A DNA stretch of 64,000 nucleotides from NCBI RefSeq assembly GCF_002563715.1, contig NZ_PDJJ01000001.1:1488001-1552000 (forward strand), given 5' to 3'. The DNA is from Isoptericola jiangsuensis (GTDB lineage Bacteria; Actinomycetota; Actinomycetes; Actinomycetales; Cellulomonadaceae). Below the pieces are notes generated by a model. It ran no database searches. It had not been told where the DNA came from and worked only from the letters and a program-made list of their open reading frames with translations. Below, piece by piece: positions 1-64,000 of the stretch (position 1 is the stretch's first letter; each line of letters starts with the position of its first letter). The position numbers and the translations under genes are program-made.

Positions 1-565
1 TCGCCGGGACGCCGACGGCCACCATGCCCGCCGGGACGTCCTTCGTCACCACCGCGTTCGCGCCCACCTGCACGTCGTTGCCGATCCACAGCGGACCGAG
101 GACCTTCGCGCCGGCGCCGACCATCACGCGGTCCCCGAGCGTGGGGTGCCGCTTGCCCTTCGCCATCGACCGGCCACCCAGGGTGGAGCCGTGGAAGAGC
201 ACGCAGTCGTCGCCGATCACCGTCGTCTGCCCGATCACGACACCCATGCCGTGGTCGATGAACAGCCGGCGTCCGATCCGCGCCCCCGGGTGGATCTCGA
301 TCCCCGTGAGCCACCGCGCGAGCTGGGACACCAGCCGTGCGGGCAGCCGCAGGCCCGGCCGGTGCCACATGCGGTGCGCCACCCGGTGCGTCCACAGCGC
401 GTGGACGCCCGGGTAGGCGAGCGCCACCTCGATCCGGCTGCGTGCCGCCGGGTCGTGGGCGTGCGCGGCGCCGAGGTCCTCACCGAGGATGTCGAGCAGG
501 TGCCGCAGGCCCGGCCGGTGACCGTTCGGCATGGGGTGGTCGGTCTCGTCGTGGTCCGGTGTCAC
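1..565 (-). CDS. cysE: Serine O-acetyltransferase (partial, C-terminus beyond window)
   Basis: Makes O-acetyl-L-serine from serine and acetyl-CoA, the substrate of the adjacent cysteine synthase. The frame shows the left-handed beta-helix hexapeptide signature: HPGARIGRR, then [27 protein letters not shown] and the late segment [17 protein letters not shown]. The last codons run off the left edge. The GTG start at 565-563 lies one base after the cysK stop, so the two genes are translationally coupled. An in-frame ATG at 532-530 is an alternative start. The sequence begins with a short helical part typical of the compact actinobacterial CysE rather than the long enterobacterial form. It is probably controlled with cysK from the leader at 1503-1845. 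Confidence 0.93.
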
Positions 566-566
566 G

Positions 567-1502
567 TCAGTCCAGCAGGTCGGAGAAGAGGACGGTCGAC
601 AGGTAGCGCTCACCGAAGCTCGGGATGATGACGACGATCGTCTTGCCCGCGTTCTCGGGACGGGCCGCGACCTGCGCCGCCGCCGCGAGGGCCGCGCCGG
701 ACGAGATGCCCACGAGCAGGCCCTCCTCCTGGGCGGACCGCTTGGCCCACTCCACCGCGGTCTCCGCGTTGATGTCGACGACCTCGTCGTAGACGTTCGT
801 GTCGAGGATCTCCGGGACGAAGTTCGCGCCGATGCCCTGGATCTTGTGCGGGCCGGGGGCGCCGCCGTTGAGGATGGGCGACTCCTCGGGCTCCACGGCG
901 ATGATCTGCACGCCGGGCTTGCGCTCCTTGAGCACCTGGCCGACGCCCGTGATGGTGCCGCCCGTGCCGACGCCGGCGATGAGGATGTCGACCTCGCCGT
1001 CGGTGTCGGCCCAGATCTCCTCGGCCGTGGTCTCGCGGTGGATCTTCGGGTTGGCCTCGTTCGCGAACTGGCGGGCGAGGATGGCGCCCGGACGCTCCGC
1101 GGCGATCTTCTCGGCGGCGGCGACGGCGCCCTTCATGCCCTCGGCGGCCGGGGTGAGGATGAGCTCGGCGCCGTACGCGCGCAGCAGGGCGCGGCGCTCC
1201 TTCGACATCGTCTCCGGCATGGCGAGCACCACGTTGTAGCCGCGGGCCGCGCCCACGAACGCCAGCGCGATGCCGGTGTTGCCCGACGTGCCCTCGACGA
1301 TGGTGCCGCCCGGCTTCAGCTCGCCCGACGCCTCCGCGGCGTCGACGATCGAGACGCCGATGCGGTCCTTGACCGAGCTGGCGGGGTTGTAGAACTCGAG
1401 CTTGGCGAGCACCGTGGCGCCGGCGCCCTCGGTGAGCCGGTTGATGCGGACCAGCGGGGTGCGGCCGATGAGCTTCGTGGCGTCGTCGTAGATGGTGGCC
1501 AT
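567..1502 (-). CDS. cysK: Cysteine synthase A (O-acetylserine sulfhydrylase)
   Basis: PLP enzyme forming cysteine from O-acetylserine and sulfide. The 311-residue protein starts MATIYDD. The PLP lysine is K45 in [11 protein letters not shown], and the substrate loop TSGNTG lies at residues 72-77. The glycine loop [12 protein letters not shown] and the late ISSGAAL motif are present. The ATG at 1502-1500 was chosen because an AAGGA ribosome site precedes it by about six bases and the family N-terminus begins there. The frame stays open upstream but with no family similarity. It is first in a cysK-cysE operon behind a polycysteine leader ORF, which points to attenuation by cysteine supply. Confidence 0.97.
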
Positions 1503-1572
1503 GGTGATGATCCTTCGGTGGGGTGCGATGGTGCGGGGCGAGGTCCGGACGGCGCGGCGCGCAGGTGCGCGG

Positions 1573-1651
1573 GAGCGTCCGTGAGCGGGGAGGGCCGGCG
1601 AGCGTCGCACGGTCGCCGCGACCCGGCGGGTCAGGCGTGACGTGGACGCTC
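1573..1651 (-). promoter_or_regulatory. Inverted repeat spanning the leader-ORF stop codon
   Basis: GAGCGTCC at 1573-1580 is the exact reverse complement of GGACGCTC at 1644-1651. The upstream arm touches the stop codon of the polycysteine leader ORF (1653-1651). A ribosome stalled on the Cys codons or paused at the stop would cover that arm. The pairing is therefore a plausible part of an attenuator in the roughly 150-nt gap before cysK. The fold itself is inferred. Confidence 0.4.
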
Positions 1652-1740
1652 TAGCGACAGCAGCAGGGGACCACCGGGAGGCCGTGCGCCGACGACGGCG
1701 TGCACGTGCGAGCACCGACCGAGGACGTCGTCCGGGTCAT
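1651..1740 (-). CDS. Polycysteine leader peptide of cysK-cysE
   Basis: A 29-codon ORF whose end reads PVVPCCCR then TAG, with three consecutive Cys codons (TGC TGC TGT) and a further Cys at codon 13. The ATG at 1740-1738 has an AGGGAGG ribosome site nine bases upstream. It lies 148 bp before cysK on the same strand, between a good promoter and the gene. Polycysteine leader ORFs that act as cysteine-responsive attenuators are known from mycobacteria. Here function is inferred from the Cys run, position, ribosome site and adjacent stem. A shorter GTG-started version (MVPCCCR) is possible. Confidence 0.6.
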
Positions 1741-1816
1741 CTGTGCCTGCCTCCCTGATCTCGTGGTCCGGCGGGATCGCGCGCACGCCGAGGCGCGGGA
1801 CGCGGCCCGCAGGGCC

Positions 1817-1845
1817 AGACTAGCCACCCCCGGACCGATCGACAA
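1817..1845 (-). promoter_or_regulatory. Promoter of the cysK-cysE leader
   Basis: On the minus strand TTGTCG (1845-1840) is followed after 17 bases by TAGTCT (1822-1817), a good housekeeping-type actinobacterial promoter. Transcription would start near 1810, about 70 nt before the leader ORF. Just upstream, CCATCGA (1858-1864) and TCGATGG (1870-1876) form a 7-bp inverted repeat with a 5-bp spacer, a candidate operator. Confidence 0.5.
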
Positions 1846-1930
1846 GACCGTGCCCACCCATCGACACGATCGATGGAAAGCGGGTGCCCGCCGCCGGCCA
1901 CGGTGGTGCTCACCCTGCCCCGGAGGACGA

Positions 1931-1965
1931 CGAAGGGCGACCCGGATCATCCGGGTCGCCCTTCG
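1931..1965 (-). terminator. Hairpin terminator after tRNA-Gly
   Basis: A 15-bp perfect stem (1931-1945 with 1951-1965) and ATCAT loop, immediately 3' of tRNA-Gly on the minus strand. It lacks a long T tract, as is usual in high-GC actinobacteria. Confidence 0.75.
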
Positions 1966-1973
1966 GTCTGCGG

Positions 1974-2044
1974 AGCGGGCGACGGGAATCGAACCCGCGT
2001 AGCCAGTTTGGAAGACTGGGGCTCTACCATTGAGCTACGCCCGC
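1974..2044 (-). tRNA. tRNA-Gly (anticodon TCC)
   Basis: A complete cloverleaf reads on the minus strand. The acceptor arms are GCGGGCG (2044-2038) and CGCCCGC (1981-1975). The anticodon loop CTTCCAA carries TCC for glycine, and the T arm holds the GGTTCGATTCC core. The 3' CCA is not encoded. A TAGGCT hexamer at 2086-2081 is a candidate -10. Confidence 0.95.
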
Positions 2045-2216
2045 GACGATGCCCGACGACGTGCGTCGGGATGCGGCGTCAGCCTAGCAAAGGCCCCGCC
2101 CTGGTCCGTGCCACGACCGGCTCGAGCCGTCGATCCGGGCCGGTGCCGTGCCGGACCGCGACGACCGGCCACTACACTGACGCCGGACCCGCCGTCCCGA
2201 GGGCGGACGGGTACCA

Positions 2217-2293
<77 letters not shown>

Positions 2294-2351
2294 CCGCCCA
2301 CCTGCACCGATACCACTCGGAGCAGGTGGGCGAACCCGTGGGAAGGGCCAT

Positions 2352-2375
2352 TGAGGTTCTCACTGAGGTTCTCAG
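2352..2375. repeat. Tandem 12-bp repeat, each unit with a palindromic core
   Basis: TGAGGTTCTCAC (2352-2363) is followed at once by TGAGGTTCTCAG (2364-2375). The arms TGAG and CTCA around GTT make each unit a short palindrome. Two abutting sites next to a tRNA could be recombinase-arm or operator sites. Role unknown. Confidence 0.55.
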
Positions 2376-2492
2376 CCTCGTCGCCGTCATCTGCCGGCCC
2401 GACGTGAGCACGGGAAGCATGGCATCCGTCACCGCCATCAGGCATCACAGGTCAGTTCACCTATCCGTGCAGCAGTCCCGCCGTCGGGCGCA

Positions 2493-2526
2493 GGGGGTCA
2501 CAGATTCAGATCCTGTCACCTCGACC
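2493..2526 (+). repeat. Degenerate copy of the tRNA-Pro 3' end (attachment-site-like)
   Basis: Bases 2493-2526 match tRNA-Pro bases 2259-2292 at 29 of 34 positions, including the T-arm core and the CACC/CGACC end. The rest of the tRNA is absent. A duplicated tRNA 3' end is the usual scar of integrase-mediated insertion. The copies are 234 bp apart and no integrase lies between them, so this would be an eroded remnant. Confidence 0.55.
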
Positions 2527-2611
2527 GACGTGTACGGGTGGTTCTGAAATCTTGCCGCAGCGACTCCCGGGCAGCGTCCGCTGCGGCCTGTTCGCATGAT
2601 GGGCGGTGTGG

Positions 2612-3160
2612 TTACCTCATCAGTGCAGTGAGCTCGGCGGCGAACTGGGGCACCGTCTCCTCGAGCGTCGCGACGAGCTCGAGCACGCTGGTCGGAGGGT
2701 TCGCGTTCCGGGCGAGTATCTGGTGCAACGTGCGGATCACCGCGACCTGGTTGAGGTCCAGCAGGTCCAGGAGGAAGTCGTCCGGGTGGATGGCTGCGAC
2801 TCCGTACGGCTCGAGGTGCTCGGGTGCGAAGTCCTTGAGGTTCGCGGTCACGATCAGGCCCGTGTTCGCCCGCACGGCCGCCGCCATGACGTGACGATCC
2901 TTGGGATCGTTCGTCATGGCGGGGACGAGGCCCTCGTGTCCGGTCACCGTCGCGTCGGGGAACACCCGGCGCATCGTGCTCACCCGCTTGGCGGCCCTCT
3001 CCGGCTCCAGGCCCAGATGCTTGATCAGGTTCCGCTGCGTCTCGTCGAGGATCTCGGCGGACCACAGGGGGCGGTACATGCCCTTGTCCGCGCAGCGCAG
3101 CAGCACGTCGAACAGCGGATACGGAATGAGCACGCACGCATCCAGGACCGCCGAGTACAT
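2612..3160 (-). CDS. PIN-domain toxin-like protein
   Basis: A 182-residue protein that opens with the PIN-domain first strand and acidic residue (SAVLDACVLIP). It carries a middle acidic helix (EILDETQRNLIKHLG) and the conserved DPKDRHVMAAA segment followed by IVTANLKDF. This acidic layout fits PIN ribonucleases that cleave RNA as toxins. The gene starts eight bases after the stop of a DNA-binding partner gene, the normal antitoxin-toxin order. Length matches the larger PIN_3-like group rather than small VapC. The RNA target cannot be predicted. It sits beside tRNA-Pro and a tRNA scar, a common place for such modules. Confidence 0.8.
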   Translation of the reverse strand: MYSAVLDACVLIPYPLFDVLLRCADKGMYRPLWSAEILDETQRNLIKHLGLEPERAAKRVSTMRRVFPDATVTGHEGLVPAMTNDPKDRHVMAAAVRANTGLIVTANLKDFAPEHLEPYGVAAIHPDDFLLDLLDLNQVAVIRTLHQILARNANPPTSVLELVATLEETVPQFAAELTALMR

Positions 3161-3168
3161 CAGCCGCT

Positions 3169-3624
3169 CTACCGGGTCTGGACGAACCCGGTCGTCACCG
3201 GTCCCTCGGTCGCCTCACGGGTCAGCTCGTCGAGGGCCTCACGACGTGCAGCCGTGTGGCGACGCTGGAACGAGTCCAGATCCGCAAGGCGCACCCGACG
3301 GTGACGGCCCGGCTTCGTGAACGGGATCTGCCCGTCCTCGAGCAGCCCGACCAGCGTCGGGCGGGAGATCCCGAGGAAGTCCGCGGCCTGCTGCGTCGTC
3401 ATGATGGTGTCGCGCGGCACCACCGAGATGCCCTTGCCCTGCTGCATGGCGTCCACGACGTCCTTGAGGATCTCGTAGACGTTCAGCGGCAGCGTGATCT
3501 CCTCGCCGTCGGGCCCCACCAGCGCAGGCATGTCGTGACCGTGGAGGATGCGCGAGACCGACGCGAGAGCCTCCGAGTCGTCGGGTGTCGCGAACGTCAC
3601 GGGAACTGCTGCTGGCGCGGCCAT
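3169..3624 (-). CDS. Excisionase-type HTH antitoxin
   Basis: A 151-residue protein with a central MerR/excisionase-type helix-turn-helix (MTTQQAADFLGISRPTLVGLLEDG, continuing IPFTKPGRHRRVRLADLDSF, about residues 76-117). The N-terminal half contains a dimer-like segment. The downstream PIN gene makes it the likely antitoxin and autorepressor. The start ATG at 3624 is preceded by TAAGGT (3636-3631) and six bases, the leaderless pattern. A tandem GTTTTC repeat on the minus strand sits at 3654-3643, overlapping the -35 region, and is a natural operator candidate. Confidence 0.8.
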   Translation of the reverse strand: MAAPAAVPVTFATPDDSEALASVSRILHGHDMPALVGPDGEEITLPLNVYEILKDVVDAMQQGKGISVVPRDTIMTTQQAADFLGISRPTLVGLLEDGQIPFTKPGRHRRVRLADLDSFQRRHTAARREALDELTREATEGPVTTGFVQTR

Positions 3625-3630
3625 ACCCTG

Positions 3631-3654
3631 ACCTTAATCGAAGAAAACGAAAAC
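3631..3654 (-). promoter_or_regulatory. Leaderless promoter and tandem operator of the toxin-antitoxin pair
   Basis: TAAGGT at 3636-3631 lies six bases before the antitoxin ATG. GAAAAC occurs twice in tandem on the plus strand (3643-3648 and 3649-3654). The stretch is strikingly AT-rich for this chromosome. Binding there by the antitoxin would block the promoter. This is inference from position. Confidence 0.45.
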
Positions 3655-3683
3655 GGATAGCGTGTACTCGGGGATCATGCCGC

Positions 3684-4814
3684 TCAGGAGCGCGCGCGGG
3701 GGAGGCCCGTCGTAGCGCGGACCAGCTCCGCCTGGGCGGCCACGGGCATCGCCGCGAACATCCCCCACATGGCGCGTGCGAGCTCGGTCGTGCCGGCATC
3801 TCGGGAGAGGAGACCTCGTCGCAGGGCGGCCGGCAGACGCCCGAAGCCCTCGAAGAGCTCCAGCGTGCCTCGGGTGCTGAGCCGGAGCAGCGCGCGCAGG
3901 CCGACCTGGCGCAGGCGCTCGGTGGCGTCGAGCTGGTCGGCGTCGTCGGGCGCGTGCCCGTGGGCGAGGTCCTGGGCGAGCGTGTCCGCTCGGCGCAGGG
4001 AGTGCGCGACGGAGTAGCCGGTGATGAGGTGCCCACCACGTCCCGCGGTACCGACGGCCAGGACGCCGGGGGGCGGGGGAGCGCCCCGCCCGCGCATGGG
4101 GATCCGCACGACCTCCCGGTCGAGCGGGTCGTCCACGGTGCGCGCGTCGACCCCGCGGGCCAGCAGGCGGCGTCGCAGCCGTCCCCGCAGCTCCGCGACG
4201 GGCATTCCCGGCGCGGCGGCCAGGCAGGTCTCCTCCAGGAGCATCCGGTCGTCACCCACGGGGACGGCGTAGAGGAAGGTCGGGGTGGCGGTCGGCCGTT
4301 CGTCGGCGGACCAGTCGGTGCGCCAGTCCATGAGCAGCGACTCGGCGCCCTGGAGGGCCGGTAGGGCGTCCTCGGTCCGCACGACGATCCCGTAGGCGGT
4401 CTGCATCGGGGCCGGGTCGTCGGCTCGCAGCCCGTCCGGGCGTGCCCCGCGGGCGTCGACCACCACGCGGGCCTCGCCGCGCAGCGCGGCGACCTGCGCG
4501 TCGTCGAGGCGTCCGGTGCGGACCTCGACGTCGTCCAGCGGCAGCGCGGCCTGCAGCGCCGCGTTGTCGAGCACCAGGTAGCCGCGGTCGAGCGGGTGCA
4601 CGCCGACGGACCGCAGCTCGGGGTTCGCCGCCCGGGCGCGGACGACGGAGGACGGCAGGTCGCCGAGCTCGTCGGCCCAGATGCCGTACGTCGGGGTCCA
4701 CACCGCGTCGGGCCGAGGGTCGACCGCCAGCACCGACGACCCGTGGGCGGCGCACCGCGAGGCGAGGGCACGCCCGGCCGGACCGAGCCCGACGACCGCC
4801 ACGTCCTTCATCAT
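3684..4814 (-). CDS. crtY: Lycopene cyclase, CrtY/CrtL type
   Basis: Cyclises the ends of lycopene to beta-ionone rings (beta-carotene). The 376-residue protein has an N-terminal dinucleotide-binding loop (VAVVGLGPAGRALA). It shows lycopene-cyclase segments such as TYGIWADELGDLP, MQTAYGIVVRT, VGDDRMLLEETCLA and the late HLITGYSVAHSLRRAD. The next residue after the first Met is also Met, so the start could be 4814 or 4811. It is on the same strand as crtT, crtU and the P450 but separated from them by an opposite-strand gene. Together they predict aromatic-ring carotenoids. Early genes (crtE, crtB, crtI) are not in the window. Confidence 0.88.
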   Translation of the reverse strand: MMKDVAVVGLGPAGRALASRCAAHGSSVLAVDPRPDAVWTPTYGIWADELGDLPSSVVRARAANPELRSVGVHPLDRGYLVLDNAALQAALPLDDVEVRTGRLDDAQVAALRGEARVVVDARGARPDGLRADDPAPMQTAYGIVVRTEDALPALQGAESLLMDWRTDWSADERPTATPTFLYAVPVGDDRMLLEETCLAAAPGMPVAELRGRLRRRLLARGVDARTVDDPLDREVVRIPMRGRGAPPPPGVLAVGTAGRGGHLITGYSVAHSLRRADTLAQDLAHGHAPDDADQLDATERLRQVGLRALLRLSTRGTLELFEGFGRLPAALRRGLLSRDAGTTELARAMWGMFAAMPVAAQAELVRATTGLPRARS

Positions 4815-4846
4815 GGTGACCGACCCTACGTCGACGGGAGGCCGTC

Positions 4847-5290
4847 ATGAGCCCAGCACGCGGACCCCGCCTGCCCACGCTGCCCCACCCGCACCTCATC
4901 TGGCTGCGCAGCGCCGCCACGATCGTGCTGAGCTGCGTCGTCGCGCAGGCGGGCTGGGCCGCGGCGCTGCTCGGCGGGCAGCCGGGATACCTGGTGCAGC
5001 ACCGGGCGGGCGCCTGGGTGACGCTCGCGGCCGCCGTCGCGGCGGCGGGGGTCTACGTCGTGCTCCGCCGGTCCGCCGGCCCGGTCAACGTGGCGCTGGC
5101 GCTCGCGGTGGCGGTGCTGGTGGCCGTGCAGGTCGCCCTCGGCGAGCTCGGCGTCGACTTCCGTTCGGTGCACATCTTCACCGGGGTGCTGCTGGCGATG
5201 CTCGTCACGGCCCTGACGTCGTGGACGTACCGTCACCGGCTCCCCGGGTCGTCGGCCGGCAGCTCCAGCACCAGCCCGCGCAGCGTGTAG
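4847..5290 (+). CDS. Small membrane protein inside the carotenoid cluster
   Basis: A 147-residue protein with about four hydrophobic helices (near residues 20-45, 55-75, 80-100 and 110-130). Two histidines sit at helix ends (VQHRAGAWVTL and RSVHIFTGVLLA), reminiscent of haem-anchoring membrane proteins, although the family is not recognised. Its start is 32 bp from the divergent crtY start. Its 3' end overlaps the 3' end of the P450 gene by 58 bp on the opposite strand. The hydrophobic pattern and low shadow character argue that it is real. A role with the P450 would be speculation. Confidence 0.6.
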   Translation: MSPARGPRLPTLPHPHLIWLRSAATIVLSCVVAQAGWAAALLGGQPGYLVQHRAGAWVTLAAAVAAAGVYVVLRRSAGPVNVALALAVAVLVAVQVALGELGVDFRSVHIFTGVLLAMLVTALTSWTYRHRLPGSSAGSSSTSPRSV

Positions 5291-6465
5291 CCCTCGATGA
5301 GGTCGTCCCAGCCCACCTCCGGCTCGCGGACCACACGCGGTGCGCGACCCAGGAGCCGGGTGAGCAGGACGTCGGCCTCCAGGATCGCCAGCGGCTGGCC
5401 GGGACACTTGTGGGCGCCGTCGCCGAAGGTGAGTCCTGCGGCGTTGACGCCCCGCGGCAGGGTGCGGCCGGGGCACAGGTCCAGGCCGTCCTCGCCCGTC
5501 GCCCGCGGGTCCGCGTTCGCGGGACGCACGCACACGTCGACGAGGTCGCCCGCCTCGATCGTCCACGAGTCCTCACCGTCGGTGACGTCGATCGGTTCCT
5601 GCGCGCGCCGGTACAGGTGCCCCACGACCGGTTCGAGCCGGATGATCTCGGTCAGGATCGCGAAGCGTTCCTGCTCCCCGGCGACGAGGTACCGCTCGCG
5701 CAGGACGTCGTCGCGCAGCAGGTGCCACGCCGCCATCGTGACGAACTCGCGCGTCGTCACCATCCCGGCCGTGCCGTACGTGACGCACTCGACGAGGATG
5801 TCGACGTCCGTGTACCCCTCGTCGATCAGATGGCTGATGACGTCCTCGCGCCGCTCCCGTCGGCGCTCGCGGATCGCCGGACGCACGTCCGCCAGGAAGA
5901 AGCGCCCCACGGGCAGGAGCCCGTTCCACGCCGCCAGCATCCACTGGCGGGGCGTGCGCCCCAGGTCACGGCGGGTGATGTCGAACGGCGGCTGGCGGAA
6001 GAAGCTGACCAGCCGACGGGACATGCGCGGCACGGACGACTCCGTCAGGCCGACCACCTCGGCGGTGACCTCGACCGTGTAGTGCAGCGCGAGCTCGTCC
6101 AGCGTGAGCCGGCCTCCGGGCCCGGTCCGGCCGAGCAGGCGGTCCGCGCACTCCTCCATCTGCGCGGTGTAGCGCTCGGCGACGACCACGGGGGCGAAGA
6201 ACCGGGCGACCTTGCTGCGCTGCTCGTCGTGCAGCGGCCCGTCGGACACGAGGATCGGGTGGTGCTTGAGCCGGCCCCGGGGGATGGCCTCCGCGGTGAA
6301 CCCGGCCTGCGTCGTCGCGTGCCGCGCCCGCAGCACCTGGCGCGCGGTCTCGAGCGAACGGACGCGCCACACGGTGCTCACCCCGGCGCGGCCGTCGGCG
6401 CCCTGCCGCTCCACGCGCGGGGTGCTCGGTTCGCCCGGTCGCACCGCCCTCCGCCGCCCGGTCAT
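5233..6465 (-). CDS. Cytochrome P450 of the aromatic-carotenoid cluster
   Basis: A 410-residue class I bacterial P450. The haem loop reads FGDGAHKCPG with the axial thiolate at Cys354. The I-helix oxygen-activation motif reads GTAGMVTTRE and the K-helix ExxR is EIIRLEP. The start overlaps the crtU stop by four bases (ATGA), so it is co-translated with crtU. In Brevibacterium linens a P450 gene near the crt genes is linked to 3,3'-dihydroxyisorenieratene. Hydroxylation of an isorenieratene-type ring is therefore the best guess here. Redox partners are not encoded nearby. Confidence 0.88.
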   Translation of the reverse strand: MTGRRRAVRPGEPSTPRVERQGADGRAGVSTVWRVRSLETARQVLRARHATTQAGFTAEAIPRGRLKHHPILVSDGPLHDEQRSKVARFFAPVVVAERYTAQMEECADRLLGRTGPGGRLTLDELALHYTVEVTAEVVGLTESSVPRMSRRLVSFFRQPPFDITRRDLGRTPRQWMLAAWNGLLPVGRFFLADVRPAIRERRRERREDVISHLIDEGYTDVDILVECVTYGTAGMVTTREFVTMAAWHLLRDDVLRERYLVAGEQERFAILTEIIRLEPVVGHLYRRAQEPIDVTDGEDSWTIEAGDLVDVCVRPANADPRATGEDGLDLCPGRTLPRGVNAAGLTFGDGAHKCPGQPLAILEADVLLTRLLGRAPRVVREPEVGWDDLIEGYTLRGLVLELPADDPGSR

Positions 6466-8132
6466 CGCCGTGCGGGGGAGAGGCGGTGGCGCACGGCCCG
6501 GGCGGTGCGTGCGACGGCGGCGCCCGCCCCCGACAGGTCCGGCCGGCGTCGCAGCACGCCCTGCAGCGGCACGGTCCAGACGTCCTCCCCGCGCACGCCC
6601 CAGCCCTGCAGCAGGTGGTTGGCGGCCAGCACGCCGGTCACTGCGGCGCGCTCCATGAGGGCGATCGGCCAGTCGACCCGCAGACCGTCGCCGGCCAGCG
6701 CCAGCCCCGGGTACGGGGTGTCGACGGTCAGCCGGTCACGCCACGGCCCGGTGCCGACCAGGCCGCAGTCGTCCTCGACGAGCAGCTCGTCGTGGAGGGC
6801 CAGCAGCCCGCGCGTCTCGGGGTACACCTCGTGCAGCGCGGCCAGGAGGCGGGCCCGGAGCCGGTCGGTGTCGAGCCCGCGCGGCCCGTCGCCGGCGAGG
6901 TCGGGGTCGCGCGCGGGGTCCGCCGCATAGGCGTGCAGCTCCACGACCGAGCCGCCGTGCTCGCGCGCCCAGTCCGCCGCCCCCTGCTCGAAGCGCTCCA
7001 GGACGGTGACGTTGTCGAGCAGGTCGTAGCCGCTGGTGCCGAGGAACGCCTCGCGCTCCGGGGCGACCTGGCCGTCCAGCCACAGGCGGAGCACGGCGAA
7101 CGGCGGGGCGTTGCGACCCGCGGCGAGGCGCCGGTGCCAGTCCGCGCGCTCGGGGGTGCCGGGCCCGTCGACCGACGCCCCGGCGAGCGGCGCGAGCAGC
7201 TCCCGGGTGACGCGAGGGTCGGCGGCGACCACGACCGCGTCCGCGGCGATCTCGCCGGACGCGGTGCGCACCCGCCACGACCCGTCCTCGTCCTGCCCGA
7301 GCGACTCCACCCGGGTGCCCGTGCGGACGTCGGCACCCTGCTCGCCGAGGTAGCGGCGCAGCGGCGCCCACAGGGCGGTGTCGTAGTCGTCGTCGGGGAC
7401 GTCGAACAGCAGACCCTCCGACGACCCCGCGAAGTACGTGTGAAACATGCCGACCAGCTCGCCGGCACCGAACTCGGTCGGATGGGCGAAGAACGACCGG
7501 GCGAAGACCTCCAGCGCGAGGTGCCGCGCCCCCTCGGGGAAGCGCAGCCGGTCGAGGAAGTCCTGCGCGGACTCGCCGTCGTAGCGCTCGTGGCTCGCCG
7601 GGTAGGACACCGACACGAGCTCGATCGCGCTGGGCAGGTGCACCGACGGCAGCGCGGACAGCGGGAACGTGGGGCTGCGCACGACGAACGCGGCGAGGTT
7701 GGCGGGCGGGGTCAGCGGCAGCGACGCGAAGCTGTCGGTGAGCCCGTCGCCGCGACGCAGCGGGTAGTCGGGGACCGGCACCAGGTGGGAGAGCGTCGGG
7801 TCGGCGCGGCGCAGCAGCGCGCGCAGCGTGTAGTACTGCCGGAAGAACGCGTGGAAGCCGCGGCTCATCGTCCGGGGGACGTCGCCGGCGTCCGGCGTGC
7901 CGTCCGGGCCGTCGGCGAGCGGCCACGCGCGGACCCGGCCGCCGAGCTGGTCGCACGCCTCGAGCAGCGTCACGCGGACGCCGCGCTCGGCCAGGATCGT
8001 CGCCGCGCCCAGGCCGGCGATGCCGCCCCCGACGACGACCACGTGCCGGTCGTCGGTGGGGTGCTCGGTACCGGGCGTGCCGGGGTGGAGGACGGCGCCG
8101 CGGTCGCGACCGGGCGGCACGGGCCGGCTCAT
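6462..8132 (-). CDS. crtU: Carotenoid desaturase/methyltransferase (isorenieratene synthase type)
   Basis: CrtU turns beta-ionone rings into aromatic phi rings by desaturation and methyl migration. The 556-residue FAD protein has VVVVGGGIAGLGAA at about residues 31-44. It carries the CrtU hallmark MSRGFHAFFRQYYTLR followed by LPLTPPANLAAFVVRSPTF. The C-terminal FAD segment is LALAGDGLRVDWPIALMERAAVTG. The start overlaps the crtT-like stop by four bases and the stop overlaps the P450 start by four. The three genes thus form a tightly coupled operon. A general CrtI-like desaturase is the alternative, but the SRGFHAFF block favours CrtU. Confidence 0.88.
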   Translation of the reverse strand: MSRPVPPGRDRGAVLHPGTPGTEHPTDDRHVVVVGGGIAGLGAATILAERGVRVTLLEACDQLGGRVRAWPLADGPDGTPDAGDVPRTMSRGFHAFFRQYYTLRALLRRADPTLSHLVPVPDYPLRRGDGLTDSFASLPLTPPANLAAFVVRSPTFPLSALPSVHLPSAIELVSVSYPASHERYDGESAQDFLDRLRFPEGARHLALEVFARSFFAHPTEFGAGELVGMFHTYFAGSSEGLLFDVPDDDYDTALWAPLRRYLGEQGADVRTGTRVESLGQDEDGSWRVRTASGEIAADAVVVAADPRVTRELLAPLAGASVDGPGTPERADWHRRLAAGRNAPPFAVLRLWLDGQVAPEREAFLGTSGYDLLDNVTVLERFEQGAADWAREHGGSVVELHAYAADPARDPDLAGDGPRGLDTDRLRARLLAALHEVYPETRGLLALHDELLVEDDCGLVGTGPWRDRLTVDTPYPGLALAGDGLRVDWPIALMERAAVTGVLAANHLLQGWGVRGEDVWTVPLQGVLRRRPDLSGAGAAVARTARAVRHRLSPARR

Positions 8133-8914
8133 GCCGGGTCCGCGTCAGGTCGACGGGCCATCACGGTGTGCAGGATGCCGCGCTGCCATCCGGTGCCGGT
8201 GCGCCACCTGACGTCGGTCAGCCCGGCGCGTTCCAGACGGGCCTCGAGCTGGGTGGTGCTGTCGTTGTCCACGACGCTGCGCCACAGGTAGCGGTAGATC
8301 GCCGGGTTGCCCCGCACGATCACCGACAACGGCATGACGACGCCCCAGCAGACGGCCGTCCAGACCGCCGTGGACACCCGACGACCCTTCACGTGGTAGT
8401 CCTGCAACGCGATCCACCCGCCGGGCCGCACCTGGTCGCGGATCGCCGCCACGACGTCGTCGCGCTGCTCCTCGGGGACGTTGCGCAGGAGGTACGCGGC
8501 GAACGCGCCGTCCGCCTCCGCCCGGCCCTGCTCCCGCGCCACCTTCGGCAGGTCCTGCGCGAAGGCCTGCACGAACCGGACGCCCTCCGGCCAGGGCTTC
8601 GCCTCGGCGTGGCTCAGCATCCCGCCCGACGCGTCGAGCCCGACGACGTCGGCGTCCTCGCCGGCCGCGTCGAGGAGCGCCCGCGTGGACAGGCCCGAGC
8701 CGCACCCCAGGTCCCACAGCACGAGCGGCTCGCCGCCGCCCCGCCGCGGCAGCCGCGAGACCAGGTCGCGCGCCGCGGTGAGCAGCGCACGGTGGTAGCC
8801 CGGGTTGAGGCGGGTCAGGAGGTCGTAGCGATCGGCGGCACGGTCGAACTCGTCGGCGAGCCGTCCTCCTCGCACCTCGACGGGACCGTCGGCAGCGGAG
8901 CGTTTGCGAAGCAC
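8129..8914 (-). CDS. crtT: CrtT-like SAM methyltransferase of the carotenoid cluster
   Basis: A 261-residue class I methyltransferase. Motif I is VLWDLGCGSGLSTRALL, followed by DVVGLDASGGML and later VRPGGWIALQDYH. In Streptomyces griseus a similar gene (crtT) accompanies crtY and crtU, but its necessity for isorenieratene is unclear. The same name is used here on context. The GTG at 8914-8912 was chosen because TAAGGT lies six bases upstream. It is first in the crtT-crtU-P450 operon. Confidence 0.8.
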   Translation of the reverse strand: MLRKRSAADGPVEVRGGRLADEFDRAADRYDLLTRLNPGYHRALLTAARDLVSRLPRRGGGEPLVLWDLGCGSGLSTRALLDAAGEDADVVGLDASGGMLSHAEAKPWPEGVRFVQAFAQDLPKVAREQGRAEADGAFAAYLLRNVPEEQRDDVVAAIRDQVRPGGWIALQDYHVKGRRVSTAVWTAVCWGVVMPLSVIVRGNPAIYRYLWRSVVDNDSTTQLEARLERAGLTDVRWRTGTGWQRGILHTVMARRPDADPA

Positions 8915-8920
8915 GCCCTT

Positions 8921-8926
8921 ACCTTA
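8921..8926 (-). promoter_or_regulatory. -10 element of the crtT-crtU-P450 operon
   Basis: TAAGGT on the minus strand ends six bases before the crtT GTG, the spacing of a leaderless transcript. An AAGGG between them is too close to the GTG to serve as a ribosome site. No clear -35 was seen. Confidence 0.5.
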
Positions 8927-9062
8927 GGGGGCGGCGCGCAGATTGCACCGGATCGCACGCCCGACGACGCGGCACGCGCGCGGGCACCGATGAGGATCGT
9001 CGCCGACAGTGGTCTCATCACCCGTCCGCACCGACGCGTCGCACCCGAGGGAGAGCCGCGAG

Positions 9063-9632
9063 ATGAGACCGCTGCGCTATTCGATCAACGTCACGCTCGA
9101 CGGCTGCTGCCACCACGAGGCCGGCGTCCCGCCCGACGCGGAGTCGATGGACTTCTGGACCGCCGAGACGCGAGGCGCCGGCGCCCTGCTCTTCGGTCGC
9201 GTCACCTACCAGATGATGGAGTCCGCGTGGCGGCGGCCCCAGACCGGCCCGTGGCCCGACTGGATGCAGGAGTGGGACACCCCCTTCGCCGAGGCCATCG
9301 ACCAGCAGAAGAAGTACGTCGTGTCCAGCACGCTCGACGACGTCGACTGGAACGCCGAGCTGCTGCGCGGCGACCTGGGGGAGGCCGTCCAGCGGCTCAA
9401 GGAGGAACCGGGCGAGTTCCTGTCCGTCGGCGGGGTGACCCTGCCCCGGGCGCTCGCCGACCTCGGGCTCATCGACGAGTACGTGTTCCTCGTGCAGCCG
9501 GTCCTGGCCGGGCACGGACCGACGCTGCTCGCCGGGCTGCGCGAGCGGATCCGGCTCGAGCTGGTGGACCGCCAGGAGTTCCGCTCCGGGACGGTCGCGC
9601 TGCGCTACCGCCCCGCACCCGTTGCCGGCTGA
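9063..9632 (+). CDS. Dihydrofolate reductase/RibD C-terminal family protein
   Basis: A 189-residue protein of the RibD_C/DHFR-like fold. Visible family segments are RYSINVTLDGC at the start, ALLFGRVTYQMME, KYVVSSTLDDVDW, FLSVGGVTLPRALADLGLIDEY and VLAGHGPTLL. Such stand-alone proteins probably bind NADPH but their substrates are unknown, so no specific reaction is claimed. The ATG at 9063 is chosen for the GGGAGAG ribosome site about eight bases upstream. The frame is open to 9009 but without family similarity. It is divergent from crtT. Confidence 0.85.
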   Translation: MRPLRYSINVTLDGCCHHEAGVPPDAESMDFWTAETRGAGALLFGRVTYQMMESAWRRPQTGPWPDWMQEWDTPFAEAIDQQKKYVVSSTLDDVDWNAELLRGDLGEAVQRLKEEPGEFLSVGGVTLPRALADLGLIDEYVFLVQPVLAGHGPTLLAGLRERIRLELVDRQEFRSGTVALRYRPAPVAG

Positions 9633-9653
9633 CCGGTACGGGCCCGCGACCTC

Positions 9654-10325
9654 TCAGCGCGGGTCGTCCGCGCGTGTGGCGCCGTCGTCCGGGCCCACCA
9701 GGTCGGTCCAGCCGACCAGCTCGATCCCCACGAGGTTCTGGTGCGCGTCGAGATCGAGGACGACCGTCCCGCGCAGACGCTCGTCGTCGACGACGACCTG
9801 CAGCGGTGCGCGGCTCCTGTCGCGCGGACGGAGCCCGATGTACGCGGCGTCCGCACCGCCGTCGTAGGCGAACCGCAGGCGCCGGCGGGCGCTGACGTGG
9901 GTGAACGCCGCGCTGACGGCCGTCCGGGCGGCCCGCCGCGCCGCCGCCAGGCGACCCCGCGGACTCCGGTCGTGCTGCTCGGTCAGGAAGTCGAGCAGGA
10001 TCTCGATGCCGTCGAGCCGGAACTCCTCGGGGAGCGCGTCGACGGCGGCGGCCGCGGCTTCCGAGGCGGTGGCGTCGTCCGCGGTCGTGGTGGCGCCGAC
10101 GAGCATCCCCGACGGGAACGGCTCGCCCGCGGTACCGACGGAGCGGAGCTCGCGAGCCTCGACGTCCTCCCAGACGGCGTCCATCTGCTCCATCAGCACG
10201 GTCGCGACCCGGTCCCGCTGCGCGTGCCCGGCCGCGGAGAGCAGCCGGCGCAGTCCCGGTGCGATCACGGACCCGGGGTCCGGCAGCGCGACGGTGTGCG
10301 TCCCGCCCTCGGCGTCGATCCACAT
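9654..10325 (-). CDS. Uncharacterised protein with C-terminal DUF2283-like domain
   Basis: A 223-residue soluble protein. The last 70 residues (FAYDGGADAAYIGL, then TVVLDLDAHQNLVGIELVG) match the DUF2283 pattern of a Y-D-x-E/G-A-D-x-x-Y-I motif followed by a DLD...VGIE strand pair. The N-terminal 150 residues are Ala-rich and helical and not recognised. Function unknown. It lies convergent to the DHFR-like gene and stands alone. Confidence 0.7.
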   Translation of the reverse strand: MWIDAEGGTHTVALPDPGSVIAPGLRRLLSAAGHAQRDRVATVLMEQMDAVWEDVEARELRSVGTAGEPFPSGMLVGATTTADDATASEAAAAAVDALPEEFRLDGIEILLDFLTEQHDRSPRGRLAAARRAARTAVSAAFTHVSARRRLRFAYDGGADAAYIGLRPRDRSRAPLQVVVDDERLRGTVVLDLDAHQNLVGIELVGWTDLVGPDDGATRADDPR

Positions 10326-10462
10326 GGTGGCGGCCCCTCCCTGGCGACCGGCGGCCGCGTCGAGCGGTGATCGTAGCGGTCGGCCACGTGCCGGGGACGC
10401 CGCGCAGCGAAAGGGACGTGCTCCGCCGCGCGCTCGACCGGCGCCGCTGGTAGACCGGCCCC

Positions 10463-11461
10463 ATGCCGGACTCCCCCCAGAGCGTCGAGGAACCCAGGAG
10501 CGTCCGCGTCGTGGCGTCGGAGCACGGCGGGGAGAGCACGCTGACGGTCGTGGTCGCGTTCGTCGCGAACCTGCTGATCGCGATCGCGAAGTCGGCGGCG
10601 GCGGTGCTGACGGGGTCGGCGTCGATGCTCGCGGAGGCGGTGCACTCGTGGGCCGACGCGGGCAACGAGGTGTTCCTGCTCGTCGCGGACAAGCGGTCGC
10701 GGCGTCCCGCGGACGCGGACCACCCGATGGGGTTCGGGCGCGAGGCGTACGTGTGGTCGATGTTCGCCGCGATCGGTCTGTTCGCCGTCGGCGCGGGGGT
10801 GTCGGTGGTGCACGGCATCCAGGAGCTGGTGCACCCGGAGCCGGCGGAGAACCTGGGGATCGCGTACGCGGTGCTGGGGGTCGCGTTCGTGCTGGAGGGG
10901 ATCTCGTTCCTCCAGGCGGTCCGGCAGGCGCGCGCGGGGGCGCGGGCGTCCCGGCAGGACGTGCTGGACCACGTGGTGGGCACGTCGGACCCGACGCTGC
11001 GGGCGGTGGTCGCCGAGGACGCGGCCGCTCTGGTCGGGCTCGTCGTCGCGTTCGCGGGGGTGCTGGCCCACCAGCTCACCGGGTCGGCGGTGCCGGACGC
11101 CGTGGGGTCGATCGTCATCGGCGTCCTGCTGGGGGTGGTCGCCGTCGTCCTCATCGACCGCAACCGCCGGTTCCTCGTGGGGGAGGTGAAGCGTCCCGAG
11201 GTGCGGGACGCCGCGCTGCGCGCACTGCTCGCGCTGCCGGACGTCGACCGGGTCACCTACCTGCGCCTGGAGTTCGTGGGACCGCGCTCGGTGTACCTGG
11301 TGGCGGCGGTGGACCTCACGGGCGACGACGTCGAGTCGTCGGTGGCGCTCCGCCTCGACGTGATCGAGCGCCACGTGGTGGCGCACCCGGCGGTGGCGGG
11401 GGCGGTGCTGACGGTGTCGGCACCGGGCGAACCTGCGCTGAGCCCCTCGTCGCCGTCGTGA
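10463..11461 (+). CDS. Cation diffusion facilitator transporter
   Basis: A 332-residue metal:H+ antiporter of the CDF family. The metal-site signature HSWADAGNEVFLL (HxxxD) follows helix 2, and the family loop DHPMGFGREAYVWSMFAA precedes helix 3. About six transmembrane segments end near residue 235, and a cytoplasmic ferredoxin-like domain follows (residues 240-320). Zn, Fe or Mn are possible substrates and the sequence does not decide. It sits alone, divergent from the DUF2283 gene. Confidence 0.9.
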   Translation: MPDSPQSVEEPRSVRVVASEHGGESTLTVVVAFVANLLIAIAKSAAAVLTGSASMLAEAVHSWADAGNEVFLLVADKRSRRPADADHPMGFGREAYVWSMFAAIGLFAVGAGVSVVHGIQELVHPEPAENLGIAYAVLGVAFVLEGISFLQAVRQARAGARASRQDVLDHVVGTSDPTLRAVVAEDAAALVGLVVAFAGVLAHQLTGSAVPDAVGSIVIGVLLGVVAVVLIDRNRRFLVGEVKRPEVRDAALRALLALPDVDRVTYLRLEFVGPRSVYLVAAVDLTGDDVESSVALRLDVIERHVVAHPAVAGAVLTVSAPGEPALSPSSPS

Positions 11462-11469
11462 CCTGCCGA

Positions 11470-11492
11470 TAGGCTCGAGGACGTCCCTCGAG
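11470..11492 (+). promoter_or_regulatory. Promoter -10 with adjoining inverted repeat
   Basis: TAGGCT (11470-11475) is a good -10. CTCGAGG (11474-11480) and CCTCGAG (11486-11492) form a 7-bp inverted repeat overlapping the probable transcription start of the DUF4190 gene. It could be an operator or a 5' hairpin. Confidence 0.4.
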
Positions 11493-11511
11493 AACCAGAC
11501 CGGAGCACCCC

Positions 11512-12063
11512 GTGAGCGACCCGAACGACCCCTACGCCCCGCCGTCGGCGGACCATCCGCAGGACCAGGGGACGCAGCCGCTCCCGTACGCGTACTCGAC
11601 GGGCACCCCCGCCGAGCCGCCGCACCGGTCGACCGACACGCCTGTGTCCCCGCCGCCGGCCCCCTACGCGCCGCCCGCGCCGTACGCGCCGCCCGCGCCG
11701 TACGCCGCGGGGACGTCCCCGGCGCAGCCCTACCCGTCGGGGACGTCGGCCGCGGCCGGTCCTCTGGTCCCCGGGCCGCAGCCCTACCCGTACCCCTACG
11801 CCCTGCCCTACGCGCCGCGGCGGACCAACGGGCTGGCGGTGACGTCGATGATCCTCGGGATCCTGTGGCTGTACTGGGTGGGCAGCCTCCTCGCGCTGGT
11901 CTTCGGGTACGTGGCCCTGGCCCAGATCCGCCGCGCGCCCGTCGAGTCGCCGCAGGACGGGCGCGGGATGGCGATCGCCGGGATCGTGCTCGGCTGGGTG
12001 GGGGTCGCGACGCTCGCGCTCTTCGTCGTGGGCCTGGCCGCCCTGTCCGGCTCCGGCTACTGA
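11512..12063 (+). CDS. DUF4190 membrane protein with Pro/Tyr-rich N-terminus
   Basis: A 183-residue protein. The first 100 residues are low-complexity, with PYAPPA repeated three times and several PYPYP runs. The rest is the two-helix DUF4190 domain (RRTNGLAVTSMILGILWLYWVG, then YVALAQIRR, then GRGMAIAGIVLGWVG). The proline-rich arm is predicted cytoplasmic and disordered. Such proteins are common in actinobacteria and their role is unknown. The start is GTG at 11512 with CGGAG upstream. Confidence 0.85.
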   Translation: MSDPNDPYAPPSADHPQDQGTQPLPYAYSTGTPAEPPHRSTDTPVSPPPAPYAPPAPYAPPAPYAAGTSPAQPYPSGTSAAAGPLVPGPQPYPYPYALPYAPRRTNGLAVTSMILGILWLYWVGSLLALVFGYVALAQIRRAPVESPQDGRGMAIAGIVLGWVGVATLALFVVGLAALSGSGY

Positions 12064-12079
12064 CGGGCGTCGCGCGCGG

Positions 12080-13033
12080 TCACGCGTCCGCGGGCACCGT
12101 CGAGTCCTCCTCGATCAGCTCCATGGTGAGCTGCGCGGCCGCCCAGGCGCCCTCGGCGGCCGCCTGACCGACCTGTGCCGCGAGGTTCGTCGCGTTCCCC
12201 GCCACCCGGACGCCGGGGACCGTCGTGGCGCCGTGCGGGTCGGCCACCAGGTGCTCGCCCGCGCCCGACGGGTGCGGCGCGACCTCCAGTCCCAGGCCCT
12301 CCAGCCCGGCCGTGCGGACCCGGGACGTGGTCGCGACGACGACGGCGTCCAGCGGCACCGACGTGCCGTCGTCGAGCACCGCCGCGTGCAGGGCGTCGTC
12401 GACGACGTCGAGCCGCGCCACGGTGCCTGGCACGACGGCGACCCCGCGGTGGGCGAGCCGCGCGGCGTCGTCGGGGGCGACGTCGCCGGCCGTGTGCGCG
12501 AGGAGCGTCACGTGCGCGGTCCACTGCCGGAACAGCAGCGCCTGGCGGACGGCGTGCGGCCCGGTCGCCAGCACGCCGACGCGGCGGTCCCGCACCTCGT
12601 AGCCGTGGCAGAACGGGCAGTGCAGCACGTCACGCCCCCAGCGCTCCGCGAGGCCCGGGACGGCGGGCAGCTCGTCGACGAGCCCCGTCGCCACCAGCAG
12701 GCGGCGGGCCCGCGTCGTGCGGCCGTCGGCCAGGGTGAGGTGGAACGGGTGGGTCGGGTCGTCGTCGCGGACGGCCCCGACGACGCGCCCGGCCACGATC
12801 TCGCCGCCGACGGCCTGCACCTCGCGGCGGCCGGTGGCGAGGAGGTCCGCGGGGGAGACGCCCTCGCGGCCGAGCAGGCCGTGCACGGCGCCCGCGGGGG
12901 CGTTGCGGGGCTCGCCGGCGTCGACGACGAGGGTGCGCCAGCGGGCGCGGGCCAGGGTGAGGGCGCCGGAGAGGCCGGCGGCTCCGCCGCCGATCACGAC
13001 GACGTCGTGGCGGGGGTCCAGGGTCGCTGTCAT
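12080..13033 (-). CDS. Thioredoxin-reductase-like FAD/NAD(P) oxidoreductase
   Basis: A 317-residue flavoprotein. The FAD loop VVVIGGGAAGLSGALTLAR is at the N-terminus. A redox pair CPFC (Cys139, Cys142, in HCPFCHGYE) replaces the CATC of classical TrxB, and the C-terminal FAD segment is GVRVAGNATNLAAQVGQAA. The CPFC subgroup is common next to XRE-cupin regulators, and exactly that gene is divergent here. The physiological partner is unknown. The start ATG at 13033 fits the family. The frame is open far upstream without similarity. Confidence 0.88.
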   Translation of the reverse strand: MTATLDPRHDVVVIGGGAAGLSGALTLARARWRTLVVDAGEPRNAPAGAVHGLLGREGVSPADLLATGRREVQAVGGEIVAGRVVGAVRDDDPTHPFHLTLADGRTTRARRLLVATGLVDELPAVPGLAERWGRDVLHCPFCHGYEVRDRRVGVLATGPHAVRQALLFRQWTAHVTLLAHTAGDVAPDDAARLAHRGVAVVPGTVARLDVVDDALHAAVLDDGTSVPLDAVVVATTSRVRTAGLEGLGLEVAPHPSGAGEHLVADPHGATTVPGVRVAGNATNLAAQVGQAAAEGAWAAAQLTMELIEEDSTVPADA

Positions 13034-13064
13034 GCGTCGAGACTGCCGCCGGACACCACCAGAC

Positions 13065-13093
13065 GGCAACAGGCGTTGCCGTTCTGGCAAGAT
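13065..13093. promoter_or_regulatory. Three-half-site operator between the oxidoreductase and its regulator
   Basis: GGCAAC (13065-13070) pairs with GTTGCC (13075-13080). The same TTGCC (13076-13080) also pairs with GGCAA (13086-13090), giving two overlapping palindromes. The last half-site overlaps CAAGAT (13088-13093), the putative -10 of the regulator gene. This suits autoregulation plus control of the divergent oxidoreductase. Confidence 0.6.
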
Positions 13094-13099
13094 GGGGGA

Positions 13100-13756
13100 G
13101 TGCGCCACGACCACGACCACGACGGACCTGGTACCCCCCGCGCCGACCGGGCCGCCCCGCCCGGTCCGGCCGCCGGGGACGACCTCGCCGCCGCGCTCGG
13201 GACGGTCGGCGTCCGGCTGCGGACCCTGCGCTCCGGCGCCGGGCTCACCCTGGCGCAGGTCGCGGGGCGGACCGGCATCTCGGTCAGCACCCTGTCCCGG
13301 CTGGAGTCCGGCTCCCGGCGCCCCACCCTGGAGCTGCTCCTGCCGCTGGCCCGGGCCTACGGCGTGACGCTCGACGACCTCGTCGACGCCCCCACCACGG
13401 GCGACCCGCGCGTCCACCTGCGACCGGTCACCACCGACGGCATGACGAGCATCGCGCTGACCTCCGGCGCCACCGAGATCGGCGCGTACAAGCTCGTCCT
13501 CGAGGCCGGGTCGCGCCCCGCCCCCGACCCGCGCACCCACGACGGCTACGAGTGGCTGTACGTCCTGACCGGTCGCCTGCGGCTGGTGCTCGGCCACCAC
13601 GACGTCGTCATGGGGCCGGGCGAGGCCGCCGAGTTCGACACCCGGGTGCCGCACTGGTTCGGCCCGGCGGACGGCGGGGCGGTGGAGCTGCTCAGCCTGT
13701 TCGGCGAGCAGGGGCAGCGGGCGCACACCCGGGTACGGCCCCGCGCCCGGGAGTGA
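13100..13756 (+). CDS. XRE-family regulator with cupin sensor domain
   Basis: A 218-residue transcription factor. The helix-turn-helix reads [22 protein letters not shown] (about residues 52-73). A C-terminal cupin barrel includes [18 protein letters not shown] and [21 protein letters not shown]-cupin proteins usually repress a neighbouring metabolic gene and respond to a small ligand or metal. The divergent thioredoxin-reductase-like gene is the likely target. GTG at 13100 lies six bases after CAAGAT, so translation is probably leaderless; the purine tract directly before GTG is too close to act as a ribosome site. Confidence 0.88.
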
Positions 13757-13846
13757 CCCGCGCCGCGACCCGGCGGCCCGGTACGCCGTCGTCGGCAGTG
13801 GTGCATCCCACCGCCCCCCGCCTGTCGGCGCCACGGGCCGGTGGCG

Positions 13847-13852
13847 TACAAT
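13847..13852 (+). promoter_or_regulatory. -10 element upstream of trigger factor
   Basis: TACAAT (13847-13852) has a weak -35-like TGTCGG at 13823-13828 (18-bp spacer). It would give a 5' leader of about 115 nt before the tig GTG. Confidence 0.45.
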
Positions 13853-13973
13853 CGACGGGTTGCCCGTACGCCTGCCCGTGCGAGCCGCATGCCCGCATCA
13901 CGCGCCGCAACCATCTCCCCGGTCCGCCGGGACGACGCGCGCGCACGCACCCGACACGTTGGAGTACATCGAA

Positions 13974-15353
13974 GTGAAGAGCGCCGTCGAGACCCTGGAG
14001 CCCACCAAGGTCAAGCTGACCGTCGAGGTGGAGTACGACGAGCTCAAGCCGAGCATCGACCACGCCTACCAGCACATCGCGGAGCAGGTGAACATCCCCG
14101 GCTTCCGCAAGGGCAAGGTCCCGCCGCGCATCATCGACCAGCGCGTCGGTTGGGGTGCCGTCGTCGAGCACGCCGTGAACGAGGGCCTGTCCGGCTTCTA
14201 CCGCGAGGCCGTCACCACCGAGTCGCTGCGCCCCCTGGGCCAGCCCGAGGTCGAGGTCACCGAGATCCCCGCCAAGGCCGGCGAGGGCCAGCTGGCCTTC
14301 ACCGCCGAGGTCGAGGTCCGCCCCGAGATCGAGCTCCCCGAGCTGTCCGGTCTCGAGCTGACCGTCGAGTCCACCGAGGTCTCCGACGACGACGTCGCCG
14401 AGCGACTCGACTCCCTGCGCGAGCGCTTCGGCACCCTCGTGGGCGTCGACCGCCCCGCCGTCGAGGGCGACTACGTCGTCATCGACCTGAAGGCCGTCAT
14501 CGGCGACGAGGAGATCGACTCGGTCTCCGGCGTCTCCTACCAGATCGGCTCCGGCAACATGCTGGACGGCCTGGACGAGGCCCTCACCGGTCTGTCGGCC
14601 GGCGAGACCACCACCTTCTCGACCGAGCTCGCCGGTGGCGAGCACCAGGGCGAGGAGTCCTCGGTGACCGTCACCGCGACCTCCGTCAAGGAGCGCGAGC
14701 TGCCCGAGGCGGACGACGACTTCGCGCAGATGGCGTCCGAGTTCGACACGCTCGACGAGCTCAAGGCCGACCTGCGCGAGCAGGTCGCCTCGGCCAAGAC
14801 CTCCAACCAGGCCGTCGCCGCCCGCGACGCGCTGCTGGAGAAGCTCCTCGAGGCCGTCGAGATCCCCGTCCCGGCCGGCGTCGTCGAGGCCGAGGTGCAC
14901 CGTCACCTCGAGTCCGAGGGTCGCCTGGAGGACGACGAGCACCGCGCCGAGGTCACCGTGGACGCCACCAAGGCGATCACGAACCAGATCCTGCTCGACA
15001 CCCTCGCCGAGAAGCTCGAGGTCAAGGTCGGCCAGGGCGAGCTCATCGAGTACCTGGTCCAGGCCTCGCGCCAGTACGGCATGGAGCCGCAGCAGTTCAT
15101 CTCCTCCCTCGACCAGTCCGGCCAGATCCCGGCCATGGTCGGCGAGGTCGCGCGCTCCAAGTCGCTCGCCGTCGCGCTGCGCGACGTCGTCGTCAAGGAC
15201 GGCGAGGGCAACGTCGTCGACCTGTCGGAGTTCATCGGCTCCGAGGAGGACGACGCCGCCCAGGCCGCCGAGGCCGAGGTCGAGGAGTCCGCGGAGTCCG
15301 CCGACTCCTCGCCGGAGTCCGCCGACTCGGCCGACGAGGCCCCCAAGGCCTGA
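13974..15353 (+). CDS. tig: Trigger factor, ribosome-associated chaperone
   Basis: A 459-residue peptidyl-prolyl isomerase and chaperone that binds nascent chains at the ribosome exit. The ribosome-docking signature GFRKGKVPP is at about residues 44-52. The FKBP-type domain follows ([10 protein letters not shown], then [20 protein letters not shown]), then a long helical C-terminal region. The tail is acidic and repetitive ([19 protein letters not shown]), common in actinobacterial forms. The start is GTG at 13974 with GGAG nine bases upstream. The frame continues upstream but without family similarity. It precedes clpP1-clpP2-clpX, the usual neighbourhood. Confidence 0.95.
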
Positions 15354-15370
15354 CGCCACCCCGCACGCCC

Positions 15371-15410
15371 CGACGGCCCGCGTCCTCCGCCCGGAGGACG
15401 CGGGCCGTCG
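15371..15410 (+). terminator. Strong hairpin terminator after tig
   Basis: An 18-bp perfect stem (15371-15388 with 15393-15410) with a GCCC loop, eighteen bases after the tig stop. It separates tig from the clp operon. There is no T tract. Confidence 0.8.
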
Positions 15411-15556
15411 TCGTCCCGCCGTCGGGGGCGCGCACCGACCCGCGGGACCCCGTTCCGGGGCCGGTGTGCGCCCGCAGCGAAACCGGAGCGTTCCGGGACT
15501 CTTCGGGGCAGGGGCGCACGTTAGGGTCGAGCGACAGCGAACCGAAGGAGACGGAC

Positions 15557-16192
15557 GTGAACATGCTGCGGACGGACGTGGCCGCACCTGTGGCTCGGGG
15601 CGAGGCCCAGGGCCTCGGCCTCAACGACTCGATCTACAACCGACTCCTCAAGGAGCGCATCATCTGGCTCGGCTCGGAGGTGCGCGACGACAACGCGAAC
15701 GCCATCTGCGCCCAGATGATGCTCCTCGCGGCCGAGGACCCCACCAAGGACATCTACCTCTACATCAACTCCCCGGGCGGCTCGATCACGGCCGGCATGG
15801 CGATCTACGACACCATGCAGTACATCCAGCCGGACGTCGCCACGGTCGCCATGGGCATGGCCGCCTCGATGGGGCAGTTCCTGCTCTCCTCCGGCGCGAA
15901 GGGCAAGCGCTACGCCACGCCCCACGCCCGCGTCATGATGCACCAGCCGTCCGGCGGCATCGGCGGCACCGCCACCGACGTCCGCATCAACGCGCAGCTC
16001 ATCATGCACATGAAGCAGGTGCTGTCGGAGCTGACCGCCGAGCAGACCGGCCAGCCGCTGGAGAAGATCCTCAAGGACAACGACCGCGACTCCTGGTTCA
16101 CCGCTCCCGAGGCGCTGGAGTACGGGTTCATCGACCACGTCGTGACCAACGCCTCGGCGGTCGCCGGCGGCGGCGGCACGAACGCCGACTGA
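15557..16192 (+). CDS. clpP1: ATP-dependent Clp protease proteolytic subunit 1
   Basis: A 211-residue serine protease subunit that forms a barrel with ClpP2 and works with ClpX or ClpC. The catalytic triad is Ser104 (GMAASMGQF), His129 ([10 protein letters not shown]) and Asp178 (NDRDSWF). GTG at 15557 has GGAG six bases upstream; an in-frame ATG two codons later is the alternative. TAGGGT at 15522-15527 is a likely -10. It is followed 41 bp later by clpP2, as in other actinobacteria, where the pair forms a hetero-oligomer. Confidence 0.96.
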
Positions 16193-16233
16193 CGCCCCCG
16201 ACGCCACCCTTCAGACTTCATCCGAGGAGAACC

Positions 16234-16947
16234 ATGAGCTACTCCAGCGAGTACCAGTTCGCCATGACGGCGCAGCGGCTGGCCGGTGCCGCCGGCCGCC
16301 CCGGGGGCGTCGCGCTCCCGGGCGGCGCACCGACGTCACGCTACGTCCTGCCGCAGTTCGAGGAGCGTACGGCGTACGGGTTCAAGCGTCAGGACCCGTA
16401 CACCAAGCTGTTCGAGGACCGCATCATCTTCATGGGCGTCCAGGTCGACGACGCGTCGGCCGACGACATCATGGCCCAGCTCCTGGTCCTGGAGTCCCAG
16501 GACCCGGACCGCGACATCATGATCTACATCAACTCGCCGGGCGGCTCGTTCACCGCGATGACCGCGCTGTACGACACGATGCAGTTCATCAAGCCGCAGA
16601 TCCAGACCGTCTGCCTCGGCCAGGCCGCGTCGGCCGCCGCCGTGCTGCTGGCCGCCGGCCAGCCGGGCAAGCGTCTGGCCCTGCCGAACGCCCGTGTCCT
16701 CATCCACCAGCCGGCGATGGAGGGTGGCGGCTACGCGCAGGCGTCCGACATCGAGATCCACGCCAACGAGCTGATCCGGATGCGTGAGTGGCTCGAGCAC
16801 ACGCTCGCCCACCACACGGGCCGCGACGAGGAGCAGGTGCGCGAGGACATCGAGCGCGACAAGATCCTCACCGCCGCGCAGGCGAAGGACTACGGCCTGG
16901 TCGACCAGGTCCTGGAGTCCCGCAAGCCGGCGCACCTGGCCCGCTGA
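16234..16947 (+). CDS. clpP2: ATP-dependent Clp protease proteolytic subunit 2
   Basis: A 237-residue ClpP paralogue. The triad includes Ser133 ([14 protein letters not shown]) and His158 ([11 protein letters not shown]). The N-terminus is longer than in ClpP1 (about 50 residues before the [11 protein letters not shown] core), as in other actinobacterial ClpP2. The ATG at 16234 has a GAGGAGA ribosome site directly upstream. It is co-transcribed with clpP1. In mycobacteria both subunits are needed for an active barrel, and the same is expected here. Confidence 0.96.
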
Positions 16948-17091
16948 GCCGGTCGATGAACGACGACGCGACCCGGGTCGCCGCGCAGGTCGCGGCACCC
17001 GGGTCGCGCCACACCGGGAGAACTCTGCTGACAAGTGGGGCCCGGTGGTGTGGAATGGACGCGGAAGCGCTCGAGACAAGGGAGGCCCGTG

Positions 17092-18354
17092 GTGGCTCGA
17101 ATCGGTGACGGTGCAGACCTGCTCAAGTGCTCGTTCTGCGGGAAGTCTCAGAAGCAGGTCAAGAAGCTCATCGCCGGTCCGGCCGTGTACATCTGCGACG
17201 AGTGCATCGAGCTCTGCAACGAGATCATCGAGGAGGAGCTCGGCGAGGCCACGGAGCTGGGGCTGACCGAGCTGCCCAAGCCGCGGGAGATCTTCGCGTT
17301 CCTCGAGCAGTACGTCATCGGCCAGGACGGGGCGAAGCGCGCGCTCGCCGTGGCCGTGTACAACCACTACAAGCGGGTGCAGGCCCCGGCGGCGACGAAG
17401 GAGGACGACGGCGTCGAGATCGCCAAGTCGAACATCCTGCTCGTCGGTCCCACCGGCACCGGCAAGACGTACCTCGCGCAGACGCTCGCCAAGATGCTCA
17501 ACGTCCCGTTCGCCATCGCGGACGCCACGGCCCTCACCGAGGCGGGGTACGTCGGCGAGGACGTCGAGAACATCCTCCTCAAGCTCATCCAGGCCGCCGA
17601 CTACGACGTCAAGAAGGCCGAGACGGGCATCATCTACATCGACGAGGTCGACAAGGTGGCCCGCAAGGCGGAGAACCCGTCGATCACGCGCGACGTGTCC
17701 GGCGAGGGCGTGCAGCAGGCCCTGCTGAAGATCATCGAGGGCACCAGCGCGTCGGTGCCGCCGCAGGGCGGGCGCAAGCACCCGCACCAGGAGTTCATCC
17801 AGATCGACACGACGAACGTGCTGTTCATCGTCGCCGGCGCGTTCGCCGGCCTGGACGACATCATCGCGGCCCGCTCCCGCAAGCGCGGCATCGGGTTCTC
17901 CGCCCCCATGGAGTCCACCGGCGACGAGGACCTGTTCGCCGAGGTCCGGCCCGAGGACCTGCACAAGTACGGCCTCATCCCCGAGTTCATCGGGCGCCTC
18001 CCCGTCATCGCCGCGGTGTCGCCGCTCGACCGCGAGGCCCTGGTGCGCATCCTCACCGAGCCCCGCAACGCCCTGGTCAAGCAGTACCAGCGGATGTTCG
18101 AGATCGACGGTGTCGAGCTCGCCTTCGAGGACGACGCGATCGACGCGATCGCCGAACAGGCGCTGCTGCGGGGGACCGGTGCGCGCGGGCTGCGGGCCAT
18201 CATGGAGGAGGTCCTCCAGCAGGTCATGTTCGACGTGCCGAGCCGCGACGACGTGGAGCGCGTCGTCGTGACGCGCGAGGTCGTCGAGGAGAACGTCAAC
18301 CCGACGATCGTCCCGCGGACCTCGGGACCGGTGCGCAACCGCAAGTCCGCCTGA
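17092..18354 (+). CDS. clpX: ClpX, AAA+ unfoldase of the ClpXP protease
   Basis: A 420-residue ATPase that unfolds substrates for ClpP. The N-terminal zinc-binding domain has CSFC and CDEC pairs. Walker A is GPTGTGKT, the pore loop GYVGEDVE and Walker [10 protein letters not shown]. The arginine-rich linker ends in RSRKRGIGF and sensor 2 is [16 protein letters not shown] at 17092 was preferred over the GTG three bases earlier because it is six bases from GGGAGG. A possible own promoter lies upstream (CTGACA 17027-17032 and TGGAAT 17051-17056). It follows clpP2 by 144 bp. Confidence 0.97.
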
Positions 18355-18456
18355 CACGCCGTGGCCTCCGGGCGTGACCCCGGGGGGGCTGAGACGTCCG
18401 TCCCACCCCGTGGGGTGGGCCGCGTCGCGACGTCGTCGGGCCGTAGGATCGGGGAC

Positions 18457-18834
18457 ATGGCAGAAGCTTTCGACGAGTCGCCCGTGCCCGCCGACGGGCG
18501 GCCGATGCCGTCCGAGATCCTCGACCTGCGCGGCACGATCGACAACATCGACGCCGCGCTCGTCCATCTCCTCGCCGAGCGGTTCCGCGCCACGCAGCGC
18601 GTGGGCGAGCTCAAGGCGACCAGCGGGATGCCGCCGGCCGACCCCACGCGCGACCGCCAGCAGATCGAGCGCCTCAAGGCCATCGCGTCCGGCGCCGGGC
18701 TGGACCCGGAGTTCGCGGAGCAGTTCCGCAACTTCATCGTCTCCGAGGTGATCCGCCACCACGAGCGCATCGCCGCCGAGCACGCCGCCGGTCGTCGCGC
18801 CGGCGAGGCCCCCACCCTGGACACCTATTCTTGA
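18457..18834 (+). CDS. Chorismate mutase, AroQ type
   Basis: A 125-residue all-helical protein. The AroQ first helix reads [23 protein letters not shown], followed by [27 protein letters not shown] and [13 protein letters not shown]-like terminal helices. It converts chorismate to prephenate for Phe/Tyr synthesis. It has no secretion signal and no fused partner domain. TAGGAT (18444-18449) lies seven bases before ATG 18457, so the mRNA is probably leaderless. It stands alone between clpX and the 20-bp repeat array. Confidence 0.88.
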
Positions 18835-18860
18835 AGAGGTGAGTGACCGCGGGGATCCCG

Positions 18861-18980
18861 CGAGTCAGCGCACGTCTGCGCGAGTCAGCGCAGGAATCCG
18901 CGAGTCAGCGCAGTTCGCGCCGAGTCAGCGCAGAGCCCCGCGAGTCGGCGCACGTCTGCGCGAGTCAGCGCGTTGACCTG
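18861..18980. repeat. Array of six 20-bp direct repeats (12-bp core)
   Basis: Units begin at 18861, 18881, 18901, 18921, 18941 and 18961, an exact 20-bp period with no slippage. The core CGAGTCAGCGCA is conserved (one unit has CGAGTCGGCGCA and the last ends CGCG). The remaining 8 bp vary, although units 1 and 5 share CGTCTGCG. Where TGCG precedes the core, TGCGC and GCGCA form short inverted arms. The array fills the gap between chorismate mutase and the baeRF gene. Its inverse stands at 20433-20485. Confidence 0.9.
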
Positions 18981-19126
18981 CGCCGACGACGTCTCACGCC
19001 GGTCGTGAGGATTCCGTCGAGGTCGTGCACCGCTCGGACGACTGTGGGGGCGCGCGGTGGCGTGCGGCCACGATCCGTCGCACGCTGGGGGCCACAGCCG
19101 ACGGACCCGGAAGGGGGATCCTCTGC

Positions 19127-20374
19127 ATGACCACCCGATGGCTCAAGCCGCTCGTCGGACACCCCGGACCTTTCGCGACGGTCTACCTCGACGCGACGCG
19201 TTCGGTCGAGGCAGGCGACAAGGACGTCGCGAACCGGTGGCGCGCCGTGCGCCGCGCCCTGGAGAAGCAAGGAGCACCGGCGACGGTGCTCACCGACCTG
19301 GACGACGTCGTCGCCGTCCCGACACGCGTGGCGGGCACGCACGGCCGTGTCCTCATCGCCGACTCGACGGGGGTCCTGGTCGACCGGGTCCTCAAGGAGC
19401 CGCCGGCGGTGACCGTCGGCCTCTGGCACGAGGTGCCCTCCCTGCTGCAGGCCGCCCGCTCGGCGGACGAGAACGTCGACGCCGTCTGCGTGACGGTCGA
19501 CCGGCAGGGTGCGGACTTCTGCCGCGTCGGCGCCGACGGCTACGCCACCGGCCCCGTGGAGAGCTTCGAGGCACCGCACGACGAGGTGTCGAAGTCGAGC
19601 AGCACGACGGTCAAGCGGGCCACGATCGAGTCACGCGCCGAGGACTCGTGGCGGCGCAACGCCGAGGCGGTCGCCGCGGAGATCGACCGCCGGGTCGCCG
19701 AGGAGCGGCCGGAGACCGTGCTGATCAGCGGCGACGTGCGCGCCGTGCACCTCGTCAAGGCCGCGCTGGGGCAGGGTGCCGGGCGGTTGACCGTGGAGGT
19801 CTCCGGCGGTGGGCGCGGGCCGGGCATCCGGCAGGCCGCCTTCGCGGAGGCCCTCGCCGACGCGCTCGACTCGTTCCGGGAGCGGCGCCGCGAGCTGGTG
19901 CTGGCCGAGCTGCGGCAGGGCCTCGGCCGTGCCGACGGCGCGGTGACGAGCATCGACGACGTCGTGCAGGTCCTCGCCCGGGGCCAGGTGAAGCACCTCG
20001 TGCTGTCGGAGGAGCTCGCCGACGCCGCGGCGGTCGCTCTGCGGCGCTGGGCCGCGGGTGACGCGGACAACCCGGGCTTCGGGGGCCTGCTGGACGGCCG
20101 CAACCTCTGGATCGGTCCCGAGCCGATGCACATCGCCGTGGCCCGGGCCGAGCTGACGGGCCAGGGTGTCTCCGAGGGGCTCCAGGAGCTGCCGGCGGCG
20201 TCCGCCCTCATGCGGGCCGCCGTCGCGCAGGACGCCGGGCTCACCTTCGCCCCGCCGGGGTCGGTGGAGCTCATGGACGGCGTCGGCGCCACCCTGCGGT
20301 GGTCCGACGGCGGGACACCGCACGAGTCCGCCGTGTCGATGAGCGGTGACGGCCGTCGCCTGCACAACCTGTAG
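19127..20374 (+). CDS. baeRF-type protein (Vms1/eRF1 family, Rv2629-like)
   Basis: A 415-residue protein resembling bacterial homologues of archaeo-eukaryotic release factors (the baeRF2/Rv2629 group). Landmarks are FATVYLDATRS near the start, GRVLIADSTGVLVDRVL, AVCVTVDRQGADFCRV and ETVLISGDVRAVHLVKAAL. The C-terminal eRF1 domain-3-like part contains VTSIDDVVQVLARGQVKHLVL. Roles proposed for the family include ribosome rescue and stress-related translation. The exact reaction here is unknown. ATG 19127 has AAGGGGGA eight bases upstream. The gene is bracketed by inverted arrays of the 20-bp repeat. Confidence 0.75.
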   Translation: MTTRWLKPLVGHPGPFATVYLDATRSVEAGDKDVANRWRAVRRALEKQGAPATVLTDLDDVVAVPTRVAGTHGRVLIADSTGVLVDRVLKEPPAVTVGLWHEVPSLLQAARSADENVDAVCVTVDRQGADFCRVGADGYATGPVESFEAPHDEVSKSSSTTVKRATIESRAEDSWRRNAEAVAAEIDRRVAEERPETVLISGDVRAVHLVKAALGQGAGRLTVEVSGGGRGPGIRQAAFAEALADALDSFRERRRELVLAELRQGLGRADGAVTSIDDVVQVLARGQVKHLVLSEELADAAAVALRRWAAGDADNPGFGGLLDGRNLWIGPEPMHIAVARAELTGQGVSEGLQELPAASALMRAAVAQDAGLTFAPPGSVELMDGVGATLRWSDGGTPHESAVSMSGDGRRLHNL

Positions 20375-20394
20375 CGACCGTCGTCGTGACGTGC

Positions 20395-20428
20395 GAAGGG
20401 CCCCGCTCGTTCCCGAGCGGGGCCCTTC
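20395..20428. terminator. Bidirectional hairpin terminator between baeRF and valS
   Basis: A 15-bp perfect stem, 20395-20409 with 20414-20428, and a TTCC loop, placed between two convergent genes. It serves both strands. Confidence 0.8.
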
Positions 20429-20432
20429 GTCG

Positions 20433-20485
20433 CGCTGACTCACGCCGACCTGCGCTGACTCGCGAGAGCCTGCGCTGACTCGCGG
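20433..20485. repeat. Second 20-bp repeat array, three units, inverted
   Basis: The reverse complement of the core occurs at 20433, 20453 and 20473, again exactly 20 bp apart. The third and second units match CGAGTCAGCGCA fully on the minus strand; the first unit has TGAGTCAGCGCG. The array lies between the terminator and the valS stop. It has opposite orientation to the array at 18861-18980, so the two arrays bracket the baeRF gene. Confidence 0.88.
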
Positions 20486-20494
20486 TGCCGCGTG

Positions 20495-23269
20495 TCAGGC
20501 GCGCGGCTGCTTCAACGGCGGCTCGCCGAGCACGTGCTCGACGACGACGATGCCGCCCTGGACGTCCGGGTCGCCCTGACCCTCGGCGGCCTCGACCAGA
20601 TCGAGCGGACCCTCGACGCGCCCGGCGCCGCGGACGTCGTCCAGCGCGGAGCGGACGCCCGGCAGGAGCGCGGCGGGGGCCGCGACGGTGCCCGAGAGGA
20701 TGGGCGTCTTCATGGAGACCTTGGCGGCCGACTTGAGCTTGCGCAGCGCGGCGAGCGCGTGGCCCGCGGCGGCGAGGTCGGTCGGGTTCGCGCCCGCCGC
20801 GGCGGACCGCAGCGGCTCAGCGACCGGCCACTCGGCGCGGTGCACCGACCCGGCGCGCCACCAGGACCAGACCTCCTCGGTGGCGAACGGGATGAACGGC
20901 GCCAGCAGACGCAGCATGACGTCGAGCGCGAGGGCGAGCGCGGTGCGCGCCGACACGGTCTCGGCGGTGACCTCGCCCGCGGCGGCGCCGGCACCGTAGG
21001 CCCGGTCCTTGACCAGCTCGAGGTAGTCGTCGCAGAAGGTCCAGAAGAACGACTCGGTGACCTCCAGCGCCCGCGTGTGGTCGTACGCGTCGAACGCGGC
21101 GGTGGCCTGCTCCACGACGTCCGCGAGCCCCGCGAGCATCGCCCGGTCGAGCTCGACGGTCACGGCGGCCGGGTCGAGGACGATCTCCCCGGCACCGGTC
21201 TCGGCGTCGACGCCGAACGTGAGGGCGAACTTCGAGGCGTTGAGGACCTTGATCGCCAGGCGGCGGCCGATCTTCATCTGCCCGACCTCGAAGGCCGCGT
21301 CGGTGCCGAGGCGCGCCGCGGCGGCCCAGTAGCGCACCGCGTCGGAGCCGTGCTCGACGAGCAGGTCCATCGGCGTGACGACGTTGCCCTTCGACTTGGA
21401 CATCTTCTTGCGGTCCGGGTCGAGGATCCAGCCGGAGATGGCGGCGTTCTTCCAGGGCAGGACGCCGCACTCCAGGTGCGAGCGGACCACGGAGGAGAAC
21501 AGCCAGGTGCGGATGATGTCCTGGCCCTGGGGGCGCAGGTCCATCGGATAGACGCGGTCGAACAGGTCGGCGTCGCGCTCCCAGCCGGACACGATGAGCG
21601 GGGACAGCGACGACGTCGCCCAGGTGTCCATGACGTCGGCGTCGCCGACGAAGCCGCCGGGCACGCCGCGCTGGGACTCGTCGTAGCCCGTGGGGGCCTG
21701 CGACGTCGGGTCGACGGGCAGCTCGGCCTCGGTCGGAAGGATGACGCGGTCGTGGTCGACGTCGCCGTGCTCGTCGACGCCGTACCAGACGGGGACGGCC
21801 ACACCGAAGAAGCGCTGGCGGGAGATCAGCCAGTCGCCGTTGAGGCCGCCGACCCAGTTGTCGTAGCGCACCCGCATGAAGTCGGGGTGGAAGTCGAGCT
21901 CCTTGCCGCGGCCGAGCAGCTCGTCCTTGAGGTCACGCTGGTCCCAGGCGCGGCCGCCGTTGCGGATGTACCACTGCCGCGAGGTGACGATCTCGAGGGG
22001 CTTGTCGCCCTTCTCGTAGAAGTTCGTCATGCGCTGGGTGGGCTTCGGCTCGCCGTCCAGGTCGCCGGAGGCGCGCAGCGCGTCGACGACGGCGGTGCGC
22101 GCGGAGAACGAGGTCTTGCCCGCGAGCTGATCGGCGTACAGCCCGGCGCCGGGGCCCGCGGCGATCCACTCGGGGGTCTCGCGGGTGAGGCGGCCGTCGC
22201 GCTGCACCACGGAGCGGGTGGGGAGCTGGAGCTCGCGCCACCACTGGACGTCGGTGAGGTCGCCGAACGTGCAGCACATCGCGATGCCGGCGCCCTTGTC
22301 CATGGCGGCGGCGGGGTGCGCGAGGACGGGGATCTCGACGCCGAACAGCGGCGAGGTCACCGTGGTGCCGAACAGGTCCTGGTACCTCTCGTCGTCGGGG
22401 TGCGCGATGAGAGCGACGACGGCGGGCAGCAGCTCGGGGCGGGTCGTCTCGATGTGGACCGGGGTGCCGTCGGGGCGGTGGAACGCGACCCGGTGGTAGT
22501 GACCGGGGTACTCCCGCGCCTCGAGCTCGGCCTGGGCGACGGCCGTCTGGAAGGTGACGTCCCACAGGCCGGGGGCCTCGGCCTGGTAGGCCTCGCCGCG
22601 CTCCAGGTTGCGCAGGAACGCGCGCTGGGAGGCGGCGCGCGAGGTCGCGTCGATCGTCTGGTAGGTCTGCGACCAGTCGACGGACAGGCCGAGCTTGCGC
22701 CACAGCTCCTCGAACTGGCGCTCGTCGTCGGCGGTGAGCTGCTCGCACAGCTCGATGAAGTTGCGGCGGCTCACGGGCACCTGGTCGCCGGGCTTGACGT
22801 TCTTGCCGTCGGTGCCCTGGTGCGGCGGCACGAAGCCCTCGACGTACGGCAGGGACGGGTCGCAGCGCACGCCGAAGTAGTTCTGGACGCGACGCTCGGT
22901 GGGCAGGCCGTTGTCGTCCCACCCCATCGGGTAGAACACCTCCTTGCCCTGCATGCGCTGGTAGCGCGCGACGACGTCGGTGTGGGTGTAGCTGAAGACG
23001 TGACCCACGTGCAGGGAGCCGGACACCGTGGGCGGCGGGGTGTCGATGGAGTACACCTCGTCGCGGGTCTTCGACCGGTCGAACGCGAAGGTGCCCTCGG
23101 CGGTCCAGCGCTCGTCGAAGCGGGCCTCCAGGCCGTCCAACGAGACCTTGTCCGGTACCTCCCGGACCACCGCGCGCACGACGTCGCCGGCTACCGCGCC
23201 GGTGGTCGGGGTCGCTGCGGGGGTCTGCGCGGGCGCGTCGTGCGCCGGGGAGGTCGGGAAGTCGCTCAT
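20495..23269 (-). CDS. valS: Valyl-tRNA synthetase, archaeal-type
   Basis: Charges tRNA-Val and edits mischarged Thr. The 924-residue class I synthetase has the HIGH motif as HVGH in [15 protein letters not shown], and KMSKS in [11 protein letters not shown]. The segment [20 protein letters not shown] is characteristic of the archaeal-type ValS also found in some actinobacteria. The usual bacterial form reads DHAGIATQ at this place. The CP1 editing domain lies between, and the anticodon-binding helical domain is C-terminal. The start ATG at 23269 ([11 protein letters not shown]) follows a frame that is open but unrelated upstream. Confidence 0.93.
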
Positions 23270-23369
23270 GGTCAGCCATTGTCCCAGATCCGTCGTGTCG
23301 TGCGGACCGCTCTCAGCGGCTGGACGCAGGGTCTGCGAGGAGGTGGTCCGCCGGGCGTAAGGTCGGGGC

Positions 23370-24371
23370 ATGGCAGACCTCACCATCGGCTATGCCGCGA
23401 TGCTCGAGCAGTTCCACCCCACCGACGTGGTCGCACTGTCCGCCTACGCGGAGGAGCACGGCTTCTCCGGCGTGATGGCCGCGGACCACTTCCAGCCGTG
23501 GGTCCCGCAGCAGGGGGAGGCGGCGTTCGTCTGGAACGTCCTGACCGCCCTCGGCGAGCGCACCCGTGGCGACCTCGGTCCCGGCGTGACGTGCCCGTCG
23601 TTCCGGTTCCACCCGGCCGTGGTCGCGCAGGCGTCGGCGACCCTCGCGGCGATGTACCCGGGCCGGCACTGGCTCGGCCTCGGCTCGGGCGAGGCGCTCA
23701 ACGAGCACGTCACCGCGGGCTACTGGCCCGAGGCGCCCGAGCGCATCAACCGCATGTTCGAGGCGATCGACGTCATCAAGAAGCTCTTCGCGTCCGGTCT
23801 GGAGGGCAAGGACGTCAAGCACTCGGGGCAGTTCTTCAAGCTGGAGTCCACGCGGCTGTGGACCATGCCGGAGGTCGCCCCGGAGATCCTGGTGGCCACC
23901 GCCGGCCCGATCACCGCCAAGCGGGCGGGCAAGCACGCGGACGGCCTCATCACCGTCGGCGCCCCGCTCGAGAAGATCGAGATGCTGTTCGGCCGCTTCG
24001 ACGCCGGCGTCAAGGAGTCGGGCCGCGACCCCGAGGGCATGCCCAAGGTGCTCCAGGTCCACATGTCGTGGGCGGAGACCGACGAGGAGGCGCTCGCGAA
24101 CGCGATGACCGAGTGGCCCAACGGCGGCATGAAGTTCCCCAAGGCGGACATCCGGTCCCCGCACGACTTCGCGCAGATGGCCAAGCTGGTCCGTCCCGAG
24201 GACTTCGAGGGCCGCATGGTGATCTCGGCCGACCCGGACGAGCACCGCGCCGCCATCCAGAAGTACGTCGACCTCGGCTTCGACCGCATCTACCTGCACA
24301 ACGTGGGCCGCAACCAGCGGGAGTGGATCGAGGTCTTCGGCCGCGAGGTGCTGCCGAAGCTCGTCCGGTGA
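23370..24371 (+). CDS. F420-dependent glucose-6-phosphate dehydrogenase-family oxidoreductase
   Basis: A 333-residue luciferase-like TIM-barrel enzyme of the F420-G6PDH group. Segments are [53 protein letters not shown] and [20 protein letters not shown]. The reaction is hydride transfer between deazaflavin F420 and a small substrate. True glucose-6-phosphate activity cannot be told from the sequence alone. TAAGGT (23358-23363) lies six bases before ATG 23370, so the transcript is probably leaderless. Its stop overlaps the cofE start by four bases, linking cofactor synthesis and use. Confidence 0.88.
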
Positions 24372-25222
24372 CGCCGCCGGGCACCGGGCCCCTCGACGAC
24401 GCCCGCCTGGAGCTGTGGGCGCCGGCGGGCCTGGGCGAGGTGCGCCCCGGCGACGACCTCGCCGCGCTCGTCGGCGACCTGCTGGCCGCCGACGCGGCGC
24501 GCTCGGGCGTCCCCCTCGCCGAGGGGGACGTCGTCGTCGTCACGTCCAAGATCGTGTCGAAGGCGGAGGGCCGGGTGGTCGCCGCCGCGGACCGCGAGCA
24601 GGCCATCACGGACGAGACGGTGCGCGTCGTGGCGACGCGGGCCCGCCCGGGCGGGCCGCCGCTGCGCATCGTGGAGAACCGGCTGGGCCTCGTCATGGCG
24701 GCGGCCGGGGTCGACGCCTCCAACACGCCGGAGGGCACGGTGCTGCTGCTGCCCGTCGACCCGGACGCCTCGGCGCGCGCGCTGCGGGCGGCGTGGCGGG
24801 CGCGGTTCGGGCTCGAGCGGCTCGCCGTGGTCGTCACCGACACGGCGGGACGCCCGTGGCGCGACGGCGTCACGGACGTCGCGATCGGGGCGGCCGGGCT
24901 GCGGGTGGTGGACGACCTGCGGGGCGGCCTCGACGCGCACGGTCGCCCGCTCACCGTCACGGTGACGGCGGTGGCGGACGAGATCGCCGCCGCCTCGGAG
25001 CTCGTGCGGGGCAAGACGTCGGGCCGCGCCGTCGCGGTCGTGCGGGGTGCGGGCCGGTTCGTGCTGGGCGGGACGGGGCCGGACGGCGACGGGCCCGGTG
25101 CCCGGACGCTGGTGCGGACCGGTCCGGACGACCTGTTCCGCGAGGGCACCGCGGAGGCGTACGCCCGCGGCCTGGCCGACGGCCGCGCCGCGGCGGGGAC
25201 CGCACCCGGTCGGGACGGCTAG
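24368..25222 (+). CDS. cofE: Coenzyme F420-0:L-glutamate ligase
   Basis: Adds glutamates to F420-0 with GTP to give polyglutamylated F420. The 284-residue protein matches the CofE/FbiB N-terminal domain: [60 protein letters not shown] and a late [24 protein letters not shown]. The FMN-binding nitroreductase domain found at the C-terminus of mycobacterial FbiB is absent, so it is the short form. The GTG start at 24368 overlaps the preceding stop (GTGA). Confidence 0.93.
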
Positions 25223-25289
25223 CGCCGACGCCCGGCACCGCGCGGGAATCCTGTGGCCCGCCGGGCGCCGGGTCGGTAGCGTGCCGCGC

Positions 25290-25676
25290 ATGCTGCCCAC
25301 CGACTGGATCGAGCACCGCCGACCGGGCGACCGGGAGGTCGTCGGGTGGATCAGGCCCGCCGGGCACGACTGGGTCGCCGTGTCCCTGCTGGGCCACGAC
25401 CTGACGGGACCGGTGGGCTGGCACGACGCCGAGGAGACGCTCGACGCGACCTCGTTGTCCTGGCTCGCGGGCGTCTGGGTGCTGGAGCGCGCCGACGACG
25501 ACCCGTTGCGGGTGCGGATCGTGGAGGTCACCCCGGACCGGGTGGTCGTGCAGACGGACGACCTGGGGGCGGTCGACGCCCCCGTGGAGCGGCAGGTGCT
25601 GCCGTGGCCGGCGCCCGCGGCGCTGCGGCCGCACCGTCCGGGGGATCCCGACGGGCGGGTGCTCGGCGGGGCGTGA
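25290..25676 (+). CDS. Small hypothetical protein
   Basis: A 128-residue soluble protein, rich in Trp (MLPTDWIEHRRPGDREVVGWIRP, DWVAVSLLGHDL, VGWHDAEETLDA). It probably has a beta-rich fold. No family was recognised. TAGCGT at 25277-25282 lies seven bases before ATG 25290, a leaderless start, which supports it as a gene. It lies between cofE and an alpha/beta hydrolase on the same strand. Confidence 0.7.
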   Translation: MLPTDWIEHRRPGDREVVGWIRPAGHDWVAVSLLGHDLTGPVGWHDAEETLDATSLSWLAGVWVLERADDDPLRVRIVEVTPDRVVVQTDDLGAVDAPVERQVLPWPAPAALRPHRPGDPDGRVLGGA

Positions 25677-25795
25677 CCGTCCGTCCCTCCGCGTCCGGGC
25701 GCCGGATCCCGCGCCTGCCGTCGCCGGAACCCGGCGCAGGGGCTACCGTCTCGGTGGACTCCTGCGACGTGCGGGGGTCGGGGAGGGATGCACGC

Positions 25796-26584
25796 ATGAC
25801 GCAGCACGTGACCAGCACGGCCGGCGACCAGGTGGGCTTCGACCGCTACGGCGACGGACCGGCCGTCGTGTTCGTGGCCGGCGCCGGGCCGTTCCGGGCG
25901 GTGGACCCGCTGACGACCCGGACCGCGCAGCTGGTGGCCGAGCAGGGGCTGACCGCCGTCGTGTACGACCGGCTGGGCCGGGGGGACAGCCCGGCCGACG
26001 GCGTCCTGGACCTGGACCGCGAGGTGTCGGCGCTGGGGGCCGTGATCGACGTGGCGGGGGTCCCGGCCGTGCTGGTGGGGCACTCGTCGGGGTGTGCGAT
26101 CGCGCTCGCCGCCGCGGACGTGGAGCAGCCCGTGGCGGGTCTGCTGCTGTGGGAGGCGCCGCTCGCCGGCAGCCTGGAGGAGGTCGCCGCGTGGAGCGGC
26201 GAGTTCGAGCGGCGCCTGGACGCGGAGGACTACGTGGGCGCCACCGAGCAGTACATGCGGGACATGCCGCCGGAGTGGCTCGCGGCGATGAAGGCGGCCC
26301 CGGAGTTCGAGGTGCTGGCGCGGGCCTCGCGCAGCCAGCGCGCGGACGGTCAGGCGATGGTGCGGGCCACCGAGCTGCTGGAGACGGGCGCCCTGCGCGA
26401 GCTGTCGGTGCCGGTGCTGGCCACCTACGGCACGAGCACGTTCCCGGAGATGCCGGTGGCGGCGCAGCGCGTCGCGGAGGTGGCCACCCGCGGCCGCGTC
26501 GAGGAGGTGCCCGGGGAGGGCCACTCGTGGGACGCGGAGGCGATGGCCGCGCGGATCGTGCAGTTCGTGCGCCACGAGCTCTGA
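25796..26584 (+). CDS. Alpha/beta-fold hydrolase
   Basis: A 262-residue hydrolase. The nucleophile elbow is VGHSSGCAIALAAA. The early oxyanion strand is VVFVAGAGPF and VYDRLGRGDSP marks the second strand. The catalytic His is in VPGEGHSWDAE. The substrate is unknown; the family includes esterases, lipases and lactonases. ATG 25796 has GGGAGGGA upstream. There is no secretion signal. It is convergent with the PerM-type transporter gene. Confidence 0.85.
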   Translation: MTQHVTSTAGDQVGFDRYGDGPAVVFVAGAGPFRAVDPLTTRTAQLVAEQGLTAVVYDRLGRGDSPADGVLDLDREVSALGAVIDVAGVPAVLVGHSSGCAIALAAADVEQPVAGLLLWEAPLAGSLEEVAAWSGEFERRLDAEDYVGATEQYMRDMPPEWLAAMKAAPEFEVLARASRSQRADGQAMVRATELLETGALRELSVPVLATYGTSTFPEMPVAAQRVAEVATRGRVEEVPGEGHSWDAEAMAARIVQFVRHEL

Positions 26585-26597
26585 GGTCGACCGGGCC

Positions 26598-26633
26598 GGC
26601 GGGCCGCCCGCCGTCCGGCGCCGTCCGGCGCCG
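26598..26633. terminator. GC-rich hairpin and short tandem repeat between convergent genes
   Basis: GGCGGGC and GCCCGCC face each other around 26598-26612. They are followed by repeated GCCGTCCGGC units up to the next stop codon. It is probably a shared terminator for the hydrolase and transporter genes. Confidence 0.35.
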
Positions 26634-28055
26634 TCAGGACGCGGACCGCGGCTCCGGCGAGTCGACGTCGTCCCACGGGTCGCGCAGCGGCTGATCGTCG
26701 CCGGGGACCCCCGGGGCCGGCGCCGGGGCCGGGGCCTCGCCGCGATCGACGGCCGCGGCGTACTCGCCGGCAGTCCCGGCGGACACCTCGGCGGGCGCCG
26801 GGTCCGCCGCGGGGACGTGGTCGCCGGCAGGGGCGTCGGCCGTCCCGAGGTGGCGGCCCGTCGTCGCGGAGGCCGCCGGGGCCGTCACGGCGGGCCGCGC
26901 GGCGGCCACCGCGGGGTCGTCCGACCCTGTCGGTGTCGGGCCCGGGTCGTCGTCGGGGTCGACGTCGTCGCCCGACAGCCAGCGCAGCCAGACGTTGCGC
27001 GGGTCGCCCTCGAGGACCAGCGCGCGCACCAGCAAGGTGAGCGGGATCGACAGGATCGCGCCGAGCGGGCCGATGACGAACGTCCAGAACACCACCGAGA
27101 CGAAGCTCAGGGTGAGGGACAGCGAGACGGCGTCGGCGACGAACTTGGGCTGCACGAACACCTGCAGCACCACGTTGACCACGCAGTAGACCGCCACGAC
27201 GCCCAGCGCGAGCTGCCAGCCGCCGACGACGAGCGCCATGACGGCCGGCGGGACGAGGCCGAGCACGAACCCGATGTTCGGCACGAAGTTGGTGACGAAC
27301 GCGAGGATCGCCCAGATCGCGGCGCCGGGGACCTGGAGCAGGGCCAGGGCGACGCCGTCGACGAGCGCGACGACCGCGCCGAAGCTCGCGTTGACGACGT
27401 AGTAGCGGCGCACGCCGGAGCTGAACCGTTCGGCACGGTCGATGGCGTCGGCGCGGGTGCGCCCGAACCGGGGGCGCGCGGTGGCGTACCGGGAACCGTC
27501 GGCCGCCATGAACACGGCGTAGGCCAGCACGAAGAAGAAGGCGGTGCCGATGCCGAGCGCCGTCCCGCTGACGGTGCCCGCGACCGAGACGATGTTGGAC
27601 GGCTGGAGCCAGGTGGTGACGGCGTCGGCGACCTGCGTGTCGAGCCCGGCCGCGGCGAGCTGCGCCTGGAGGTCCTCCACGACGCCGCCGAGCTGCGGCA
27701 GGAACTCCCGCACGAGCGCCGCGAACCGGAAGCCCGCCCAGACGCCCATCGCGAGGAGCGCCGCGAGGATGAGGTAGGTCAGCACGACGACGGCGGTCGT
27801 CGCGAGCCAGCTCGGCCAGCCGCGGGCCTGGAGCGGGAACCGCACGGGGTGGCAGATGATGACGATGACCGCGGCGAGCAGCAGCGGCGCCAGCACCTCG
27901 CCGGCCACGTGCATCCCGCCCAGCACCACGACGGCCGCCGCGAGCCCGAGCAGCGTCCGCAGCGTCGGACCCAGCCCGGCCGGTGCGGCCCCGGGGCCGG
28001 GCGTCGGGGCGGTCGTGGCGGGAGCGTCCTGGCTCGCGGGCACCGTGGTCGTCAC
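26634..28055 (-). CDS. AI-2E/PerM-family membrane transporter
   Basis: A 473-residue protein with about eight transmembrane helices. The family segments are FVTNFVPNIGFVLGLVPPAVMAL and QVFVQPKFVADAVSLSLTLSF, then GPLGAILSIPLTLL. The family exports or imports small signals or works as an antiporter, and the substrate here is unknown. The last 110 residues are a Pro/Ala/Asp-rich disordered tail. TAGGGT at 28067-28062 lies six bases before the GTG start, so it is probably leaderless. Confidence 0.88.
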   Translation of the reverse strand: MTTTVPASQDAPATTAPTPGPGAAPAGLGPTLRTLLGLAAAVVVLGGMHVAGEVLAPLLLAAVIVIICHPVRFPLQARGWPSWLATTAVVVLTYLILAALLAMGVWAGFRFAALVREFLPQLGGVVEDLQAQLAAAGLDTQVADAVTTWLQPSNIVSVAGTVSGTALGIGTAFFFVLAYAVFMAADGSRYATARPRFGRTRADAIDRAERFSSGVRRYYVVNASFGAVVALVDGVALALLQVPGAAIWAILAFVTNFVPNIGFVLGLVPPAVMALVVGGWQLALGVVAVYCVVNVVLQVFVQPKFVADAVSLSLTLSFVSVVFWTFVIGPLGAILSIPLTLLVRALVLEGDPRNVWLRWLSGDDVDPDDDPGPTPTGSDDPAVAAARPAVTAPAASATTGRHLGTADAPAGDHVPAADPAPAEVSAGTAGEYAAAVDRGEAPAPAPAPGVPGDDQPLRDPWDDVDSPEPRSAS

Positions 28056-28142
28056 GGGGCGACCCTAGCGGCGACCCGGCACGGTGGCGCGCTGCCGCGC
28101 GGGGCTATGCTGCGAAGAGGTGTCGGCACGGGGACAGAGGCG

Positions 28143-28583
28143 GTGGCAGGGGTGCAGGGGAACGTGGTGCGGTACGACGCGGCCAAGGGGTACGCGTTCG
28201 TCGCGACGGAGGGGCTCGACGAGGACGTGTTCCTCCACGTGAACGACCTCGACTTCGACAAGTCCCTCATGGCGGTCGGCACGGTCGTCGACGTGGACTA
28301 CGAGGTGGGGGACCGGGGGCCGCGGGCGACCGGTGCCTCCCTGGTGTCCTCGCCCGTGGCGGACGCCGTGCAGGCGGCCCTGGGCGGGTCCACGGTGTCG
28401 TCCCCCGACGTGGACCAGGCCCCGCACGACGGCTTCGCCGACGTGCTGTCCGCGGCCGAGCTGCGCGTCGAGCTCACCGAGCGGCTCCTCGCGGCGGCCG
28501 GCGACCTGACGGGACGTCAGGTGCTGGCCGTGCGCTCCGCCGTCGAGCAGGTCGCGCGGGGGCACGGCTGGCTCGACGGCTGA
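28143..28583 (+). CDS. Cold-shock-domain protein
   Basis: A 146-residue protein. The N-terminal 65 residues are a cold-shock fold (QGNVVRYDAAKGYAFVATEGLDEDVFLHVNDL, written with the RNP-1-like KGYAFV and RNP-2-like VFLHV). The C-terminal half is helical and unrelated (DVLSAAELRVELTERLLAAA). It is probably an RNA-binding regulator, longer than the roughly 67-residue CspA type. TATGCT at 28106-28111 is a good -10. GTG 28143 is preferred, with GTG 28152 possible. Its stop codon is one base from the stop of the convergent corA. Confidence 0.8.
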   Translation: MAGVQGNVVRYDAAKGYAFVATEGLDEDVFLHVNDLDFDKSLMAVGTVVDVDYEVGDRGPRATGASLVSSPVADAVQAALGGSTVSSPDVDQAPHDGFADVLSAAELRVELTERLLAAAGDLTGRQVLAVRSAVEQVARGHGWLDG

Positions 28584-28584
28584 G

Positions 28585-29730
28585 CTACATCCACTTCTTC
28601 CAGCGGAACACGGCGTAGAGGCCGACGCTGACGGCGAGCATCAGCAGCAGGGCGAACGGGTAGCCGAACGCCCAGTGCAGCTCCGGCATCGAGTCGAAGT
28701 TCATGCCGTAGATCGCGCCCACGAGGGTCGGGGCGAAGAGGATGGCCGCCCAGCCGGAGATCCGCTTGACCTCGTCGCCCTGCTTGATCGACACCTCCGT
28801 CAGGTGCGTCATCTCCTCGTTCTGCCGCTGCGCCACCAGGGTCGCGTTCACGGTGAGGATGTCGCGCAGCGCGGCGCGGAACGTCTCCACGGACTCGGCG
28901 ACCTCGATGAGGTGGTCCGCGACGTCGCGCAGGTACGCCTGCATCTCGTCGTCGACCCGGTACTTCTCGGCGCCCTTAGCCAGCGACTGGCACACGCTCT
29001 GCAGGGGACGCACGGCCCGCTGGAAGTCCACGACCTCGCGGGACAGCTCGTAGATGCGCCGCGACACGTGCGCGTCGCCGGAGAAGACCTCGCCCTCGAT
29101 CTGGTCGATGTCGTAGTCCAGTCCGGACACGACGGGCGCGTAGTCGTCGACGATGCGGTCCATGATCGCGTAGAGGACGGCCTCGGGGCCGCGCGCCAGC
29201 ATCTGCGGCGTCGACTCCAGGCGGGCCCGGACCGCGGCCAGGTCGGGGGAGTCGCCGTGGCGGACCGTCACCACGAAGTCCGGCCCGATGAACACGTGCA
29301 GCTCCGCGAACTCGACCTCCTCGATCGAGTCCAGGTAGCGCGCCGCGTGCAGCACCACGAACAGCGTCTCGCCGTACCGCTCGATCTTGGGTCGCTGGTG
29401 CGCCTGGATGGCGTCCTCGACGGCGAGCGGGTGCAGGTCGAACTCGCGGGCGAGGGCCGCGAGCTCGTGCTCGTCGGGTCGCTCCAGCCCGATCCACGCC
29501 ATGCCGCCGGGCGCCGAGCGCAGCGCGCGGAACGTGTCGGCCAGGCGCGTGAAGCCGGCCGTGCGGTGCCCCTCGTCGTCGTAGACGGCCGCCGCGACGA
29601 TGGCGGAGCGGGGACGCAGCGGGGTGGGTGTCGTCGGGTCCGCCGCGGGGTAGTTCACCCCGGGACGCCGCGGGCGCAGCGCGCCGAGCATCTGACGGGT
29701 ACGGACCGAACGGTTGGAGCTGAAGGCCAT
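28585..29730 (-). CDS. corA: CorA-family magnesium/cobalt channel
   Basis: A 381-residue protein with a large cytoplasmic N-terminal domain and two C-terminal helices. The selectivity motif GMN is in AIYGMNFDSMPELHW near residue 342, and the protein ends with a basic KKWM tail. It mediates Mg2+ (or Co2+/Ni2+) uptake as a pentamer. The gene follows a leader of about 220 nt containing a translated-looking small ORF, suggesting post-transcriptional control by Mg2+. Confidence 0.93.
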   Translation of the reverse strand: MAFSSNRSVRTRQMLGALRPRRPGVNYPAADPTTPTPLRPRSAIVAAAVYDDEGHRTAGFTRLADTFRALRSAPGGMAWIGLERPDEHELAALAREFDLHPLAVEDAIQAHQRPKIERYGETLFVVLHAARYLDSIEEVEFAELHVFIGPDFVVTVRHGDSPDLAAVRARLESTPQMLARGPEAVLYAIMDRIVDDYAPVVSGLDYDIDQIEGEVFSGDAHVSRRIYELSREVVDFQRAVRPLQSVCQSLAKGAEKYRVDDEMQAYLRDVADHLIEVAESVETFRAALRDILTVNATLVAQRQNEEMTHLTEVSIKQGDEVKRISGWAAILFAPTLVGAIYGMNFDSMPELHWAFGYPFALLLMLAVSVGLYAVFRWKKWM

Positions 29731-29964
29731 GAGGACTCCCAGGCGTGCAGGATCGGTGGTCTGCGTGCTGGTATCCGCGACTGTCGGTGCCGACGGGGGC
29801 GCTCGGGGAACGGCGGCGTCACCGCCCTGACGGGGCGGCGGTGTGGAACCGGGTCAGTCGCGGCTCGGACTACTGGGAGGTTCGCTGCGAGTCATGCGCG
29901 GAACCTCCTTCGTGGTCGGGCGACGGCCTGGTGCCGCGCGCCTGGTGGGGCCGGGCACATTCTA
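29731..29964 (-). promoter_or_regulatory. Long 5' leader of corA
   Basis: TAGAAT (29964-29959) is a good -10. It would give a leader of about 220 nt before corA. The leader holds a small ORF (29895-29854) with a near-perfect ribosome site, then a hairpin with CCGCCC (29822-29827) and GGGCGG (29833-29838). No known M-box or other Mg2+ riboswitch consensus was recognised. The interval up to 30058 holds no gene. Confidence 0.5.
29854..29895 (-). CDS. Candidate leader peptide of corA
   Basis: A 13-codon ORF, MTRSEPPSSPSRD, with AAGGAGG about seven bases before its ATG, one of the best ribosome sites in the window. It lies 120 bp upstream of corA on the same strand. The early Glu-Pro-Pro resembles the acidic/proline start of Mg2+-responsive leader peptides in enterobacteria (mgtL), and corA of Salmonella also has a leader ORF. 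Sequence similarity is not claimed. The role is inferred. Confidence 0.5.
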   Translation of the reverse strand: MTRSEPPSSPSRD

Positions 29965-30058
29965 CTCCGCGAAGCGTCGCCCGCGCCCCGTCGGGCGGGC
30001 GTGGCCTGCGCCACTGTGCCGCCCCGGCGGGGCCGGGTCCGTGCCGCTCGGTGGCCGG

Positions 30059-30547
30059 TCAGCGCGCGACGACGTCGCGGATCGCGGCGAGGGTCGCCGG
30101 GATGCCGTCGTGCGCCATGCGGGTGCGCTGCTCGATCTGCACGGGCGCGTCGTCGCCGTAGCGCTCCGCGAACGTCGCCAGGCCCTGCGGCGTGAACTCC
30201 CACCACTCCGTGAGCGTCGTCGAGCCCTCGTAGGGCCCGGGGGCGAGGTCGTAGCCCCAGCGCACCAGCCCGTCGCCCACCTCCCACGCGAACCGGCGGC
30301 CGGGTTCGGCGGCCACCACCGTGCACCGCGTCTCCCAGGTGCGCTCCGCGGTCTCGTTCCGGCCGGTGAACTGCGCGCCCACCCGCGGCCCCTCGCCGGG
30401 CGCCGGGGCGTCCCCCTCGTCCCACCGGCACGCGACGCACACCGGCGACCACTCGCCGGTGCGGGTGACGTCGCTGACCACCCGGTAGACCTCCGCGGCG
30501 GGGGCGGGGACGACGATCGAGCCGGCATGAGTACGTGCGTCAGTCAT
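30059..30547 (-). CDS. SRPBCC-family protein
   Basis: A 162-residue START/Bet v1-like protein. It shows the polyketide-cyclase/dehydrase pattern with GSIVVPAPAAEVYRVVSDVTRTGEWSP at the N-terminus and FAWEVGDGLVRWGYDLAP in the middle. It is expected to bind a hydrophobic small molecule in its central cavity; no catalytic role can be read. It stands alone, divergent from the M28 peptidase gene. Confidence 0.85.
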   Translation of the reverse strand: MTDARTHAGSIVVPAPAAEVYRVVSDVTRTGEWSPVCVACRWDEGDAPAPGEGPRVGAQFTGRNETAERTWETRCTVVAAEPGRRFAWEVGDGLVRWGYDLAPGPYEGSTTLTEWWEFTPQGLATFAERYGDDAPVQIEQRTRMAHDGIPATLAAIRDVVAR

Positions 30548-30622
30548 GCGGCGATGATGGCACGACGACCCGGGCCGGTCACGATTGGGCCACGACGGGT
30601 CGGCGGGCGTACGGTGCGCGCC

Positions 30623-32950
30623 GTGACCACGACCCGGACGAGGGCGACGACGCTCGCGTGCCTCCTGTTCCTCCTGCTGCTCGGCGCCGCGTCCGTCTGG
30701 ACCGTGCTGCCGCCCGCACCCCGCGGCGCCGACACCCCCGCCGACGAGTTCTCCGCCACCCGCGCGTTCGAGGTCGTCGAGGCCGTCGGCACCGACGTCC
30801 ACCCCCACGGCACCCCCGCGAACGACGCCGTGCGCGAGCTGCTCGTCCAGCGCCTGGTCGACCTCGGCCTCGACCCCGAGGTCGTGGACGGCGTCGGCAT
30901 GGACGACGGGCTCGGCGGGCAGAGCCGCGTCGCCGCGACGCGCAACGTCGTCGCGACCCTGCCCGGCACCGATCCCTCCGTGCCCCTCTTCCTCGTCGCG
31001 CACTACGACTCCGCCGAGGTCTCCTACGGCGGCAACGACGACGGCGCCGGGCTCGCCACCATCCTGGAGACCGTCCGCGCCCTGGGTGACGGGCCCGCGC
31101 TGCGCAACGACGTCGTCGTCGTCCTCACCGACGCCGAAGAGGCGTGCCTGTGCGGCGCCGAGGCGTTCGTCCACGCCGACCCGCGTGCCGCCGACGGGGG
31201 CGTCGCCCTCAACTTCGAGGCCCGCGGCACCGCCGGGCCCGCCATCATGTTCGAGACGTCCGACGGCAACGCCGGGCTCGTGGACGCCTACGCCGACGTG
31301 CCCTACCCCGTGGGCAGCTCGCTCGCCGTCGAGGTCTACCGCATCCTGCCGAACGACACCGACTTCTCGCCGTTCCTCGACGACGCCGACGGTCGCTTCA
31401 CCGGCCTCAACACCGCCTACATCGACGGGTCCGCCGCCTACCACTCGCCGCAGGACACCCCCGAGCGCATGTCGCTCGCCAGCCTGCAGCACCACGGCTC
31501 CAACGCCCTCGCCCTCACCCGCACCCTCGGCGACGCCGACCTCGCCGCGCTCGCCACGCCCTCCGGGGGCGACGCCACCTACTTCCCGCTGCCCGGCCGA
31601 CTGCTCGCCGCCTACCCCGGCTGGCTGGTCTGGCCCCTCGCGCTCGCGGGCGTCCTCGCCGTGGCCGCGCTCGCGGTCGTCGTGGGCCGTCGGCGTCGCG
31701 ACGACGGCGAGCGGCTCGCCGGGCCGGGCCGCCTCGCGCTCGGGCTCGCCGCCGGGATCCTGCCGATCGTCGGCGCCGTCCTGGGTGCCATGGGCCTGTG
31801 GGCGCTGCTGGTCGCCGTGCGTCCCGGGTACGCCGAGCTCATCGACCCCTGGCAGCCGTGGGGCTTCCGCGTCGCGCTCCTCGGGATCGTCGCGCTGGTC
31901 GTCACCGGCTGGTTCGTCGGCCTGCGCCGGTGGCTCGGCTCCCCGGCGCTCGCGGTCGGCGCGCTCGGCTGGCTCGCGCTGCTCGGCGTCGTCCTGGCCG
32001 CCGTCACCCCGGGCGGGTCGTACCTCGCGGCGCTGCCGGCGCTCGCCGGTGCCGTGGCCGGGATCGTCGCCCTGGGCCGTGGCGCGACCGGCCGCCGGGT
32101 CGCCGTCACCCTCGGCGCGGCCGTGGGCGTCGTCGTCCTCGCGCCCGTCGTGCTCCTGTTCTTCCCGGCGCTCGGCCTCGCCACCGGTGCGGCACCCGCC
32201 GTCGTCGCCGCGCTCCTGGGGCTGGCTCTCGTGCCCGTCCTGGCCGTCGTGCTGCCGACCGGTCGCCCCGGCCGCTGGACCGTCGCCGCGTGCGGCGCCG
32301 TCGCCGTGGGGGCGCTCGCGGTCGGGTTCGTCGTCGACTCGTTCGACGCCGAGACCCCCCGGCCCACCGCTCTCGGCTACGCCCTCGACGCCGACACCGG
32401 GGACGCCTGGTGGGTGTCCGACGAGGTCACGCCGGGCGACTGGACCGCGCAGTACGTGGACGGCACCGCGCCCCTGTCGGTCCGGTTCCCGCCGCTGCAC
32501 GACGAGGTCTGGGCGGGGCCCGCGCGGGTCGCGGACCTGCCCGCGCCCACCGTCGAGGTCGTCGACGACGTCACCACGGGCGACGAGCGCTCCCTCACCC
32601 TGCGGGTGCGCCCCGGGGACGGCGAGATCGGCACCGCCGGCGCCCTGCGCTACGTCGACGTCAGCGGTGCCGCGACCGACGCCGGCGTCGTGCGCGCGGC
32701 CGAGGTCGCCGGGCGCGACGTCCCCGTCGACGCGGGCGGGCACCTCGACACCCGGTTCTACGCGCCGGACGCCGACGGGTTCGAGATGACGCTCACCGTG
32801 GCCGCCGGGCAGGACGTCGTGCTGCGGCTCGTCGCCGCGGGCGGCGGGCTGGAGACCCTGCCCGGGTTCGTCGAGCGGCCCGCCGACGTCGGCGTGGCCG
32901 GTTCGCACACCGCCGAGCTCGTCCTCGTCGGGACCACCGTCACCCTGTGA
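30623..32950 (+). CDS. M28-family membrane metallopeptidase
   Basis: A 775-residue protein. One N-terminal helix is followed by an external M28 aminopeptidase domain. Zinc ligands are visible in order: VAHYDS (His near residue 126), GGNDDGAG, DAEEACLCG (catalytic/ligand Glu pair near 170) and AYHSPQDTPERM (His near 273). About eight hydrophobic helices follow (residues 330-570), then a beta-rich C-terminal domain. This matches the Fxna/ERMP1-like bacterial architecture, and the substrate is unknown. The GTG at 30623 lies seven bases after TACGGT (30610-30615), a leaderless start. Confidence 0.88.
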   Translation: MTTTRTRATTLACLLFLLLLGAASVWTVLPPAPRGADTPADEFSATRAFEVVEAVGTDVHPHGTPANDAVRELLVQRLVDLGLDPEVVDGVGMDDGLGGQSRVAATRNVVATLPGTDPSVPLFLVAHYDSAEVSYGGNDDGAGLATILETVRALGDGPALRNDVVVVLTDAEEACLCGAEAFVHADPRAADGGVALNFEARGTAGPAIMFETSDGNAGLVDAYADVPYPVGSSLAVEVYRILPNDTDFSPFLDDADGRFTGLNTAYIDGSAAYHSPQDTPERMSLASLQHHGSNALALTRTLGDADLAALATPSGGDATYFPLPGRLLAAYPGWLVWPLALAGVLAVAALAVVVGRRRRDDGERLAGPGRLALGLAAGILPIVGAVLGAMGLWALLVAVRPGYAELIDPWQPWGFRVALLGIVALVVTGWFVGLRRWLGSPALAVGALGWLALLGVVLAAVTPGGSYLAALPALAGAVAGIVALGRGATGRRVAVTLGAAVGVVVLAPVVLLFFPALGLATGAAPAVVAALLGLALVPVLAVVLPTGRPGRWTVAACGAVAVGALAVGFVVDSFDAETPRPTALGYALDADTGDAWWVSDEVTPGDWTAQYVDGTAPLSVRFPPLHDEVWAGPARVADLPAPTVEVVDDVTTGDERSLTLRVRPGDGEIGTAGALRYVDVSGAATDAGVVRAAEVAGRDVPVDAGGHLDTRFYAPDADGFEMTLTVAAGQDVVLRLVAAGGGLETLPGFVERPADVGVAGSHTAELVLVGTTVTL

Positions 32951-33101
32951 CACCGGCGCCGCCCGGGCCGCAGTGCCCGGGCGGTGCGGACGCCGGTGGG
33001 ACGCCGGCGTCGCAGGTCGGCCCGCCACGTCCACGACGTCGGCAGGACACCTTCACACCGACCGTTGGCACGCGGCCGGTCCTGCTGGGACGCTGGCAGG
33101 C

Positions 33102-33443
33102 ATGGCCATCGACCTGCCGAACGCCCGCGAGCCGCTCGCCCTCGTCGCCACGACGGTCGACTCCGTCGAGGTCGCGCAGGAGCTCGCCTCCGAGGCGGTC
33201 GGCAAGCGGCTCGCGGCCTGCGCCCAGGTCGACGCCCCCATCACCAGCACCTACTGGTGGGAGGGCGCGGTCGTCACCACCACGGAGGTGCGGGTCACCT
33301 TCAAGACCACCGCCGGGCGGGCGCCCGACCTCGAGGAGTGGATCGTGGTGCGCCATCCGTACGACGTGCCCGAGGTGCTGCGCACGCTCGTCAAGGCGGC
33401 CGGCTCGGGCTACCAGTCGTGGGTGCGCGCCGAGGTGCAGTGA
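33102..33443 (+). CDS. cutA: CutA-family divalent-ion tolerance protein
   Basis: A 113-residue trimeric CutA. Segments are LVATTVDSVEVAQELASEAVGKRLAACAQV (shown with the conserved AACAQV), TSTYWWEGAV, TTEVRVTFKTT and EVLRTLVKAAGSGYQSWV. CutA1 binds metals, but its physiological role remains debated. ATG 33102 matches the family start. It is convergent with the AraC-type regulator. Confidence 0.9.
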   Translation: MAIDLPNAREPLALVATTVDSVEVAQELASEAVGKRLAACAQVDAPITSTYWWEGAVVTTTEVRVTFKTTAGRAPDLEEWIVVRHPYDVPEVLRTLVKAAGSGYQSWVRAEVQ

Positions 33444-33467
33444 CCCCGGACCGACCCCGGGTTCGGC

Positions 33468-34409
33468 TCAGGCCGCCCGGCGGCGGTGCTCGGCCGGGCT
33501 CACGCCGCGCACCCGCTTGAACGCCGCGGACAGCGCGAACGGGGTGGCGTACCCGACGGCCCGCGCCACCGACGTCAGCGTCGCGTCGTCGTCGGCGAGC
33601 AGCAGGTCGGCCGCGAGGTCCAGGCGCCAACCCGTCAGGTACGCCATCGGCGACTCGCCGACCAGTCCGGTGAACCGCCGGGCGAACGCCGCCCGGGACA
33701 GCCCCACCTCCCGGGCCAGGCCCTCCACCGTCCACGCGCGGGCGGGGTCGTGGTGGATGAGCCGCAGCGCCTGCCCGACCCCGGGGTCGGCGTCGGCGCG
33801 GTACCAGCCCGGGGCGTCCGGGCGGTCCAGCCAGGTGCGCAGGCACGTGATGAGCAGCAGGTCGAGCAGCCGGTCGAGCACCGCCTCCTGGCCCGGGAGG
33901 TCCTGCACGACCTCGCGGGCCAGCAGGTCGACCAGCGTCGGGTCGACCTCGCCGGGCCGCAGCACCACCCGGTGCGGCAGGACCCGCAGGATGCGGCGAC
34001 CGACGGCGCCGTCCAGCGGGTAGGTGCCCATGATGAACACGGTGTCGCCGTCCGGGTCGTTGCCCCAGCTGCGCACCCCGAAGGTCGTCATGGGGGACGG
34101 CCCGCCGTCGACCGCCCGGCAGTCCTCCGGGTTCGGGCCGACCACGACGGTCGATGGCGTCGTGGGGGAGTCCGCCACCAGGTAGTGCTGCGGGCCGCGC
34201 AGCAGCACCACGTCCCCGGCCGCCAGGTGCACGCCCTCGTCCCCGTCCGGTCCCGGTGACCCGACCCAGCCGGACCCGCGCAGCACCGGGACGATCGTCA
34301 ACGGCGACTCGTCCTCGATCCGCATGCCCCACGGCGCGGAGAGGTGGCTGCGCAGGAGGAACGCCCCACGGGCGCGCGGCCCGTCGAGCAGCCCGGCGAC
34401 GACGTCCAT
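33468..34409 (-). CDS. AraC-family regulator with cupin_6 sensor domain
   Basis: A 313-residue regulator. The N-terminal half has the cupin_6 pattern (GMRIEDESPLTIVPVLRG, HLAAGDVVLLRGPQHYLV). The C-terminal half is a double helix-turn-helix (WTVEGLAREVGLSRAAFARRF and ATLTSVARAVGYATPFALSAAFKR). Proteins of this kind often activate a divergent oxidoreductase, and such a gene begins 135 bp away. TACGCT (34422-34417) lies seven bases before the ATG, a leaderless start. Confidence 0.9.
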   Translation of the reverse strand: MDVVAGLLDGPRARGAFLLRSHLSAPWGMRIEDESPLTIVPVLRGSGWVGSPGPDGDEGVHLAAGDVVLLRGPQHYLVADSPTTPSTVVVGPNPEDCRAVDGGPSPMTTFGVRSWGNDPDGDTVFIMGTYPLDGAVGRRILRVLPHRVVLRPGEVDPTLVDLLAREVVQDLPGQEAVLDRLLDLLLITCLRTWLDRPDAPGWYRADADPGVGQALRLIHHDPARAWTVEGLAREVGLSRAAFARRFTGLVGESPMAYLTGWRLDLAADLLLADDDATLTSVARAVGYATPFALSAAFKRVRGVSPAEHRRRAA

Positions 34410-34544
34410 GCGACCCAGCGTAGGCCCGGAACCGGCCCGGCGAGACGATCGCGTATGCGCCCGAGCGTCGCGGCGATGGATCGTCTCGTCAGGTGCGGGT
34501 GGAATCGGACACGTCAGCACGTCCGCCCCACCACGGAGGTCACC

Positions 34545-35414
34545 ATGACCACGCAGCCCGCCACCCGTCCCGCACCCCAGCACCTGCCCGACGCCGGTCC
34601 GGTCGTCGTCCTCGGCGCCACCGGCAAGACGGGCCGCCGCGTCGCCGACCGGCTGGACGCCCTCGGCCTCGAGGTGCGTCGCGGGTCCCGCACGGGCAGC
34701 CCCCGCTTCGACTGGGCCGACGAGTCCACCTGGGCGCCGCTGCTCGACGGCGCCGCCGCGGTCTACGTGGCCTACGCCCCCGACCTCGCGGTGCCCGGCG
34801 CGCCCGAGACCGTGACCCGGCTCGCGCGCGCCGCCCACGACCTCGGCGTGCGTCGGCTGGTGCTCCTCACCGGCCGCGGCGAGACGGAGGCGCAGCGTGC
34901 CGAGGCCACCGTCGCCGCCGTCTTCCCCGACCGCACCGTCCTGCGGTGCGCGTTCTTCGCCCAGAACTTCTCCGAGAGCTTCTTCCTCGACCCCGTGCTC
35001 GACGGTGTCCTCGCCCTGCCCGTGGCCGACGTGCGCGAACCGTTCGTCGACCTCGAGGACGTCGCCGACGTCGCCGTCGCCGCCCTCACGCAGGACGGCC
35101 ACGCGGGACGGGTCCACGAGCTCACCGGACCCCGCGCCCTCACCTTCGCCGAGGCCGCCGACGCCATCGCCGCCGCATCGGGCCGACCCGTGCAGCACGT
35201 CCCGATCACGGCCGACGGGTTCACGGCCGGCCTGGCCGCGGCCGGGATCCCCGACGACCTCGTCGCCCTCCTGCGCTACCTGTTCACCGAGGTGCTCGAC
35301 GGTCGCGGCTCCCACGTCACCGACGGCGTCCGCGCGGTGCTCGGCCGTGAGCCCCGCGACTTCGCCGCGTTCGCCACCCGCGAGGTCGCCGCCTGGACCG
35401 CCACGGCGTCCTGA
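34545..35414 (+). CDS. NmrA-like NAD(P)-binding protein
   Basis: A 289-residue atypical short-chain dehydrogenase. The dinucleotide loop VVVLGATGKTGRRVADRL is N-terminal. LTGRGETEAQRAEA and VLRCAFFAQNFSESFF are typical of the NmrA/azoreductase-like ergot group. No Tyr-x-x-x-Lys catalytic pair is evident, so it may be a redox sensor or quinone reductase. GGAGG sits four bases before ATG 34545. It is the presumed target of the divergent AraC regulator. Confidence 0.85.
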   Translation: MTTQPATRPAPQHLPDAGPVVVLGATGKTGRRVADRLDALGLEVRRGSRTGSPRFDWADESTWAPLLDGAAAVYVAYAPDLAVPGAPETVTRLARAAHDLGVRRLVLLTGRGETEAQRAEATVAAVFPDRTVLRCAFFAQNFSESFFLDPVLDGVLALPVADVREPFVDLEDVADVAVAALTQDGHAGRVHELTGPRALTFAEAADAIAAASGRPVQHVPITADGFTAGLAAAGIPDDLVALLRYLFTEVLDGRGSHVTDGVRAVLGREPRDFAAFATREVAAWTATAS

Positions 35415-35437
35415 CCCCGGGGTCCTGACCGCGCACG

Positions 35438-35449
35438 CGACTCAGCGCA
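35438..35449 (+). repeat. Solitary copy of the 20-bp-array core
   Basis: CGACTCAGCGCA differs by one base from the array core CGAGTCAGCGCA and is followed by a similar GC-rich tail (GGGTCCCG). It lies in the gap between the NmrA-like gene and the next convergent gene, an intergenic site like the arrays at 18.9 and 20.4 kb. Confidence 0.6.
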
Positions 35450-35484
35450 GGGTCCCGCGCCGACGCGCCGGGGCGCGGGGCGGG

Positions 35485-36333
35485 TCAGCCCAGGTGGGCG
35501 GTGAGGACGACGTCGTCACCGACGTCGAGGGAGACGTCGCGCAGGTGCACCCCCGGCGGGAGGGACGCCGCGAGGTCGACACGCTGCCCGGTGGCGGCCT
35601 CGATCTTGCCGCGGAACGCGCCGAGCATCGCGGCCACGAGCGGGTTGCCGCTGTGCAGGTGGACGTCCCCGACGGTGAGGACCATGGCGTCGTCGACGGC
35701 CGCCGAGGCGGTGGCGGTGATGGTCGCGGACAGGAACATGCCCTTGCGGATGCCGGCGGACGCCTTGAGTGCGGCGCCGCGCGGACCCTCCTGGGTGACG
35801 TCGAGGTCGAACGACGTGAGCTGGATGCCGTTGGACTGCAGCGCGACGGCGAGCATGCCCTGGACGGCGCCGGCGAGGCCGGCGCGGGACACGGCCACGC
35901 GGGCGGAGCCGGTCACGGGGGTGTCGGCGGTGGGTTCGACGAGCTCGACCCCGGCCTGCGCGTCGTCGCCCGTCACCCAGGCGAAGGTGAGGCCGGCGAG
36001 CTCGGCGGTGACGTCGACGGGCAGGTCGACCGCGGTGAGGGGGTGCGCGTCGATGCGCAGGGTGCGCAGCGTGCCCGGCTCACGGGTCTCGACGGCGGGC
36101 CGCCAGTGCGCGGGGGGCGACTGCTGCCCGGTCGGCAGCCCGACGGCGACACCGGTGAGGTCGACGTCGAGGGAGGTGAGGTCGGCGCCGTCGAGCACCG
36201 GCGTGACGGTGGCGCCGTCGAGTCCCTGCACCCGGCTGCCCGCGAGGGCGGCGAGCGAGGCACGCAGGCGTGCGGCGAGGTCGTCGTCCGTCGTGGGGCG
36301 CGGGGCGGGTCCGAGGGGCAGCAGGGCGTCCAT
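35485..36333 (-). CDS. Uncharacterised protein, DUF2993/LmeA-like
   Basis: A 282-residue protein with repeated amphipathic beta segments (VTPVLDGADLTSLDVDLTGVAVGL, LRIDAHPLTAVDLPVDVTAELAGL, ATVTVGDVHLHSGNPLVAAML-like end). This layout resembles DUF2993 lipid-binding proteins, but no signal peptide is visible and the match is tentative. It is the last gene of the minus-strand operon that begins with the HhH-GPD gene. Confidence 0.6.
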   Translation of the reverse strand: MDALLPLGPAPRPTTDDDLAARLRASLAALAGSRVQGLDGATVTPVLDGADLTSLDVDLTGVAVGLPTGQQSPPAHWRPAVETREPGTLRTLRIDAHPLTAVDLPVDVTAELAGLTFAWVTGDDAQAGVELVEPTADTPVTGSARVAVSRAGLAGAVQGMLAVALQSNGIQLTSFDLDVTQEGPRGAALKASAGIRKGMFLSATITATASAAVDDAMVLTVGDVHLHSGNPLVAAMLGAFRGKIEAATGQRVDLAASLPPGVHLRDVSLDVGDDVVLTAHLG

Positions 36334-36344
36334 GGGGCCCGAGC

Positions 36345-37007
36345 CTAACGGCCGGGAGGTCCGGTCGGCGGCACGGTCGGCGGGAGGCCCGGTGGTGAGG
36401 CGGCCACGTCGTCGAGGGCGTCGTGGTCACGCCGGGGTCGTCGCCGCCGGCGGACGGCGCGCCACACGACGATCCCGAGCCCGACGAGCAGCGGCACGAC
36501 GAGCAGCGGGACGAGGATCGCGGCGAGGGACAGCCCGACGGACGCCCCGTCCTCGGCGGTCGACAGCAGCGGCGCCGCGAGCCCGCCGGTGGCGGCGTTC
36601 GCCGTCGCCCGCACGGCGGCCTTCGCCAGGTGCACGCCGAGCGCGAGCAGGATCCCGAGCAGGACCGGCACCCACGCGCCCGACTCGACGAACGCGCCCG
36701 GGTCCTGCACGCGGGCGGTCTGTGCCGTCGCCCCCGCACCGAACGCGATGCCGCCCGCCCCGGGGCGCACGACGGTCTGGACGACGTCGTTGACGGTGTC
36801 GACGACGGGCACCTTGTCGCCCACGACCTCGAGCAGGAGCAGCACGCCCAGGACGACGAGCACCCACCCGTTCTCCAGCCACGACCACCCGCCGGGCAGG
36901 GTGAGGAGGTCGGTGTACCGGGACAGCAGGCCGAGCGCGAGCAGCGGGATCCAGGCGTTGAGCCCGGCGGCCAGGGCGAGGCCGGTGCCCGTGACGAGCT
37001 CGATCAC
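36345..37007 (-). CDS. DUF4126 membrane protein
   Basis: A 220-residue protein with about five hydrophobic helices. The pattern ELVTGTGLALAAGLNAWIPLLALGLLSRY and VVGDKVPVVDTVNDVVQTVVRP is typical of DUF4126. The C-terminus is Arg-rich, then Pro-rich. Function unknown. Its GTG start at 37007 overlaps the preceding stop by four bases, so it is co-translated with the reductase gene. Confidence 0.85.
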   Translation of the reverse strand: MIELVTGTGLALAAGLNAWIPLLALGLLSRYTDLLTLPGGWSWLENGWVLVVLGVLLLLEVVGDKVPVVDTVNDVVQTVVRPGAGGIAFGAGATAQTARVQDPGAFVESGAWVPVLLGILLALGVHLAKAAVRATANAATGGLAAPLLSTAEDGASVGLSLAAILVPLLVVPLLVGLGIVVWRAVRRRRRPRRDHDALDDVAASPPGLPPTVPPTGPPGR

Positions 37008-38074
37008 GGGCGCAGCGGGGTGTGGTCCGCCGTGACCCGCTCGCCGCCGCGCACCGGGCCGGGCGGGGTGCCGCCACCCCACGGGTCGTCGCCGAGCGCC
37101 TCACGGCCGTGCGGCGTCGTCCAGCCGGACAGGTCCGGCCCGGCCGGCACGATCCCGGTGGGGTTGATGTCGCGGTGCACCACGTAGTAGTGCTCCTTGA
37201 TCTGCGCGAAGTCGACGGTGTCGCCGAACCCGGGGAGCTGGAACAGGTCACGGGCGTACGCCCACAGCACCGGCATCTCGGTGAGCTTGTTCCGGTTGCA
37301 CTTGAAGTGCCCGTGGTAGACGGCGTCGAACCGCACCAGGGTGGTGAACAGTCGCACGTCGGCCTCGGTGATCGACGACCCCATGAGGAACCGGCGGTCC
37401 GCGAGACGGTCCTCCAGCCGGTCGAGGGCGTCGAAGAGCCGGACGTAGGCGGCGTCGTACGCCTCCTGCGACCCGGCGAACCCGCACCGGTACACGCCGT
37501 TGTTGACCTCGGTGAAGACGCGCCGCATGACGGCGTCCATCTCGGCCCGCTCGTCGGGGTCCGCGGGGAGCAGCCGGGGCGCGCCGGGGCGCTGGTGCTC
37601 CGTCCACTGCGTCGACAGGTCGAGCGTCATCTGCGCGAAGTCGTTCGTGACGACCGCGCCGTCGCGCGTGTCGACGATCGCGGGCACGGTGATGCCGCGC
37701 GGGTAGTCGGGGTCGCGGCGGAAGTACGCCTCCTGGATCCGTTCCATCCCCAGCACCGGGTCCTTGCCGCCCGGGTCGAGGTCGAACGTCCAGCTGCGCT
37801 CGTCGTGCGTCGGTCCCGCGAGGCCCAAGCTGATCGCGTCCTCCAGGCCGAGGAGCCGGCGCACGATGATCGCGCGGTTCGCCCACGGGCAGGCGCGCGC
37901 CGCGACCAGCCGGTACCGCCCCGCCTCCACCGGGTACCCGTCCTCGCCGTCCGCGGTGATGCGCGTCGTGATGTACCGCTGGTCGCGCACGTACTCCTGG
38001 CCCTCGACCGTGTACGTCCCGCCGCGCGCGTGCTCGGGACGCTCGGTCGCGGCGTCGGCCCGCCCGCCGCTCAC
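37004..38074 (-). CDS. Glutathionyl-hydroquinone-reductase-family protein
   Basis: A 356-residue omega-class GST-like protein of the YqjG/ECM4 family. The catalytic cysteine is in ARACPWANRAII near residue 60. Family segments include TFDLDPGGKDPVLGMERI, ITVPAIVDT, VVTNDFAQMTLDL, NNGVYRCGFA and the helical ITEADVRLFTTLVRFDAVY. It reduces thiol adducts of quinones. Actinobacteria usually use mycothiol, so the adduct is probably a mycothiol one (inference). The GTG start overlaps the HhH-GPD stop by four bases. Confidence 0.9.
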   Translation of the reverse strand: MSGGRADAATERPEHARGGTYTVEGQEYVRDQRYITTRITADGEDGYPVEAGRYRLVAARACPWANRAIIVRRLLGLEDAISLGLAGPTHDERSWTFDLDPGGKDPVLGMERIQEAYFRRDPDYPRGITVPAIVDTRDGAVVTNDFAQMTLDLSTQWTEHQRPGAPRLLPADPDERAEMDAVMRRVFTEVNNGVYRCGFAGSQEAYDAAYVRLFDALDRLEDRLADRRFLMGSSITEADVRLFTTLVRFDAVYHGHFKCNRNKLTEMPVLWAYARDLFQLPGFGDTVDFAQIKEHYYVVHRDINPTGIVPAGPDLSGWTTPHGREALGDDPWGGGTPPGPVRGGERVTADHTPLRP

Positions 38075-38664
38075 CGGTCGGCCTTCGCGGCGGCCTTGGC
38101 GGCCTTCTTGAACGCCCGGACCTCCTGGAGGGACTCCGCGCTGGTGACGTCCGCGATGGACCGGCGCGACCCCTCGTCGCCGTAGTGGCCCGCGGCCTCG
38201 CGCCAGCCGGCCGGCTCCACCCCGCGCTGCTTGCCCAGCAGCGCCAGGAAGATCTGCGCCTTCTGCGCGCCGAACCCCGGCAGCGCGTGGAGGCGCCCCA
38301 GCACCTCGGCGCCCGACGGCGCCCCGCCGGACGATCCCGGGTCCGTCCAGATGCGCGTCACGTCACCGTCGTAGTCGTCGACCACGGCGCGCGCGACCGC
38401 CTGCACGCGACCCGCCATCGACCGGCCGTAGCGGTGGATCGCCGGCGGCGTCGTCGCCATCGTCACGAACTCGTCCGGGTCGGCGTCCGCGATCACCTGC
38501 GGGTCCAGGCTCCCCACCCGGTCACGGATCTTGCGCGGGCCCGCGAACGCGTGCTCCATCGGGTACTGCTGGTCCAGCAGCATGCCGATCAAGAGTGCAA
38601 AGAAGTCGTCCGAGAGTAATTGATCAGTATCCTGATCTCCGGTAATCCAAAGTTTTTCGGTCAT
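38071..38664 (-). CDS. HhH-GPD-type DNA repair-like protein with a replaced 5' end
   Basis: A 197-residue protein of the small HhH-GPD group. The helix-hairpin-helix is LGRLHALPGFGAQKAQIFLALLG and the helical core includes LLIGMLLDQQYPMEHAF. Some relatives lack glycosylase activity, so 'repair-like' is used. The first 73 bases (38592-38664) are AT-richer than the rest and come from the neighbouring island. The native 5' end lies at 41152-41224. Despite the exchange the frame is intact and the N-terminus keeps the family pattern (LWITGDQDTDQLL). AGGAGG ten bases upstream drives translation. Confidence 0.85.
   Translation of the reverse strand: MTEKLWITGDQDTDQLLSDDFFALLIGMLLDQQYPMEHAFAGPRKIRDRVGSLDPQVIADADPDEFVTMATTPPAIHRYGRSMAGRVQAVARAVVDDYDGDVTRIWTDPGSSGGAPSGAEVLGRLHALPGFGAQKAQIFLALLGKQRGVEPAGWREAAGHYGDEGSRRSIADVTSAESLQEVRAFKKAAKAAAKADR
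38567..38591. repeat. 25-bp direct repeat, inner gene copy (attachment-site candidate)
   Basis: This is identical to 41127-41151. It encodes IGMLLDQ in the HhH-GPD gene. It marks the left boundary of the island, where native high-GC sequence meets lower-GC sequence. Confidence 0.85.
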
Positions 38665-38714
38665 GAGATTCTTGCCCTCCTGATCAAGGGGACGATGAGT
38701 TCCGCGGAGGCCGG

Positions 38715-40307
38715 CTAGTCCACGAGGTCATCGAAGATCTCGCTTCGCAGAATGACGCGTCGGATGCTTCGCTTGTCAGCGAAAGGAACAATTCGGTCCG
38801 AGGTGGGCGAGGTGTTTTCCTCACCTTCAACCTCGAAATCGAAAGGCTCCGCCTTCGTGCGCTTTAGGTCGACATAAGTTCCATAGTCGAGCGCGTAAAT
38901 ATTATACCGCTGCCCAGGGTTTTCCTTGTCGCTGTATCCGCGCGAGATGAGGTGAATAAGGCGCAGGTCAAACAGTGACAGGATCATCTTGTTGTCCGCG
39001 TGTTCGCGCGACAGCATGAACATTTTGGTCTGTCGGCTCCCGATCACGTCGGTGATGATGCGATGGAGTGCGGTTCGCTGCCCGTCCGAGAGTGCCGTTG
39101 ACTTGTCGGTCTCGTACCAGTCACGAGCTGCCTCTTCGACAGAGTTTAGGTCGATCTTCTGGCGCCCAGTCGACTTTGCCTTGAAGAATGCCGAACTGAA
39201 GATTCCAAGAAAGTCTCGCACGACACCCTCGCCGGCGCGGACGAGTTCGATAAAGGTCGCCTTCTCGGTAAAGAGGCGAGACCGGAAGGACGTCGCGTCG
39301 CGAACGTTGAAACTCCGAAGCGTGTCCTCGCTCATCCCCGTGACGATGTGGCGAAAGAGTAGCTCGTGAAAGATCTCTACCACGTTGTCAGGGTTGCGTT
39401 CGTAGACGTAGTAGTCATCGAGGTCAAGGTTCGCCTTGATGTCAGGTCCGAGCTCGAATCCGATCGGGTTGCCCTCCCGAGGGAGGGTGAAACGTGAGCG
39501 GTATTCGAGAGAAGCGATCTTGATCGTTACCAGATTGCTCGGGAAGAGGGATCGCTTGATGAATTCCGCGATGAATGGCTGGAGTTCGACGGGGAGTGAT
39601 GTCCACTCGTCGATGAGGATCGTCAAACGGCTGGCTCCGAGGGCGCGAAGGGCCGTCTCGAGACCGTGGTAGATCTCGCTAAATACGAGCGACTGACGGA
39701 GGGCCTCTGTGAACTGCGTCTCGTGAGTCTGTGTTTGGGAATTCGCGTCGTTGGCGCCGATGGAAGCGCCAGGTTTCATTCCCGACATTCCCAATTCGGC
39801 CGTGGTACCCGACGAGTTGCTCTGCTGGTGCGAAGTCAGAATATTGCGTTCGTTGACTTCGGAAGCTTTTCGAGCAATTGTGTCAGCGAAGTCGCTTACC
39901 TCCTCGAGGCCGCTGCCATCCGACTCGGGTGAAGTAACGATGTCGAGAAGTTTGCTTTGGACGTGGGAGAGTAGATCCTTGAACACCGCGACGCAGCGCT
40001 CGGCCAGGGGCTTCTCGGTGTCGAGGAACGTGTGCGCACTGCCCAGGACGCGCACATCCACGTAGATCACGTGCGATCCAGGGCTCTCCTCCAGTTCGGA
40101 ACGCAGGACCTGGAAGACATGGGTCTTACCCGTCCCGCGTCGACCATAAAGGATCTGGTTCGCGTGATTTGCGACCTGTTGGAGGACACCGGTGTCCACG
40201 TAGGTGTCCCGGAGGACATCGAGATCCCCCTGCTTTTCGGACCGGTCGGTAATGTTTGAGACAGCTCGGGCAAGATGCCTGTCCGAGATCAACGACGACT
40301 CGCTCAT
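38715..40307 (-). CDS. Island-borne AAA ATPase (ORC/CDC6-like), putative defence protein
   Basis: A 530-residue P-loop ATPase. Walker A is GRRGTGKT (residues 55-62) and Walker B LTILIDEW (228-235). A polar insert (about 125-195) lies between them. The C-terminal 200 residues are helical and may form a winged-helix part. The layout resembles ORC/CDC6- or STAND-type ATPases found singly in defence islands, but no effector domain is recognised. It follows the XRE gene by 51 bp and has its own AGGAG site. Lower GC and codon use unlike its neighbours point to transfer. Confidence 0.75.
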   Translation of the reverse strand: MSESSLISDRHLARAVSNITDRSEKQGDLDVLRDTYVDTGVLQQVANHANQILYGRRGTGKTHVFQVLRSELEESPGSHVIYVDVRVLGSAHTFLDTEKPLAERCVAVFKDLLSHVQSKLLDIVTSPESDGSGLEEVSDFADTIARKASEVNERNILTSHQQSNSSGTTAELGMSGMKPGASIGANDANSQTQTHETQFTEALRQSLVFSEIYHGLETALRALGASRLTILIDEWTSLPVELQPFIAEFIKRSLFPSNLVTIKIASLEYRSRFTLPREGNPIGFELGPDIKANLDLDDYYVYERNPDNVVEIFHELLFRHIVTGMSEDTLRSFNVRDATSFRSRLFTEKATFIELVRAGEGVVRDFLGIFSSAFFKAKSTGRQKIDLNSVEEAARDWYETDKSTALSDGQRTALHRIITDVIGSRQTKMFMLSREHADNKMILSLFDLRLIHLISRGYSDKENPGQRYNIYALDYGTYVDLKRTKAEPFDFEVEGEENTSPTSDRIVPFADKRSIRRVILRSEIFDDLVD

Positions 40308-40358
40308 GCTGCTCCTGGGTATGAACCGGAATTGTTGGCTGTGTTGTCGGACTATGCG

Positions 40359-40592
40359 TCAGGGGTCGGTCAGTAGGCTCGACGCGGGAACCTCCAGCTC
40401 ATCTGCCAGCGCGTAGAGGCTGCCGACGCTGATGTTCCTCTCTCCGCGTTCGACAGAGCCCACGTAGGTGCGGTGGAGTCCTGCTCGGTGGGCGAGTTCC
40501 TCCTGGGACAGACCGAGCCGGCCGCGCTCGCTGCGCACCCGTCGTCCCAGGTTGTGGAGACGAGCCTGGAGGTGCTCGTCGTAGTTGCCCAT
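40359..40592 (-). CDS. XRE-family repressor of the island
   Basis: A 77-residue single-domain regulator with the helix-turn-helix LSQEELAHRAGLHRTYVGSVERG and a following ISVGSLYALADELEV helix. It is first in an operon with the ATPase. TATACA in its upstream region overlaps one copy of CACTGTA; the other copy overlaps the promoter of the divergent gene. This suggests that it controls both directions and keeps the island silent. Confidence 0.85.
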   Translation of the reverse strand: MGNYDEHLQARLHNLGRRVRSERGRLGLSQEELAHRAGLHRTYVGSVERGERNISVGSLYALADELEVPASSLLTDP

Positions 40593-40612
40593 GACTGGAG
40601 TCTTGGATCGTG

Positions 40613-40667
40613 CACTGTATAAGTCGACAGACTATGAGTAGCATCGGATGCCATGACACTGTAGCGT
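40613..40667. promoter_or_regulatory. Divergent promoters with paired CACTGTA sites
   Basis: CACTGTA occurs at 40613-40619 and 40657-40663 in the same orientation, 44 bp apart. The first abuts the minus-strand -10 region (TATACA), the second overlaps TAGCGT (40662-40667), the -10 of the plus-strand gene. They are candidate operators for the island XRE protein. Confidence 0.45.
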
Positions 40668-40673
40668 GTGGAT

Positions 40674-41096
40674 GTGTGCGGTGTCAGCCATCGGTTCGTG
40701 GAGGCTGACACCAAGGCGGAGGCTGAGGACGCGGTGCGGCGGGCGCTACTCGATGGGATGGACGTCCGGGCGACGGACGCCGGGGTGTCGCTGACGCGTG
40801 CCTACGAGGCTGCGGGACCCCTTCAGCGGAAGAAGCTGCTCGCGAAACTTGACGGACTGACCAACCCGCGTGAACGGCATTCCTCACGGTCCGCGCGGCG
40901 CCGGTTGGAGCGGGAGATCAAGCGGGAAGAGGCGGAGGCCGAGTGGATGGCGGATTCGCTCCGTGGGGCGCCGCCCGTGTCGCAGGACGTCATCGACCTG
41001 CTCGTCCGACAAGAGGAGGTGCGGCACATCGAGGTGAGCCATCTTCGGCTCCACGAGTGGGAGCGGAAGTCTCCGATCCACGGCGAAACGTTCTGA
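40674..41096 (+). CDS. Unknown island gene
   Basis: A roughly 140-residue, highly charged and helical protein (RRALLDGMDVRATDAGVSL, then SARRRLEREIKREEAEAEW). No family was recognised and no catalytic motif is visible. GTG 40674 was chosen because TAGCGT (40662-40667) is six bases upstream; GTG 40668 in the same frame would overlap the promoter. It is divergent from the XRE-ATPase operon and ends 30 bp before the right repeat, so it is the last cargo gene. It could be an accessory to the ATPase or a mobility factor. Confidence 0.6.
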   Translation: MCGVSHRFVEADTKAEAEDAVRRALLDGMDVRATDAGVSLTRAYEAAGPLQRKKLLAKLDGLTNPRERHSSRSARRRLEREIKREEAEAEWMADSLRGAPPVSQDVIDLLVRQEEVRHIEVSHLRLHEWERKSPIHGETF

Positions 41097-41116
41097 CCTG
41101 CGGCGATACCTGTTGG

Positions 41117-41224
41117 CTAACGAGTGTGCTGGTCCAGCAGCATGCCGATCAGCAGGGCGAACGGGTCCTCGTCCAGCAGGCGGTCCGTCTCGACGTCGCC
41201 GGTCATCCACAGCGGAGTGCTCAT
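41117..41224 (-). pseudogene. Displaced native 5' end of the HhH-GPD gene
   Basis: Thirty-five codons that begin MSTPLWMTGDVETDRLL and end LLIGMLLDQHTR then stop. The first 25 residues match those of the intact gene at 38071-38664 at 15 positions, and the next 25 bp are identical. High GC shows it is the native chromosome copy. CAGGAT (41236-41231) six bases before its ATG preserves a leaderless promoter, so a 35-residue peptide might still be made. Confidence 0.85.
41127..41151. repeat. 25-bp direct repeat, outer copy (attachment-site candidate)
   Basis: This is identical to 38567-38591. It marks the right boundary of the island inside the relic of the HhH-GPD gene. Confidence 0.85.
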
Positions 41225-41407
41225 GGGTCCATCCTGCCGTGGGGAGGGCGGCCGTCGCACGGTCGCACGATCGCGCCGGACCGGCCCGCGTGGCGCCGCC
41301 ACGACGACGGGGCGTCCCGTGCCCGTGGACGGGCGAGGCCAGGGCGTGGGGCGGGGCCTGTGGAAACGGCCTGCGCGGGTGTCGCGGTGTTCCCTACGGT
41401 CCTGCCC

Positions 41408-42436
41408 ATGACCACGTCGCGCCAGACCCTCGCCCTCGCCCTCGCCACCGCGCTCGTCCTGGTCCTGGCCGGATGCGGGGGTGCGGCCCCCGCCGGGACG
41501 TCCGTGGTGGTGACGGCGTCCGCCGTGCCGGACCCGGGACCGGAGGAGGCGGTCGAGGAGTTCTTCGCCGCGTTCGACGAGATCGTCCTCACCGGTGACA
41601 CGACGCCGTGGACCGAACGGTCGGCACCGGGCTGCACCTACTGCGAGGCGGTCGCCCGGTACGCGGCGACCTTCGGGCTCGGCGCGGGGGTCCGTGGCGC
41701 ACGGACCCTGGAGGAGGTGGGCCTGGCCGGCTACGACGTCGTCGTGCTCGGCAGCACGGACCACGGGGACGGGACGGCCGAGGTCGACGTGCGCCTCGAG
41801 CTGCTGCTCACCGACCTGCTGCCGGTCACGCCCTCGATGGTCGGGCCCGACGGCGAGATCGACGCGACGTCCCTGTCGACGGCGGTGGCCGCGGGCCCGG
41901 AGCCGGCCAGGGTGGCGCTCGCGGCCGAGGGGGACGGCTGGACCGTCACCGCGATCACGGGGGTCCCCGCCGACGCGTCCGCCGACGGCACGGTGGCCGG
42001 GACGGTCCGCGACGACGACGTGGACGGTGCCCTGGCGGCTCTGTCCCGGTACCTGGAGGCCGAGCGCCAGGTGTACCTCACGGGTGACACGTCGGCGGTC
42101 GCAGCCCTGGCGCCACGCGGCTGCGCCGACTGCTGGACGCGCATCGCGCTGGGTGAGCAGTCCTATCGCGCCGGCTACGTGCTGACCGGCGGCAGGACGA
42201 CGCTCGAGCTGCAGCGCCGCGTGACCTCCGACGAGGTCCTCGGTGCGGGCACGTACGACCCCGCGGACGTGGTCGGCGTCTACTACCTCGACGTCACGGT
42301 GCGGTCCGAGGCCCTCACGCTCCGGGGCGGGGGCACGACCTCAGCCCAGCCCGCGACGTCCTACACGCTGGCGGCGACGGTGGTGGCGGCGCCGGGCGGC
42401 GGATGGGAGGTCTGGCAGGTCGCGGAGCTCGGCTGA
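41408..42436 (+). CDS. DUF6318-like lipoprotein with two tandem copies of the module
   Basis: A 342-residue secreted lipoprotein. The signal peptide ends in the lipobox LAGC (about residues 20-23). Two similar modules follow: FFAAFDEIVLTGDTTPW with APGCTYCEA (from about residue 48), and YLEAERQVYLTGDTSAV with PRGCADCWT (from about residue 214). Each has a Cys-x-x-Cys pair. The match to DUF6318 is by pattern and the function is unknown. TACGGT (41395-41400) lies seven bases before ATG 41408, a leaderless start. Confidence 0.75.
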   Translation: MTTSRQTLALALATALVLVLAGCGGAAPAGTSVVVTASAVPDPGPEEAVEEFFAAFDEIVLTGDTTPWTERSAPGCTYCEAVARYAATFGLGAGVRGARTLEEVGLAGYDVVVLGSTDHGDGTAEVDVRLELLLTDLLPVTPSMVGPDGEIDATSLSTAVAAGPEPARVALAAEGDGWTVTAITGVPADASADGTVAGTVRDDDVDGALAALSRYLEAERQVYLTGDTSAVAALAPRGCADCWTRIALGEQSYRAGYVLTGGRTTLELQRRVTSDEVLGAGTYDPADVVGVYYLDVTVRSEALTLRGGGTTSAQPATSYTLAATVVAAPGGGWEVWQVAELG

Positions 42437-42440
42437 CCGG

Positions 42441-43628
42441 TCAGGTCGGGGGGCGCCAGCCCATCACCGGGCGCAACGATCTCGTCCCGAGGCTGCCGCT
42501 CCAGCGGCTGACCAGCCGCATGCCGGTGTCGCGCGCGGCCACGAGCACGGGGGAGGTCCACAGCGTCGGGCCTGCGATGCGGGCGGAGAGTCGCATGACG
42601 TGCTGCACCCGCGGGCGGCGCTCCGCGGACCACCGGTGCAGGGCGGCGGGCACGTCGGCACCGGGCACGACACGGACGCCCAGCACCGCGGCGTCCTCGA
42701 GGGCCTGGCAGCCGCCCTGGCCGAGGTTCGGCAGCATCGCGTGCGCGGCGTCACCGACCAGGACGGTGCGTCCGCACGCCAGGGAGGCGGGCGGCGCGGG
42801 CAGGGCGCGCAGCTCGTTGCGCAGGGTGTCGGCGGGGTCGACGGAGGCGAGCAGGGCGGGCAGGGGCGCGTGCCACCCGGCGAGCCGCTCGCGCAGCGCG
42901 GTGAAGTCGTCCGGGACGCCGGCGGCCTCCGCCACCGACACGTAGCAGTAGACCCGGCCGTCGGCGAGCGGCATGACGCCCGCGACGATCCCGCGTCCCC
43001 AGGTCTCGGAGCCCACCAGCCCGGGGACGGCCGGCGCGACGAACCGCCAGGCGGTGGAGCCGCCGGCCACCGACCCGGCCGCGTCCGGCCACCACCGGGT
43101 GCGCGTGCCTGACCCGACACCGTCCGCCGCCACGACGAGGTCCGCCTCGACGTCCCCGTCGGGGGTGGTGACGCGGGCGGGCCGGTCCGTCCCTCCCGGG
43201 TCGACGACCTCGGCGGTCCCCCCCAGGCGCAGCGCACCCGACGGCAGGGCGTCGGCGAGGAGCCCGACGAGGTGGGCACGGTGCAGCACCAGCGTGCGGT
43301 CGCCGAACAGGGCGCCCGCGTCGTCGGCGTCCGTGCGCAGCAGCCAGGTGCCGTCGGGCCGCCGCATCCCGACCTCGCCCTGCAGCGCCGACAGCTCCCG
43401 CAGGGACTCGTCGATCCCGAGGGCGGCGAGGGACCGCACCGCGTTCGGCGCCACGGCGATCCCGGCACCGACCGGCTCCAGCGCTGCGGCCCGCTCCAGC
43501 ACCGTGACCTCCCACCCGGCACGAGCGAGGGCGACGCCGGACGCGAGCCCGCCGATCCCGCCACCGACGACGACGGCACGCCGCCCGCCCGGTCCGTCGC
43601 TGCGCGCCCCTGCCGTGTCGTCGGTCAT
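42441..43628 (-). CDS. FAD-dependent monooxygenase
   Basis: A 395-residue PHBH-fold flavoprotein. Motifs are VVVGGGIGGLASGVALARAG, the DG motif LVVAADGVGSGTR and the GD motif VLVGDAAHAMLPNLGQGGCQ. It probably hydroxylates or epoxidises an aromatic or polyene substrate, with no specific substrate visible. It is transcribed from a mirror-symmetric promoter shared with the divergent DoxX-like gene. It is convergent with the DUF6318 lipoprotein, four bases apart. Confidence 0.88.
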   Translation of the reverse strand: MTDDTAGARSDGPGGRRAVVVGGGIGGLASGVALARAGWEVTVLERAAALEPVGAGIAVAPNAVRSLAALGIDESLRELSALQGEVGMRRPDGTWLLRTDADDAGALFGDRTLVLHRAHLVGLLADALPSGALRLGGTAEVVDPGGTDRPARVTTPDGDVEADLVVAADGVGSGTRTRWWPDAAGSVAGGSTAWRFVAPAVPGLVGSETWGRGIVAGVMPLADGRVYCYVSVAEAAGVPDDFTALRERLAGWHAPLPALLASVDPADTLRNELRALPAPPASLACGRTVLVGDAAHAMLPNLGQGGCQALEDAAVLGVRVVPGADVPAALHRWSAERRPRVQHVMRLSARIAGPTLWTSPVLVAARDTGMRLVSRWSGSLGTRSLRPVMGWRPPT

Positions 43629-43634
43629 CGCGCC

Positions 43635-43647
43635 AGGCTATTAGCCT
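43635..43647. promoter_or_regulatory. Palindromic bidirectional -10 (mirror promoter)
   Basis: AGGCTA-T-TAGCCT is a perfect 13-bp palindrome centred on 43641. On each strand it reads TAGCCT ending six bases before an ATG (43628 on minus, 43654 on plus). Both start codons are exactly 13 bases from the centre. Two leaderless transcripts therefore start from abutting -10 elements, and one polymerase would exclude the other. Confidence 0.65.
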
Positions 43648-43653
43648 CGGGTC

Positions 43654-44031
43654 ATGGCTCGTCGAACCCACCTCTCGGCCGCGGCGCTCGCAGCGCTCCT
43701 CGCGACGTCCGGGACGCTCCACCTCGTGCGCCCCCGCGTGTTCGAGGGGCTGATCCCGGCCGCGCTGGGCTCTCCGCGGGCCTGGGTGTACGGCAGCGGG
43801 GTGGCGGAGCTGGCCTGCGCGGCCGCGGTCGCGGCGCCCACCACCCGCCGGGTGGGAGGGCTCGCCACGGCGGCCCTCCTCGTCGGGGTGTTCCCCGGCA
43901 ACGTGAAGATGGCCCTCGACTCCCGGCCGGGGGCCCGGCACTGGTCGCGCCGGCGGTCCGTCGCGTGGGGGCGCCTGCCGCTGCAGGTCCCGCTCGTGGC
44001 CTGGGCGTGGCAGGTGTCCCGCTCGGGCTAG
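43654..44031 (+). CDS. DoxX-like small membrane protein
   Basis: A 125-residue protein with four hydrophobic helices. The segments LLATSGTLHLVRPRVFEGLIPAAL, VYGSGVAELACAAAVA and GLATAALLVGVFPGNVKMALD match the DoxX-like family. The role is unknown; relatives sit in redox or thiol-stress loci. It shares a mirror promoter with the monooxygenase. Its stop overlaps the stop of the convergent ABC ATPase gene. Confidence 0.85.
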   Translation: MARRTHLSAAALAALLATSGTLHLVRPRVFEGLIPAALGSPRAWVYGSGVAELACAAAVAAPTTRRVGGLATAALLVGVFPGNVKMALDSRPGARHWSRRRSVAWGRLPLQVPLVAWAWQVSRSG

Positions 44032-44966
44032 GCCTCGTCGAACGTGAGGACCGGGCGGCCCGTGCGGGGATGGCGCAGCACGGTGGTCCGCACCCCGTAC
44101 ACGGGGTCGATGACCTCGGGCACGAGGACGTCGGCCACCGGTCCGGCGGCGACGACTCGCCCGGCGGGTCCCGGGGCGAGGACGACGACGTGGTCGCACG
44201 TCGCGGCGGCCAGCGACAGGTCGTGCAGGGCGGTGAGCACGGTGACGCCGTCGCGGGCGAGCTCGGTGACGAGCCGCATGGTGGCGAGCTGCGCGGCGAC
44301 GTCGAGGTGGTTCGTCGGCTCGTCGAGCAGCAGCATGCGGGGCTCCTGCGCGAGGGCGCGGGCGAGGTGGACGCGCTGGCGTTCACCGCCGGACAGGGTC
44401 GCGACCTCGCGGTCGGCCAGGTGCTCGGCGCCGACGCGCGCCAGCACCGCCCGGGCGACGTCGCGGTCGTGGGCGGTCGGCCCGGCCAGCAGGTGCCGGT
44501 GCGGGGTGCGGCCCAGCAGCACGGCGTCGAGGACGGTGACGGGCAGCTCGCTGGTGGCGTCCTGCTCGACGAACGCGACGGTGCGCGCGCGGCGGCGACG
44601 GTCCAGGGCGAGCAGGTCCTCGCCGGTGGCGTCCGCGGCCCGGCCGGCCACGGACCCGTCGATGGCGGCGCCGACCAGCCGCACCGTGCCCCCGTCGGGG
44701 CGCTGCACCCCGGCGACGAGGCGCAGCAGGGTGGACTTGCCCGTGCCGTTGGGGCCGAGCAGGCCGGTCACGGCACCCGGTGGGGCGGTGACGTCGACGT
44801 CGTCGAGGACCAGTCGGCCGGCGACGGACCAGCGCACGCGCTGCGCGGCCAGCCCGGAGGCCTGGTCCCGCGGCGTCGTGTCGCCGGTCGGTGGGCTCCC
44901 GGCGGGCAGCGGCGGCGACGGCGAGCGTGCCGGCGCCGGGGCGTGCGCGGAGGGTGCCCGGGTCAT
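44028..44966 (-). CDS. ABC transporter ATP-binding protein (predicted F420-0 importer)
   Basis: A 312-residue nucleotide-binding subunit of the FecE/BtuD class. Walker A is GPNGTGKST, the signature ATLSGGERQRVHLARAL, Walker B MLLLDEPTNHLD and the switch His ALHDLSLAA. About 50 disordered residues precede the domain. Start and stop overlap its neighbours (ATGA with the permease). The substrate assignment follows from the binding protein, which resembles the predicted F420-0 transporter group; siderophore or corrinoid transport is the alternative. Confidence 0.85.
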   Translation of the reverse strand: MTRAPSAHAPAPARSPSPPLPAGSPPTGDTTPRDQASGLAAQRVRWSVAGRLVLDDVDVTAPPGAVTGLLGPNGTGKSTLLRLVAGVQRPDGGTVRLVGAAIDGSVAGRAADATGEDLLALDRRRRARTVAFVEQDATSELPVTVLDAVLLGRTPHRHLLAGPTAHDRDVARAVLARVGAEHLADREVATLSGGERQRVHLARALAQEPRMLLLDEPTNHLDVAAQLATMRLVTELARDGVTVLTALHDLSLAAATCDHVVVLAPGPAGRVVAAGPVADVLVPEVIDPVYGVRTTVLRHPRTGRPVLTFDEA

Positions 44967-46027
44967 GGGCGGGTCCGTCCCTTCCAGAGCAGGGCGGCGA
45001 ACACGGGGGCGCCGACGGCGGCGGTGACGATGCCGACGGGCAGCTCGCGGGGCTCGAAGAGGGTGCGGGCGAGCGTGTCCGCCCAGACGAGGAACGTGGC
45101 GCCGCACACCATCGACAGGGGCAGCAGGGCGCGGTGGCGGGCGCCGACGACGAGCCGCACGGCGTGGGGGAGGATCAGCCCGACGAACCCGATGGCCCCC
45201 GACTGGGACACGAGCGCGCCGGTGAGGAGCGCGACGACGACGAGCAGCCCCCACCGCACCTTCGCGACGTCCACGCCGAGGGCCGCGGCGGCGGTGTCCC
45301 CGAACGTGAACGCGTCCAGCACCGAGCCGGTGAGCGCCAGGAGGGTGCCGAGCACGAGCACGGCGCCGGCGGTGATCGCGACCGACGTCCACGTGGACCC
45401 GGCCACCGACCCGAGCATCCAGGCGAGGATCTCGCGGTACTGGTCGCCCTGGGCGGACCAGAAGATGACGAAGCTGGTGGCCGCGGCCGCGAGCTGGGAC
45501 ACGGCGAGCCCGGCGAGGACGGTGCGGGCGGGGGAGAGCTCGCCGCGTCCGGCGGAGGTCGCCAGGACGAGGGTGGCCACCAGGGCGGCGGCCGCCCCGA
45601 CGAAGGCCGCGACGGGCAGGACGGCGAGCCAGCCGAGCACGAGGACGCTCACCGCGCCGAGCGACGCGCCGGAGCTCAGCCCGAGGAGGTACGGGTCGGC
45701 CAGGGGGTTGCGCAGCAGGGACTGCATGACGACGCCGCACACGGCCAGTCCCGCCCCGACGGCGGCCGCGGTGAGCACGCGGGGCAGCCGCAGCTGCCAC
45801 ACGATGCCGTCCGCCAGCCGGTCGGGGGTGGCCAGGCCCAGCAGTTCGCCGAGCCCGAGCCGCGTCGCGACGACCTGACCGACGTCGGCGGGGCCGAGCC
45901 CGGCGGGGCCGAGCGTCACCGCGACGACGACGCTCGCCAGCAGCACGGCCGCGGTCGCGCCGAGCCACGTGGCGAGCCGCCCGCGCGTCAGGGGTGCGCG
46001 GGCGGCGGGCAGGGTGGTCTCAGCCAT
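44963..46027 (-). CDS. ABC transporter permease, FecCD family (predicted F420-0 importer)
   Basis: A 354-residue permease with about ten transmembrane helices. The family motif RLPRVLTAAAVGAGLAVCGVVMQSLLRNPLADPYLLGLSSGASLGA is visible in parts (RLPRVLTAA, QSLLRNPLADPYLLG). The EAA-like cytoplasmic loop and GFVGLILPHAVRLVVG follow. It is the only permease gene, so a homodimer is expected. The start overlaps the end of the binding-protein gene by eight bases. Confidence 0.88.
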   Translation of the reverse strand: MAETTLPAARAPLTRGRLATWLGATAAVLLASVVVAVTLGPAGLGPADVGQVVATRLGLGELLGLATPDRLADGIVWQLRLPRVLTAAAVGAGLAVCGVVMQSLLRNPLADPYLLGLSSGASLGAVSVLVLGWLAVLPVAAFVGAAAALVATLVLATSAGRGELSPARTVLAGLAVSQLAAAATSFVIFWSAQGDQYREILAWMLGSVAGSTWTSVAITAGAVLVLGTLLALTGSVLDAFTFGDTAAAALGVDVAKVRWGLLVVVALLTGALVSQSGAIGFVGLILPHAVRLVVGARHRALLPLSMVCGATFLVWADTLARTLFEPRELPVGIVTAAVGAPVFAALLWKGRTRP

Positions 46028-47159
46028 CGATCTCCAGCGCGTCGAGCTGGGCGGCGAGGTCGACGACGGCGTCGACGTTGCGCACGCCGGCCTCCGTCGC
46101 GGGGAACGGCACCGTGACGTAGCGGCCCTCCTGGACGGCGGTGAGTGCCGCGGTGGCGGGGTTGGCCTCCAGGGCCTCGATCTTGCCGTCCGCAGTGTTC
46201 CAGGCGGCGTCCACGAGGACGATGACGTCCGGGTCGGCCTCCACGACGCTCTCCCAGCCGAGGGCGGTCCACGTGTCGTCGACGTCCCCGGCGACGTTGC
46301 CCAGCCCGACGGCGTCCATGATCATCGCGGGCGCGCCGATGCCGGCGCCGACGTACGGGATGTCGGTGCCCGACGAGTACCACAGGGCGTCGAGCCCGCG
46401 GTCGTCGGGGGTGACGGACTCCAGCGTGGCGCGCTGGTCCGCGACGAGCGCGGCGGCGGCGTCGGCCACGTCGAACACCTGCCCGACCTCGGCGATCTCC
46501 GCGAAGACGTCGTCGAACGTCAGCGGGTCCGGCATGTACGCGGGGTCCTTGCACGCGGCGGGCGCGACGTACGTGTTCACGCCGAGCGAGTGCAGGGTGT
46601 CGCGCTCGCCGGCGCCGTCGGCGGACACGTTCGACTCCCAGCCGGCATAGACGAGGTCGGGCTCCAGGGCGAGCACGGCCTCGGTGCCGGGCACCTGGTC
46701 GCTGAGCGGCTCCGCGACGGCGGTGCCCTGTGCGGCGGCGGCGAGGTCGTCCGGCAGGGGGCCGTCGAGGAACGCCGCGCCGACGACGCGGTCCCCGAGC
46801 CCGAGGGCGAGCATCGTCTCGGCGGTCGACGACTTGACGGTGACGACGCGCTGCGGGGCCGCGTCGAACGTCACCTCGGTGCCGCAGTTGTCCAGGGTGA
46901 GGGGGTAGGCCGTCGCGTCGGCCCCGGACCCGGGCGCGGTGGGCCCGGAACCCGGGCCGTCGACCTCGGGCGTCGACGTGCAGGCGCCGAGCACGAGCGC
47001 GACGCCGGCGAGGCCCGCGAGGGAGGCCGTCGCGACGCGGGCGCCGCGCCGCGGCCTCGTGGCGGTGCCCCGGGCGGGGGCGTCCGCCGCGACCCGCGGC
47101 GGGGTGGGCGGCACGTCGGCGGACGCGGGGATGACGGGGTGACGGTGTGCACGACGCAC
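46020..47159 (-). CDS. Substrate-binding lipoprotein (predicted F420-0 importer)
   Basis: A 379-residue class III binding protein. The lipobox is LVLGAC near residue 60 after an unusually long Arg/Pro-rich N-region, so the true start may be further in. The mature part (CGTEVTFDAAPQRVVTVKSS, EPDLVYAGWESNVSADGAGERDTL, YSSGTDIPYVGAGIGAPAM, AWNTADGKIEALEANPATAAL) has the pattern of the actinobacterial predicted F420-0 binding proteins. Transport of F420-0 has not been shown for the family to my knowledge. GTG 47159 follows a structured leader. Confidence 0.75.
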   Translation of the reverse strand: MRRAHRHPVIPASADVPPTPPRVAADAPARGTATRPRRGARVATASLAGLAGVALVLGACTSTPEVDGPGSGPTAPGSGADATAYPLTLDNCGTEVTFDAAPQRVVTVKSSTAETMLALGLGDRVVGAAFLDGPLPDDLAAAAQGTAVAEPLSDQVPGTEAVLALEPDLVYAGWESNVSADGAGERDTLHSLGVNTYVAPAACKDPAYMPDPLTFDDVFAEIAEVGQVFDVADAAAALVADQRATLESVTPDDRGLDALWYSSGTDIPYVGAGIGAPAMIMDAVGLGNVAGDVDDTWTALGWESVVEADPDVIVLVDAAWNTADGKIEALEANPATAALTAVQEGRYVTVPFPATEAGVRNVDAVVDLAAQLDALEIDG

Positions 47160-47293
47160 GGGCGGAGGCTCCCTCGGGCAGGGTTCGGTCGGGGAGGCGC
47201 GTCATCTCGCGCCGCAGGGACCTGCGACCCAGAGCCGAGGGTCGCACCGACGGGCGATTCACCGGTGCCCGTGGTCCGCGGTCCACCACCCTA
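47160..47293 (-). promoter_or_regulatory. Structured leader of the predicted F420-0 ABC operon
   Basis: TAGGGT (47293-47288) is a -10 that gives a leader of about 120 nt. Perfect stems are 47223-47230/47239-47246 (8 bp), 47250-47255/47267-47272 (6 bp) and 47196-47201/47208-47213 (6 bp). A 5-bp stem, 47213-47217/47222-47226, competes with the first. The ribosome site GAGGGAG faces a CCTCC tract. The arrangement is switch-like, but no known riboswitch consensus was recognised. Confidence 0.45.
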
Positions 47294-47407
47294 GTACGTG
47301 CCGGACGGGTGCTCGCGGCCTCGCTCGGGCCTCGGCCCGTCGGTCGGGGCGGGGTGACCTGGGACGGGAGGCTCGGCAAGTGCCGCCCGTGGTGGCAAGG
47401 TGGGCAC

Positions 47408-49006
47408 ATGAGCGTGCGCGGGGGCGACGACCGGGGTGTGCGACGACGCGGTGACGGGGCGGCGGCTCTCGCCGGTGTCGTCGCGGCGGGAGCGGGCCTG
47501 GCGCTCGCCGAGCTGGTGGCCGCCGTGGTCGACCCGGCGTCCTCGCCGGTGCTGGCGCTCGGCGGGGTCGTGGTGGACAGCGTGCCGCCGGGTCTGAAGG
47601 ACTTCGCGGTGCAGTGGTTCGGCACCGCCGACAAGCTGGTGCTGCTGCTGACGATGGGCGCCGTGCTCGCGGCGGGTGCGGCGCTCGCGGGCGTGCTGGA
47701 GCGACGCCGCCCACCGGCGGGGCGCGTGCTCCTGGCCGTCGTGGGCCTCGCGCTGGGTCTGGTGGCCATGACCCGGCCGGGTGCGTCGCCGGTGTGGGCG
47801 CTGCCGGCGATCCTCGGCGTCGGGGTGGGCGTGGTGCTGCTGCGGGCGCTCGTCGTCCGGGTGCCGGCCGCCACGGTGCCGGTTGCCGTGGCCCCGGACG
47901 CCGGCGTCCCGCCGGACGGCGCCGTCGCGGGCGGCGCGTCCCGGCGCACGTTCCTCACCTGGACGGGGGCGACGGCGGCGGGCGCCGTGATCGCCCTGGT
48001 GGCGGCCCGGGCGGCGTCGGCGGGCAGCCGTGCGGTGCAGGTGGTCCGCGACGCGGTCCGCCTGCCCTCGCCGTCGACGGCCGCGCCGGCGGTGCCCGCG
48101 GGCGCGGACCTGGGGGTGCCCGACGCCGCGCCGTACGTCACACCGAACGACGACTTCTACCGGATCGACACCGCGCTGCGCGTCCCGCAGGTGGATCCGG
48201 CGACGTGGACGCTGCGCGTCACCGGCCTGGTGGACGAGCCGTTCGAGATCACGTGGGACGAGCTGCTCGCCCTGCCGATGACGGAGCACCACGTGACCCT
48301 GTGCTGCGTCTCGAACGAGGTGGGCGGCGACCTCATCGGCAACGCGCTGTGGCTGGGCCACCCCGTGCGCGAGCTGCTGGCGCGCGCCCGCCCGCAGGCC
48401 GGGGCGGACATGGTGCTGTCGACGTCGGTGGACGGGTTCACGGCCGGCACCCCGCTGGAGGTGCTCACGGACCCGGACCGCGAGTGCCTGGTCGCGATCG
48501 GCATGAACGGCGAGCCGCTGCCCGAGCAGCACGGGTTCCCCGCGCGGCTCGTCGTCCCGGGCCTGTACGGCTACGTGTCGGCCACCAAGTGGGTGACCGA
48601 GCTCAAGGTGACGCGGTTCGCCGACGACGAGGGGTACTGGACGCCGCGCGGCTGGTCCGCGCGGGGGCCGGTCAAGCTGCAGTCCCGGATCGACGTGCCG
48701 CGGCCCGGGACCCCGCTCGAGCCCGGTGACGTCGTGGTCGCGGGCGTGGCCTGGGCGCAGCACACCGGCATCTCCGGCGTCGAGGTGCGCATCGACGACG
48801 GCGAGTGGGAGGCCGCCGAGCTCGCCGAGACCGTCGGGCCCGACACGTGGCGCCAGTGGCGCTTCGTCTGGGACGCGACGGCCGGGGAGCACACCGTCGC
48901 CGTGCGCGCCACCGACGCCGACGGGCAGGTGCAGACCGACGCGGAGGCGCCGCCCGCACCGGACGGTGCCACCGGGTGGCACTCGTTCGACCTCACGGTC
49001 GGCTGA
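47408..49006 (+). CDS. Sulfite-oxidase-like molybdoenzyme with membrane N-terminus
   Basis: A 532-residue protein. About four helices (residues 20-165) are followed by a twin-arginine-like segment SRRTFLTWTGA (near 178) and another hydrophobic stretch. Then comes a sulfite-oxidase-fold molybdopterin domain with the metal-ligand region HHVTLCCVSNEVGGDLIG (Cys299/Cys300). The C-terminal Ig-like dimerisation domain contains GISGVEVRIDDGEWEAAEL. The catalytic domain is predicted outside the membrane. Its substrate is unknown. ATG 47408 fits the first helix. Confidence 0.88.
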   Translation: MSVRGGDDRGVRRRGDGAAALAGVVAAGAGLALAELVAAVVDPASSPVLALGGVVVDSVPPGLKDFAVQWFGTADKLVLLLTMGAVLAAGAALAGVLERRRPPAGRVLLAVVGLALGLVAMTRPGASPVWALPAILGVGVGVVLLRALVVRVPAATVPVAVAPDAGVPPDGAVAGGASRRTFLTWTGATAAGAVIALVAARAASAGSRAVQVVRDAVRLPSPSTAAPAVPAGADLGVPDAAPYVTPNDDFYRIDTALRVPQVDPATWTLRVTGLVDEPFEITWDELLALPMTEHHVTLCCVSNEVGGDLIGNALWLGHPVRELLARARPQAGADMVLSTSVDGFTAGTPLEVLTDPDRECLVAIGMNGEPLPEQHGFPARLVVPGLYGYVSATKWVTELKVTRFADDEGYWTPRGWSARGPVKLQSRIDVPRPGTPLEPGDVVVAGVAWAQHTGISGVEVRIDDGEWEAAELAETVGPDTWRQWRFVWDATAGEHTVAVRATDADGQVQTDAEAPPAPDGATGWHSFDLTVG

Positions 49007-49044
49007 GCCGGGCCCCCCGGGCTGCGGCGACACACCGCCGGTCC

Positions 49045-50391
49045 CTACCGTCGAGCGGTCACCGCCACCACCGGCAGGACGGCCAGGGCGAGCAGCCCGC
49101 CGCCGAGCGAGAGCGCCGCGAAGCTGCTCGATGCCACGACGAACCCTGACCCCAGACCACCGGCCGCACCCGCCAGGGCGAGCGCGAGGTCGACGCCGCC
49201 CTGGGTGCGGGCCCGGGTCGCCAGGGGCAGGGACGACGTGAGCATCGCGGTGCCGGAGACCAGCCCGAGGCTCCAGCCGAGCCCCAGCAGCCCGAGGCCG
49301 ACGGCAAGCCCGACCACCGACGAGGACGGCACGAGTCCCGCGACGAGCCCCGAGGCCAGCAGCGTCACGGCGGCGCCGACCGCGACCCGCAGCGGACCGA
49401 ACCGGTCGGTCAGCCAGCCCGACAGCGGCGAGGGCAGGTACATCATCCCGACGTGGACGGCGATGACGAACCCGGCGGTCGCCACCGCGTGGCCGTGGTC
49501 GGCCATGTGGACCGGGGTCATCGTCATGATCGCGACCATGACGGCCTGCGTGAGGACCATGACGGTCCCGGCGACCAGGACGGCGCGCCGGGTCGCCCCG
49601 GGATCCCCGGCGGCCTCCGCGAGGTCGTCCGGTGCCGCCTGCGCGGCGGTCTCACCGTCGTCGCGCGTGCGGCCCGCGGCCGGCCCCGGGGTCACGTCCG
49701 CCGCGGGTGCCGTCGTGCTCTCGCCCGCGGCCGCGTCGCGGTCCCGGGCGACCAGCAGCGGGTCGGGGCGCAACGCGACCCAGAGCACGATTCCGGCCGC
49801 CGCGTAGGCCGCCCCGCCGAGGATGAACGGGCCGGTGAGGGCGGGCAGGTCCCAGCCGGTGGCGACGTCGCCCATGACGCCCACGAGGTTCGGGCCGGCG
49901 ACGGCACCCAGCGTGGTGGCGACCAGCACGGTGCTCACGGCGCGGGCGCGGCGGTCCGGCGCGGCGAGATCGGCCCCGGCATATCGGGCCTGCAGGTTCG
50001 TGGCCGTCCCGGCGCCGTACAGCGCGAAGGCGCCCAGCAGGACCCAGACGTTCTCGGCGGCCGCCGCGACCACGACGACGAACGCGCCCACGGCGCCGGC
50101 GACGTAGCCGGCCGTGAGACCGGCGCGACGCCCTCGCTGCTGCGACAGCCGTCCGACGGCCAGCGCGGCCAGGGCCGAGCCGCCGGTGAACAGGGCGGCG
50201 GGCAGCCCGGCGAACCGTGCGGACCCGAGCAGGTCGGTCACGAGCAGCGCGCCGACGGTGATGCCCGCCGCGAGCCCGGCGCCGGACAGCACCTGGGCCA
50301 GGACCAGGACACGCAGGGTGCGCCGCTGCAACGGGTCCGCCGGTGCGGACGCGGGCGGTGCGACGTCGGGCGTGCGGCGATCGGCCCGCAT
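49045..50391 (-). CDS. Major facilitator superfamily transporter
   Basis: A 448-residue permease with about twelve helices in two halves, joined by an Asp/Ala-rich cytoplasmic loop (near residues 225-270). Motif-A-like loops are VGRLSQQRGRRAG and SGWLTDRFGPLR. The substrate is unknown and drug or metabolite efflux is typical. AGGAG lies five bases before ATG 50391. It is convergent with the sulfite-oxidase-like gene. Confidence 0.88.
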   Translation of the reverse strand: MRADRRTPDVAPPASAPADPLQRRTLRVLVLAQVLSGAGLAAGITVGALLVTDLLGSARFAGLPAALFTGGSALAALAVGRLSQQRGRRAGLTAGYVAGAVGAFVVVVAAAAENVWVLLGAFALYGAGTATNLQARYAGADLAAPDRRARAVSTVLVATTLGAVAGPNLVGVMGDVATGWDLPALTGPFILGGAAYAAAGIVLWVALRPDPLLVARDRDAAAGESTTAPAADVTPGPAAGRTRDDGETAAQAAPDDLAEAAGDPGATRRAVLVAGTVMVLTQAVMVAIMTMTPVHMADHGHAVATAGFVIAVHVGMMYLPSPLSGWLTDRFGPLRVAVGAAVTLLASGLVAGLVPSSSVVGLAVGLGLLGLGWSLGLVSGTAMLTSSLPLATRARTQGGVDLALALAGAAGGLGSGFVVASSSFAALSLGGGLLALAVLPVVAVTARR

Positions 50392-50608
50392 GGGTGCTCC
50401 TCGGTGTGCTCGACGGGGTGACGGTCGTGGCCGGTCCGACACTACGGCGCTCGCTGCGGCGCGAAGGTCGCCGGTGCCGGATCCGGCCCGTCCTCGTCGA
50501 AGGATGGCAGGATCTGCCCGGTGGCGATGAGTTCTGCCGGCTCGGGCCGTCAGCCCCACGGCTCACCGGGCACGAGGCCCGCGGCGGCCGACCGAGAGGA
50601 GTGGACCC

Positions 50609-51241
50609 ATGCCGAACGACGCCGGGATCTGGGAGACGGTCCACGCGGAGCGGCACCGACTGGTGCGCGACCTGACGGGCCTGTCCGAGGACCGGTGGTC
50701 GGTCCCGGCGCTCGTGCCCGGGTGGTCGGTGCACGACGTGCTCGCGCACCTCGTGGACAGCGCCGTCACGACCCGCCGAGCGTTCTGGAGCCAGATGGTC
50801 GCCGCCCGGTTCGACTTCGACCGCGTGAACGAACGCGGTGTGGCTCGTCATCGGGCCGCCGACCCGCGGGCCACGCTGGAGGCGTTCCGCGCCGTGGCCG
50901 ACCGCACCGACACGCCGCCGGGCCCGAGGGCCACCCGCCTCGTGGAGGCCTACGTCCACGGGGAGGACATCCGCCGGCCTCTCGGGATCAGGGCGACCTA
51001 CCCCGTGGAGCCGGTCATGACGGCGCTGGACTACATGATCCGCACCGGGGCAGGGTTCGGGGGAGGGCGTGAGCGTGTCGCGGGCCTGCGTCTCGAGCCG
51101 GCCGACGCCGACGGCGCGCGCGGTGAGGGCTCGCCGGTCCGTGGCCCCGCCCTCGCCCTCCTCCTGGCGGCGAGCGGACGTCGCGCGGGACTCGCCGACC
51201 TGACCGGGAGCGGTGTCGCACTCCTGGACGAGCGCCTGTGA
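50609..51241 (+). CDS. Maleylpyruvate isomerase-family (DinB-like, mycothiol-dependent type) protein
   Basis: A 210-residue four-helix protein of the MDMPI_N/DinB-like group. The pattern LVPGWSVHDVLAHLVDSA and ARLVEAYVHGEDIRRPLGI carries the conserved histidines and aspartate of the metal site. Family members use mycothiol as co-substrate. The reaction of this protein is unknown. GAGAGGAG upstream supports ATG 50609. It ends just before the ileS T-box promoter. Confidence 0.85.
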   Translation: MPNDAGIWETVHAERHRLVRDLTGLSEDRWSVPALVPGWSVHDVLAHLVDSAVTTRRAFWSQMVAARFDFDRVNERGVARHRAADPRATLEAFRAVADRTDTPPGPRATRLVEAYVHGEDIRRPLGIRATYPVEPVMTALDYMIRTGAGFGGGRERVAGLRLEPADADGARGEGSPVRGPALALLLAASGRRAGLADLTGSGVALLDERL

Positions 51242-51274
51242 GCGCGGGCTTGCGCGGCTCGCTATCATCGAGGC

Positions 51275-51520
51275 ACAGGCGTCGACCCGGCCATCACCGG
51301 CGAGCCTCCGGAAGAACGGCCCCGCGGCACGCGGGCGCCCAGTAGAACCGGACGGGTAGGCCCGTCACAGCCGTCAACGAGCGGCGGACCCGAGTCGGGT
51401 CCGCAAGCGGGGTGGTACCGCGGCCCGGCAGGCCGGGCGTCCTCAGGGCGCCGGGCGCCGTCGTCGTCCTCGTGGCTGCACGACGACCCGAACCACCGCC
51501 CGACCGTTCGTTCAGGAGCC
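51275..51520 (+). promoter_or_regulatory. T-box leader (tRNA-Ile sensing) of ileS
   Basis: TATCAT (51263-51268) is the -10. A short stem I, CCGG (51287-51290) with CCGG (51297-51300), presents an ATC (Ile) specifier at 51293-51295. Stem III is 51384-51392 paired with 51396-51404. The T-box GGTGGTACCGCGG is at 51411-51423. This matches the actinobacterial ileS T-boxes with ultrashort stem I, which act on translation by hiding the ribosome site; no clear terminator is seen. Confidence 0.9.
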
Positions 51521-51525
51521 CACCC

Positions 51526-54500
51526 ATGGCCTATCCCCTGCACCGCTCGTCCGAGCCCTCCGGCACCCCCGGGGAGGCGTTCGGCATCGCCGGCGTCCCT
51601 GCGTCCCCGCGCCTGCCGGACATCGAGCGCGACGTGCTGGCCTACTGGGAGGCCGACGACACGTTCCAGGCGTCGGTGGCGAAGAACCCGGCGGGCGAGA
51701 ACGGCGAGAACGAGTTCGTCTTCTACGACGGCCCGCCCTTCGCGAACGGCCTGCCGCACTACGGCCACCTGCTGACCGGCTACGTCAAGGACGTCGTGCC
51801 GCGCTACCAGACGATGCGCGGCAAGCACGTGGAGCGCCGCTTCGGCTGGGACACCCACGGCCTGCCCGCGGAGCTGGAGGCGATGAGCCAGCTCGGCATC
51901 AAGACGAAGGACGAGATCGTCGAGCTCGGCATCGGCACGTTCAACGACGCGTGCCGCGCGTCGGTGCTGAGGTACACGTCCGAGTGGCGCGACTACGTGA
52001 CCCGCCAGGCGCGCTGGGTCGACTTCGACCACGACTACAAGACGTTCAACCCCGACTACATGGAGTCGGTGATGTGGGCGTTCTCGGAGCTGTACCGCAA
52101 GGGCCTCGTCTACTCCGACTTCCGCGTGCTGCCGTACTGCTGGAACGACCAGACGCCGCTGTCCAACCACGAGCTGCGCATGGACGACGACGTCTACCAG
52201 AACCGTCAGGACCCGGCGGTCACCGTCGGGCTGGACGTCCTCGACGTGCCCGCCGGCAGCGTGCTGCGCGCCGGCGACAAGCTGCTCGTGTGGACGACGA
52301 CCCCGTGGACCCTGCCCTCGAACCTGCTGGTCATGGTGGGCGAGGACATCGACTACGTCGTCGTGGAGTCCGCGTTCACGGGCACCGTCCAGCGGTACGT
52401 GCTGGCCGAGGCCCGCGTGGCGGCGTTCGCCCGCGAGCTCACCGACGACGGCACCGAGGAGCCGCGGGTGGTCGCCCGCCTCACGGGCGCCGAGATGCTC
52501 GGCACGTCGTACACGCCGCCGTTCTCCTACTACCAGGGCCACGAGAACGCGCACCGCGTCGTCGCCGCCGACTTCGTCACCACCACGGACGGCACCGGCC
52601 TGGTGCACTCCGCGGGCGCGTTCGGCGAGGACGACAAGATCGTCTGCGACCGCGAGGGCGTCGCGTCCGTCATGCCGGTCAAGGCGGACGGCACGTTCGT
52701 CCACCCCGTCGACGAGTACGCGGGCCTGCAGGTGTTCGACGCGAACGGCCCGATCATCGACCACCTCAAGGCCGCCACCCGCGGCGAGGCCGAGACGGGA
52801 TCCGTCACCGCGGGCACGGTGCTGCTGCGCCGCGAGACCTACGACCACTCCTACCCGCACTGCTGGCGCTGCCGGCAGCCGCTGATGTACATGGGCGTGT
52901 CGTCGTGGTTCGTCGAGGTCACCAAGATCAAGGACCGCATGCTGGAGCTCAACCAGGAGATCTCCTGGACGCCGGAGCACATCCAGGACGGCCAGTTCGG
53001 CAAGTGGCTCGCGGGCGCCCGCGACTGGTCGATCACCCGCAACCGGTTCTGGGGCTCGCCCGTGCCGGTGTGGGTCAGCGACGACCCGACCTACCCCCGC
53101 ACCGACGTGTACGGCTCCTTCGCCGAGCTGGAGCGGGACTTCGGCCGCCTGCCGCTGGACGCCGACGGGCAGCCGAACCTGCACCGCCCGTTCATCGACG
53201 AGCTGACCCGCCCGAACCCGGACGACCCGACGGGCCGCTCCACCATGCGCCGCGTCGAGGACGTCCTCGACGTCTGGTTCGACTCCGGGTCCATGCCGTA
53301 CGCCCAGGTCCACCACCCGTTCGAGAACGCCGACTGGTTCGAGCACCACTACCCGGGCGACTTCATCGTCGAGTACATCGGCCAGACCCGCGGCTGGTTC
53401 TACACGCTGCACATCCTGGCCACCGCCCTGTTCGACCGGCCCGCGTTCCGCTCCGCGATCTCCCACGGCATCGTCCTCGGCTCCGACGGCCGCAAGATGA
53501 GCAAGTCCCTGCGCAACTACCCGGACGTCAACGAGGTCTTCGACCGCGACGGCTCCGACGCGATGCGCTGGTTCCTCATGGCCAGCCCCATCCTGCGCGG
53601 CGGCAACCTCGTCGTCACCGAGGAGGGCATCCGCGACGCCGTCCGCCAGGTGCTGCTGCCCCTGTGGAGCACCTACTACTTCTTCACCCTGTACGCGAAC
53701 AGCGCGACCGGCACCACGGACGCGGGCACCGGCTACGTCGCGCAGCCGGTCACCGCGGAGCGCGTGCCCGGCCTGCCGGCGCTGGACCGCTACCTGCTCG
53801 CCCGCACCCACGACCTCGTGGCCACCGTCACCGCCCAGCTCGACGCCTACGACATCGCGGGCGCCTGCGAGACGGTGCGCGAGCACCTCGACGTGCTCAC
53901 CAACTGGTACGTGCGCACCCAGCGTGACCGCTTCTGGGCCGAGGACCCCGACGCGTTCGACACCCTGCACACCGCGCTGGAGACCCTGACGCGCGTCATG
54001 GCGCCGCTCGCCCCGCTCCTGGCCGAGGAGATCTGGCGCGGCCTCACCGGCGGGCGCTCCGTGCACCTCGCCGACTGGCCCACCACCGCCGAGCCCGCCC
54101 TCGTGGCCGACGACGCCCTCGTCGCCGCCATGGACGAGGTCCGCGCCGTGGTGTCCACGACCCTCGCGCTGCGCAAGGCCCACCAGCTCCGCGTGCGCCA
54201 GCCGCTCGCCCGCCTCACCGTGGCGGTGCCCGACCCGGAGGCGCTCGCGGACTACGTCGGGCTGCTCACGGGCGAGCTCAACGTCAAGGCCGTGGACCTG
54301 GTGACGGCCGACGCGGAGGCGTCCGGGCGGTTCGGCATCACCGAGCGGCTCGCCGTCAACGCCCGCGCCGCCGGACCGCGCCTCGGCCGGGGCGTGCAGG
54401 CGGTCATCAAGGCCGCCAAGGCCGGTGCGTGGACGCGCGACGCGGACGGCGTCGTCGTGGTGACCACCGACGACGGCCCCGTCGAGATGCTCGCCACGGA

Positions 54501-54846
54501 GTACGAGCTGACGACCGTCGTGGGGGAGCAGGCCGGCGGGGGAGAGGTCGCCGCGAGCGTCCTGCCGGGCGGCGGGTTCGTCGTCCTCGACCTCGCGCTC
54601 GACGACGCCCTGCGTGCCGAGGGCTACGCCCGTGACGTCGTCCGCGACGTGCAGGACGCGCGCAAGGCCGCCGGCCTGGAGGTGAGCGACCGCATCGCGC
54701 TGGAGCTCGACGTCCCGGCCGCGCACGTCGCGGACGTCGAGGCGCACCGCGACCTCGTCATGCGCGAGACCCTGGCGGCCACCCTGGCCGTCACCGGGAC
54801 GGACGGCGCCGAGCGCGTCGTCCGCGTCGCCAAGGAGGACGCGTGA
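51526..54846 (+). CDS. ileS: Isoleucyl-tRNA synthetase
   Basis: Charges tRNA-Ile and edits Val. The 1106-residue class I enzyme has HYGH in [18 protein letters not shown] and KMSKS in [28 protein letters not shown] and [10 protein letters not shown] are the catalytic and editing (CP1) landmarks. Length and features match the eukaryote-like ileS common in actinobacteria, often linked to mupirocin tolerance (known of the family, not tested here). ATG 51526 has AGGAG upstream. It is followed without a gap by folC (GTGA overlap). Confidence 0.96.
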
Positions 54847-56255
54847 GCAAGGACGCCCAGGCCCGTGCGGCCGAGCGGAAGGCGGCCCGCGCCGCCGCGG
54901 AGGACGCGGCGGCCCGGGCGGACCTCCAGCGGGTCTACGAGCACATCGTGTCCCGCGCGCCGGAGCACGACGTCGACCCGACGATCGACGACCGCGTCGG
55001 CCGCCTGCTCGAGATGCTCGGCGACCCGCAGCACGCGTTCCGGGTCGTGCACCTCACGGGCACCAACGGCAAGTCGTCGACCGCGCGCATGACGGAGCGG
55101 CTGGTGCGCGAGCACGGCCTGCGCACCGGCCTGTTCACCTCGCCGCACCTGACGAGCGTGACCGAGCGCATCCAGGTCGACGGCGAGCCGTTGAGCGCCG
55201 CCCGGTTCGTCGACGTGTGGAACGACGTCCACCCGTACGTGCAGATCGTCGACGCCGAGCTCACCGCTGCCGGCAAGTCGCCCCTGCACTTCTTCGAGGT
55301 GCTCACCGCGATGGCGTTCGCGGCGTTCGCGGACACGCCCGTGGACGTCGCCGTCGTCGAGGTCGGCATGGGCGGCACGTGGGACTGCACCAACACCGCC
55401 GACGGCGAGGTCGCGGTGATCACACCGGTGGGGATCGACCACGAGAAGTGGCTCGGTTCGACGCCCGCGGAGATCGCGTCGGTCAAGGCGGGCATCGTCA
55501 AGCCCGGCGCGACCGCCGTGTCCGCCGCCCAGCTCCCGGAGGTCGACGAGGTCCTGCGCGACCGGGTCGCCCAGGTCGGCGCGCGGCTCCTCGCCGAGGA
55601 CGACGACATCGCGGTCGTGGACCGCCGCGTCGCGGTCGGCGGACAGCTCGTCGCGCTGCGCACCCCTGCGGCGACCTACACCGAGGTGTTCGTCCCGCTG
55701 CACGGCGAGCACCAGGCGCACAACGCGCTCCTGGCGCTGGCCGCCGTCGAGCAGCTCCTCGGCGGGCGCGCCCTCGACGGCGGTGTCGTGGAGACGGCGT
55801 TCGCCGACGTCTCCGTGCCCGGCCGCCTCGAGCTGGTGCGCTCCAGCCCCACGGTGCTCGTGGACGTCGCCCACAACCCGCACGGCGCCCGCGCCCTCGT
55901 CGCGGCGCTGGACGAGGCGTTCACCCTGCGCACCGTCGTCGGCGTCGTCGGGCTCATGGCCGACAAGGACGCCGAGGGGCTGCTCGCCGAGCTCGAGCCC
56001 GCGTTCTCCCACGTCGTGATCACCCGGTCCTCGTCGCCGCGGTCCGCGGACCCGCACGACGTCGCCGAGGTCGCGCGCGACGTGTTCGGCGACGACCGCG
56101 TGCACGTCACCGAGCGGCTCGACGAGGCGCTCCAGGTCGCCACCGACCTCGCCGAGGCCGACGACGTGGTGGGCGTCGGCACCGGTACGGGCGTCGTCGT
56201 GACCGGCTCGGTCGTCACCGTCGCCGACGCGCGCATCCTCCTCGGCCGTCCGTGA
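54843..56255 (+). CDS. folC: Folylpolyglutamate/dihydrofolate synthase
   Basis: Adds glutamate to (dihydro)folate. The 470-residue Mur-ligase-fold enzyme has the P-loop [16 protein letters not shown], the [15 protein letters not shown] loop, [14 protein letters not shown] and the C-terminal [14 protein letters not shown]. The first 35 residues are Ala/Arg/Glu-rich and helical. The GTG start at 54843 overlaps the ileS stop. In many actinobacteria DUF4233 and ndk follow directly; here they are 4.9 kb away. Confidence 0.95.
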
Positions 56256-56261
56256 GGCGCA

Positions 56262-56297
56262 CCCGGTCGGCCCGCCGCGCACGGCGGGCCGACCGGG
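56262..56297 (+). terminator. Hairpin terminator after folC
   Basis: A 16-bp perfect stem, 56262-56277 with 56282-56297, and a CGCA loop, seven bases after the folC stop. It separates ileS-folC from the dha operon. Confidence 0.8.
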
Positions 56298-56363
56298 CGC
56301 TGCGTGCGACGCCCGGCGGGTGTTGGATGGTGACGGAACGACCGTGAAAGGGGTGCTAGGGCG

Positions 56364-57359
56364 ATGAAGAAGCTGCTGGACGACCCGGCCGAGGCGGTGA
56401 CCGACGCGCTGCAGGGACTGGCCGCGGCGCACCCGGACCTCCTGACCGTGCACCACGACCCGACCTACGTGCAGCGCAAGGGCGGGACGCCGCCGGGCCA
56501 CGTGGGCGTGGTCAGCGGCGGCGGCTCGGGCCACGAGCCGCTGCACACCGGGTTCGTGGGGTCGGGGATGCTCGACGCCGCCGTCCCCGGGGCGGTGTTC
56601 ACCTCGCCGACGGCCGACCAGGTGGCCGCCGCGCTGAAGGCCGCCGACGGCGGGGCCGGGGTGCTGGCCGTCGTGAAGAACTACACCGGTGACGTGCTCA
56701 ACTTCGAGACGGCGGTCGAGCTCGCCGAGATCGACGGCGTGCGGGTGGAGAGCGTGCTCGTCAACGACGACGTCGCCGTCGAGGACTCGATGTACACGGC
56801 GGGCCGCCGCGGGGTCGCGGGCACGCTGTTCGTCGAGAAGGTCGCCGGGGCCGCCGCCGCACGTGGCGACTCGCTCGCCGGGGTCGCGGAGGTCGCCCGG
56901 CGTGCCGTGGCCCGGGTGCGGACCATGGGGGTGGCGCTCACCGCGTGCACCGTCCCGCACGTCGGTCGGCCGAGCTTCGACCTGCCCGACGACGAGGTGG
57001 AGATCGGGATCGGCATCCACGGCGAGCCCGGCCGGCACCGCATCCCCGCCTCGGGGGCCCGTGACATCGCGACCCGGCTGATCGACGCCGTGCTCGACGA
57101 CCTGGGGACGACCGGCGGCGAGCAGGTCCTGCTGTTCGTCAACGGCATGGGCGGCACGCCGCTCAGCGAGCTGTACGGCACGTACGCGCGCGCCCGGGAG
57201 GTCGTCGAGGCGCGGGGCGTGGAGGTCGTGCGCTCGCTCGTCGGCTCCTACGTGACGTCCCTGGAGATGCAGGGCGCGTCCGTGACGGTGGCCGTGCTGG
57301 ACGACGAGCTCACCGAGCTGTGGGACGCGCCCGTGCGGACCGCGGCGCTCGCATGGTGA
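56364..57359 (+). CDS. dhaK: Dihydroxyacetone kinase subunit DhaK
   Basis: The dihydroxyacetone-binding subunit, which forms a hemiaminal with the substrate through His219 (IGIGIHGEPGRHR). The 331-residue protein shows VSGGGSGHEPLHTGFVG and VKNYTGDVLNFETAVELA. It is first of a dhaKLM operon whose kinase takes phosphate from the PTS rather than ATP. No DhaR or glycerol dehydrogenase gene is adjacent. ATG 56364 fits the family start. Confidence 0.95.
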   Translation: MKKLLDDPAEAVTDALQGLAAAHPDLLTVHHDPTYVQRKGGTPPGHVGVVSGGGSGHEPLHTGFVGSGMLDAAVPGAVFTSPTADQVAAALKAADGGAGVLAVVKNYTGDVLNFETAVELAEIDGVRVESVLVNDDVAVEDSMYTAGRRGVAGTLFVEKVAGAAAARGDSLAGVAEVARRAVARVRTMGVALTACTVPHVGRPSFDLPDDEVEIGIGIHGEPGRHRIPASGARDIATRLIDAVLDDLGTTGGEQVLLFVNGMGGTPLSELYGTYARAREVVEARGVEVVRSLVGSYVTSLEMQGASVTVAVLDDELTELWDAPVRTAALAW

Positions 57360-58006
57360 CGGCCCTCGACGTCGAGTGGGCGGTGCGCTGGGTGCGGTGC
57401 GCGGCCGCGGACGTGCGCGCGCACCGCGACGAGCTGACCGAGCTGGACCGGCTCATCGGCGACGGCGACCACGGCGTCAACATGGACCGCGGGTTCACCG
57501 CCGTCGTCGCACGTCTCGACGGACCCGACGGCGCGGCGCTGGAGACGGTGGGGCAGGTCCTCCAGCTCGTCGCGACCACGCTGATGTCGACGGTGGGCGG
57601 CGCCGCCGGGCCGCTGTACGGGACGGCGTTCCTGCACGCCTCCCGCGTGACGGCGCGCCCGGTCCTGGACGCCGCGGGCGTCCTGGCGCTGGTGGAGGCC
57701 GCCGCCGAGGGCATCGCGTCGCGGGGGCACGCGGTGCCGGGGAACAAGACGATGGTGGACGCGTGGCACCCGGCCGTCGAGGCGGCGGGGGAGGTCGTGG
57801 ACGGCGGGGACGCCCTGGTCGTGCTGCGGGCCGCGGCGGACGCGGCCGGAGCCGGGGCGCTGGCCACGATCCCGATGACGGCCACCAAGGGCCGCGCCTC
57901 CTACCTGGGGGAGCGCAGCGCGGGCACGCAGGACCCGGGCGCCTGCTCGACGGCCCTGGTCCTGGCGGCCGCCGTGACGGCCGCGGAGCAGGCGGGAGCG
58001 TCGTGA
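57353..58006 (+). CDS. dhaL: Dihydroxyacetone kinase subunit DhaL
   Basis: The nucleotide subunit, carrying tightly bound ADP. The 217-residue all-helical protein shows the Mg-ADP motif LDRLIGDGDHGVNMDRGF (three Asp ligands), TVGGAAGPLYGTAFL and GNKTMVDAWHPA. The ATG at 57353 overlaps the dhaK stop by seven bases; GTG 57356 is the alternative. It relays phosphate from DhaM to dihydroxyacetone in DhaK. Confidence 0.94.
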   Translation: MVTALDVEWAVRWVRCAAADVRAHRDELTELDRLIGDGDHGVNMDRGFTAVVARLDGPDGAALETVGQVLQLVATTLMSTVGGAAGPLYGTAFLHASRVTARPVLDAAGVLALVEAAAEGIASRGHAVPGNKTMVDAWHPAVEAAGEVVDGGDALVVLRAAADAAGAGALATIPMTATKGRASYLGERSAGTQDPGACSTALVLAAAVTAAEQAGAS

Positions 58007-58758
58007 CGGTCGGTCTGGTGCTGGTGTCGCACTCCGTGCGGCTCGCCGAGGGCACGGCCGAGCTGGCCGCGCAGATGGCCCCGGACGTCGTGGTGCGCTG
58101 CGCCGCGGGCGGCCCGGACGGCGGGCTCGGCACGTCGTTCGACAAGGTGGTCGGGGTGCTGGCCGAGGTGCTGGCCGAGGTCGACGGTGCGGTCGTGCTC
58201 GCGGACCTGGGCTCGGCGGTGCTGACCGTCGAGAGCGCGTTCGAGCTGGACCCCGACCTGCCGCGCCGGGCCCGGCTGGTCTCGGCGCCGTTCGTCGAGG
58301 GGGCGGTGGCCGCCGCGGTGACCGCGCAGCAGGGCGCGGGGCTGGAGGCGGTCGCGGGGTCGGCCCAGGACGCGGTCCGGTCGATCGGCGCGGGCCCCGT
58401 GCTGGAGCTGGTCGAGGCGACGGCCTCGGACTCGCCCGCGGCGGTGGCCACGACGGTCCCGGGCGAGGTCGTCGGCCGTCCCGCGGCGCCGTCGTCGGCC
58501 GACGACGTCACGGCGGCGGTGCGGATCCGCAACCCCCTGGGCCTGCACGCGCGCCCCGCGGCCGTGGTGGCCCGGGCGACGGCGGAGCTCGGGGTGACGG
58601 TGACGATCGACGGGGCGGACGCCTCGAGCGTGCTGCAGCTGATGTCGCTGGGCACGTCGGAGGGGCAGGTCGTCACGGTGGCGGCGCGGGGGCCGGGGGC
58701 CGAGGGGGCGGTGGCGCTGGTGCGGGGGCTCATCGAGGGCGGGTTCGGCGAGGTCTGA
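58003..58758 (+). CDS. dhaM: PTS-dependent dihydroxyacetone kinase phosphotransferase subunit DhaM
   Basis: A 251-residue phosphocarrier with two domains. The EIIA-Man-like N-terminus has active His10 in LVLVSHSVRLAEG and the LADLGSAVLTVE loop. The C-terminal HPr domain has His182 in NPLGLHARPAAVV. The EI-like third domain of enterobacterial DhaM is missing. Phosphate must therefore come from the general PTS enzyme I. GTG 58003 overlaps the dhaL stop by four bases. Confidence 0.94.
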   Translation: MTVGLVLVSHSVRLAEGTAELAAQMAPDVVVRCAAGGPDGGLGTSFDKVVGVLAEVLAEVDGAVVLADLGSAVLTVESAFELDPDLPRRARLVSAPFVEGAVAAAVTAQQGAGLEAVAGSAQDAVRSIGAGPVLELVEATASDSPAAVATTVPGEVVGRPAAPSSADDVTAAVRIRNPLGLHARPAAVVARATAELGVTVTIDGADASSVLQLMSLGTSEGQVVTVAARGPGAEGAVALVRGLIEGGFGEV

Positions 58759-58790
58759 CGCACGTCACATCATCTGCATTGACTGCAAAG

Positions 58791-58805
58791 TTGCACGGGG
58801 TGCAA
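58791..58805. promoter_or_regulatory. TetR operator overlapping the tetR -10
   Basis: TTGCAC-GGG-GTGCAA is a perfect 6+3+6 palindrome. It overlaps CAAGAT (58803-58808), the -10 six bases before the tetR GTG. A related TGCA-TTGAC-TGCA sits just upstream. It is the expected autorepression site. Confidence 0.6.
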
Positions 58806-58814
58806 GATGGGCCG

Positions 58815-61619
<2,805 letters not shown>

Positions 61620-61626
61620 CGCCGGT

Positions 61627-61651
61627 CCGGTCCCCTCTCGCGGGGGACCGG
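61627..61651 (+). terminator. Hairpin terminator after DUF4233
   Basis: CCGGTCCCC (61627-61635) pairs with GGGGACCGG (61643-61651) around a 7-base loop, just after the stop codon. Confidence 0.55.
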
Positions 61652-61687
61652 TCCGGGCGGGGGCGGTCGCGCCGATAGGGTGACCGC

Positions 61688-62128
61688 ATGACCGAACCGA
61701 CCACCGTCACCGTCGAGCGCACGCTCGTCCTCGTCAAGCCCGACGGCGTCCGCCGGGGCCTGTCCGGCGAGATCCTGCGGCGCATCGAGGCCAAGGGCTA
61801 CACGCTCGCGGCCGTCGAGCTCCAGCACGCCACCACCGAGGTGCTCGCGCAGCACTACGCCGAGCACGAGGGCAAGCCGTTCTACGCGCCCCTCGTGGAG
61901 TTCATGCTCTCCGGTCCCGTCCTCGCGGTCGTGGCCGAGGGCCAGGGCGTCATCGCCGGGTTCCGTTCCCTGGCGGGCGCGACCGACCCGACGGCCGCCG
62001 CCCCGGGCACGATCCGCGGCGACCTGGGCCGCGACTGGGGCCTCAAGGTCCAGCAGAACCTCGTGCACGGCTCCGACTCGACCGAGTCGGCCGAGCGCGA
62101 GATCGGCCTCTGGTTCCCGAACCTCTGA
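61688..62128 (+). CDS. ndk: Nucleoside diphosphate kinase
   Basis: Balances NTP pools by phosphate transfer through a histidine. The 146-residue protein has the active His127 in [17 protein letters not shown] and the N-terminal [20 protein letters not shown] seven-residue extension and an Ala-rich loop near residue 100 are minor lineage features. TAGGGT (61676-61681) lies six bases before ATG 61688, a leaderless start. Confidence 0.97.
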
Positions 62129-62155
62129 TCGAACCCCCGCCGTGGGGAGGAAGAG

Positions 62156-62183
62156 TGCGGCCCCGACACCCGTCGGGGCCGCA
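62156..62183 (+). terminator. Hairpin terminator after ndk
   Basis: TGCGGCCCCGAC (62156-62167) pairs with GTCGGGGCCGCA (62172-62183) with an ACCC loop, followed by TTCTCTC. It is the most classical intrinsic terminator in the window. Confidence 0.85.
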
Positions 62184-62280
62184 TTCTCTCCACCCGCAGC
62201 GGGACGGGCGGTGGCCCGGACCCGGGGAACGCCGCCGCAGATGCCCGGATCGGCGGCGCCCGGCGGCTAGGCTCGCCGAC

Positions 62281-64000
62281 GTGCACCTCAAGACGCTCAC
62301 TCTCCGGGGCTTCAAGTCGTTCGCCTCGGCGACGACGCTGAGCTTCGAGCCCGGGATCACGTGCGTCGTCGGACCCAACGGCTCCGGCAAGTCGAACGTG
62401 GTCGACGCCCTGTCCTGGGTGATGGGGGAGCAGGGCGCCAAGTCGCTGCGCGGCGGCAAGATGGAGGACGTCATCTTCGCCGGGACGTCCGGCCGCCCCC
62501 CGCTCGGCCGCGCCGAGGTCGCCCTGACGATCGACAACACCGACGGCGCGCTCCCGATCGAGTACACCGAGGTCACGATCTCGCGGACCCTGTTCCGCAG
62601 CGGCGGGTCCGAGTACGCCATCAACGGCAGCTCGTGCCGGCTGCTCGACATCCAGGAGCTCCTCAGCGACTCCGGCATCGGCCGCGAGATGCACGTCGTG
62701 GTGGGCCAGGGCCAGCTCGACGCGGTGCTGCGCGCCACCCCGGAGGACCGCCGCGGTTTCGTCGAGGAGGCCGCGGGCGTCCTCAAGCACCGCAAGCGCA
62801 AGGAGAAGGCGCTGCGCAAGCTCGAGGCGATGCAGGGCAACCTCGCCCGCCTCACCGACCTCACCGCCGAGCTGCGCCGCCAGCTCGGCCCGCTCGGCCG
62901 GCAGGCCGAGGCCGCCCGCCGCGCCCGCGTCGTGCAGGCCGACCTGCGCGACGCCCGCGCCCGCCTGCTCGCCGACGACCTCGCCCAGCTCGGCGCCCGG
63001 CTCGACCAGGAGCGTGCCGACGAGGCGGCGCTCGCCGAGCGCCAGACCGCGACCGAGGCCGCGCTGGACGCCGCGCGGTCGCGGCTCGCGCGGGCCGAGG
63101 TCGACGCGTCCCGGGCCGCACGGGCGGCCGCCGCCGCGAACGACACGTTCCACGCCCTCGGCGCGGTCCGGGAACGGCTGCGCGGCGTGGCGTCGCTCGC
63201 CGACGAGCGCGTGCGGCTGCTCGGCGTCACCGAGCCCACCCCGCAGGGCCAGGACCCCGACGCGCTGGAGGCGCAGGCCGAGCGGGCGCGCGCGTCCGAG
63301 GCCGAGCTCACGCGCGAGGTCGAGCTCGCCCGCACCGCCCTGGGGGAGGCCGAGGCGCGCCGGGCCGAGGCCGAGCGGGCCGCTGCCGACGCCGAGCGGG
63401 AGGTCGGCACCCTCCTGCGCGGCGCGGCCGACCGTCGCGAGGGCCTGGCCCGCCTCGCCGGGCAGGTCGCCGCCCGCCGCAGCCGCGTCGAGTCCGCGGA
63501 CGCCGAGCTCGACCGGGTGCGCGCGCAGCTCGTCGAGGCCGAGCGCCGGGCCGAGGCCGCCGCACGTGACTTCGCGGCCCTGGAGTCCGAGGTCACCGGC
63601 GCCGAGGCCGGCGAGGAGGGCCTCGACGCCGAGCACGAGGCCGCCGCCGACGCCCTGGAGGCCGCGCTCGCCGCCGTCGCGGAGCTGGAGGCCGCCGCCG
63701 CCACCGCCGAGAAGGACCGGTCCACGTGGTCCGCGCGGGTCGAGGCCCTCGAGCTCAGCCTCGACCGCAAGGACGGCGCCGGCGCCCTGCTCGCGGGCGA
63801 CCAGCCCGGCGTGCTGGGGTCCGTGGCCGCGCTGCTCGGGGTCGAGCCCGGCTACGAGGCCGCGGTCGCCGCCGCGCTCGGTCCGCTCGCCGACGCCGTC
63901 GCCGTCGAGTCGCTCGGTGCGGCCGTCGACGCGATCCGCACCCTGCGCGACGACGACGCCGGCCGCGCCGGGATCGTCGTCGGCGGGAGCCACCCGGACG
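62281..64000 (+). CDS. smc: Chromosome segregation protein SMC (partial, N-terminal part)
   Basis: The condensin ATPase that organises the chromosome. The window holds about 573 residues. The head starts MHLKTLTLRGFKSFA with Walker A VVGPNGSGKSNVVDALSWVMG. VVGQGQLDAVL and FVEEAAGVLKHRKRKEKAL follow. The long coiled coil (about 170-490, Ala/Glu/Arg-rich) leads to the start of the hinge (GVLGSVAALLGVEPGYEAAV). GTG 62281 is seven bases after TAGGCT (62268-62273), a leaderless start. The gene continues beyond the right edge. Confidence 0.96.
   Translation, partial: MHLKTLTLRGFKSFASATTLSFEPGITCVVGPNGSGKSNVVDALSWVMGEQGAKSLRGGKMEDVIFAGTSGRPPLGRAEVALTIDNTDGALPIEYTEVTISRTLFRSGGSEYAINGSSCRLLDIQELLSDSGIGREMHVVVGQGQLDAVLRATPEDRRGFVEEAAGVLKHRKRKEKALRKLEAMQGNLARLTDLTAELRRQLGPLGRQAEAARRARVVQADLRDARARLLADDLAQLGARLDQERADEAALAERQTATEAALDAARSRLARAEVDASRAARAAAAANDTFHALGAVRERLRGVASLADERVRLLGVTEPTPQGQDPDALEAQAERARASEAELTREVELARTALGEAEARRAEAERAAADAEREVGTLLRGAADRREGLARLAGQVAARRSRVESADAELDRVRAQLVEAERRAEAAARDFAALESEVTGAEAGEEGLDAEHEAAADALEAALAAVAELEAAAATAEKDRSTWSARVEALELSLDRKDGAGALLAGDQPGVLGSVAALLGVEPGYEAAVAAALGPLADAVAVESLGAAVDAIRTLRDDDAGRAGIVVGGSHPD

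Follow-up and report, generated by a model that had tools for sequence, protein, structure and literature searches.

A compact insert replaces the 5′ end of an HhH-GPD gene at a recurrent insertion site in Actinobacteria

How does an HhH-GPD gene come to have two 5′ ends, one in frame with its body and one displaced to the far side of a small insert? The question arises in Isoptericola jiangsuensis, in a 64-kb stretch of DNA analyzed as a whole (the window), where a 2.56-kb insert of 59% GC occupies the 5′ end of a TIGR03252 HhH-GPD gene.

Results

A perfect 25-bp identity, present at 38567..38591 (gene side) and 41127..41151 (displaced side), is the sole exact direct 25-mer repeat of the window. 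GC content is 58.9% between the two copies (38592-41126), compared to 75.0% and 76.8% in the 2.5-kb stretches on either flank. Sequence comparison and the GC profile therefore confirmed the original prediction of a perfect repeat around lower-GC DNA. The prediction also placed 73 nt between repeat and ATG in both copies and found 15 of 25 residues alike between the two N-termini; both figures stand, the latter counted by eye on the translations.

The HhH-GPD gene (38071..38664, minus strand; TIGR03252, E 4.8e-87; PF00730, E 3.2e-7) is composed of a native body and element-borne first 30 codons. Its replacement 5′ end outside the repeat (38592..38664, minus strand) is an AT-rich exon of a Phe-Phe type, recognized by 73-nt comparison and by the Phe-Phe signature described below, and has AGGAGG immediately upstream of its ATG. 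The displaced 5′ end lies at 41152..41224 (minus strand), and in translation a TAG ends its reading shortly past the junction. The two 73-nt stretches are identical at 40 of 73 nt. Six genus members with no detected second copy (L121-L126) served as the reference for the native 5′ end. The displaced stretch matches them at 50-62 of 73 nt, while the present 5′ end of the gene matches at 39-47 of 73, which identifies the displaced stretch as native. This nucleotide match also led us to reject 41117-41224 as a separate conserved gene. The survival of the native 5′ end at this position and its substitution by a diverged, in-frame exon were thus correctly foreseen. Judging from conservation, the chimeric protein is probably still functional.

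Three genes fill the window insert almost completely. The largest encodes a 530-aa P-loop ATPase, ORC-CDC6-like and probable cargo (38715..40307, minus strand; PF24389, E 8.3e-13), which reads toward the HhH-GPD gene. Its NF047389 match (E 1e-9) falls under that model's cut-off. The insert of G009 contains a copy 90% identical to it. An anti-phage defence role is possible, although the only PADLOC match is weak (mad8, E 0.0018). A 77-aa XRE-type regulator follows (40359..40592, minus strand; PF01381, E 6.2e-14), and then a 142-aa orphan for which no family was found (40668..41096, plus strand). Among the loci examined, the orphan was seen only in inserts at the HhH-GPD site. It occurs in 3 of 198 relatives, with tblastn matches in L120, L129, L128 and L118, and its gene is broken or partial in three of these four (L120, L128 and L118). 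We considered this protein as a hidden recombinase and rejected it, as it matches no family, was not found in several inserts and is interrupted or partial in others. Its structure model was unusable (pLDDT 60.7, pTM 0.30).

An empty version of the site, as the original prediction implied, is present in relatives. In L123, L126 and L051, the match to a DoxX-like gene begins 103, 124 and 108 bp upstream of the HhH-GPD gene, compared to 1016 bp (884 + 132) in occupied G008 and 2181 bp (2033 + 148) in occupied G001. Spacing nevertheless varies among loci without a detected second copy, two of which have the DoxX-like gene farther away, 863 bp in L124 and 2800 bp in L075. Gathering HhH-GPD genes with a second partial copy and cargo, a step already suggested, revealed a recurrent hotspot with differing cargo. 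Second N-terminal copies were found in 4 of 18 genus genomes, and a displaced 5′ end lies upstream in 10 of 174 family genomes having the gene. In other families of the taxonomic order, the same arrangement occurs in 4 of 152 sampled genomes. Three genomes show more than one insertion, in tandem, and inserts as small as 884, 820-832 and ~490 bp occupy the site. Other inserts carry AbiU/AIPR proteins, a TIR protein and genes without known family.

All 14 occupied genomes, which span several families, break at one codon. Across 18 displaced copies the native reading extends to the GA of codon 31, which places the crossover at or very near this dinucleotide (likely 38573-38574 and 41133-41134) and not at the border of the 25-bp repeat. 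A stop falls three codons past a conserved Asp/Glu-Gln/His in 13 of the 18; the remaining five are the second copies of L128 and L138, together with L137, L139 and L141.

Comparison of the displaced copies also revealed an element-end motif at +12 from the GA, CGTTAGCCA in the window (41114..41122, minus strand; consensus CGYTRRCCA). The consensus is exact in 7 of 18 displaced copies, and 10 of 18 match at 8-9 of 9 positions; the other 8 score below 8 of 9. On the gene side the score is 1-3 of 9, and other positions within these 60 nt reach 5-7 of 9 at best. Units with differing cargo share an end. A second conserved block, TATCRCYGCAGSTCA (41094..41109, minus strand), is present in 7 of 13 aligned right ends. 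With at most one mismatch, the end pattern was found 8 times among 220 family genomes, in 7 of them and always upstream of the HhH-GPD gene. Allowing up to two, it occurs at 25 places in 23 of 220; 17 of these have two mismatches, only 2 of the 17 (G008 and the second in G114) lie at the gene by position, and a reversed-pattern control at two mismatches also gave many matches. G001, G009 and one G098 copy escape the pattern. An off-site match in G065 was inspected and is not a stub.

The replacement exons have a signature of their own, a Phe-Phe pair found in 6 of 14 gene-side exons versus 0 of 18 displaced exons and 0 of 80 unoccupied genes. Between G001 and G059 the replacement exons are 82% identical, compared to 60% for the native exons and 71% for the gene bodies. 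The two ends differ little in L118 (97% identity) and L127 (92%), indicating that some inserts brought no diverged exon. Synonymous-site constraint on the Phe-Phe exons was considered and found weak: third-position identity is 0.37 over codons 2-18 and 0.76 over codons 20-24, and the displaced exons show 0.62 and 0.81.

Profile searches of the insert's three coding sequences found no recombinase family, in agreement with the original prediction that the insert lacks one; ATPase, XRE regulator and orphan are all it encodes. Recombinase fragments were likewise not recognized in the scanned ORFs of the inserts, which are part of all their ORFs. Two other elements at the HhH-GPD site do have serine recombinases. 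In a viral contig (L137) the 5′ end of the gene is restored and the ATG of the serine integrase lies 29 nt from the GA, while a mobilizable element (L138) occupies the 5′ end without restoration. Both share their target with the cassettes; their ends differ, and the end motif is not shared. We considered a mirrored arm motif in L138 but based no conclusion on it. The L137 contig is joined to exactly a TIGR03252 gene, and its integrase is 65.6-69.7% identical to Bxz2-type integrases, the lower value being that to Methuselah, a phage listed under Microwolfvirus Bxz2. In the available parts of PMC9262239 and PMC2884959, the attB of the Bxz2 serine integrase lies in Msmeg_5156, "a putative DNA glycosylase", with a reported common core of 4 bp. 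Given this reported site and L137 at a TIGR03252 gene, the earlier statement that no such site was known is not supported for this kind of gene. A term search of the accessible text of further literature returned no mention of a glycosylase-gene site.

Serine recombinases resident in the genome are no more frequent in occupied genomes (6 of 14) than in comparison genomes (8 of 14), and a link between them and occupancy was rejected. Among viral contigs, the L137 integrase matched only itself. The closest family relative of the L138 integrase, in G037, is not near an HhH-GPD gene. Pattern searches of viral contigs returned two stretches, one (one of the same two), none and none. The native stub had no match in phages and matched five plasmid records, one of them annotated as an HhH-GPD gene; the G001 exon matched neither plasmids nor phages. 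We saw no excised or circular form of a cassette.

Discussion

The reading we consider probable is that a compact, recombinase-less cassette resembling a CIME was inserted site-specifically by an enzyme that acted in trans or has since been lost. The attachment site would lie early in the coding sequence of the TIGR03252 HhH-GPD gene, where recombination at the codon-31 GA, or very close to it, would fuse an upstream region, a ribosome-binding site and 30 initial codons brought by the element to the resident body, leaving the native 5′ end beside the other end of the cassette. With no recognizable recombinase in the cassette, the enzyme, unless it was lost, would have been supplied by a phage or by an integrative element that uses the site. 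We favor action in trans, and the enzyme may be a serine recombinase, although no recombinase has been linked to the compact cassettes.

A substantial, if less probable, alternative is that the inserts are decayed phages or mobilizable elements whose recombinase was deleted while the att sites stayed intact, as in a classical CIME, so that nothing is mobile today. The use of the site by the recombinase-bearing L137 and L138 fits such decay, as do the damaged 142-aa genes and the remnant-like size of the smallest inserts. However, common ends with differing single-gene cargo and the tight packing of the window insert point to compact units, and the scanned portion of the ORFs yielded no recombinase remnants. 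A tyrosine recombinase, as at dusA, is an unlikely substitute for a serine enzyme. Tyrosine integrases associated with dusA are known to replace a protein gene's 5′ end (available text of PMC4482086), the available part of PMC5704250 describes serine elements as disruptive of their targets, and the 25-bp repeat exceeds the core reported for Bxz2. Against this, the two recombinase-bearing elements here encode serine recombinases, Bxz2 is reported to integrate through a serine enzyme, and the loci inspected showed no tyrosine recombinase at the site. That homologous or illegitimate recombination, or partial gene duplication, made the second 5′ end is disfavored and highly improbable. The near-identical copies in L118 and L127 would suit it, yet the single breakpoint over 14 genomes of several families, the end motif at a fixed offset, replacement exons foreign by composition and descent, and the cargo between the copies all argue for site-specific recombination.

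As far as the available text goes, this cassette insertion has a close parallel in the dusA-associated genomic islands (Farrugia et al. 2015, PMC4482086), which likewise enter a protein gene at one place in its 5′ end and replace that end with island sequence. A tyrosine integrase is their one universal feature; no integrase is seen in the compact inserts, whose target is instead an HhH-GPD gene in Actinobacteria. The Bxz2 site resembles ours by description, its target also being called a putative DNA glycosylase. It differs in its short core, and restoration of the gene is unmentioned in the parts of PMC9262239 and PMC2884959 available. At a Bxz2-type site the serine integrase lies beside the junction, as it does in L137 and not in the window insert. 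CIMEs, in the accessible part of PMC5704250, keep their att sites, lack recombination genes and occur in tandem. The same holds here, with gene-side and displaced junctions retained at one breakpoint and no recombination or transfer genes within the window insert. CIMEs are, however, described as decayed ICEs or IMEs, whereas the compact units here share ends and differ in cargo. Among the elements at the site, we found no recombinase-bearing ancestor with the cassettes' ends.

Integron gene cassettes are small, mostly contain one or a few genes, use one site, sometimes in tandem, and have no recombinase of their own. The inserts are alike in size, site use, tandem arrangement and lack of a recognized recombinase, but their docking site is a rebuilt coding sequence. 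More tentatively, the inserts may represent a family of recombinase-less defence cassettes, mostly of one to three genes, in Actinobacteria, which would borrow a recombinase and carry a "mobile exon" that doubles as recombination arm and as the first 30 codons of a repair-type host gene. A coding sequence would then provide integron-like docking for immunity genes.

Elements at this site, one with a serine recombinase, rebuild the 5′ end of their coding target, whereas serine-recombinase elements are described as disruptive in the available text of PMC5704250. The HhH-GPD site also makes recombination borrowed in trans testable. An upstream GMLLDQ stub, CGYTRRCCA and the Phe-Phe exon mark this protein-coding docking site in Actinobacteria, and this signature could offer a way to search for new defence genes, since the cargo includes two proteins with matches to known defence families and several without any. 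The two matches, AbiU in G001 (E 2.3e-115) and TIR in G098 (E 2.7e-13), support defence as a cargo class, though not as the role of the window ATPase.

The HhH-GPD locus and its displaced 5' end

The HhH-GPD gene lies at 38071–38664 on the minus strand (TIGR03252, E 4.8e-87). From its start to the repeat, a stretch of 73 nt, the gene is AT-rich and differs from its relatives; a second 5' end of the gene is located 2560 bp upstream, at 41152–41224. The 25-bp repeat is the sole exact direct 25-mer repeat in the 64-kb window, and GC content between its copies is 58.9%, compared with 75.0% and 76.8% outside. Three proteins are encoded in this insert: a P-loop ATPase of 530 aa (PF24389, E 8.3e-13), an XRE regulator of 77 aa and an orphan of 142 aa.

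The displaced 5' end is the native one: its 73 nt agree at 50–62 positions with six genus members in which no second copy was detected, against 39–47 positions for the start that the gene has now. At three loci (L123, L126 and L051), the match to a DoxX-like gene begins 103–124 bp upstream of the HhH-GPD gene. In G008 and G001, which are occupied, meaning that they carry a displaced second 5' end, the DoxX-like gene is found beyond the insert (884 + 132 bp and 2033 + 148 bp, respectively). It lies at 863 and 2800 bp, respectively, in L124 and L075, where no second copy was detected. In the closest relative, G003, the match to an FAD monooxygenase gene begins 1043 bp upstream of the HhH-GPD gene; in the window it begins at 3780 bp, or 1220 bp when counted from the displaced 5' end. 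The lipoprotein gene that sits between these two points in the window has no match in the G003 region, and the two flanks are therefore not otherwise identical.

Recurrence of occupied sites

The HhH-GPD 5' end is a real, recurrent insertion site. A protein search identified N-terminal-only second copies in 4 of 18 genus genomes (G000, G001, G008 and G009). The gene is present in 174 of 221 family genomes, and eleven of these with more than one match, the four genus cases not among them, were searched again. This revealed upstream N-terminal copies in G191, G098 (two), G095, G114 (two) and G176; extra matches in the other six were split genes, C-terminal or unrelated. With G059 added by pattern search, at least 10 of the 174 genomes are occupied. 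In an order sample of 396 genomes, the gene is present in 180, of which 152 belong to other families. At least four of the 152 are occupied (G424, G546, G470 and G366), as judged by a second search of seven genomes with two matches, in which G235, G475 and G539 were not occupied. Occupancy counts are lower bounds, since scoring was limited to at most 14 and 8 candidates in each genome. One insert is common to G366 and G424. The Paraoerskovia sediminicola record shows the same locus near both contig ends (L076 and L077), perhaps an assembly overlap, and was counted once.

Insert cargo

The compact inserts are 5'-end-restoring cassettes in which no recombinase is recognised, some with defence cargo. 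The G009 insert carries an ATPase 90% identical to that of the window. The window ATPase matches PADLOC weakly (mad8, E 0.0018) and is a candidate defence gene by association; its distant homologues (<60% identity) occur on 24 plasmids, 22 of them from Burkholderia. G001 encodes an AIPR protein of 579 aa, AbiU according to PADLOC (E 2.3e-115). One G098 cassette encodes a TIR protein (CAP12/PCTIR, E 2.7e-13) and the other a 311-aa protein with no family match. Proteins of 254, 188 and 190 aa in G095, none above the Pfam cut-off, include one (190 aa) related to the 142-aa orphan of the window. Also below this cut-off are a 499-aa P-loop-like protein in G114 and a 354-aa protein in G059. At the same site, G191 has a 12.4-kb insert (L127:3419–15808) with RHS- and SpvB-type proteins.

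Breakpoint and element ends

Eighteen displaced copies were scored, 17 from 14 genomes and one from the viral contig L137. In all of them the native reading reaches the GA of the same codon, codon 31, and the following base is variable. The motif CGYTRRCCA, at +12 from this GA, is exact in 7 of the 18 and agrees at 8–9 of 9 positions in 10; the 14 gene sides reach 1–3 of 9, and the top score at other positions of the same 60 nt is 5–7. By eye, L118, L119 and L120 have apparent variants offset by one base. Among the 18 copies, the motif was not matched in L137, L139, L141 and the second copies of L128 and L138. With at most one mismatch, the composite pattern was matched 8 times in the family (7 of 220 genomes), each time upstream of the HhH-GPD gene; among 256 genomes sampled from the class, only that of the window had it. 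A second end block, TATCRCYGCAGSTCA, is common to 7 of 13 aligned right ends.

Replacement exons

Among the exons on the gene side of occupied loci, 6 of 14 have Phe-Phe (the window, L119, L120, L129, L130 and L206); none of the 18 displaced exons does. The pair is also absent from 80 distinct exons of loci where no second copy was detected, four rows having been removed beforehand as occupied (Fisher's test, 4e-6, without correction for shared descent). The 80 instead have Pro-Phe (48), His-Phe (11), Ala-Phe (10), Asp-Phe (7), Met-Phe (3) or Pro-Val (1). G001, an Isoptericola, and G059, from a different genus of the family, have gene-side exons that are 82% identical, versus 60% for their native exons and 71% for the gene bodies; exons of this kind have thus been transferred between genera. 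Within one locus, the two ends are 97% (L118) or 92% (L127) identical. L016, from G004, has no detected second copy and a Met-Phe exon with GCACTC codons typical of replacement exons; it is possibly a former insertion site.

Mechanism and precedents

In the simplest account, an element whose end encodes the first 30 codons would recombine at GA, and selection would retain elements that rebuild the HhH-GPD gene. Among the insert ORFs scanned, no recombinase was recognised in compact inserts; for these the enzyme may be supplied in trans, or the cassettes may be remnants. A bolder reading, of defence cassettes that move by a borrowed recombinase, each with a mobile exon, and use coding sequence as a docking site, is one we regard as rather doubtful, because the motif is not reached at 8 of the 18 ends and no helper enzyme came to light.

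dusA islands substitute their own sequence for the target's 5' end (PMC4482086), the reported integration site of Bxz2 lies in Msmeg_5156 (a putative DNA glycosylase) and has a core of 4 bp (PMC9262239, PMC2884959), CIMEs and tandem accretion are described, and serine elements are described as disrupting their targets (both PMC5704250). A literature search, with most subscription papers and all preprints outside it, found no report of 5'-end replacement in the TIGR03252 family.

Recombinase-bearing elements at the site

Both recombinase-bearing elements found at the site are of the serine type, with ends that differ from those of the cassettes. Serine-recombinase domains were found in 6 of 14 occupied versus 8 of 14 chosen unoccupied genomes. 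L137 is bounded by the re-formed gene (196–11) and a displaced 5' end (11377–11294), and encodes a serine recombinase of 520 aa (PF00239, PF07508). The ATG of this recombinase gene lies 29 nt from GA, and the protein is 65.6–69.7% identical to integrases of mycobacteriophages, e.g. Dixon, Astro and Methuselah. The element in L138 (G546; 5967–10573) has a 512-aa serine recombinase ~37 nt from GA, together with Rep (Rep_OBD) and NikA-like genes. It interrupts the HhH-GPD gene close to codon 30, and the start is not restored, the gene beginning only at about codon 29. Two stubs lie upstream of this gene with a DUF3021 protein between them, which suggests that a cassette had already rebuilt the gene when the element entered it. 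The viral contig L136 (7969–8268) is joined in frame to the HhH-GPD gene with ~28 extra residues, and codons 32–45 of the gene are repeated at the junction.
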